Assembly: GCA_027078675.1 (NCBI GenBank)
Contig: JALWWX010000212.1
Span: 1 to 40,906 of the forward strand
Length of the DNA stretch: 40,906 nucleotides
Source: Aquificales bacterium
GTDB lineage: Bacteria > Aquificota > Aquificia > Aquificales > Aquificaceae
Reading direction: 5' to 3'
Shown here: one piece after another, positions 1 through 40,906 of the stretch
How the letters are laid out: the number at the start of each line of letters is the position of its first letter
Numbering within the stretch: the stretch's first letter is position 1
The notes under the pieces: generated by a model
Seen by the model: only the letters and a program-made list of their open reading frames with translations
Told to the model about the DNA's origin: nothing
The model's database searches: none
Program-made: the position numbers and the translations under genes

Positions 1-721
1 CCGCAACCTCAGAGACCGCATCTTCTAACTTCTTCCTATCCACCTTTATATCGCACAAGGATATGATCCCAAAGCTGTCATTTGTACTCATGCATCCGTC
101 AACGGTTATGGAATTAAAGGTTACATCACCCACCCTCCTTGTAAGTTCCTTTATATACTCGGGATCCATATCCGCATTGGTAAAAATGAATGCAAGCATG
201 GTAGCCATATTAGGATGTATCATGCCTGCACCCTTCGCAAAGCCGAATACTTCAAGTTTATCGTATTTGACAAAATCATATTTCGGAAAGCTGTCGGTGG
301 TTGATATAACCTCTGAAGCCCTTTTAAGATCAAGGGGTTCCAATATTTTACAAGCATCATCCACAGCACTTTTAACTCTTTCAACGGGCAGAGGTTCCCC
401 TATTATGCCGGTGGAAAATATAAGAACATATTCCCTTCTTATATCAAACTTTTCACCAATATAAGAAGCGATCTCCTCCGCTGTTCCCACAGTGTCCCCC
501 GCCATACAATTGGCATTTCCGCTGTTTATCAATATAGCCCTCACATAGCCCCCCGACTCCTCAAGAGCCTTCTGCGAATATTCAACCGAGCCGGATTTAA
601 TACGATTTTTGGTAAATATAAAGTGGGTCGGAAGTTCTGTGGGAAAATAAAGGAGTAGCACATCCGGGTTCCCAGAAGGCTTTAAACCCGCGGTACCTAT
701 CCCCATCAATATTTCTTTCAT
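1..721 (-). CDS. argJ: Bifunctional glutamate N-acetyltransferase/amino-acid acetyltransferase, N-terminal part (runs off window)
   Basis: Reverse-strand translation begins MKEILMGIGTAGLKPSGNPDVLLLYFPTELPTHFIFTKN and continues ...AILINSGNANCMAGDTVG...GEPLPVERV...GAGMIHPNMATMLAFIFTNADM...SITVDGCMSTND, ArgJ-characteristic. Open at the left edge, so absent from the ORF track. Confidence 0.93.
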   Translation of the reverse strand, partial: MKEILMGIGTAGLKPSGNPDVLLLYFPTELPTHFIFTKNRIKSGSVEYSQKALEESGGYVRAILINSGNANCMAGDTVGTAEEIASYIGEKFDIRREYVLIFSTGIIGEPLPVERVKSAVDDACKILEPLDLKRASEVISTTDSFPKYDFVKYDKLEVFGFAKGAGMIHPNMATMLAFIFTNADMDPEYIKELTRRVGDVTFNSITVDGCMSTNDSFGIISLCDIKVDRKKLEDAVSEVA

Positions 722-739
722 AATATTATTTTAAGTTTA

Positions 740-1387
740 ATGCGAATTAAATTTCTGCTTATTGCACTGCTGGTAGGTCTATCCTCCTGTGTACTGCCGA
801 GGAACAACATATATTACGGTGGTTCTGTTGAGGCAAAATGTAATGTCAAAGGTTACATAGAGGTAAGCTTCTGCCCTACCTCCTATTTCCTCACACCCCT
901 CATACAACCCTTCAGCAGGGTGAAGATAACGGACACATATACGGGTAAGAGTGTAATTCTTTCAACGAGAAAAGGAGACGAAAACTGCATACCTCTGAAG
1001 TATAAGAAGCTCTTCGGGAACAGGGAAAATATAGAGGCAAAGGTTGAAATAAAAAGGTGCGGGAAAACAGGAGTAAAACACTGTCCGAGATTTATAAGGG
1101 GATATGCATCATGGTACGGAGCGGATTTCCACGGAAAAAAGACCGCTTCCGGTAAACCTTTTGATATGTATGGAATGTACGCGGCACATAGAACCTTGCC
1201 CTTGGGTACAGTCCTTGAAGTAAGAAATCTGGAAAATGGAAAGAGGGTAATAGTAAAGGTTATAGATAGGGGACCATTCATAAGGGGAAGGAATCTTGAT
1301 CTTTCTTACGGAGCAGCTAAAAAGCTTGGAATGATAAAAAAGGGTGTTATTCCTTATGAAGCAAAAGTTTTAAGGTGCGGTGAATAA
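740..1387 (+). CDS. rlpA: RlpA-like double-psi beta-barrel lipoprotein
   Basis: Lipobox-like LLVGLSSC; GYASWYGADFHGKKTASGKPFDMYGMYAAHRTLPLGTVLEVRNLENGKRVIVKVIDRGPF typical of RlpA. Confidence 0.85.
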   Translation: MRIKFLLIALLVGLSSCVLPRNNIYYGGSVEAKCNVKGYIEVSFCPTSYFLTPLIQPFSRVKITDTYTGKSVILSTRKGDENCIPLKYKKLFGNRENIEAKVEIKRCGKTGVKHCPRFIRGYASWYGADFHGKKTASGKPFDMYGMYAAHRTLPLGTVLEVRNLENGKRVIVKVIDRGPFIRGRNLDLSYGAAKKLGMIKKGVIPYEAKVLRCGE

Positions 1388-1388
1388 A

Positions 1389-2564
1389 TTATATAACCTC
1401 TACCCATATACCTTTAAGATACAGGGTGTTGGGCATCTGAAGTATCCAGGGATGATCAAGATCCTGGAAAGTTTTTGCTACCACCCTTACCTGTCTTCTA
1501 ACATCGTAGGAAGCTTCCGTTAAAACCTCCATAAGATGGTTCTCCGTTATATGGAATGAGCAGGAAAATATAACAAGATAACCGCCGGGTTTCGTTAGCT
1601 TAAGACCTCTGACACAGAGTTCCTTATAACCCCTCAATGCGTTGGGTACGGATGCCCTGTTTTTGGCAAAGGAAGGCGGATCTATCACTATAACATCAAA
1701 CATCTCCCCCTGTTTATATAAGCTTTTAAGGAAGTCAAAAGCATTCTCTTTTACCCAAATTATCCCATCGAGTCCGTTAAGCTCAGCATTTTCTTTACCA
1801 ACCCTCAGGGCTTGCTCCGATATATCTATGGCTATAACCTCTTTTGCACCCGCTTTTATCATATTAAGGGCGAAACCTCCCGTATGACAAAAAACATCAA
1901 GACATCTATCACCTTCTTCAACAAAGTTTCTTATAAGTTTCCGCGTGTTTCTCTGATCAAGGAAGAAACCGGTTTTTTGACCTTCCGGGATATTTACCTT
2001 GTATTTTAAATCATGCTCCCATATGATAATCTCTTCTGGAACTTCACCGTACAATACCCTCTCCTCCGCCTCAATACCCTCTATTCTATTTGCAAAGTCA
2101 TTTACCTTTTCATATATACCTTTGGGTTTTAAAAGATCAACAAGGGCATCCAATATAACATCCCTGAACATATTCATACCGTAAGTTGTAAATTCAACAA
2201 CCAAATAATCATCGTATTTATCCACAACAAGACCAGGCAGTAAATCCCCCTCCGAATGGACGATCCTCATAGCGTTACTTTCTATATTCAATCTCATCCT
2301 ATAGCTGTAAGCATCCCTTATCCTTTTCCTTATAAGGTCATCATTTACCTTCTCTTCCTTGTCAAATGAAAGTATTCTTACCGCTATACTTACTTCCGGA
2401 TTTATATATCCATAGCCGAGGAATTTACCTCCGTAATCCCGTACTGTAACTATGTCTCCCTTTTTGGGTTTACGTGAATATGATGCAATCTCCGGCTTAT
2501 ATATCCAAGGGAAGTAGCCCCTTATTCTGTCCTCTATACCCGGTTTAACCCTTATCTGTAGCAT
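1389..2564 (-). CDS. Class I SAM-dependent rRNA methyltransferase (PUA + RlmI-like)
   Basis: N-terminal PUA-like region; GQKTGFFLDQRNTRKLI, DVFCHTGGFALNMIKAGAKEVIAIDIS, DVIVIDPPSFAKNR motifs. Confidence 0.85.
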   Translation of the reverse strand: MLQIRVKPGIEDRIRGYFPWIYKPEIASYSRKPKKGDIVTVRDYGGKFLGYGYINPEVSIAVRILSFDKEEKVNDDLIRKRIRDAYSYRMRLNIESNAMRIVHSEGDLLPGLVVDKYDDYLVVEFTTYGMNMFRDVILDALVDLLKPKGIYEKVNDFANRIEGIEAEERVLYGEVPEEIIIWEHDLKYKVNIPEGQKTGFFLDQRNTRKLIRNFVEEGDRCLDVFCHTGGFALNMIKAGAKEVIAIDISEQALRVGKENAELNGLDGIIWVKENAFDFLKSLYKQGEMFDVIVIDPPSFAKNRASVPNALRGYKELCVRGLKLTKPGGYLVIFSCSFHITENHLMEVLTEASYDVRRQVRVVAKTFQDLDHPWILQMPNTLYLKGIWVEVI

Positions 2565-2567
2565 AAT

Positions 2568-3116
2568 TTAATATTCAACAAGTAATCTATCCGCCACCTC
2601 CTTAGCCTTTTCGTAACCGAGAAGGATCTCAACGAGCTTAAGTCCAAAATCTATAGCTGTACCAGGACCTTGACTCGTAATGATACCCTCATCTACCACA
2701 ACCTTCTCATCCACATAGGTAGCGGTACCTAAATTATCTTTTAAGCTCGGGTACACGGTAGCCTTTTTATCACCGAGCACACCGTATGCTACAAGGGCGG
2801 TGGGTGCAGCACATATAGCTGCGATCTTCTTGTTCTTCTCCATCATTGAATTGATAAGTCTTTTAACCCTCTCATCCTTTTTAAGATTTTCAACACCTCC
2901 TGCTCCCCCGGGTAGTATAACGAGGTCTAACTCGTCCGGATTTAGGGAATCAACAGTAACATCAGGGACTATTTTGACATTCCTTGCACTGGGAACGGGT
3001 TCACCAGTCAAACCCGCTATAATAACCTCAACACCAGCCCTTCTTAAAATGTCAATAGGAGCCACAGCCTCAATCTCCTCAAAGCCTGGAGCCAAAATAA
3101 TTGCAACCCTTTTCAT
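2568..3116 (-). CDS. DJ-1/PfpI family protein
   Basis: VAIILAPGFEEIEAVAPIDILRRAG and AAICAAPTALVAYGVL nucleophile-elbow region. Confidence 0.88.
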   Translation of the reverse strand: MKRVAIILAPGFEEIEAVAPIDILRRAGVEVIIAGLTGEPVPSARNVKIVPDVTVDSLNPDELDLVILPGGAGGVENLKKDERVKRLINSMMEKNKKIAAICAAPTALVAYGVLGDKKATVYPSLKDNLGTATYVDEKVVVDEGIITSQGPGTAIDFGLKLVEILLGYEKAKEVADRLLVEY

Positions 3117-4087
3117 GCCATAACCTCCCTTTCTCTTACCCTTGGGTCTATCAGGGAAAGCATAATATCAGCAAACAGGTTACCCACAATCAGCATTATA
3201 GTACCTATATATAAGCTTCCCATCACAAGAAACAGATCCTGGGACAGGACAGCGTCAAGTATAAGCATACCCATTCCGGGCCAACCCACTATGATTTCAA
3301 TTAGTGCAGCACCTGATATAAGAGAGGCTATCTCGTAACCGAGTAGAGTAATAAATGGGTTCATGGCATTTTTTATAACATGCTTTATGATAACCCTATC
3401 TGGAACTCCCTTAGCCTTAAGCATAACCATCATAGGGCTGTCAAGCACCTCAAGAACCGCACTTCTTACCAACCTGGTAAGCCCCGCTAAGGAAACAAGG
3501 GCAAGGGTAAGTGCGGGAACAGTAAGGTGTAATATTATATCCCATATCTTACCTAAGAGTGAAAGACTTTCATAATCGGGACTCCTTGCACCACCCGTAG
3601 GTAAAAGACCAGTCTCAGCGGAAAACCACAGAAGCAAAAAGGCGAGAAAGAAGCTTGGAAGAGACATAAAGGTGTAAGAGAAGACCCTTATAAATCTATC
3701 TATTAAAGTGTTCTCCTTAATAGCGGCTAATATACCGAGGGGAACAGCAATAAACCAAGAGAGCAAAGCGGAGCTTACGGAAAGAAGAAGGGTGTTCGGT
3801 ATCCTTTCCCATATAAGTTGTGTTACGGGAGCATGATACTGGAAGGAATAACCGAGATCAAAAAATATAGCGGATTTAAGCCATTTCAGGTACTGGATAA
3901 GAAGGGGTTCATCAAGTCCGTACAGCTTTCTCAACCTCTCTATGGTTTCGGGAGAGATTTGGGGATTCATTTTCAGCTGGTCAAGATAATCACCAGGTGC
4001 GAGTTTTATTATAAGAAAAGATATAAAGGTAACACCTATGATGGTAGGTATCGCATGAATAAGTCTTCTCAGTATATATAAAAGCAT
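3113..4087 (-). CDS. ABC transporter permease, DppB/OppB type
   Basis: N-terminal RRLIHAIPTIIGVTFISFLIIKLAPGD, C-terminal EIIVGWPGMGMLILDAVLSQDLFLVMG; multi-TM. No other dpp/opp subunit seen nearby. Confidence 0.88.
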   Translation of the reverse strand: MLLYILRRLIHAIPTIIGVTFISFLIIKLAPGDYLDQLKMNPQISPETIERLRKLYGLDEPLLIQYLKWLKSAIFFDLGYSFQYHAPVTQLIWERIPNTLLLSVSSALLSWFIAVPLGILAAIKENTLIDRFIRVFSYTFMSLPSFFLAFLLLWFSAETGLLPTGGARSPDYESLSLLGKIWDIILHLTVPALTLALVSLAGLTRLVRSAVLEVLDSPMMVMLKAKGVPDRVIIKHVIKNAMNPFITLLGYEIASLISGAALIEIIVGWPGMGMLILDAVLSQDLFLVMGSLYIGTIMLIVGNLFADIMLSLIDPRVREREVMA

Positions 4088-4088
4088 A

Positions 4089-4469
4089 TTAGATGTAGTT
4101 TGTTATAAATTGCCTATTTTTACTTCTAAGGTAGGCTTCTATTTCTTCTTTGTGCTTATTCTTAACATACTTTACGATCTTTGAATCGTCAATATAACCT
4201 ATGAGGGGTATCCAGTCAGGTATAGTATCTTCGTCTTCCAGAAAATAATTAATGGCGGAAAGTATATCCCTCCGTGCCTCAGGAGAAAGATTGCTTTCGG
4301 GATCTGTAATCATCCTGTAGAAAAGCCTTATATCAAGTATAAGGTTCCTGAGATATTCCATTGTAGGAGGAACTTCCCTCAACTTACGTTCAAGCTCATT
4401 AACAAGTAACTGAGGATCTATCTCATCTATTCTGTACTTTTTCAATATCTCCTCCTTCTTCCAAGGCAT
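4089..4469 (-). CDS. DUF1232 (YkvA-like) protein
   Basis: YRMITDPESNLSPEARRDILSAINYFLEDEDTIPDWIPLIGYIDDSKIVKYV resembles DUF1232. Confidence 0.65.
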   Translation of the reverse strand: MPWKKEEILKKYRIDEIDPQLLVNELERKLREVPPTMEYLRNLILDIRLFYRMITDPESNLSPEARRDILSAINYFLEDEDTIPDWIPLIGYIDDSKIVKYVKNKHKEEIEAYLRSKNRQFITNYI

Positions 4470-4485
4470 GGGGAAACATATTATA

Positions 4486-4749
4486 TCACTTCATACCTGC
4501 AAGCCACTTTGATATTATGTCAATCTCCTTGTCAGAAAGACCCCTTGCCCACGGACATCTCTTAGCCAGCTCCTTTATTTCATCCGGCTTACCCTTATAT
4601 TCCCTTTTAAGATAAGAAAGGGGTTTTCTACTGTTTTCCCCATGGCATTTTAAACAATTTTTCTCAAACAGGACTTGACCTTCAGGCTTTGAAAATCCTA
4701 AGTTAATAAAAGAAAATATTAGTGTAATTAAACACAAATATTTAACCAT
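4486..4749 (-). CDS. Small monoheme c-type cytochrome
   Basis: Signal peptide, one CXXCH (CLKCH), C-terminal GLSDKEIDIISKWLAGM. Confidence 0.8.
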   Translation of the reverse strand: MVKYLCLITLIFSFINLGFSKPEGQVLFEKNCLKCHGENSRKPLSYLKREYKGKPDEIKELAKRCPWARGLSDKEIDIISKWLAGMK

Positions 4750-4813
4750 TTTCCTACCTCCATGTTAAATTAAATTATATGCTGACGATGATAGTATTAT
4801 GGAGGGAGCTGTA

Positions 4814-5929
4814 ATGAGAACCGTAATCTTGTGCCTATTATTATCCTTTTCTCTTACCGTGTTCGGAAAAGGGTATAACTTCAGGGTTACCCAAGGTATT
4901 GATGAAGCTCAAAAGGCAGTCAAAAAAGCTTATGACATTGAGGCTGATGAAAAGGCTCCTTACCTTTATTCAAAGGCGCGATCGTATAAGCTCATATCCG
5001 CGGAGCTTGCCGCGGAAGTTGATGATATAGGTTCTAAGATATTCGCCATAAGGACGATGAACCTTGCCTCCCTTGCTATAAGTGCTGTTTACGAAGGTGA
5101 GGAGAAGCTAACTCCCATTGACATGAGAAGCCAAGAAGAATTCAGCGAGCTTGTAAAGAAAGCAAAAGAGCTGAATGTGGATCTTTACAATTTGACTCAG
5201 AGAATAAATTTTGCTCGCAAAAACAAGGGAGAGAAATGCGCACCGGTAGAGCTTGGAAAGGCGGAAGCCTTCTACGATGCACTCATATATGAAATAAGCC
5301 TTGAAAATCCCAATCCCGCTTTGGTACTTAAATTTTTCAATGAAGCAAATACGGAAAGTCTCAAAGCGGAAGGTAAAGTTAAAATAGCTATAGAGAACCG
5401 CCTTGAATGTTATACAGGAAAGACTCCTACAGTGGAAGTGCCTGAGTCAATTAAGAAGAAGAGGGAAGCGGATAAAAAGGAAACAGAAGAAATAAAGGTA
5501 ACACAAAGGGAAATAAAGGTAGAGCCTCCCGCCCCTGTCAAGGAAGAGGTAAGGAAAAAAGAACCTATTGAAGAACCCCTCAAGATAATTGCAAGGATAC
5601 ACTTTGATTTTGACAAGTACAATATAAAGCGTGAATACATACCTATACTTAATGAGGTTGTAAAAACAATAAAGCAGAATCCTTATTTCAGGATAAGAAT
5701 AGAAGGATTCACCGATAACATAGGTCCTAAGGAGTACAATGTTAGACTTGCTTATAAAAGGGCTGAGAGTGTTAAAAGGTACCTCGTCAGCAAAGGAGTG
5801 CCGGAGGACAAAATAGAAATAGTAGGCTTTGGTAAAGAGAGATATATAGAAACAAATGATAATCCCATAGGCAGGTTGACCAACAGGAGGGTTGAGTTTA
5901 TAGTTATAAAAGTACCTCAATCACCTTGA
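4814..5929 (+). CDS. OmpA-family outer membrane/peptidoglycan-binding protein
   Basis: Signal peptide; C-terminal IHFDFDKYNIKREYIPILNEVV...IEGFTDNIGPKEYNVRLAYKRAESVKRYLVSKGVPEDKIEIVGFGKE. Start chosen at MRTVIL after GGAGG (track start is 4799). Confidence 0.9.
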   Translation: MRTVILCLLLSFSLTVFGKGYNFRVTQGIDEAQKAVKKAYDIEADEKAPYLYSKARSYKLISAELAAEVDDIGSKIFAIRTMNLASLAISAVYEGEEKLTPIDMRSQEEFSELVKKAKELNVDLYNLTQRINFARKNKGEKCAPVELGKAEAFYDALIYEISLENPNPALVLKFFNEANTESLKAEGKVKIAIENRLECYTGKTPTVEVPESIKKKREADKKETEEIKVTQREIKVEPPAPVKEEVRKKEPIEEPLKIIARIHFDFDKYNIKREYIPILNEVVKTIKQNPYFRIRIEGFTDNIGPKEYNVRLAYKRAESVKRYLVSKGVPEDKIEIVGFGKERYIETNDNPIGRLTNRRVEFIVIKVPQSP

Positions 5930-6831
5930 TGTTTAAACTTCCCTCCTACGTAGATCTTTACGAATCGGGTGTACTTAAGGAGAGGGTGGATAAAGCCCTC
6001 TCCATGCTTGAAGAGTGTAGAGTATGTCCTCACGAATGCAGGGTTAACAGACTTAAGGGTGAAAAGGGAAAGTGTAAGACTGGCAGATATGCAATAGTTT
6101 CCTCCTTCTTTCCTCATCTGGGTGAAGAGTTTCCCATAAGGGGTTTTAGGGGAAGTGGAACCATATTTTTCTCCTACTGTAACATGAAGTGTGTTTACTG
6201 TCAAAACTATACGATAAGCCAGCTTGGAGAGGGTGAGGAAAAATCACCGGAAGAGCTTGCACATATTATGCTCTATCTTCAAGAGGCGGGTTGCCACAAC
6301 ATAAATCTTGTTACACCCTCCCACGTTGTGCCTCAGATTCTTGAAGCACTCCTTATCGCAGTAGAAAAGGGGTTAAAAATACCCATAGTTTATAACACTT
6401 CTTCTTACGATTCCCTTGAAACCTTAAAACTACTGGAAGGAATAGTTGACATATACCTTGCGGATTTTAAATACTGGAAAGAAAAAGAAGGAGAAACATA
6501 CTCAAAGGTAAAGGACTATCCGTCCGTTGCAAAAGAGGCCATTAAAGAGATGTACAGACAGGTGGGCGACTTGAAAACGGATGAGAGGGGTATAGCTTAT
6601 AAGGGTCTCTTAATCAGACATCTTATACTTCCCGAAATGGATGAATCAACGGAAAAGATACTTGATTTCCTCAAAGATCTATCCCCCAACACCGCCGTTA
6701 ACATCATGGATCAGTACAGACCCTTCTACAAGGCATACAAATATAAGGAGATAAACAGAAGGATAAGATATGATGAATACGAAAGGGCTGTACTGATAGC
6801 GAAGCAGAAGGGACTTACACTTATCTCTTAA
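5929..6831 (+). CDS. Radical SAM protein (PflA-like/AmmeMemoRadiSam-type)
   Basis: CNMKCVYCQNY (CxxxCxxC) radical SAM motif; N-terminal CRVCPHECRVNRLKGEKGKC. ATG overlaps upstream stop as TGATG. Confidence 0.85.
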   Translation: MFKLPSYVDLYESGVLKERVDKALSMLEECRVCPHECRVNRLKGEKGKCKTGRYAIVSSFFPHLGEEFPIRGFRGSGTIFFSYCNMKCVYCQNYTISQLGEGEEKSPEELAHIMLYLQEAGCHNINLVTPSHVVPQILEALLIAVEKGLKIPIVYNTSSYDSLETLKLLEGIVDIYLADFKYWKEKEGETYSKVKDYPSVAKEAIKEMYRQVGDLKTDERGIAYKGLLIRHLILPEMDESTEKILDFLKDLSPNTAVNIMDQYRPFYKAYKYKEINRRIRYDEYERAVLIAKQKGLTLIS

Positions 6832-7488
6832 TCAACATTTTATCTCTTCTTTCGTATAATCCTTAAGCTTTATAACCCTACTTTCTTTCACTATTTCCTT
6901 AGCCCTTTTAAGTGAACCGTATAGTCTTTTCAGTGTAGAGTGGTTAGCTTGAAAGAATTCCTGAAACTGATCTTTACCCTTCACTCCTACAGCATAAAGG
7001 TTTCCCTCCCTATCGGTATCAAGCAAAATCCTTGCAAGGGGATTATCAGCAGGTCCATCAATAACCTCTCCGCCCTTCAAAGGATCAAAAACGGACATGT
7101 GTACACAACACTGAATTACGTTACCCCTATCAACCAAGGAAGTCTCATCGGGACCGTAATAGGTTATAAAGGTCTCCGAAGGAGTAGGAAAAGTCCACTG
7201 ATGTGAACAGATAAGGGAAAAGGAGACTATACTGTTACCCTTACCTATACCCCCTTCCGCCCTATTACCCACATCAACGAGGATACAGGGTGTGGAGACA
7301 TAAGGATAAAAGAAGATATAAGGTTCATATTTTTCCACATCTTTAATATTAAAGGGTCTTCCGTCTTCCTTCTTTAAAGGAACGCTTCCTCTGAAACTTA
7401 TTTCGGATGGGAAACGGGAAAAGGCTATTTTACCCTCTATTAATAAACCTACTAAACCGCAAGTTTTTAAGAAATCCCTCCTGTTCAT
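6832..7488 (-). CDS. Tat-exported Rieske [2Fe-2S] protein
   Basis: MNRRDFLKTCG twin-arginine-type signal; split Rieske ligands CSH...CCVH. Start set to 7488, giving an ATGA overlap with the upstream gene (track extends to 7530). Confidence 0.75.
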   Translation of the reverse strand: MNRRDFLKTCGLVGLLIEGKIAFSRFPSEISFRGSVPLKKEDGRPFNIKDVEKYEPYIFFYPYVSTPCILVDVGNRAEGGIGKGNSIVSFSLICSHQWTFPTPSETFITYYGPDETSLVDRGNVIQCCVHMSVFDPLKGGEVIDGPADNPLARILLDTDREGNLYAVGVKGKDQFQEFFQANHSTLKRLYGSLKRAKEIVKESRVIKLKDYTKEEIKC

Positions 7489-8771
7489 AAATCCACAGCA
7501 AGCATATCCTTGTAATGGGCTTTGGCCCATGCCATATAGGCCTTAAAGTTCTTTTGGGAAGGTTTCTCATCCGTTTTTACACTTGCAAAACTGAATTGCC
7601 CATTTTCATATTTATATGTCAACCTTACCCAAACCGCTTTATCCTCATCAACCGCTGAGTAACAGAGAGTCATTGGAGGCTTATAAGGTATATCTTTACC
7701 CTCTATTGAGGCCAGGACTCTCCTTGCTACATACTTCGCCTCCGTTACAGCGGTATTACCGCTTTTTGAAAAAGGCTGATTCCTTGCATCTCCAGAAACA
7801 AAAACACGCTCATCTCCTATAAGGTTGTACCTTAGTGGATCTATATTAGCCCACCTTTCTCCTTTCTTCACACCCCCTATTTTATAAACAATATCAGCCA
7901 CCCTACAAGGCGGATATATATTGGCGTCTGTAAAGTCTATATCTCCGTAAACTTCCGTCTTCACTTTTCTGTTAATAACATCAACATAACTTATGTCTGC
8001 GTTTGGATAGTAATCAATATAACCGTTAACAATCTTCTCCCATGCATAATGGAAACCTTTTGCCTTAACGGGAGGATCAGAGTGAGGATCCACAAGTATA
8101 ACTTTGCCTTTAACCTTGTTCTTCTTAAAGAACCATGCTATAAGGGTAGCCCTCTCATAAGGACCCGGTATGCACCTATAATCAAGACCCGGCGGAACGG
8201 TTACTACAAACTCTCCACCCTCAAAATTGTGTATTTTCCTCTTAAGATAAATATGCTCCGATCCGGGTATAAAAGCGGGCGGATATTTTGTTCTTGCTAT
8301 CTCAAGCTCCTGAGGATCCTTTATATTCCATCTTTCATAATCGTAGTCTATACCAGGAGCAAGGACAAGGAAATCATAATCAATAACACCTTTGTCTGTA
8401 TAAACTTTTCTCTTGTTTCTATCTATATCAATTACGGTAGCCTGTAAAAAGTGGTAGCCGTAGGTGTCCGCAGCTTTAAGATAGCTGTGAACAAGCATCT
8501 CAAGGGGCACTATGTCAACAAGCCACAGGTTGCTCATTGGACAGGAGAAGAAATGAGATCTTTTGTCAATAAGAACAACATCTACGGAAGGGTTTTCCTT
8601 CTTAATATACTTTGAAACTGTAAGTCCCGACCATCCCGCCCCTATAACTACAACCCTCGGAGATTTGGGAGAAGGCTTTGGAAGATTTATTGAACCCTTA
8701 CCGAAGGAAACACCACCTATAAACAAGCCTGCCGAAATGCCTACAAATTTTAGAAAACCCCTCCTGTCCAT
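7485..8771 (-). CDS. FAD-dependent sulfide dehydrogenase flavoprotein (FccB/SoxF-like)
   Basis: MDRRGFLKF twin-arginine signal, VVVIGAGWSGLTVSKYIK, HFFSCPMSNLWLV, DYRCIPGPYERATLIAWFFK, FVSGDARNQPFSKSGNTAVTEAKYVA, C-terminal MTLCYSAVDEDKAVWV. Confidence 0.88.
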   Translation of the reverse strand: MDRRGFLKFVGISAGLFIGGVSFGKGSINLPKPSPKSPRVVVIGAGWSGLTVSKYIKKENPSVDVVLIDKRSHFFSCPMSNLWLVDIVPLEMLVHSYLKAADTYGYHFLQATVIDIDRNKRKVYTDKGVIDYDFLVLAPGIDYDYERWNIKDPQELEIARTKYPPAFIPGSEHIYLKRKIHNFEGGEFVVTVPPGLDYRCIPGPYERATLIAWFFKKNKVKGKVILVDPHSDPPVKAKGFHYAWEKIVNGYIDYYPNADISYVDVINRKVKTEVYGDIDFTDANIYPPCRVADIVYKIGGVKKGERWANIDPLRYNLIGDERVFVSGDARNQPFSKSGNTAVTEAKYVARRVLASIEGKDIPYKPPMTLCYSAVDEDKAVWVRLTYKYENGQFSFASVKTDEKPSQKNFKAYMAWAKAHYKDMLAVDL

Positions 8772-8790
8772 CCCACGCCCTCCGTCTTTT

Positions 8791-9723
8791 TTAACTTAAG
8801 AAGTCCTTCAAGTGCCTTTTCATTGCAAGGCTTCTGAGCTTTCTCAAAGCCCTTGTTTCAAGCTGTCTTACCCTCTCCCGCGAAACCCCCATAATTTCAC
8901 CTATTTCTCTAAGCGTCTTTGGTTCCCCTCCTTTAAGCCCAAATCTTAATTCTATAACCTTTCTCTCCTTTTCAGGTAACTTCTCAAGTATATCGTATAT
9001 TTCCTTACTCATAGCCTCCCTAACTATGGTCTCTTCTACTTCTGCGGTTCCGTGTTTTGTAAGGAAATCAATAAAGAATGTATCCTCATTCTCTCCCACT
9101 GGCACATCAAGGGAAAGAGGTATCCTGCAAACCTGTAAACACTTTTCAACCTCTTGGGGAGAGATCTTATAACCTTGCTTTTTAAAAGCCTCCTCAACTT
9201 CCGTTTCCGTAGGTTCTCTTCCCAGCTCCTTAGAAAGTTCTTTGGCTATAATATCCTTGCTCAGTCTTTCCGCTACCTCTTCTGGCGTGGGTTCCCTTTC
9301 AAGCTGACGTACAAGCTCGTTGTAAACATTACTTACCCTGCTTATAAGATGAGACTGTTTTAAGGGAATTCTTACAGCCCCTGTCTGCTGAGATAGAGCC
9401 TGCATAATTGCCTGTCTTATCCACCAAACAGCATAAGAGATAAACTTGACATCCCTGTCCGGATCAAACCTCTTGACAGCTTCAAGAAGACCCAGGTTAC
9501 CCGCAGCTATAAGTTCGGAAAGGGGTAGCCCGTAACCTATATACTGCTTTGCAACACTTATAACAAATCTTAAATTTGATTCAACAAGCTTCTGCAGGGC
9601 TTCCTTATCACCCTTTCTTGCCCTGTATGCAAGCTCCTTCTCCTCCTCCGGCGTAAGCAGAGGAATTTTAGCAATCTTTTTTAAATACTGATTAATAAGT
9701 TCCTGTTCTGTATCTGAAAGCAT
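8791..9723 (-). CDS. RNA polymerase sigma-70 family factor (RpoD/RpoS-like, lacks region 1.1)
   Basis: NLRFVISVAKQYIGYGLPLSELIAAGNLGLLEAVKRFDPDRDVKFISYAVWWIRQAI; C-terminal LREIGEIMGVSRERVRQLETRALRKLR. Confidence 0.95.
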   Translation of the reverse strand: MLSDTEQELINQYLKKIAKIPLLTPEEEKELAYRARKGDKEALQKLVESNLRFVISVAKQYIGYGLPLSELIAAGNLGLLEAVKRFDPDRDVKFISYAVWWIRQAIMQALSQQTGAVRIPLKQSHLISRVSNVYNELVRQLEREPTPEEVAERLSKDIIAKELSKELGREPTETEVEEAFKKQGYKISPQEVEKCLQVCRIPLSLDVPVGENEDTFFIDFLTKHGTAEVEETIVREAMSKEIYDILEKLPEKERKVIELRFGLKGGEPKTLREIGEIMGVSRERVRQLETRALRKLRSLAMKRHLKDFLS

Positions 9724-9727
9724 GACA

Positions 9728-11197
9728 TCACCTCAACCTTAAAACAAGATATATATTAGTTTCTCCCCTCCTTACAAGTAAAAGGGCTCTACTGCGACCT
9801 GCATCCTTCAGATCCTCTATCATAGATATAAATTCGTCAACATCTTCAATGAATTTATTGTTGACTGATATAATAATGTCACCCGGTCTGAGACCGCTGT
9901 AGTATGCAAGACTACCCGGTGCCACCGCTATTACCCTTACACCCCCTTCAAGTCCATATCTTGCTTTTTCTTCAGGTGTCAAGTTTCTTATATTAATACC
10001 GAGATCCTTACCTTGCTCCTTATCATAAACCCTTACCTTTCTCTCCGGCAACCTACCAACCTTAACTTTTATAACCTTTTTCTTACCCTTCCTCAGAATG
10101 GTAAGGCTTACCTCCGTACCTGGCGGAGTTTTCATTATCTTAAGTTGCAAATCCCTGACACTATCTATCTTTTTACCGTTAAGTTCAATTATTATATCTC
10201 CTACCTTCAAACCCGCCTTCTCCGCAGGGCTGTCTTTCATAACCTGGGCTATAAGGATACCCTCCTTAACATTTATTGCTTCCGCAATCTCCGGTGTTAT
10301 CTCTTGAATTACAACGCCAAGCCATCCTCTTACAACTTCACCCTTTTCTATAAGTTGTTCCATAACCCACTTGGCAAGGTTGATAGGTATAGCAAAACCA
10401 AGACCCTGTCCCTCAGCTACTATAGCTGTATTTATACCTATTACCTCTCCCCTTATATTAATAAGTGGACCCCCGGAATTGCCCGGATTTATAGGAGCAT
10501 CCGTCTGTATAAAGTTTTCATACTGGGTTATACCTATACTCCTTCTAAGGGCGGAAACAACACCTACCGTAACAGTCCTCTCAAGTCCGTATGGGTTGCC
10601 TATCGCTATTACTATCTGACCCACCCTCACCTTGTCCGAATTTCCCAACTTAGCTATTCTACTTTTAGGATTACTTATTCCCTCAGCATCAACTTCAATA
10701 ACAGCTATATCCGTTTTGGGATCCCTTCCTACAAGCTTTCCCCTCTTCTCAGTGTGTCTATCAAAACTAACCCTGATAACATCCGCATTTTGTACAACAT
10801 GGTTGTTCGTAAGTATATAAAATATATTTTTATCTTCATCGTATTTAACTATTACACCTGACCCTAAGGACCTTCTTCTGCGCGGAACATCAAAAGGAAA
10901 AGGGAAGGGAAAATCAAAGTCATCAAAGAATCCGTCCCTTGCTTCCTGAGTTGCAAATATGGTAACTACAGAAGGTGAAACCTTTTTCACAATTTCGGTC
11001 AACTCTTTTTCAAAACGTGCAAGTACTGAATTCCCCGTAATTACCGTTTCTTCTACAGACTCCTCCTTTTCCTCACTTTCTTGTAATATCTCCCCCTCAA
11101 CCTTACCATTGGCAGGATTTGCTGTACAACTATAAAACCCTAAGAAGAGAACAGCTATAACGGAGAAAACAAGTGACATATATATTTTCCTCCTCAT
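9728..11197 (-). CDS. Do-family serine endopeptidase (HtrA/DegP-like, two PDZ domains)
   Basis: NNHVVQNAD, DIAVIEV, QTDAPINPGNSGGPLIN catalytic triad; two PDZ repeats; possible lipoprotein signal FYSC. Confidence 0.95.
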   Translation of the reverse strand: MRRKIYMSLVFSVIAVLFLGFYSCTANPANGKVEGEILQESEEKEESVEETVITGNSVLARFEKELTEIVKKVSPSVVTIFATQEARDGFFDDFDFPFPFPFDVPRRRRSLGSGVIVKYDEDKNIFYILTNNHVVQNADVIRVSFDRHTEKRGKLVGRDPKTDIAVIEVDAEGISNPKSRIAKLGNSDKVRVGQIVIAIGNPYGLERTVTVGVVSALRRSIGITQYENFIQTDAPINPGNSGGPLINIRGEVIGINTAIVAEGQGLGFAIPINLAKWVMEQLIEKGEVVRGWLGVVIQEITPEIAEAINVKEGILIAQVMKDSPAEKAGLKVGDIIIELNGKKIDSVRDLQLKIMKTPPGTEVSLTILRKGKKKVIKVKVGRLPERKVRVYDKEQGKDLGINIRNLTPEEKARYGLEGGVRVIAVAPGSLAYYSGLRPGDIIISVNNKFIEDVDEFISMIEDLKDAGRSRALLLVRRGETNIYLVLRLR

Positions 11198-11862
11198 GAT
11201 TTAATTTTACACAAAAAGAAAAGCACCCTAAAATATAAACTCGTCATATTCCTTATTTTCTCTTCAAGCTTGCGTCTTGAAAATGTAACAAGACCCTTAG
11301 GATTGTAGGAAGTTCCTGTATAATGGAAAAATCTAAGTACATCCCAACCCTTGTAAGGTACATCAATGTCCTTTACAAACCATACGTCTATTATGCATCC
11401 GTAAGAATCAAGTATTCTAAGTACTTTTTCTTCAGTCGGAAACGGAAAACCGAAAACTTCCACACTCCCTCCGATAGGAAGGGCAACACCAATACCCTCT
11501 TTTGAAACCCTTATCATCTCGCCTATAGATTTACTCACGTCAGTCCAGTGTAGGACGAAGTTACTAACAGCCCAGTTAAAGCTTTTGTCCTTAAAAGGGA
11601 GATATTCACAATCACCAACAACAGCCTTTCCAAACCTCTCTTTGAAATACACCGACATAGGAAAGGATATATCAACACCAACAACATCGGAAGACTCAAG
11701 ATTTTCAGTCACAAATCCCGTACCGCACCCTACATCAAGAATCCTACCTTTTATTCCTGTAAGAAGGGAAGATAGAACAAGGGCGGATTCCCTCTGGGGT
11801 AATGCCCACTTATTGTATGTATAGACAGCCTTAGAAAACCGCACAGATAAGATCTTTTTCAT
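11194..11862 (-). CDS. bioC: BioC-like malonyl-ACP O-methyltransferase
   Basis: SVRFSKAVYTYNKWALPQ...GRILDVGCGTGFVTENL; paired with an alpha/beta hydrolase. Confidence 0.75.
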   Translation of the reverse strand: MKKILSVRFSKAVYTYNKWALPQRESALVLSSLLTGIKGRILDVGCGTGFVTENLESSDVVGVDISFPMSVYFKERFGKAVVGDCEYLPFKDKSFNWAVSNFVLHWTDVSKSIGEMIRVSKEGIGVALPIGGSVEVFGFPFPTEEKVLRILDSYGCIIDVWFVKDIDVPYKGWDVLRFFHYTGTSYNPKGLVTFSRRKLEEKIRNMTSLYFRVLFFLCKIKS

Positions 11863-12457
11863 CTCTTAAAGGGAAATGACCTCCAGGCAGAATTCTTAAT
11901 TTAGAGATTTTCAATAGGTTAGCAAGCTTGAAGGCTTCTTTAACAGGAACTATAGGATCACCTACGCCGTGTACAATAATAACCTCCTTATGAATGTGTG
12001 GAATAACATGAGAAAGGTCTATTTCAATGAAATCCTTCAACAACTTATAAGATCCCTTAATATCCATACTGTCTTTGAACGGCTTACCCAAGGCGGTCAT
12101 ACGGAAGTTTTCAATTAAGTCCTCTCTGCCTGCACTGATCCCTTTTAAAAAAGCTTTTATTCTTGATTCCCTCCACGCCTTAGAAAAGCAAGCTGTTGCT
12201 CCTATTAATATTAACCTGTTAACCTTTGAGGGAAATAAAAAAGCTATTAACAAAGATAGGGAGGCTCCCATGGACCAACCTATAACATCGTGCCTTAATG
12301 GTAAACTCAAACCGATTGCTTTAGCGAGGGAAAAGAGATCCTTATAGTGTAGTATGGATCTACCGTGAAAGGGCAGATCTATTTTAATACCCGAAAATTC
12401 CTTAAAGATCTTTGATGAGAAAGCATAACCATGAATATAAACGGGATTCTTGAACAT
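11831..12457 (-). CDS. BioH-like alpha/beta hydrolase (pimeloyl-ACP esterase candidate)
   Basis: HGYAFSS, GWSMGASLSLLIA nucleophile elbow, VHGVGDPIVPV, GGHFPL; overlaps bioC by 32 bp. Confidence 0.75.
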   Translation of the reverse strand: MFKNPVYIHGYAFSSKIFKEFSGIKIDLPFHGRSILHYKDLFSLAKAIGLSLPLRHDVIGWSMGASLSLLIAFLFPSKVNRLILIGATACFSKAWRESRIKAFLKGISAGREDLIENFRMTALGKPFKDSMDIKGSYKLLKDFIEIDLSHVIPHIHKEVIIVHGVGDPIVPVKEAFKLANLLKISKLRILPGGHFPLRDEKDLICAVF

Positions 12458-12462
12458 AGAGC

Positions 12463-12476
12463 TTTATAATTATAAA
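12463..12476. promoter_or_regulatory. Symmetric bidirectional -10 region between bioH-like gene and lptB
   Basis: Perfect 14-bp palindrome TTTATAATTATAAA giving TATAAT on both strands inside a 22-bp divergent spacer. Confidence 0.6.
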
Positions 12477-12479
12477 ACA

Positions 12480-13196
12480 ATGCTGAATATAAACAATATT
12501 AAAAAGTCTGTTAAAGGAAGGTACATCCTTAAAGGTATATCTATGTATGTTAAAAGAGGTGAGGTTGTGGGTCTGCTTGGACCTAACGGAGCTGGAAAAA
12601 CAACCCTCTTCAATTCAATAATAGGATTTACAAAAATTGATGAGGGAAGTATAACCTTAGACGGAGAGGACATAACCCATTTACCACCATTCCAAAGGGC
12701 AAGGAAAGGCATATCCTTCTTACCCCAAGAACATACACTTTTTGAAGATCTGACAGTAATGGAAAATTTAGTTATATTCCTTGAATTTTTTGAAAAGAGT
12801 CGTGAAGAACTAATAGCAAAAGCGGAAACACTACTTGAAGATTTCGGTATATCACGCCTAAGGGACCAAAGGGCAGGAAGCCTATCGGGTGGACAAAAGA
12901 GAAGACTGGAGATAGCAAGAAGTCTTATATCCAATCCACGGTTTCTCTTCCTTGATGAACCCTTTGCGGGTCTTGATCCTATAGTTGTTCAGGAAATAAG
13001 AACACTTATAACGGATCTTAAGCACCAGAATATAGGAGTTCTTATAACAGATCACAATGTGAGGGAGACAATAAAGTTGGTAGACAGAGTTTATATAATC
13101 TCAGAAGGCAAAATAATAGCGGAAGGTCCCCCACCCGAGGTTGTAAAAAATGAAGAGGTGAAGAAAACTTACCTGGGCGCAGATTTTACCCTTTAA
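12480..13196 (+). CDS. lptB: LPS export ABC transporter ATP-binding protein
   Basis: GLLGPNGAGKTTLFNSIIGF, LSGGQKRRLEIARSL, FLFLDEPFAGLDPI, C-terminal YLGADFTL. Start set at ATG 12480 (MLNINN). Confidence 0.92.
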   Translation: MLNINNIKKSVKGRYILKGISMYVKRGEVVGLLGPNGAGKTTLFNSIIGFTKIDEGSITLDGEDITHLPPFQRARKGISFLPQEHTLFEDLTVMENLVIFLEFFEKSREELIAKAETLLEDFGISRLRDQRAGSLSGGQKRRLEIARSLISNPRFLFLDEPFAGLDPIVVQEIRTLITDLKHQNIGVLITDHNVRETIKLVDRVYIISEGKIIAEGPPPEVVKNEEVKKTYLGADFTL

Positions 13197-13957
13197 GAGG
13201 GTACTTTATAGTTTGCTTCTCCGAGGAGATCAACTCCACATTCAAGATTCTCAATCCAATTTATAAATTTCTCAACCATCTCCTTGCCTCTAAAGATAGC
13301 TCCGTGCTGAGGAGCTATAATGTCTATATCAAGACTCCTTACCATCCTCGCCCACAGCTTACAAACCTTTCCAGAAGCTATATATCTTCTATGGAAAAAC
13401 TCCATATACTTTTTATGGGATTCAAAATCAGACACCTCGTAATAATCAATACCCAAAGAAGCACCCAAATCTCCCGAGAATAAAACCTTACCAACGGGAT
13501 CATAAATTTGGAAGTTACCCGGTGAGTGAAGGAAATGGGCGGGAAGTATATAAAGTGTACAACCGTTAAGGTCAAAGACAGTCCCCTTATCATCAATGGG
13601 GTGTAGCCTACCCTCCAACTGACTGTCCAAACCGAAATGAGGCAAGAATCTCATCCACAGCTTTGAAATAAAAGCATCCGCACCAGTGGTCATAAGCCAA
13701 CCGTTAAGTGATGCAACTATATCAGGATCCTGATGAGAGAGAAATATGTACTTAACATTACTGGGAGGTATATAACTTGATATGTCAGAAAGCAACTTTG
13801 CAAATACCTTGTGGCCTCCGGGGTCAAGCAATACACCCTCTCCCTTGTGAACTATAAGGAACTGATTTGACTGAACAGCACTGGCAGGCGTAAGCTCGTC
13901 AAACATATAAACCTTATGCTCGGGAGAGTCAAAGAGAACTTTCCCCGGCATGTCCAC
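13193..13957 (-). CDS. MBL-fold metalloprotein, ODP/flavodiiron-like
   Basis: IFLSHQDPDIVASLNGW, HFLHSPGNFQIYDPVGKVLFSGDLGAS, APQHGAIF. Confidence 0.82.
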   Translation of the reverse strand: MDMPGKVLFDSPEHKVYMFDELTPASAVQSNQFLIVHKGEGVLLDPGGHKVFAKLLSDISSYIPPSNVKYIFLSHQDPDIVASLNGWLMTTGADAFISKLWMRFLPHFGLDSQLEGRLHPIDDKGTVFDLNGCTLYILPAHFLHSPGNFQIYDPVGKVLFSGDLGASLGIDYYEVSDFESHKKYMEFFHRRYIASGKVCKLWARMVRSLDIDIIAPQHGAIFRGKEMVEKFINWIENLECGVDLLGEANYKVPS

Positions 13958-14015
13958 CTCCTATATTGATAATTCTAATCTAATAAATAGGCAATAATCA
14001 TCAGAAATTTAGGAA

Positions 14016-14021
14016 TATAAT
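14016..14021 (+). promoter_or_regulatory. -10 element of a predicted leaderless gpsA mRNA
   Basis: TATAAT ends 7 nt before the gpsA ATG; no SD. Confidence 0.5.
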
Positions 14022-14028
14022 TTTCAGC

Positions 14029-15000
14029 ATGAGATACACCGTATTGGGCGGTGGAAGATGGGGAACAGCCCTTGCCCTTCACCTTTCAAAAAAAGGTGCA
14101 AAAGTTCTTGTATATGACATAAATAAAAATGCTATAGAAAGAATAAACAAAGGACTGCACCCCTATATTGAAAATTTCAAACTTTCTGAAAACATAAAGG
14201 GTACAACGGATATAAAAGAAGCGGAAGCTTTTTCAGAAAGGATAATATGTGCATTACCCACTCAGGTTATAGAAGAATCGGTGAAAAATATGGACCTTAA
14301 TAACAAGGATGTGATAATAGCATCTAAGGGGATTGATGTAAAAACTAAGAAACTTATTTCGGATATAATAAGGGACCTTTTTAAAAGTGCAAGAGTATAT
14401 GCGCTGTCAGGTCCCTCTTTCGCAATAGAAGTCTTGAAAGGTCTACCAACAGCCCTCGTACTTGCCTCGGAAGATGAAGAAAGGGGAAAGATAATACAGA
14501 AGGAACTTAATGCGGAAACCTTCAGAGTATACAGGAGCAAAGACCTAAAAGGGGTAGAGCTTGGCGGAGCACTCAAAAATGTTATAGCCATAGCATGCGG
14601 TATATCCGACGGTCTGGAATTAGGAAACAATGCAAGGGCATCTCTTATAACAAGGGGTCTGAAAGAGATGGCAAGGATAGGGGTCTCTTTGGGTGCGGAA
14701 GAAAAAACATTTTACGGTCTTTCAGGGGCAGGTGATCTTTTCCTTACCGCTTCCTCTGATCTTTCCAGAAACAGAACCTTCGGGTTCATGCTCGCAAGGG
14801 GAAAGAAAAAGGAAGAGATACTTAGGGAACTCAATCAGACAGTTGAAGGTATTGAAACAGTCAAAGCGGTATATTCTATAGTAAAGGAAAAAAATATCTA
14901 CGCCCCGGTTAGCGAAGCGGTTTACAAGGTGGTAGTGGAAGGTGAAGATTTACACAAGGTTATAAGGGAAATGCTTTTAAGGGAACCGGGAGAGGAATAA
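14029..15000 (+). CDS. gpsA: NAD(P)+-dependent glycerol-3-phosphate dehydrogenase
   Basis: YTVLGGGRWGTALALHLSKKG, SGPSFAIEVLKGLPTALVLAS, GALKNVIAIACGISDGLELGNNARASLITRGL. Confidence 0.96.
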   Translation: MRYTVLGGGRWGTALALHLSKKGAKVLVYDINKNAIERINKGLHPYIENFKLSENIKGTTDIKEAEAFSERIICALPTQVIEESVKNMDLNNKDVIIASKGIDVKTKKLISDIIRDLFKSARVYALSGPSFAIEVLKGLPTALVLASEDEERGKIIQKELNAETFRVYRSKDLKGVELGGALKNVIAIACGISDGLELGNNARASLITRGLKEMARIGVSLGAEEKTFYGLSGAGDLFLTASSDLSRNRTFGFMLARGKKKEEILRELNQTVEGIETVKAVYSIVKEKNIYAPVSEAVYKVVVEGEDLHKVIREMLLREPGEE

Positions 15001-15077
15001 TGGCGTCCCCGGGCGGACTCGAACCGCCGACCTCGAGATTAGGAATCTCGCGCTCTATCCTGCTGAGCTACGGGGAC
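15001..15077 (-). tRNA. tRNA-Arg (anticodon CCU), CCA encoded
   Basis: RC reads GTCCCCGTAGCTCAGCAGGATAGAGCGCGAGATTCCTAATCTCGAGGTCGGCGGTTCGAGTCCGCCCGGGGACGCCA: 7-bp acceptor stem, anticodon loop TTCCTAA in CGAGA/TCTCG stem, T-loop TTCGAGT, 3' CCA. Confidence 0.95.
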
Positions 15078-15085
15078 TACCAAAT

Positions 15086-15091
15086 ATTATA
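15086..15091 (-). promoter_or_regulatory. -10 element of tRNA-Arg promoter
   Basis: RC TGTTATAAT (extended -10) with only 8 nt to the mature tRNA 5' G. Confidence 0.55.
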
Positions 15092-15160
15092 ACATTTTGG
15101 TACAATTACCTTTGCCCATTGGAGAATTGGGTATATTTTATTATACCGAGGGGTAAGGAA

Positions 15161-15622
15161 ATGAATCTTGTAGAAAGGCTTTATGAGGAACACAATGGAA
15201 TAAATGCGAAGATAGAAAGACTTTATAATGCGGTTGAAACACTTAAGGACAGCAACGTTGATATACTTAAAAAATTGTTTGAAGAACTAAAAAGAGAAAT
15301 ACTTATACATCTTAGAGAGGAAGAGGAACTCCTATTTCCTGAACTTGTTAAAAAGATGGGTACATCCGCTACATCACTGCAACTTATACTTAAGGAACAC
15401 GAAGAGATAAAAAATCTTCTCAAAGAAATAAATAATCTTATACTTGAGGGAAATAAACCCAAAATATTTTCCGCTGTTCACAGTTTAAACAACAAACTTG
15501 AGGATCATTTGAAAAAGGAAAATAACCTGCTATATTCAATAGCCCACGAATTTATAGATCCGGAAACGCTTAAAGAAAAGAGCAGGCTTGCTGTAAAGAT
15601 AAGGCAAAGTACAAATATTTAA
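15161..15622 (+). CDS. Hemerythrin HHE-domain protein
   Basis: LYEEHNGINAKIERL...LIHLREEEELLFPEL...LILKEHEEIKNLL...LEDHLKKENNLLY. Start chosen at MNLVERLYEEH (track 15119). Confidence 0.85.
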   Translation: MNLVERLYEEHNGINAKIERLYNAVETLKDSNVDILKKLFEELKREILIHLREEEELLFPELVKKMGTSATSLQLILKEHEEIKNLLKEINNLILEGNKPKIFSAVHSLNNKLEDHLKKENNLLYSIAHEFIDPETLKEKSRLAVKIRQSTNI

Positions 15623-18423
15623 TTGAAGAGGGAAGTAAACATCTCCCGCAAGGTTTTCATCTTTTCACCTAATAGATTTAAAAATTCTTCCTCATCTATA
15701 CCCAATGAAGATGCTATAACAGCTTTATCAGCGGGTGACATAACAGATGTGCCTCTCTCCTTTGATAGTCTTAATTTAGTTTCCACCAATCTTAAGAACA
15801 TATATATATCTTTAAGATCCTCTACAAATGAATACTTTTCCTTCAACACATCCATAGCCTTGATAATAGAAGGTTCCCTTATCTTTTCCTTCAAAACAAG
15901 GTATTGAACGATAAATTCCGCATCCATAAGTCCACCTTTTCCAGCCTTTAAATCTATGAACCCCTTCTTCCTGAAAGCATTCTCCTCAAGCTTCATTCTG
16001 ATGTCATACATCTCTTTTAGCTCAGCTCTTCCCACTGGTTTGCCGAAAAGAAAATCTTGAAGGATTGATTCAAATTCTTCGTAAAGATTTTCATCGCCTG
16101 CTATATATCTTGCCCTTGTCCAAGCGAATCTCTCCCACACACGTGCCTGATTTTTAAAGTACACCTTATAAAAATTAAGGGAAGGTGATATTTCACCCTT
16201 TGAACCCATGGGTCTCAACCTCACATCCACATCGTAAAGGTAACCTTCAGATGTATGACGTGTAATAAACCTTATTATGTTCTGGACATTAGAACTTATG
16301 TTTTCCCTATCTCCCTTATCACCCGCTACGAAAACCAAGTCAAGATCTGAACCGAAGTTAAGCTCCCTGCTACCGTACTTGCCTAAGGATAGCATTAGGG
16401 TGGGCATCTTCTCCATTTCATGAAGCCTCCAAACTTCCTCCATAACAACATCCGCAAGCAGGGTCAGGGATTCAAAAAATCTTATAAGCTTTCTGTACTC
16501 TTCCTCCGCCTTCATCAAATAAACAAGTCCTATCCTTACCTCCCATACCCTTTTAAGCCTTCTGAGAACATCCTCCGAGGAAAGACCCAAAGAAATCTTA
16601 TATTTTTCAAGTTCAGAAACTATGTCTTCCTTTGAGGGGAAATCCTGGTAGAGGGTTAGAACATCCTCAAGCAGGTCAGGGTATCTGCCTATGATTGTTG
16701 ACAGATAAGAAGATAAAGAAAACACATCCGCAAGGAAATTTATCAGGTCTTTATATTTATCCGAATTAATTATGTATTTTCCGTTATAACTTGACATCAG
16801 CTTATCAAGATTGGCAAGGGCTTCATCTGGATTAGCCTTTGAAGACAGAGCGTCAACGATAAAAGGTATCCTGTACATAAGCTTCCTTCTTTCTTCTTCA
16901 GAAAGCCTTAAACCAGGCTTGCCGTGAATGTAGGAACAGAGAAGAGTAAAGGCACGAGAAGGATTTTTAAACCCTTTCTCTCTAAGCAATCCTTCTCCTA
17001 CAACCCTATCCATACTAAGTATGGCTTCACTTAAGGGGTCGTGGTCTTCCTCCCTCTTTGCGGATAAGACACCTTTGAATATTTCAAATACACCGCTCCT
17101 GTACCTGTCCAATTTTTCTGTGAATTCCTCCTTATTAATACCCATAGCCTTTGCAATGGTTTCTATATCTTTAGCAGGAAGTCTCTGAGTCTGTATGCAT
17201 CCCAAAAGTTGAATCCTGTGTTCAAGCTTCCTCAAGAAGGTATAAGCTTCTTCCAAGAAAGCAACCTCTTCAGAGGAAAACACACCCTTCTGGTGCAGTT
17301 TCCATATAGCCCTGAAGGTGTTCCCCTCCTTTAAAAAGGGAAATCTGCCCCCTAAAAGAAGAACAAGTGTCTGAACCGCAAACTCAAGTTCCCTTATACC
17401 TCCCCTTCCCTTTTTAACATCAAAATCCTTTAATACCCTTCCCTTTGCCTCAGCATCTATCCTTGACTTTATAAACCTTATCTCCTCTATAACACTGTAA
17501 TCAACTGATTTTCTGTAAACAAATGGATCAACTACACCCTTCATAAATTTACTCCCAAGTTCCTCGTCTCCCGCCACAGGTCTTGCCCTAAGAAGGGCAA
17601 ATCTCTCCCACGTCCTGCCGTAAGATTCATAATAAAGCTCCGCCGTTCTCAGCGAAACCGCTATGGCACCCATTTTTCCAAAGGGTCTGAGGTCAAGATC
17701 AATCTTGTAAGGTACACCCTCCCTCGTATTTGTGGTTAAGAGTCTAACAACATATTCAAACACCTTTGAGAAAAACTCAGGAAGAGATAGATTGCCCGCC
17801 TTCCCCTTATCCGATGAATATATAAACATAATATCAATGTCGGAGTAATAGTTAAGCTCTTCGCTTCCGAGTTTGCCAAGGCCTATAATGGCTCCTTTAG
17901 CCTCTCTGCCCTTTTCATCTAAGGGTGTACCGTACCGTGATCTTGCCTTATCAATAGCTATCAAATATGCAAATTCAAGAAGGGCATCCGCGAGGTAGGA
18001 ATATTCCCTAAGTATATCTTCAAGAGGCATAACATTCAGTATTTCTTTTGAAAAGATCCTCATCAGTTCTCTGTGTCTGTAATAGGCAAGCTTTTCGGAA
18101 ATGATTGCATCCTCTCTGTTATCCCCGACAATCTCCTTTATCTCTCTTAGATACTCTTCTTTGCTCTTAATCCTGTACCAAAGTCTGTCTATGGTAGGCT
18201 CAAAGTCTTCAGGGTGAGACAGAAGAAATCTACTTATACACGCGGACTTATCCAGAAGATCAAGAAGTAGCATAAACCTCCTCTTGTTAAGATAAGATGA
18301 GATCCTCTCCTTATTTGGATGCTTTTCTATAAATTGGAAGAATTTTCTGCGGGTGTATTCCCAATCAATGAGTCTGTTTTTTACCTCAGGCAGTCTTAAC
18401 CATTCTTCAAATTTTTCCATCAA
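15619..18423 (-). CDS. glnE: Glutamine synthetase adenylyltransferase
   Basis: Two nucleotidyltransferase halves: GLGKLGSEELNYYSDIDIMFIY and SLGKYGSRELNFGSDLDLVFV; 934 aa. Confidence 0.95.
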   Translation of the reverse strand: MMEKFEEWLRLPEVKNRLIDWEYTRRKFFQFIEKHPNKERISSYLNKRRFMLLLDLLDKSACISRFLLSHPEDFEPTIDRLWYRIKSKEEYLREIKEIVGDNREDAIISEKLAYYRHRELMRIFSKEILNVMPLEDILREYSYLADALLEFAYLIAIDKARSRYGTPLDEKGREAKGAIIGLGKLGSEELNYYSDIDIMFIYSSDKGKAGNLSLPEFFSKVFEYVVRLLTTNTREGVPYKIDLDLRPFGKMGAIAVSLRTAELYYESYGRTWERFALLRARPVAGDEELGSKFMKGVVDPFVYRKSVDYSVIEEIRFIKSRIDAEAKGRVLKDFDVKKGRGGIRELEFAVQTLVLLLGGRFPFLKEGNTFRAIWKLHQKGVFSSEEVAFLEEAYTFLRKLEHRIQLLGCIQTQRLPAKDIETIAKAMGINKEEFTEKLDRYRSGVFEIFKGVLSAKREEDHDPLSEAILSMDRVVGEGLLREKGFKNPSRAFTLLCSYIHGKPGLRLSEEERRKLMYRIPFIVDALSSKANPDEALANLDKLMSSYNGKYIINSDKYKDLINFLADVFSLSSYLSTIIGRYPDLLEDVLTLYQDFPSKEDIVSELEKYKISLGLSSEDVLRRLKRVWEVRIGLVYLMKAEEEYRKLIRFFESLTLLADVVMEEVWRLHEMEKMPTLMLSLGKYGSRELNFGSDLDLVFVAGDKGDRENISSNVQNIIRFITRHTSEGYLYDVDVRLRPMGSKGEISPSLNFYKVYFKNQARVWERFAWTRARYIAGDENLYEEFESILQDFLFGKPVGRAELKEMYDIRMKLEENAFRKKGFIDLKAGKGGLMDAEFIVQYLVLKEKIREPSIIKAMDVLKEKYSFVEDLKDIYMFLRLVETKLRLSKERGTSVMSPADKAVIASSLGIDEEEFLNLLGEKMKTLREMFTSLFN

Positions 18424-19451
18424 CTTACCTTCAATACGATCTTCCCGAAATGCTTTGACTCCTCAAGATACTTATGTGCATGTCTTACATCTCTGAGATC
18501 AAATATTCTATCAATAACTGGTTTAAACTTACCCGCGGAGAACAATTCGGTTATTGTAAAAAGATCCGATCTTCTGCCCATATAAACACCCTTTAAACTT
18601 ATCTGCCTCACAAAAGCATACCTTAAGCTGAACTCTCCCCTATCTCCTGTTGTGGTTCCGAGAAAGGAAAGAACCCCACCCTTCCTGATGATTGATACAC
18701 TCCTGTCAAAGGTCTTTTCACCTACATGATCAACAACAACATCCACTCCATCTGGGAAAAGGGACAAAACCTCCTTTACAACATCCTGAGTGTAATGATT
18801 AAAAACATAATCAGCCCCTATTTCTTTACATTTGTTCATCTTTTCCTCAGTACCTGCGGTTGTTATAACGGTAGCACCCAAAAGTTTACCTATCTGTATG
18901 GAAGCCACACCTATGCCAGAGGATCCCGCCCATACGAATAATGTTTGTCCCGCCTTCAATCCTCCCTTTGTAACTACTGCATTCCACGAGGTTAAGAATG
19001 TAAGGGGATAGCTTGAAGCCTCCTCAAAGGAAAGGTTTGAAGGCTTTTTTATTATATTTCTTGCAGGCACACTTATAAATTCCGCATATCCGCCCTTACT
19101 TCTCAAACCGATAATATCATAGGATTTGCAAAGATTATCATCACCCTTTTGACACTCATAACACCTTCCGCAAGACAGGGAAGGGATAATAATAACCTCC
19201 TCCCCTTCCTGTATTCCCTCAACTCCCTCTCCTACCTTTTCTACAATACCGCTTATATCCGAGCCGAGGATGTGCGGAAGCTCTGGTTTTATGCTTAAAG
19301 CACCCATCCTCACCCAAAGGTCAAGGTGATTAAGGGCAACCGCTTTTACCCTTACGAGTACATACCCAGGCTTTAAAGATGGTTCCTTTATATCCTCCCT
19401 GTACTCAAGCTTTTCCGTCCCTCCGAAGCCTGTCAGTATAATACCTTTCAT
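18420..19451 (-). CDS. Zinc-type alcohol dehydrogenase/quinone oxidoreductase family protein
   Basis: HILGSDISGIVEKVGEGVEGIQEGEEVII, structural-Zn CGRCYECQKGDDNLC, AGSSGIGVASIQIGKLLGA. Confidence 0.9.
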   Translation of the reverse strand: MKGIILTGFGGTEKLEYREDIKEPSLKPGYVLVRVKAVALNHLDLWVRMGALSIKPELPHILGSDISGIVEKVGEGVEGIQEGEEVIIIPSLSCGRCYECQKGDDNLCKSYDIIGLRSKGGYAEFISVPARNIIKKPSNLSFEEASSYPLTFLTSWNAVVTKGGLKAGQTLFVWAGSSGIGVASIQIGKLLGATVITTAGTEEKMNKCKEIGADYVFNHYTQDVVKEVLSLFPDGVDVVVDHVGEKTFDRSVSIIRKGGVLSFLGTTTGDRGEFSLRYAFVRQISLKGVYMGRRSDLFTITELFSAGKFKPVIDRIFDLRDVRHAHKYLEESKHFGKIVLKVS

Positions 19452-19458
19452 AATTCCC

Positions 19459-19464
19459 TATAAT
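19459..19464 (+). promoter_or_regulatory. -10 element of a predicted leaderless der mRNA
   Basis: TATAAT ends 9 nt before the der ATG within a 22-bp divergent spacer; no SD. Confidence 0.5.
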
Positions 19465-19473
19465 ACAATAAAC

Positions 19474-20775
19474 ATGGAATCAAACAGGGTAGTTATAGTA
19501 GGAAAACCCAATGTGGGGAAATCAACCCTTTTTAATAAAATCTCTGGGAAAAGGAAAAGTATAGTACACAACCTTCCCGGAGTTACAAGGGATGTTATAG
19601 AGGAAGAGGCGGAATGGAAAAACAAGAGATTCATCGTAGTAGATACGGGAGGTATAGTACCAGAAGAAAAAGATTGGTTTCTGCAAAAGATAAGGGAAAA
19701 GGTTATTAAAGAACTTGACAGGGCTGGAGTAATACTTTTTATGGTTGACGGAAGGGAGGGAATAACTTCCACAGATGAGGAGATTTCAAAATTGCTTCAA
19801 AGATACAGGGAGAAGGTAATACTTGTTGTAAATAAGATAGACCGCGATCCTGACTATAAAGTATTGTCAGAGTACTACAGACTTGGGTTTGAACCCCTCA
19901 TACCTATTTCCGCCCAGCACGGTAAGGGTGTTGCGGAACTGCTGGATATAATAACGGGGAGGATAGGAACAGAAAAAAGTGAAGAAAAGGAATATATAAA
20001 GATGTCCTTCGTAGGAAGACCTAACACGGGTAAGTCCTCCCTGATTAATGCACTTCTTAAAGAAGAAAGGGTTATCGTATCACCGGAAGCGGGTACAACG
20101 AGGGATGCGGTAGATATACCCTTTAATTGGAAGGATAAGGATTTTATACTCGTTGATACCGCAGGAATAAGAAGACCCTCAAGGGTTGAGTACGGCGTTG
20201 AATTTTTTGCAGTAGGCAGAGCCATTGATTCTATAGAAAAGTCAGATATAATATGCCTCGTCATAGACTGTACAGAAGGTGTAACTAAGCAAGACAAAAG
20301 GCTTGCAGGACTTATAGAAAGAAGAAAGAAAGGGCTTATAATAGTTGTAAATAAAAAGGATCTTTGCAACGGCTCCTATGAAGAACTTACAAAATATATA
20401 AGAAAAGAACTTTTCTTTGTTGAATATGCTCCCATTGTGTATGTGAGCGCTCTAAAAGGTGAAAATGTGGAAAATATACTTACCAGCGCTGTGGAAGTTT
20501 ACAATGATTTTACAAAAAAGCTTAAAACATCTGCGGTAAACAATGCCATAAGAAAAATACTGAGAGAAAAGAAGCCTCCCATGTATAAAAATAAGGAGGT
20601 TAAAGTATTCTTTGCCTTCCAAAAGGCAGTAAAACCACCCACCTTTGTGCTTATAACAAATTACAGGGAAGGATGGAAGCAGAACTACCTTAAATTCTTT
20701 GAACGAAAATTTCGGGAGTACACAAAAATTTTAAACTCTCCATTAAAATTTATAATTGAAGAAAGAAGAAGTTAA
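19474..20775 (+). CDS. der: Ribosome biogenesis GTPase Der (EngA)
   Basis: Two G domains: [16 protein letters not shown]...DTGGI and [15 protein letters not shown]...DTAGIRR; C-terminal KH-like domain. Confidence 0.97.
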
Positions 20776-21587
20776 CCGAATCTGCCAGTTATGTAATCCT
20801 CTGTAAGTTTATTTTCAGGTTTCGTAAATATCTTCTCCGTTGAACCGAACTCTATAAGCTCGCCCATATACATAAAACTTGTGTAGTCGGAAACCCTTGC
20901 AGCCTGTTGCATATTATGGGTTACTATAATGATGGTCACCCTCTTTTTCAACTCAACAACAAGTTCTTCTATCTTTGCGGTAGATATGGGATCAAGGGCG
21001 GATGTAGGCTCGTCAAAAAGCAATACTTCCGGTTCTGGAGCAATTGCCCTTGCTATACACAGCCTCTGCTGTTGCCCTCCAGACAGGGAATAGGCATTAT
21101 CGTTCAACCTGTCCTTTACCTCGTCCCACAAGGCGGAAGCTTCCAAGGCATCCTTTACCTTTTCATATATAACATCCTTGTCTTTTATACCTTTAAGTCT
21201 GAGGCCGTAGGCCACATTTTCAAATATGCTCTTGGGAAAGGGATTGGGCTTCTGGAAAACCATACCTATCCTCATCCTTATCCTTATAGGATCTATATTT
21301 TTACCTATGATGTTTATGCCGTCTGGATAAAGAATGATCTCGCCCTCATACCTGTTGCCCGGATAGAGATCATGCATCCTGTTAAAACACCTTAGCAATG
21401 TAGTTTTACCGCAACCGGAAGGTCCTATAATTGCTGTAATCTTCTTCTCATGAATATCCATACTTATATCCTTCAACACATGATTGGTGCCGTAATAGAA
21501 ATTCAGATTCCTGACACTTATCTTTATACCCTTATTTTCTACAGGAGCTTCCGCTTCCTTCTTCTTTATAAAATTCTTCAAAGCCAT
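20772..21587 (-). CDS. pstB: Phosphate ABC transporter ATP-binding protein
   Basis: [92 protein letters not shown]. Confidence 0.96.
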
Positions 21588-21600
21588 TTTATAAAGCTCC

Positions 21601-22005
21601 CTATGTTATCAGATTGAACAGATAAATTAGCCATCCGGTAACTGCAACATATATCCATACAAGTGCTGTCACGGGTGCAATTTTTTTGTGTTTTTCAAAA
21701 TTTTCCTTAAAGGCGTACCTTACAGTAACTACAGCGAGAGGGAAGTTAATTATTGCAAGAATAGTGTGTGACCATAAAATAAAAGAGAACAACCCTTTCA
21801 TCGGACCTTCATAGGGCTTTGTAGGTATTATCATGGTTCTTATAAGGTAAAGCACAACAAATATTATTGCAAATATACATGCGCTTATCATTGCCCTATG
21901 ATGCCATTGTTTTTTCCTGAGGAGAATAAATATGATGCCCGCAATTATAGATAAACCACTTATAGCTATGGTTATTAAACTGAGATATATAAGTATTTCT
22001 TTCAT
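21601..22005 (-). CDS. DUF420 (oxidase-associated) membrane protein
   Basis: Four predicted TM helices; [44 protein letters not shown] typical of DUF420. Confidence 0.8.
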
Positions 22006-22020
22006 CCGCTTAATTATAAC

Positions 22021-22140
22021 TTATTCTCCTGAAAAATTCCTAAGAACAAATGATACAAGGAAAGTAACGAAAAAAGATATAAGAACAAACAAGACAATAG
22101 CCACAGCTATTGCTATGGCAACATCATCCCGCTTTTTCAT
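22021..22140 (-). CDS. 39-aa single-TM protein, subunit IIa-like candidate
   Basis: Not in supplied track. RC translation MKKRDDVAIAIAVAIVLFVLISFFVTFLVSFVLRNFSGE*; overlaps the 3' end of the HCO-like gene by 17 nt. Confidence 0.65.
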   Translation of the reverse strand: MKKRDDVAIAIAVAIVLFVLISFFVTFLVSFVLRNFSGE

Positions 22141-23422
22141 TTACACCTACCCTCTCCCGCGATATAAGAGAACTCAGCATATAAACAACAAACATTATAC
22201 CTCCCAAAACAGCCAGTATAGTACCTATACCCATCATGGTCAATGATATTATAACGGACGGATCATCTGTAAAATCAACACCGTATGTCTTACGCGGAGC
22301 ACCGCCCTTACCCGCCCAGTAAAGGCTCAGTACAAAAAGTATCATGCCTATACCATAAAAATAGGGCTGTATTTTAGGAATTTTACCTATAACCCTTCTA
22401 TAACCGTATTCCTTTAAAAGGTTATAGGATATAGCCATGAGGGCTATGGTTATACTTGTAACCGCTCCGTGATAGTGGGCGGGTACTCTAAGATCATTGC
22501 TAAGACCTAAGTATGCTATCAGAATGCCAAGGTAATAAAGGGAGAAGGAAAAAATAAGTGAAACGGAAAAGACACTAAGGGAAGGTTTGAAGTTTATGAG
22601 TACACTCAGGGTATGTATAAATATAGGAACACCCAAACCTATAGCGTAAGATATCTCCGCCCATAGTTTTGCATCTTTACTTATGGGATCTTCAAAAACA
22701 AAGAGCAGAGAGAAAGTTATTAACGAAAAAATGATAAATACAGTATTTATGTATCTCAAAACATTTAACTCCACCCTTTTACCTTCCAATGAGATCAAAT
22801 AATACCAAGCCATAAGGAGTAGAGAACCGTTCAAAAATTGTTGGATATGCCCAGGGATCCAGAAAAACCTTTCAAAATAAAGAAGGGGTTCCGAAGGAGA
22901 ACCTGCCTTAAAGAAGGAGAAAATGTAAGAAACTATCATAAAAAGGGATATAAAAATACCGGCGGATGCGCAGTTAATTAGTGGGTCAGAACTAAATACA
23001 CCCCTTAAAGCCTTAGATAAATAAAGAAAAGTTTTAAATGAGAAGGAAAGAATAAATAACCCTATACCCAAGAAAAATAAAGGATGAACTATAACGGGAA
23101 CATAATTGTTGGGAATTGGTTCACCCAAGGCAAAAAAGCAAGACAGAGCTATAAAAACATATCCGAGATATGCCATAAAAAGGAGTACTTTTTCGTATAT
23201 AACTTCTCCGAAAAGTTTTGTCCACAACAGAAGAGTAAAAGACATAAGCCACATAACTATGGCAAGATCTACATGACCCACAAGGGCGTGATAAAAATAA
23301 TCCTCGGGGAATATACTGTGACCAAAAGGGGTTCTGCTCATAGCAACAAGAAAGGCGAAAAATCCCCCTGTCCCTATGGAAATTATGGAAAGGATAAACC
23401 AGTATCTTTCCATACCGCTCAT
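22124..23422 (-). CDS. Divergent heme-copper oxidase subunit I-like protein
   Basis: Retains candidate heme ligands ALVGH(50)VDLAIVMW and PAH(316)YH(318)GAVTS, plus GH(192)IQQF; helix VII HH not found. Start ATG overlaps the ctaB stop (ATGA). Confidence 0.75.
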   Translation of the reverse strand: MSGMERYWFILSIISIGTGGFFAFLVAMSRTPFGHSIFPEDYFYHALVGHVDLAIVMWLMSFTLLLWTKLFGEVIYEKVLLFMAYLGYVFIALSCFFALGEPIPNNYVPVIVHPLFFLGIGLFILSFSFKTFLYLSKALRGVFSSDPLINCASAGIFISLFMIVSYIFSFFKAGSPSEPLLYFERFFWIPGHIQQFLNGSLLLMAWYYLISLEGKRVELNVLRYINTVFIIFSLITFSLLFVFEDPISKDAKLWAEISYAIGLGVPIFIHTLSVLINFKPSLSVFSVSLIFSFSLYYLGILIAYLGLSNDLRVPAHYHGAVTSITIALMAISYNLLKEYGYRRVIGKIPKIQPYFYGIGMILFVLSLYWAGKGGAPRKTYGVDFTDDPSVIISLTMMGIGTILAVLGGIMFVVYMLSSLISRERVGVNEKAG

Positions 23423-24303
23423 TGCCTTACCATATCAATGACCATCAAGGTAAATATGCTTGCAAGGTAAAAGATGGAGTAGAAAAACAGCTTCATATCC
23501 ACCTCTTTTCTTGAAAGGACAAATTTTATTGTCATCGCTATATAGATGATGTTCAAAACTATGGCACCGTATAAGTAAATGGTGCCAGCCATATTCATAT
23601 AATAGGGAAGGAGTGTTACGGGAAGCAGGAGCAGTGTATAAAACAAAGTTCTAAGCTTCGTTTCCCTAACTCCCCTTGATACGGGAAGGGTGGCAACACC
23701 CGCCCTTCTGTAATCTTCCTTATACTTAAGGGCAAGCACCCAAAAGTGGGGCGGTTGCCATATAAACATTATCAAAAAGAGGACGAGTGCCTCAAGGTTT
23801 ATATTACCGGATACAGCTGTGTATCCTATAACAGGGGGTAATGCTCCCGTTATACCGCCTATCTCAGTTGCGTACTCTGTTCTGCGCTTTGTAACGATGG
23901 TATAGGGTACAACATATACAAAGGCAGCGAGGAAGGCAAGAAAAGCGGATATAAGGTTTACATAGTAAGATAATATGAAAAGAGATAATAAAATAAACGA
24001 AAAACCCATAAACAAAGCAATCCAAGGATTTACCGTTCCCTGGGCAGTAGGTCTTGACATCGTCCTTTCCATCAACCTATCTATATCCCTATCAATGAAG
24101 TTATTTAAAACAGCAGAACCTGCTGCAGCAAAACCAGTACCTATAAGGGTCCAGAAAACCAAAAAGGGATCTGGCAATCCCCTGTTGGCAAGGTATATAC
24201 CTGTCAAGGTAGTAACGAGGACAAGGGCTACAATACCAGGCTTTGTTAAAACAACATGATCCTTTAGCGTGTTCTTATAATACGCCACTTTATGAAGGCT
24301 CAT
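23419..24303 (-). CDS. ctaB: Protoheme IX farnesyltransferase (heme O synthase)
   Basis: NNFIDRDIDRLMERTMSRPTAQG, YKEDYRRAGVATLPVSRG; UbiA-type prenyltransferase. Confidence 0.95.
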   Translation of the reverse strand: MSLHKVAYYKNTLKDHVVLTKPGIVALVLVTTLTGIYLANRGLPDPFLVFWTLIGTGFAAAGSAVLNNFIDRDIDRLMERTMSRPTAQGTVNPWIALFMGFSFILLSLFILSYYVNLISAFLAFLAAFVYVVPYTIVTKRRTEYATEIGGITGALPPVIGYTAVSGNINLEALVLFLIMFIWQPPHFWVLALKYKEDYRRAGVATLPVSRGVRETKLRTLFYTLLLLPVTLLPYYMNMAGTIYLYGAIVLNIIYIAMTIKFVLSRKEVDMKLFFYSIFYLASIFTLMVIDMVRQ

Positions 24304-25166
24304 GCCCTCACTTCCCCTTGAACCCCCTTAGGGAATAGATAGGGTGCAGTTATGAAGGAGACCCATGCCAAAAGGAAGAATCCCAAAAGTATGTGGTGAA
24401 ACACTATCGGAAGGAATAAACCAGAGAATACACTCATTATCCCGAACAGCATCTGTGCAACTACGAGGGTAAAGGTTATCCCCGTTCGTGGGTTCAATTC
24501 CTTAAACATTAAGTAACCGGTAAAGATAACCAAAGCATAAGCTACCACCCTATGAAGGAAGTGGATAAACACATTGAAATTATCAAAGGGAGGTATTATA
24601 TGACCTAAACATGTGGGCCAATCGGGACATGCAAGCCCCGACTGTGTATACCTTACTATTATCCCTATTATTATTTGCATGTAAACAAAAATGAAAAGGG
24701 GAACAGCATAAGGTACATGCATAGGTACGCCTTTCTCGTGAGCTATAAGGGATAAAGTAAAGGATATGAAAGCAAGTATAATTGTGGACACTATTATATG
24801 AGAAGAGGTAAGAACCATATGTTCAACTTCGCTAAGCAGAGGTGCCTCCCTTAATACCACAACTCCACCAAGGATAACTTCTACTATAAGCATTATAAGG
24901 GCTACGCTTATTGTAAATCGCGGTAGCCCCCTGTAATTTCTCCAGACGCTTATAAAGGACAAAAGTATAAATAAACCCGCATTAGCCCCTAACAGTCTAT
25001 GACCCCACTCTATCCATGCATCCATCTTTGGAGGAGGGTTAAAGGTACCGTAACATAAAGGCCAATCAGGACATCCAAGTCCAGAACCGGTAGATGTAAC
25101 TATACCGCCGAAAACCATCAGGACATAGGTTGAGATAAGAGCTATGAAAAGTATTATCTTTGTCAT
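24300..25166 (-). CDS. ctaA: Heme A synthase
   Basis: GGIVTSTGSGLGCPDWPLCYG...EWGHRLLGA...YTQSGLACPDWPTCLG...HFLHRVVA. Start set at MTKIIL 25166 (ATGA overlap with upstream mini-ORF). Confidence 0.93.
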   Translation of the reverse strand: MTKIILFIALISTYVLMVFGGIVTSTGSGLGCPDWPLCYGTFNPPPKMDAWIEWGHRLLGANAGLFILLSFISVWRNYRGLPRFTISVALIMLIVEVILGGVVVLREAPLLSEVEHMVLTSSHIIVSTIILAFISFTLSLIAHEKGVPMHVPYAVPLFIFVYMQIIIGIIVRYTQSGLACPDWPTCLGHIIPPFDNFNVFIHFLHRVVAYALVIFTGYLMFKELNPRTGITFTLVVAQMLFGIMSVFSGLFLPIVFHHILLGFFLLAWVSFITAPYLFPKGVQGEVRA

Positions 25167-25291
25167 AACATTCCTCTCCTCTTCAGATAGGTGGTTATTA
25201 TCCATAGTATATAAGAAAGGAATACAAACATCAACAGGGAGTAACCTATCAGTTTTGTGATCCTATCAGCTTTCTGTTTATCTTTGTCCAT
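25163..25291 (-). CDS. 42-aa single-TM mini-protein upstream of ctaA
   Basis: Not in supplied track. MDKDKQKADRITKLIGYSLLMFVFLSYILWIITTYLKRRGML*; GGGGGTGAT SD-like sequence upstream; stop overlaps the ctaA start. Confidence 0.65.
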   Translation of the reverse strand: MDKDKQKADRITKLIGYSLLMFVFLSYILWIITTYLKRRGML

Positions 25292-25317
25292 TTCAAATCA
25301 CCCCCTTTAAATAAAAA

Positions 25318-25340
25318 AACCGCCCCTTAAAGGGGCGGTT
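25318..25340 (-). terminator. Rho-independent terminator downstream of cox1
   Basis: RC AACCGCCCCTTTAAGGGGCGGTTTTTTTATTT: GC-rich hairpin plus T-tract. Confidence 0.9.
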
Positions 25341-25363
25341 ACGTTTGCATATTTAATTTTTCC

Positions 25364-26974
25364 TTAAGCCTTCTTGTAGTTGTAGGGGTGCCATTCCTCA
25401 TCCACTTCGGGTAGCTTGTCAAAGTTATGGGGTGCAGGTGGTGAAGCAGTCCACCACTCCAGAGAAGGTGAACCCCAAGGATTAGCATCAGCCTTTTCAC
25501 CTTTCACCATACCCAGGATGAGGTTTATGAAGGTTATAAGTACTCCAAGAGCGAATATAAACGCACCAACTGTCATCCAGTGATGGGCAGTTATAAGCTC
25601 GGGAATGGGGGGATAATCAACATATCTTCTGGGCATACCATGAAGACCAGCTATAAGTTGCATTCCAAATATAAGCATAGCACCCATAAACATTACGAAG
25701 AAGCCCAGGCTTCCAAGTCCATCTGAGTAGGCAAGTCTTCCTGTGAATTTGGGGAACCAGTAGTAAAGACCTGCAAATATACCAAAGGTTATTATCATTG
25801 CAAGAACAAAGTGGAAGTGACCTGCAATCCAGTAGGAGTCAGAAAGACCGTAATCTATACCAAGCATACCGTTAGGTATTCCTGTCAAACCTCCTGGAAG
25901 AATCATAAATATGGTTCCAAGGGCAAACCATGTTGCTGTATTGAACTTCAAAGCACCCTTAAAGAGGGTTAAGGTTGATGCAAGAACTATAATTCCGACG
26001 GGTACAGTTATCATCATTGTGGTTATGGACTGGATTATCTTCAACCAATCAGCGGTAGCGGTAACGAACATATGGTGTGTCCATACTATGAATCCCAATA
26101 CAACAACTCCCCACTGAGCTATTACATACGCTTTATATCCGAAGAACCTGTTTTTAGCCATTGCGGATATGACTTCACCGGCAATAGCAACCGGTGGTAG
26201 CAACATTACATAAACTGCTGGGTGTGAGTAGAACCAGAATACGTGCTGATAAAGAAGCGGATCACCACCCCTTGCGGGATCAAAGAAGGCTGTACCAAGA
26301 TACTTGTCAAAAAGGTCCATTGTAACTGCGCCCGCAAGTGAAGGAACACCAAGGATCTGTATGACGTTGGCGGTTATTATTGAATGAACAAATATAGGCA
26401 ACTTCCAATATGACAAGCCCTTGGCCCTCATTCTAATAACGGTTGTGAGGAAGTTAACAGCACCTGCTATGGAAGATACTCCAAGAAGATGAATTATGAA
26501 AACATAAAGGGCAAGATTTCCTGCATCGTTGTTGAGGGCATAGGGAGGATATCCCGTCCACATCATCTTTATGTGGTTACCGGGTATTAGGGTTATAAGA
26601 ACAAGAACACTTGCACCGAAGTATGCCCACCAGCTAAGGGCATTTAATCTGGGGAAGGCAACATCCCTTGCACCTATCATCAAGGGGAGCAAGAAGTTAC
26701 CGAATCCTCCAGTGGGTGCACCTATAGCCCACCATAGGAGCATTATTGCACCGTGTCCAGTAAGGAGATAGTTGTAAAACTCCGGACTCCAGAATTGCAG
26801 ACCCGGATTTGTCAACTCAAGCCTCATTCCAAGGGCAAAGAGTCCACCCACCACAAAAAACAGGATGCTGGTAACGAGATATAAAATGCCGATCTTTTTA
26901 TGATCCGTCGTAAATATCCACTCTTTCAGGGAGGCTCCGAAATATGGCACCCCTGTAGGGATAGCTTCCCTCAT
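25364..26974 (-). CDS. ctaD: Cytochrome c oxidase subunit I (A2-type, YS motif)
   Basis: YQHVFWFYSHPAVYVMLLPP, WTHHMFV, IAGHFHFVLAMI; CuB His and Tyr all present. Confidence 0.96.
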   Translation of the reverse strand: MREAIPTGVPYFGASLKEWIFTTDHKKIGILYLVTSILFFVVGGLFALGMRLELTNPGLQFWSPEFYNYLLTGHGAIMLLWWAIGAPTGGFGNFLLPLMIGARDVAFPRLNALSWWAYFGASVLVLITLIPGNHIKMMWTGYPPYALNNDAGNLALYVFIIHLLGVSSIAGAVNFLTTVIRMRAKGLSYWKLPIFVHSIITANVIQILGVPSLAGAVTMDLFDKYLGTAFFDPARGGDPLLYQHVFWFYSHPAVYVMLLPPVAIAGEVISAMAKNRFFGYKAYVIAQWGVVVLGFIVWTHHMFVTATADWLKIIQSITTMMITVPVGIIVLASTLTLFKGALKFNTATWFALGTIFMILPGGLTGIPNGMLGIDYGLSDSYWIAGHFHFVLAMIITFGIFAGLYYWFPKFTGRLAYSDGLGSLGFFVMFMGAMLIFGMQLIAGLHGMPRRYVDYPPIPELITAHHWMTVGAFIFALGVLITFINLILGMVKGEKADANPWGSPSLEWWTASPPAPHNFDKLPEVDEEWHPYNYKKA

Positions 26975-26988
26975 GATACTACACCTCC

Positions 26989-27846
26989 TTAATTATTTAC
27001 CTTAGCTAATTCTATATTACCACCCTTAGCTTGCTTTGTATACCACTTCTTAGTTGAATACTTGTTTATAAGATCAGCATCAGCAATTTGACCGTTATAC
27101 CACTGTTCAAATTCTTCCTTGGGAACTACCCATATCTTGGCCAGCATATAGGCATGGTTGGTACCACAATATTCCCTACATGATACGAGATACTCTCCAG
27201 GTGCATCCACTTTAAACCATTGGTAGGTTACTCTTCCGGGATAAAGATCCTGTAGCTTGTTAATAGGTGGCCATAGGTAGAAAGCATGTATAACATCAGT
27301 TGACTTCATAGAAAGCTTTATCGGAACACCAGCAGGTACTATAAAGCCACCCTTAAACTCTTCAAACTTATCAGTTGCAGGGTTATAGAAGGAGAAAAGG
27401 GTTTTACCGTTAGGATATTTAAACTGCCACATCCACATTGAACCAGTAACTTCTATCTCCATAGCATTTTCAGGTATTTTCTTTTGATATTCAAACACAG
27501 ATTCAGAAACGAAATCCAGGAATATGTCTCCCGCAAACACTGCAACTCCCCAAGCTATGAGAAGACCGTTTTCTATAGGTCCCCACGGTTTAGAAGCATG
27601 CTCACCTTCTTCCCTTTCACCCTTCTTATACTGGTAAATCAGTGTGAATACAACAAAAGGTATAGCTATTACAAAGAAGTATAGCATTACCACATAAAAG
27701 ACATTCTTGAATCCCCAATACCATTGAAGACCCGGTTCCGCACCAGTAGCTTTTGCGACTTCATAACCCTCAAGTATGGGTTGATGCCCTACTATCATGA
27801 CCAGCGTAGTAACCGCAAAATAAACTATTACCAATATGGCTACCAT
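26989..27846 (-). CDS. ctaC: Cytochrome c oxidase subunit II
   Basis: CuA motif CREYCGTNHAYM; two N-terminal TM helices; no fused cytochrome c. Confidence 0.95.
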   Translation of the reverse strand: MVAILVIVYFAVTTLVMIVGHQPILEGYEVAKATGAEPGLQWYWGFKNVFYVVMLYFFVIAIPFVVFTLIYQYKKGEREEGEHASKPWGPIENGLLIAWGVAVFAGDIFLDFVSESVFEYQKKIPENAMEIEVTGSMWMWQFKYPNGKTLFSFYNPATDKFEEFKGGFIVPAGVPIKLSMKSTDVIHAFYLWPPINKLQDLYPGRVTYQWFKVDAPGEYLVSCREYCGTNHAYMLAKIWVVPKEEFEQWYNGQIADADLINKYSTKKWYTKQAKGGNIELAKVNN

Positions 27847-27849
27847 TGT

Positions 27850-28650
27850 TCACACCTCCTTCCTTCCATAAAGTTTACCATAAAAAACGCTAAGCAATAA
27901 AGTTGAACCCAAAAGTATGAAGCCAACACCTCCCAATATCATAACAGGATTTAACATATAAGATCCCTTCTTGGCGTTGTAGCTGAAACATGCGAGATAT
28001 ACAAGATCTACAACCTCATTTATTTTAAGTTCTCCTGTATTTGCCTCCGCAAGGGCAATTCTCACCGCCTTAGGATCGGGCTTAACCCCATATATATACC
28101 TCACTATCCTTTTGTCGGGAGATATGAATATTAGCACATTGGGATGTACAAAAGCCCTGTCCTTAACAGAATAGAAAAATCTAAATCCAGTGGCTTCGGT
28201 GATGCGTCTTATATCCTGTTTTGAAAGCAATCCGAACACCCAATTATCAGGTATATATTTCAGTTTCTCCTTAAAGGATTTCATTGTTTCCAAAGTATCC
28301 TTTTCGTCAAAGGAAAGGGTTATAAAAGTGAAGTCCCTATCTTTGATAGACTCCAAGGCTTTGGATATATTGCCAGCCAGAACAGGGCAAGAGGCATCGC
28401 ATGTGTAGTATGCAAATACTATAATGGCGGGTTCCTCACCAATTATCTCCCAGAGCTTTTTAGTTTGCCCATTTTCAAGAACAACATCAACATTGGGAAT
28501 TTCCCTTCCCAAATGTTCACCCTCATTTATACGAAGGATAGAAACATCAAAACTGCTATCTTCATCATAGGGAACACCAAGAGGGGTGTTAACCGACCAA
28601 CCAAGGGATAAAACAGTAAGCAGAAGAAGAAACACCCCTCTCATGGCCAA
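27850..28650 (-). CDS. SCO1/SenC copper chaperone
   Basis: YYTCDASCPVLAGN (CxxxC), FVHPNVLIFISPDKRIVRYIYG; C-terminal TM. Confidence 0.9.
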   Translation of the reverse strand: MAMRGVFLLLLTVLSLGWSVNTPLGVPYDEDSSFDVSILRINEGEHLGREIPNVDVVLENGQTKKLWEIIGEEPAIIVFAYYTCDASCPVLAGNISKALESIKDRDFTFITLSFDEKDTLETMKSFKEKLKYIPDNWVFGLLSKQDIRRITEATGFRFFYSVKDRAFVHPNVLIFISPDKRIVRYIYGVKPDPKAVRIALAEANTGELKINEVVDLVYLACFSYNAKKGSYMLNPVMILGGVGFILLGSTLLLSVFYGKLYGRKEV

Positions 28651-28662
28651 ACCCTTAAATTA

Positions 28663-29454
28663 TTAATGTCCTCCTGACAACGCAGGTATAGATCCTACAA
28701 AGTATGCATTTGTAGCAACGAACATCCATACAACGTCAACGAAATGCCAGTAAAATCCAGTTGCTACAACTGCAGTTGTTTTGGTTTCGTCAATCTTACC
28801 GCTCAAACCTATCCAGAGAAGATAAAGCATAGCAATCAATCCTACAAGAACGTGTGATGTGTGAAAACCTGTAAGCATATAAAATGCGGTACCGTACATA
28901 TTAGATGATAGGGTAAAACCGGACTCCCAAAGATGTATCCATTCCATAACGTGCAAGATTACGAACAATGCACCCAATATTATTGTGATGAGAAGCCATT
29001 TGTTATAGGCGCCCACATTTCCATGTTCTATAGCCCTTTCCGCTAAGACTATAGCTCCACTTGATGCCCAAAGTATCAGGGTCAGTATAACTGGCATCAG
29101 CAGATTCATCTCTTGAGGCACCCAATTTGCCCATTCATGAGAGTTAAATACCCATGCCCTCCAAAATGCTGCAAACATTGTTCCGAATACTATTACCTCG
29201 GAAGCAACGAAGAAAACTATGGCTATCTTTCCATGCTTCTCATCATGCCCCGTTGTGAAGAATTCATTTACCCAACCTGCAAGTCCTCCGAGTAAGCAAA
29301 CAACAGTTAAACCTGCAAAGATAACCGCTAAAAAGGGCATCTGCCATTGAAAAAAGGCGGTAAAAGCTAAAACAGCAAACAATGCACCAAGCCCTACTCC
29401 AACGGGCCACACACTAACTTCATGGTGACCGTGGTGGACTTCTTCATGCGCCAT
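28663..29454 (-). CDS. ctaE: Cytochrome c oxidase subunit III
   Basis: KHGKIAIVFFVASEVIVFGTMFAAFW, GFHTSHVLVGLIAML, FYWHFVDVVWMFV. Confidence 0.95.
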   Translation of the reverse strand: MAHEEVHHGHHEVSVWPVGVGLGALFAVLAFTAFFQWQMPFLAVIFAGLTVVCLLGGLAGWVNEFFTTGHDEKHGKIAIVFFVASEVIVFGTMFAAFWRAWVFNSHEWANWVPQEMNLLMPVILTLILWASSGAIVLAERAIEHGNVGAYNKWLLITIILGALFVILHVMEWIHLWESGFTLSSNMYGTAFYMLTGFHTSHVLVGLIAMLYLLWIGLSGKIDETKTTAVVATGFYWHFVDVVWMFVATNAYFVGSIPALSGGH

Positions 29455-29496
29455 AGCTCATCCCTCCTTAAAAATTTAAATCCAACCTGAGAAACT

Positions 29497-29522
29497 ATTA
29501 TACAAGATAAAAAATTCGTCAA
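29497..29522 (-). promoter_or_regulatory. Candidate sigma-70-type promoter for cox3-SCO-cox2-cox1
   Basis: RC TTGACGAATTTTTTATCTTGTATAAT; perfect TATAAT and TTGAC-like -35, though spacing is short. Confidence 0.5.
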
Positions 29523-30022
29523 TGCAAGCTTAAAAGTTTTTTTAAATCCTCTTCAAGAGAGAAATAGGCACCGATCTTCCTCTTAATCAATTTACCGTTT
29601 CTATCATATAGGAAAGACATAGGCAAGTAAGAAACACCGTACATATCCGATAAACCTTCTTTATCCATAGCAACGGGAAAAGATACACCGTATTCTTTTA
29701 CAAAATCCCTAACGAAGTTTTCATTTACATCCACACTTATAGCGACTATAGTAAATCCTTTGTTTTTGTATTTCTTATAGATATTTTCAAAGTAAGGCAT
29801 CTCCTCCCTACAGGGAGGACACCATGTAGCCCAAAAATTTATAAGTACGACTTTGCCTTTTAGATCATCAGTGTTTAATTTTTGCCCGGTTATAGTTTCA
29901 ATTTCAAAAGCAGGAATTTCACTTATATCTGAGGATGCTGATGATCTATCGGAAGAAAAGTACAAGTAAGAAAGAATGCCTATGGCAAGAACTAACAGGA
30001 TATAAGGTATAAACTTACCCAC
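29519..30022 (-). CDS. TlpA/ResA-like thioredoxin
   Basis: VVLINFWATWCPPCREEMPYFENIYKKYKNKGF; N-terminal signal anchor. Confidence 0.92.
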   Translation of the reverse strand: MGKFIPYILLVLAIGILSYLYFSSDRSSASSDISEIPAFEIETITGQKLNTDDLKGKVVLINFWATWCPPCREEMPYFENIYKKYKNKGFTIVAISVDVNENFVRDFVKEYGVSFPVAMDKEGLSDMYGVSYLPMSFLYDRNGKLIKRKIGAYFSLEEDLKKLLSLH

Positions 30023-30040
30023 ATTTTAGATTATACAAAA

Positions 30041-30057
30041 CCCCGCCACGGGCGGGG
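30041..30057 (-). terminator. Rho-independent terminator after the monoheme cytochrome c
   Basis: RC CCCCGCCCGTGGCGGGGTTTTGTATAA hairpin + short T-tract. Confidence 0.75.
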
Positions 30058-30074
30058 CAGGATTTACAAACAAA

Positions 30075-30389
30075 TCAGAGGTTATTGAGGATCCACTCAA
30101 TAAATGCCCTTTCCTGATCTGCGGGTACAGCCTGAGGAGGCATAGGTGTAGATCCCCATACACCTGCACCACCTTTCTTTACTTTTTCTACAAGTTTGTC
30201 AACAGCACCCGCTTGACCCTTATATTTCGCAGCTATGTCCTTAAAGGAAGGCCCGATCTTTTTCACATTGAAATCATGGCACGCCACGCATCCGTTCTTC
30301 TTCATAAATGCTTCAGCCTCCGCCTTGGAAGATATGGCAAAGGACATACCCGCAAAGCCGATTAAAGCAAGCAGAGCAACTTTCTTCAT
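30075..30389 (-). CDS. Monoheme cytochrome c (c552-like)
   Basis: Signal peptide MKKVALLALIGFAGMSFA; CVACH; KIGPSFKDIAAKY; WGSTPMPPQ axial Met region. Confidence 0.92.
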   Translation of the reverse strand: MKKVALLALIGFAGMSFAISSKAEAEAFMKKNGCVACHDFNVKKIGPSFKDIAAKYKGQAGAVDKLVEKVKKGGAGVWGSTPMPPQAVPADQERAFIEWILNNL

Positions 30390-30411
30390 ACTACCCACCT
30401 CCTTTGGGATA

Positions 30412-30430
30412 TTGAATATTCAAAATTATA
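30412..30430 (-). promoter_or_regulatory. Extended -10 promoter with palindromic operator-like site
   Basis: RC TGCTATAATTTTGAATATTCAA: TGN-TATAAT at 30430-30425 and perfect palindrome TTGAATATTCAA at 30412-30423. Confidence 0.55.
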
Positions 30431-30443
30431 GCACATTGAAATC

Positions 30444-31463
30444 TTAACTGCTTGTCGCAACAGCACCCCTCCTGTTTTTTATTGTAAAGTATATCACAAA
30501 CCAGACGAGGATAAGCTCTATAACCGCCACAAATATGTTTACATGCGCTACGGAACCAACTATTACTATCCTCTCAAGGAAAAGCCCAAAGAGAACTATA
30601 CCCGCCACGATAACCATTAAATAGGGTGAGAGTTTAACCTTTCTGAAAAGAAGGCTAAGCCATGGAATAGCTAAAAGTAAAACGGGTATAAGATAGGTAG
30701 CTACTGGGAAGTGCTCAAGTCTTTTTAGGAAGTAATGGAACTCTTCATAAAGGTTTCCGTACCATATTATAAGTACCTGTGAATATAAGAAGTACCCCCA
30801 GAGGAAGCTAAATCCGAACATAATGGTAGAAGAGTCCCACTGGGTCTTCTTAAATATTTCTGGGAATTTTCCTCCGTTCTTTATGTATATGATAAACCTG
30901 ATAACAGCTATCAGTGCAAGGGCGGAATATACAGCCTCAAGGGTTATATAGGCATCAAAGAGAGAGCTGTACCAAGGGTAGTCAAGGGGCATAAACCAGT
31001 CGTAACCTATATTTGCTTGAAATGCAACAAAGGCAAATAGATATACAACAGCCCAGAAGTACTTCTTATCACTTTCTTTAAGAGATTCGGTAGCATATTT
31101 CCACGCAGCAAGGCATATAGCTTCATAAAGGAACAGATTTCTTAAAACATAAAATCCTTTGTTGAGCCATAGACCCTGATGTTTTGCCCAAGGATATATA
31201 TCAAGCTGGAACATAAATATAAGGAACAAAGTGGCGGAGAATATCACTGCAGGATAAAGGGAAAGGAGATATTCCTTAACAGGCTTTATCCACCCACCCC
31301 TAACCGTTTCCGCAATGGCAACTATAGCTATAGCACCCTGAGTTATAGCGGAAAGGTAAGATAGACTTACTAAGAGCGTACCGTCAACACCCTTTATTAT
31401 CTCAATTATAAGAAATATAAACCATACTACACCGAACCCTATCCAAAGAGACTTGCTTCCCAT
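30444..31463 (-). CDS. actF: Alternative Complex III subunit ActF-like (integral membrane)
   Basis: Multi-TM protein, QANIGYDWFMPLDYPWYSSLFDAY, FSFLWGYFLYSQVLIIWYGNLYEE; position in the act locus. Confidence 0.82.
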   Translation of the reverse strand: MGSKSLWIGFGVVWFIFLIIEIIKGVDGTLLVSLSYLSAITQGAIAIVAIAETVRGGWIKPVKEYLLSLYPAVIFSATLFLIFMFQLDIYPWAKHQGLWLNKGFYVLRNLFLYEAICLAAWKYATESLKESDKKYFWAVVYLFAFVAFQANIGYDWFMPLDYPWYSSLFDAYITLEAVYSALALIAVIRFIIYIKNGGKFPEIFKKTQWDSSTIMFGFSFLWGYFLYSQVLIIWYGNLYEEFHYFLKRLEHFPVATYLIPVLLLAIPWLSLLFRKVKLSPYLMVIVAGIVLFGLFLERIVIVGSVAHVNIFVAVIELILVWFVIYFTIKNRRGAVATSS

Positions 31464-31954
31464 TACGCTTCCTCCTTAGCCTTCAAAAGTGACTCTATCT
31501 CCTCAACACTTTCACCTTTCACCTGTATGACAAACTTATTTCCGTAATCCTCAGGAGATATAATCCTCTTAATGCTTGGAAGACCAGATAGAATTAGCAA
31601 ACCTATAAAGGTAGCTATTCCTCCAAACAGTATGGTCAGCTCATAGGCTATAACAAAAAAGGGTAGAACACCTACAAGAGGCTTACCTCCCACTATAAGG
31701 GGTGGGTCCTCCCAACTTAAATGTGTATACGTGGTCAAGGCATACCCTGTTATGAAACCTGTAAGGGCTCCAACGAGGGTAAAGTACTTAATCTTACTCT
31801 TATGGGGATGTGTACCGAGTATTTCATCCACCTCATGAACGGGAACAGGCGTTATAACCCTTATATCTTTGGGACTAATACCTGCATCCACAAGCTCCTT
31901 AAGTTTTGCCAGAAAATCTTCCTTTTCATCAAAAACAAACTCTACCTTTTTCAT
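31463..31954 (-). CDS. actD: ActD-like DUF3341 protein
   Basis: Two TM helices, VGGKPLVGVLPFFVIAYELTILFGGIATFIGLL typical of DUF3341; between ActC and ActF. Confidence 0.87.
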   Translation of the reverse strand: MKKVEFVFDEKEDFLAKLKELVDAGISPKDIRVITPVPVHEVDEILGTHPHKSKIKYFTLVGALTGFITGYALTTYTHLSWEDPPLIVGGKPLVGVLPFFVIAYELTILFGGIATFIGLLILSGLPSIKRIISPEDYGNKFVIQVKGESVEEIESLLKAKEEA

Positions 31955-33270
31955 TTTCCTTCCTCCCTGACTCTCTCTTCCTTAACTTCAAATATGGAAA
32001 CGACAGGTATAGCCCTTGTAAAGAGAAGGAACCACATAAAGAACCATGCAAAGCTACCTATGGTTATAAGTATTTCAACAATGCTCGGATGATAAAGTCC
32101 CCAAGAGTAAGGTTCATATTCATGAGCCAGAGAGATGACAACGATAACAAATCTTTCAAGCCACATACCTATGTTGATAAATATGGAAACTACGAAGAGA
32201 ACAAGTAGATTTCTTCTCATACTCTTTATAAAGAGTATAAGTGGGACAACGGAGTTGCAGAATATCATAGCCCATGAGTACCACTTGTAATCTCCAAAAG
32301 CCCTGTAAATGAATTGATCCCTTTCAAATACATTTTCACCATAAAGAGGTAATGTAAACTCTGTTATGTAAGCGTAAGTAACTATAAGACCTGTGAAAAG
32401 GGTAAGTTTGGCCAGATTTTCAAAGTGATCTATGGTTATATACTCTTCCAATTTAAATATCTTTCTCATGGGTATAACAAGGGTAAATACCATTGCACAT
32501 CCGGAGAATATAGCACCTGCTACAAAGAAAGGAGGGAATATGGTTGCATGCCAACCAGGAACTATGGACACTGCAAAGTCAAAGGATACTACCGAGTGGA
32601 CTGATGCAACAAGGGGGGTAGCAAAGGCTGCAAGGAACAGGGATGCCCTTACATAATGCATCCACTGTGGAACGGTACCTGTCCATCCCAAGGAGAACAG
32701 CCTGTAGAAAAATCCTCTTACTCCTCCAAAGAATCTCCTTGCTATGGCAAGATCTGGTACCATACCGAGGTACCAGAATATTAGACTTATGGTAAAGTAA
32801 GTTGACACCGCAAAAACGTCCCATTCAAGAGGAGAAAAGAAGTTAGGCCATATCTCCCTCTGGGTGGGATAAGGGAAGAGCCAATATATCTTCCAAGGTC
32901 TTCCTGCGTGAATAATGGGGAATAACCCCGCTGTCATAACAGCGAATATTGTCATAGCTTCAGCGGATCTGTTGAATGCACTCCTGAAGTTTGCTCTAAA
33001 CAGCAATAAGACAGCGGATATTAGGGTTCCTGAGTGTGCTATACCTACCCAGAAGACAAAGTTGATAATGTAGAATCCCCACATACCAGGGTGCCTTATA
33101 CCCGCAGCTCCGAGACCAGTTTTCAGCTGATAGATCCACGCACCTATGGCGACAAGGACAAAGAATACACAGAGTCCAAGAGCTATCCAATAGGCCTTAC
33201 CGGGTTTTACCATGGGCATAAGGATATCTCTGTCTATCTTGTCAAGCCTTTCAGAAAGTTTGGTTGCCAT
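31951..33270 (-). CDS. actC: ActC-like NrfD-family quinone-binding membrane subunit
   Basis: NrfD/PsrC-like: GIAHSGTLISAVLLLFRANFRSAFNRSAEAMTIFAVMTAGLFPIIHAGRPWK. Confidence 0.92.
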   Translation of the reverse strand: MATKLSERLDKIDRDILMPMVKPGKAYWIALGLCVFFVLVAIGAWIYQLKTGLGAAGIRHPGMWGFYIINFVFWVGIAHSGTLISAVLLLFRANFRSAFNRSAEAMTIFAVMTAGLFPIIHAGRPWKIYWLFPYPTQREIWPNFFSPLEWDVFAVSTYFTISLIFWYLGMVPDLAIARRFFGGVRGFFYRLFSLGWTGTVPQWMHYVRASLFLAAFATPLVASVHSVVSFDFAVSIVPGWHATIFPPFFVAGAIFSGCAMVFTLVIPMRKIFKLEEYITIDHFENLAKLTLFTGLIVTYAYITEFTLPLYGENVFERDQFIYRAFGDYKWYSWAMIFCNSVVPLILFIKSMRRNLLVLFVVSIFINIGMWLERFVIVVISLAHEYEPYSWGLYHPSIVEILITIGSFAWFFMWFLLFTRAIPVVSIFEVKEERVREEGK

Positions 33271-33271
33271 A

Positions 33272-36200
33272 TTAAACCCTCCTTCTCACCTTTGGAAGGT
33301 AGTAAACCTTGGGTTCTGTCCCAAGGAGATCAAAGATTCTGTATGAATCCTTATCCTTAGACATCTTGTAAACCTGCGAGTTTTCATCCAGGAAGTTGCC
33401 GAAAACTATGGCACCGCTCGGACATGTCTGGGCACATGCGGGCAGAAGCTCACCCTCCTTAATCATCCTATGCTCATCCTTAGCGAGATCCCTTGCCTTC
33501 CTTATTCTGTGGAAGCAGAAGGTACATTTTTCCATAACCCCCTTACCCCTTACCGCAAGATCGGGATTAAGCATCCTATCAAGGGGTGACTCCCATTTGT
33601 AATCAAACCAGTTAAATCTCCTTACCTTGTAAGGACAGTTGTTTGAACAGTATCTTGTACCCACACACCTGTTCCACACCTGTACATTCAACCCTTCGTC
33701 ATTGTGATAGGTTGCCTTTGCAGGACAGACAGGTTCACAGGTAGCATTTTCACACTGCTGACACATCATTAATACAAAGTTGACTTCACCATTTTCCTCA
33801 TAGTAAGGCTCTATCCTTATCCAGGACATCTCCCTCCCCTTTAGATGTTCAGACGGGCCTGCTATGGGAACATTATTCTCTATATAACACGCAGCTATAC
33901 AGGCGGAACATCCCACACATTTATCAAGATCAACCGCCATAGCCCAAAGATAGGTCTTATGAACATGACTGTGATCGGGATAGGGCAGTTGGGCAAAAGG
34001 ATGCTTTGCATAGGGGTATTTAAACTTACCGGGAGGTGCCTCGTGACCCCATGCGTGCATATCCTCCTCTCCCATGTGTTCCTTTTTAGCCTCCTTATAA
34101 GGAATAGGGACAACTCCCCTATCGTGATCCGAATATGAACCAGAAAGTATCGGGATGTTCCTAACCTTACCCGTTTTCTTTATGCTAACAATCTCTATAA
34201 AAGGTATTAACTCCCCAGTCCTGCCGTCCACATTGAATTTTTCCGGTGTAATTGTACCCATGTATGCAACTATAATCCCATCCGCCAAGCCTTTCTGGAT
34301 ATGAGCGAGTGTGGTTTTATTAACTCCTTTACCGGATACAACAACCTCTTCCCTTAACAGTTTCTTATTAGGTATATTCCTTATCCTAAATCTCTTAGCT
34401 ATACCTTCAGAAACCAACATATAATCGCCATACGATATTGCGGTTATAGGATCAGGAATCTCATTTAAAAGCAGATTATTTTTACCTCTACCGTCATACC
34501 ATCTTATGGAAGGTGCAAGAACAAGTGCAGGTTTCTTAATCTCATTTTCATACCTTATGTTCCTGATCAAAGACCTTACTATATTAGTTCTCAAATTTAG
34601 ATTGACCTTGGGCAGTTCTTTTATGTGATATGGTAGTTTCTCAGGCGGTATATTGAAAGCGGGCCATTCATAGGGACCAGCATTAAAGAGCCTGTCCGCA
34701 ACCTCCTTGCCGTAATCCCTTTCTATCCTTTTATAGACATACTCTTTAAAGTCCTTAGCAATGCTCTTGCCTTTGTATCTCCTTAGTATTGTAATAAGGA
34801 TATCTCCCTCCGGAAGTGTGTTAAACAAAGGCCTGTTATTAGAAGGATCGCTTTCGGGAGGAATGAGAATCTCAAGGGCGGGCTTGTAAACGGAAAGCAT
34901 ACCTTTTCTGGGTTCAGAATCACCCCAGCTCTCTATAGGATGGGAAAGGGGAAGTATTAGATCACATTCCTGAGCGGTTTCATTAGGCAAATCATATAAG
35001 CCAACAACAAAGTGGGCATTCTTCAAAAGATTTTTAAATTTTTTACCCTCAAAGGAAGCGGGATCAACCTTTGATAGGAAAGCCACCCCTATCTTCCTTA
35101 TACTTAGTTCAGACATAAAGTTTCTGAGATCTATGAAATTTCCAACTCTTTCATAGTTTTCTGAATATGTAAAGTCTATAAGATCATCCGTCATGCCCAT
35201 AGCCCACTGTATAAGCCCTCCCAAGACAGCAACATCAAGACCAGTATCATGAGCGGTTGATACACCACCTACTATAAGCAGAGGTTTCCTCGCTCTTGAC
35301 ATTTTCGCGAGAAGCCTATCAATGTTCTCCGCCTTTATACCAGTTCTTTCCGCAACCTCCCACAAGGAGTAACGTGGTACATATTGAATTATCTCCTCAG
35401 GAACTTCCCTTACAGCCACACCGCTTTCTACTATCCATCTCAGTATAAAGGAGAGGAGAAAATGCTCCGTACCTGGTTCTACGGAAAATCTTTCATCCGC
35501 GTTAAGGCCTGTAAGTGTAAGATGGGGTTCTATATGTATCCATTTAAAGTTTTTATTATCACGTGCCTTCGCAAAGGCTGATTGGTAATATACGGGATTA
35601 CCGAAGGATTCAAGTATATCAGCACCTACGGTTAATAGAAAATCAGATTTCTCAACCTTATAAACTGGCAGTTCATTTATCCCGAATAGTACCTCATATC
35701 CCTTCCTGACAGCGGAGTGGTTTATGGGTTCAAATTCTGGCAATCTCTCAATACCTGCCTCTCTACAAAACTCATCTATAAGATGGGAAAGTGAACCCGT
35801 AGTCCTTGAAGAAAGGTAAACACTCTTAAGGCCTTTCTTCTCCGCTTCCTTTAATCTATCAACAACAAGATCTATGGCCTCTCTCCATGTTATCTCCCTC
35901 CAGTTGCCATTCGTATCTTTAATGAGAGGATTCTTATACCTTTCGGGGCTATAAATCCTGTATAAAGATGCCTGCCCTCTTATGCAAAGAACACCAGCGT
36001 TAAAAGGTTCTTTAAAAGCACCTGATGTTATGGGATGATTAGGCATACCCTCAAGTTTGGTGGGATATTTACCATGTACCCTGTCATAAACCTTATCCCT
36101 TACAAAGGCAAGGGCGGGACACCCAGAAGGACATTCAGCACATACCGTAGGGAAGTATAAACCCTCTCCTCCACCCCCCGCATCGGGAGGTATCCTATCG

Positions 36201-36334
36201 GGGGGAGGTGAAACAAAAGGAATTATTTCATCAGTTCTAAAGTAATGATTTTTATTGAGATGTCCTGTACAAGAGGATAGGGCTGCACTTCCTGATATAA
36301 ACCCTATGAATTTTATAAAGTCCCTTCTTTTCAT
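33272..36334 (-). CDS. actB: ActB-like fusion of molybdopterin-oxidoreductase-like and Fe-S domains
   Basis: Tat signal KRRDFIKFIG; CAECPSGCPALAF...CIRGQ; C-terminal CVGCSACIAAC, CQQCENATCEPVC, CVGTRYCSNNCPYKVRRFNW, CTFCFHRI...CAQTCPSGAI. Confidence 0.93.
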   Translation of the reverse strand: MKRRDFIKFIGFISGSAALSSCTGHLNKNHYFRTDEIIPFVSPPPDRIPPDAGGGGEGLYFPTVCAECPSGCPALAFVRDKVYDRVHGKYPTKLEGMPNHPITSGAFKEPFNAGVLCIRGQASLYRIYSPERYKNPLIKDTNGNWREITWREAIDLVVDRLKEAEKKGLKSVYLSSRTTGSLSHLIDEFCREAGIERLPEFEPINHSAVRKGYEVLFGINELPVYKVEKSDFLLTVGADILESFGNPVYYQSAFAKARDNKNFKWIHIEPHLTLTGLNADERFSVEPGTEHFLLSFILRWIVESGVAVREVPEEIIQYVPRYSLWEVAERTGIKAENIDRLLAKMSRARKPLLIVGGVSTAHDTGLDVAVLGGLIQWAMGMTDDLIDFTYSENYERVGNFIDLRNFMSELSIRKIGVAFLSKVDPASFEGKKFKNLLKNAHFVVGLYDLPNETAQECDLILPLSHPIESWGDSEPRKGMLSVYKPALEILIPPESDPSNNRPLFNTLPEGDILITILRRYKGKSIAKDFKEYVYKRIERDYGKEVADRLFNAGPYEWPAFNIPPEKLPYHIKELPKVNLNLRTNIVRSLIRNIRYENEIKKPALVLAPSIRWYDGRGKNNLLLNEIPDPITAISYGDYMLVSEGIAKRFRIRNIPNKKLLREEVVVSGKGVNKTTLAHIQKGLADGIIVAYMGTITPEKFNVDGRTGELIPFIEIVSIKKTGKVRNIPILSGSYSDHDRGVVPIPYKEAKKEHMGEEDMHAWGHEAPPGKFKYPYAKHPFAQLPYPDHSHVHKTYLWAMAVDLDKCVGCSACIAACYIENNVPIAGPSEHLKGREMSWIRIEPYYEENGEVNFVLMMCQQCENATCEPVCPAKATYHNDEGLNVQVWNRCVGTRYCSNNCPYKVRRFNWFDYKWESPLDRMLNPDLAVRGKGVMEKCTFCFHRIRKARDLAKDEHRMIKEGELLPACAQTCPSGAIVFGNFLDENSQVYKMSKDKDSYRIFDLLGTEPKVYYLPKVRRRV

Positions 36335-36346
36335 ATTAAAGCCCTC

Positions 36347-36943
36347 CTATTTATGACAAGTCCAACAGTCGGTTGGAGCCCTGTCCACCTTTGCTGGAGG
36401 CAATCCATGAGCCTTAAGGTAACCGTTAACATCCTTATGACATTCAAGGCACCATCCCATCTTTAAAGGTTTTACTCTCTGGGCTACCGTCATGGTACTG
36501 AGATCACCGTGACATGCTTTACAATCAACACCCGCCTTTACATGCCTTTTGTGAGTGAAAAAGACAAAATCCGGGAGTTTATTAACATGCTTCCAAGGAA
36601 CTGGTTCCTTCTTGTTCCAATACTCAGTCAACTTTTTAATTTCAGGTTTGTCCGTTGCTATAACCGAATGGCAACCCATACAAACTTCCAAGGGAGGAAT
36701 ACCTGGACTTACCGCCTTATCCGCATATGCATGACAGTATGTACACTGCAGTCCTACATCCTTTACATGCTTGTAATGGGGAAACTCTATAGGCTGTTCG
36801 GGAGTCTCAATCCTGTAAACAACAAAGGCATCACCCAAAGGTTCTATCTTAACACCGAGAGATTTAAACAAATAGATTAAGGCTCCACCCACCACAAAAA
36901 CAACTACACCGAGTACAGCAAGAACACCAAGGCCCTTCCTCAT
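36347..36943 (-). CDS. actA: ActA-like pentaheme cytochrome c
   Basis: Five CXXCH motifs: CTYCH, CMGCH, CKACH, CLECH, CWTCH; N-terminal TM. Confidence 0.92.
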   Translation of the reverse strand: MRKGLGVLAVLGVVVFVVGGALIYLFKSLGVKIEPLGDAFVVYRIETPEQPIEFPHYKHVKDVGLQCTYCHAYADKAVSPGIPPLEVCMGCHSVIATDKPEIKKLTEYWNKKEPVPWKHVNKLPDFVFFTHKRHVKAGVDCKACHGDLSTMTVAQRVKPLKMGWCLECHKDVNGYLKAHGLPPAKVDRAPTDCWTCHK

Positions 36944-36964
36944 AATAGCCTCCTATATTCTATT

Positions 36965-36980
36965 AGCAAGGGGTGTGCCA
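36965..36980 (-). promoter_or_regulatory. Sigma-54 (-24/-12) promoter for the act operon
   Basis: RC TGGCACACCCCTTGCT = TGGCAC-N5-TTGCT, exact consensus match; 21 bp upstream of the actA ATG. Confidence 0.88.
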
Positions 36981-37124
36981 AAATGTCCTTGGAAATTTAT
37001 ACTCCAAAAATTAAAAACTTAAATAAACGATACGATTTTTTAAATGAAAGTAAGGTGGTAAATTTTTTGTTGTGACTGGTAAAAACTTGACCATCCGTCC
37101 AAAGTACGCAAAATAATATGTACT

Positions 37125-38823
37125 GTGAACTGGCTTAAAAATATTCTCCATTTAAGCATAGGCATAAAGTTAGCTGTAACCTTTTTCACCGTTATTCTTC
37201 TTTCATCTTTACCCCTTACGGTTGTTATGGTAAACTTTGGGGAAAATATATTATTTGAAACAACTGAAGAAGCAATAAAGAACTTCCTTGAGATTGAAGA
37301 AAGCATAATTTCTGAATTTCTTATAAAAAAGGACGAAGAGAAACTTAAAGATATAAGCAAAACAATAATAGCTCAGAGGTTTATAAATGAAGTAGCCTTT
37401 CTTGATGAAAAAGGGTACGCTCTGACGTACACAAGTAAGGACGAGATACCCTTCGGTCTAACACGTCTTTTGGAAGATCAAAGATATACGGTTAAACACA
37501 AAGTAACCGACAAAGAAGGCAACCCAGTAGGATTTGTTGTTATAAGGCTTGATAAGAAAGAAATAACAAGGCAGTTTTCTTATATAAAATACAGCGTTTT
37601 GGGTATATCTTCGGGTTTCGGATTGATGGGTATTTTGCTAAGTCTCATAATATCCTATAGGATAAATTCAAGATTGAGGAGGATCCTAAAGGAAGCGGAG
37701 AAGGTAAGAAAGGGACATATAGAGGAAGTAAATAAAATAGACTTCCCTGAAAAGGATGAGATTCAAGACCTTGCAGATGTGGTTTATGAAGCCTTCAAAA
37801 ATGTTAATACATTCCTTAATAACATAAGATTTGCCCAAGACTTTTATGCGGAGATAGTAAACAATGTGTATGACATAGTACTCATCCTTGACAGAGAAAT
37901 GAGGATATTCTTTACAAATCACAGGATTGAAACCCTCGGATTTAACTATCACCAACTTCTCGGCAGGAAATTTTCCGTTTTAATAAAGGATCCAAGGGAC
38001 AGAACCATACTGAGGAATACGCTGAACAACAAGCTTCCCTTTACCTATGAAACGGAGATAAGAAAAAGGAAAGGGGGAAGTATTCCGTCCTTGCTAAGTA
38101 TAATGCCCGCCAAAGAGTGGTACATTGTAACCATAGCGGATATTTCAAAGATAAAAGAGCTTGAAAATAAAATGAAAAGGATTGAAGCCCTTTCTTTTCT
38201 GGGAGAGATGTCCGCCAATCTCGCCCATGAGTTAAAAAACGCCCTTTTACCGGTTAAACTCCTTACCTCTATGGATGAATGCGATAAAAAGGATATAGAG
38301 ATAATTAAAAAATCCATATCGCGAATTGACAGTATAGTTAATGAGTTTTTGACCTTCGCAAAAATAGGAGGAGGAAACTGGAGCTTACTTAATATAAGCG
38401 AGGTAATAAAGGAGAACATATCCCTGCTTCTCCCGAGGATCAAAGAAAAAAATATAGAACTTAAAACTTTTTTTGAAGATATACACATATATTCAAACAG
38501 AGAAGCTTTAAATGTAATACTTACAAACCTTTTAAACAATGCAATTGAAGCCATTGACGGCAAAGGCTTCATACATGTATCCGCTGTAAGAAAAAATATG
38601 GAAGTGCATATAACCATATCCGATTCGGGTAAGGGGATACCAAAAGAAAATATGGACAAAATATTCTCACCCTTCTTTACAACTAAAAAGGGAGGGACAG
38701 GTCTTGGCTTACCCATAGTGATGAGATACACCCATCTTTTGGGAGGTACACTTGATATACAATCCCAGGTCGGGAAGGGAACGACAATTACAGTTACAAT
38801 ACCTTATATAAATAATAAAAGCC

Positions 38824-38852
<29 letters not shown>
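37125..38852 (+). CDS. NtrB-family sensor histidine kinase (two TM, PAS)
   Basis: H-box LGEMSANLAHELKNALLPV; HATPase LLNNAIEAI, DSGKGIPKENMDKIFSPFFTTKKGGTGLGLPIV. GTG start. Confidence 0.92.
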
Positions 38853-40885
<2,033 letters not shown>

Positions 40886-40906
40886 CAATATTCCTTATAA
40901 GCTCAA

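Follow-up and report, generated by a model that had tools for sequence, protein, structure and literature searches.

The window analysed here, the whole of a 40,906-nucleotide stretch of an Aquificales bacterium (Aquificaceae; contig JALWWX010000212.1 of assembly GCA_027078675.1), contains a collinear run of minus-strand genes in the order coxC, sco, coxB, coxA, a 42-aa ORF, ctaA, ctaB, a gene for a protein resembling subunit I of heme-copper oxidases (HCO-like), a 39-aa ORF and a DUF420 gene:

28663..29454, minus strand: coxC, subunit III
27850..28650, minus strand: Sco-like protein (Pfam SCO1-SenC, 26.2 bits)
26989..27846, minus strand: coxB, subunit II (COX2 domain)
25364..26974, minus strand: coxA, aa3-type subunit I with a complete active site (HHM, SHPAVY)
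24300..25205, minus strand: ctaA, heme A synthase (COX15-CtaA)
23419..24303, minus strand: ctaB, heme O synthase (UbiA family), overlapping the start of the HCO-like gene by 4 bp
22124..23422, minus strand: CuB-less HCO subunit-I paralogue, 432 aa, 12 TM helices (Pfam, AlphaFold, Foldseek, tree and ligand columns); H50 and H318, low-spin heme; H316, high-spin heme; H192, lone CuB-type ligand; F196, at the Tyr position; R377-K378, at the positions of the heme-propionate arginine pair
22021..22140, minus strand: 39-aa protein with one TM helix, its gene sharing 17 bp with the 3′ end of the HCO-like gene
21601..22005, minus strand: DUF420 protein of the CtaM family, 134 aa (Pfam PF04238, E 9e-34), in conserved order

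A preliminary description of this DNA had placed both the 432-aa and the 39-aa ORF at these positions, the latter overlapping the 3′ end of the former, with DUF420 following and ctaB/ctaA alongside and no CuA subunit II next to the HCO-like gene, and the gene order agrees with it on each count; the HCO-like gene lies in one run with coxB and coxA. The only other COX1 homologue in this genome is coxA, and no ba3 oxidase was found there. The DUF420 protein is no homologue of the HCO-like protein; CtaM relatives of DUF420 are needed for oxidase assembly in Bacillus and Staphylococcus (PMC9145763). The single-TM 42-aa ORF between coxA and ctaA (25163-25291, minus strand) is conserved in a sister species, with a dN/dS of 0.026. 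Because its stop codon overlaps M14, an ATG within the annotated ctaA, the true start of ctaA probably lies 13 codons further on.

The 432-aa product is firmly identified as an HCO subunit-I homologue and a member of a conserved, unnamed family. It matches the COX1 profile of Pfam (E 8.5e-11; 41.8 bits against a cut-off of 34.8), and its AlphaFold model (pLDDT 90.7, pTM 0.91) has 12 long TM helices, the subunit-I fold of the HCO superfamily; Foldseek returned the subunit I chains of Thermus thermophilus ba3 as top matches among solved structures, with TMq up to 0.77. No NCBIfam model was matched, and phmmer yielded no match among PDB sequences. The initial assignment to HCO subunit I is supported by these profile and fold comparisons. 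Both the HCO-like gene (dN/dS 0.067, versus 0.005 for coxA) and the 39-aa gene (0.033, from few sites) are under purifying selection.

Ligand columns were read from a MAFFT alignment of 69 family members, comprising 50 Aquificaceae sequences and 19 from other phyla, together with eNOR and B-type rows. H50, H192, H316 and H318 align to the low-spin, first CuB, high-spin and low-spin ligands of eNOR and B-type oxidases, respectively, as had been proposed for the window protein, and are 100% conserved among the 50 Aquificaceae sequences; H192, H316, H318 and Q195 are found in 69/69 members, and H50 in all 68 in which the position is present. The helix-VII HH pair, present in all eNOR and B-type rows, had been described as missing, and indeed none of the 69 members has His at either column. 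Two alignments put these columns at slightly different residues of the window protein, with His in neither, and since its residues 193-269 include no His whatsoever, the pair is missing however the sequences are aligned. Of the histidine sextet of the superfamily, then, the three heme ligands and one B-metal ligand are kept, and two B-metal ligands are gone throughout the family. Position 196, occupied by Tyr in oxidases and by Gln in eNOR, is Phe in 62/69 members, as first read in the window protein, and Gln in none. R377 is invariant in the 69 members and the second propionate Arg is replaced by Lys in 68; residue 184 is acidic in all of them, as compared with Arg/Lys in eNOR and B-type enzymes, and residue 194 is His in 76% of Aquificaceae copies, but not in the window protein or in most distant members. 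An hhalign comparison of the family with Aquificaceae coxA was weak (E 0.0025) and was discarded, and the ba3 set in that comparison, contaminated by NirS-type ORFs containing HH, was not used.

The pattern of ligand conservation predicts two intact heme sites and no CuB site; together with the tree and the model, it shows that the family has kept both heme sites and lost the CuB site. With two of the three CuB ligands and the Tyr missing, the protein cannot carry out the normal O2-reducing cycle. Its earlier characterization as a heme-binding HCO relative that does not reduce oxygen is supported by the retained heme ligands and the lost CuB, which make O2 reduction by the HCO mechanism appear unlikely. 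One might guess that H192 coordinates the second heme. A complete CuB site, with three His and a Tyr, was looked for and is not present, and that the gene might encode an ordinary oxidase with overlooked CuB ligands, or be a decaying pseudogene, is barely conceivable: the absence of His from the helix-VII columns and from residues 193-269, the low dN/dS and retention across several phyla all speak against it, and we found no evidence in its favor.

Phylogenetic analysis of 51 subunit-I proteins (LG+C20 PMSF) placed the HCO-like rows in a single clade of their own with support of 100/100, within which members from Aquificaceae and those from elsewhere form one monophyletic group each. Its sister group is the NO reductase eNOR (100/98), itself a single clade (100/98), with B-type oxidases next and A-type coxA distant. 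It should be kept in mind that some rows are long-branched, although the joining of HCO-like proteins with eNOR is not among the joins flagged by the program. We recognized eNORs by their cupredoxin subunit II and by their diagnostic Gln at the position of the active-site Tyr (PMC8756737). In both groups the helix-VI His is followed by Gln at +3 and by Asn at +6 (GHxxQ..N), in agreement with the sister placement, and genes of the two are neighbors in several genomes. Unlike eNOR, with its helix-VII HH, Gln at +4 and CuA subunit II, the HCO-like proteins lack all three, and the window protein, with Phe196, falls outside the eNOR clade. No cupredoxin subunit II was seen next to the ctaB-linked copies in Aquificaceae; coxB in the window belongs with coxA.

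The initial comparison to ba3 holds for the fold, as opposed to the ancestry, since the tree gives eNOR, and not the ba3-type oxidases, as the closest kin. HCO-like and ba3-type (B family) proteins have in common the 12-TM fold and the positions of heme ligands, with about 17-19% identity across the structural alignment; in contrast to the latter, the HCO-like protein has neither the CuB pair nor the cross-link Tyr, by which type A and B oxygen reductases are defined, nor a subunit II of its own. Of 16 eNORs, 6 from Aquificaceae and Thermus have Lys in place of the low-spin heme His of helix X (GHFKG rather than GHFHx; L036:9863-11530, L041:5811-7478, L136:2416-4110, L138:3316-5022, L140:3806-5491 and L143:4864-6549), and these enzymes may carry an unusual His/Lys heme.

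Given that an NO reductase is the sister group, and that HCO-like genes often lie in eNOR/nirS clusters, a copper-free HCO could perform NO chemistry (scavenging or dismutation) or sense NO or O2 at a heme whose distal side is open. A precedent exists in the putative NO dismutases, HCO relatives of the qNOR family with altered B-metal ligands (PMC3413370). Those proteins, however, are reported to lose a single ligand His, changed to Asn, along with a Glu, whereas the HCO-like proteins have lost two of the three His and represent a different branch by name and motif, next to eNOR and away from the NOR rows. In addition, H192 could itself cap the heme, no signalling domain is present, and the strongest linkage of the gene is to ctaB/ctaA rather than to nitrogen genes. 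We therefore regard an NO-related function as very improbable, and neither of two roles initially considered, gas sensor and quinol relay, gained positive evidence here.

The 39-aa ORF is a real conserved gene: in many Aquificaceae loci, the HCO-like gene is overlapped or closely followed by the gene for a 37-42-aa homolog that has a basic N terminus and a single TM helix. Its likeness to subunit IIa of ba3 oxidase, suggested at first, is borne out in design and not in identity. The published IIa signature, P-x1-3-G-T/A (PMC3128077), is absent from the protein, which contains no Pro at all, there is no Pfam match above cut-off, and the gene follows the HCO-like gene instead of lying directly upstream of a B-type subunit II, as does subunit IIa (cbaD).

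Among 136 Aquificota genomes, the HCO-like gene is present in 55, all of them within one family, the Aquificaceae. All 53 genomes with ctaA are among these 55; the other two (G017 and G019) are incomplete (79 and 85%), and apart from them, Aquificota genomes with COX1-family enzymes and without ctaA lack the gene. As HCO-like and ctaA genes are physically linked, this is to be counted as one association and not as 53 independent ones. In G001, which fits Aquifex aeolicus VF5 by its published cox gene coordinates, the HCO-like gene is split by a frameshift into ORFs of 386 and 73 aa (L045:8600-9000); errors in that genome sequence were reported earlier (PMC3128077). SURF1 and Cox11 gave no match over cut-off in the 136 genomes, and Caa3_CtaG was found in three (over cut-off in two). 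In other phyla, a first wide sample yielded seven genomes with full-length relatives, with further ones in two of those phyla (3/40 and about a dozen of 345 genomes); ctaA was not detected in four of the genomes with relatives (G304, G314, G349 and G208), and SURF1 is present along with the HCO-like gene in another, G143. A tblastn search of plasmids returned only ordinary C-terminal matches to ba3/eNOR.

The neighborhood of the main Aquificaceae copy is strongly conserved. In 32/32 loci where ctaB could be seen, it lies no more than 10 bp upstream on the same strand, with a 4-bp overlap in several, and the order ctaA-ctaB-HCO-like is followed in many loci by a ~40-aa ORF and DUF420, a recurrence that provides the neighborhood check on the arrangement first seen in the window. 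In several genera this cluster is far from coxA; in G029, for example, the HCO-like gene is at 654 kb and the aa3 coxA at 868 kb. Six genomes have a second copy, in the order eNOR II-eNOR I-HCO-like-sco, with eNOR I and HCO-like genes overlapping by 15-36 bp. The eNOR loci of G009, G018 and G024 have no adjoining copy, and those genomes retain the ctaB-linked one, indicating that the HCO-like protein is not an obligatory, neighbor-encoded eNOR subunit; an exclusive role as an eNOR subunit was rejected, as the window's genome has no eNOR. At three such Aquificaceae eNOR loci (L136-L138), the order is eNOR-sco-NirS-like protein.

Outside Aquificota, the HCO-like gene is followed by ctaB in 8 loci, by ctaA in one, and by eNOR II/I in four more; three loci have no ctaB, ctaA, eNOR or c-type cytochrome neighbor. 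The opposite order of ctaB suggests that the linkage was formed separately, more than once. One phylum has six loci at which a small c-type cytochrome (CxxCH type, as read by eye in four) is encoded next to the HCO-like gene or its ctaB; none was seen beside the Aquificaceae copies. A 675-706-aa cytochrome b plus 4Fe-4S protein, with an FlpD domain in two of three that were scanned, is encoded near eNOR/HCO-like clusters outside Aquificota (L116:3739-5802, L120:12937-15039, L122:8531-10558, L186:9339-11372 and L192:2984-5104), and is a possible electron donor.

Sco is encoded near eNOR/HCO-like genes in most eNOR-type clusters. Along with the want of Cox11 and near-want of Caa3_CtaG in Aquificota, and with a downstream DUF420 gene whose CtaM relatives were proposed to have a late role, perhaps at CuB (PMC9145763), it would fit a copper-insertion platform that builds the CuB/heme a3 site with Sco and CtaM and is not a heme carrier, with Cu(I) bound by H192 and residue 194. 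The variability of residue 194 described above argues against such a function, as does the fact that the invariant residues are heme rather than copper ligands, and we consider it improbable.

The reading that we favor, tentatively and with somewhat less than even confidence, is that of a CuB-less two-heme HCO paralogue which, as heme-copper enzymes are assembled, holds heme O/A or inserts it. Heme O/A from the neighboring CtaB/CtaA would bind to the His ligands that the protein has kept, the second heme perhaps being capped by the lone H192, and would then be passed to a catalytic subunit I, that of the aa3 oxidase here and of eNOR or ba3 elsewhere; the 39-aa protein and DUF420, of the CtaM type, may act together with the HCO-like protein. 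The latter could thereby fill in for SURF1, missing from the whole phylum. SURF1 and CbaX are heme a insertion factors, and while their fold is unrelated to that of the HCO-like protein, the job, placing heme a in subunit I, is possibly the same. An assembly role is favored because the gene tracks ctaB/ctaA rather than oxidase subunits, lies ahead of a gene of the CtaM family, and is retained by genomes that have no eNOR, including that of the window with aa3 as its sole oxidase, and because its phylum has neither SURF1 nor Cox11 and hardly any Caa3_CtaG. Of the roles initially listed, heme A/O handling or assembly is the best supported, by the ctaA-ctaB linkage, the co-distribution with ctaA, the reversed ctaB linkage in another phylum, and the lack of SURF1/Cox11. 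Heme A by itself proved too narrow: a strict heme A role was rejected on account of the four relatives' genomes without detectable ctaA, in which the heme may be O in some cases. Those genomes, and the SURF1 of G143, count against an assembly role in general.

Linkage to ctaB is expected for any operon with a heme O/A protein, and hence fits a redox enzyme as well as a heme carrier. In the main rival reading, the protein is a functional membrane cytochrome that carries heme O/A of its own, receives electrons from cytochrome c and partners eNOR in some genomes and aa3 in others as an electron-transfer or gas-binding subunit; ctaB would be there to supply its cofactor. For such a protein an adjoining ctaB would be natural, and the retention of all heme ligands and of an R-K propionate pair, the overlap with eNOR I in six Aquificaceae genomes, and the eNOR II/I genes downstream in four distant loci would find an explanation; the c-type cytochrome neighbors in six loci fit electron transfer and speak against assembly. 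Nevertheless, the protein has neither a B-metal site nor a CuA subunit of its own, is kept in eNOR-less genomes such as that of the window, and in Aquificaceae is encoded after ctaA-ctaB and not after oxidase subunits, with no cytochrome c gene alongside. On balance, we find this reading possible but rather unlikely.

If the assembly role is extended to the entire B-metal-less branch, it would constitute a new class of assembly factors, dedicated heme O/A carriers or insertases acting between CtaB/CtaA and catalytic subunits I, which replace SURF1 in Aquificota and serve eNOR in other phyla; we put this forward with distinct reserve, as a conjecture with perhaps a minor share of the probability. 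To the extent that the literature was searched, the family is undescribed: no CuB-less HCO-like family was found there, with the main eNOR paper (PNAS 2024), which may mention it, lying outside the scope of the search. A published HCO classifier threw out sequences without six His (PMC3084760). Members of the family may end up labelled as “cytochrome c oxidase subunit I”, which would inflate oxidase counts in genome surveys. According to reviews, the way in which heme A gets into subunit I is not known, and SURF1 is missing from many bacteria (PMC9145763). A subunit-I look-alike with its heme sites kept, its copper gone and its gene next to ctaB would be an immediate candidate to carry out this missing step, and the family indicates that HCOs can drop the B-metal site and yet stay strictly conserved.
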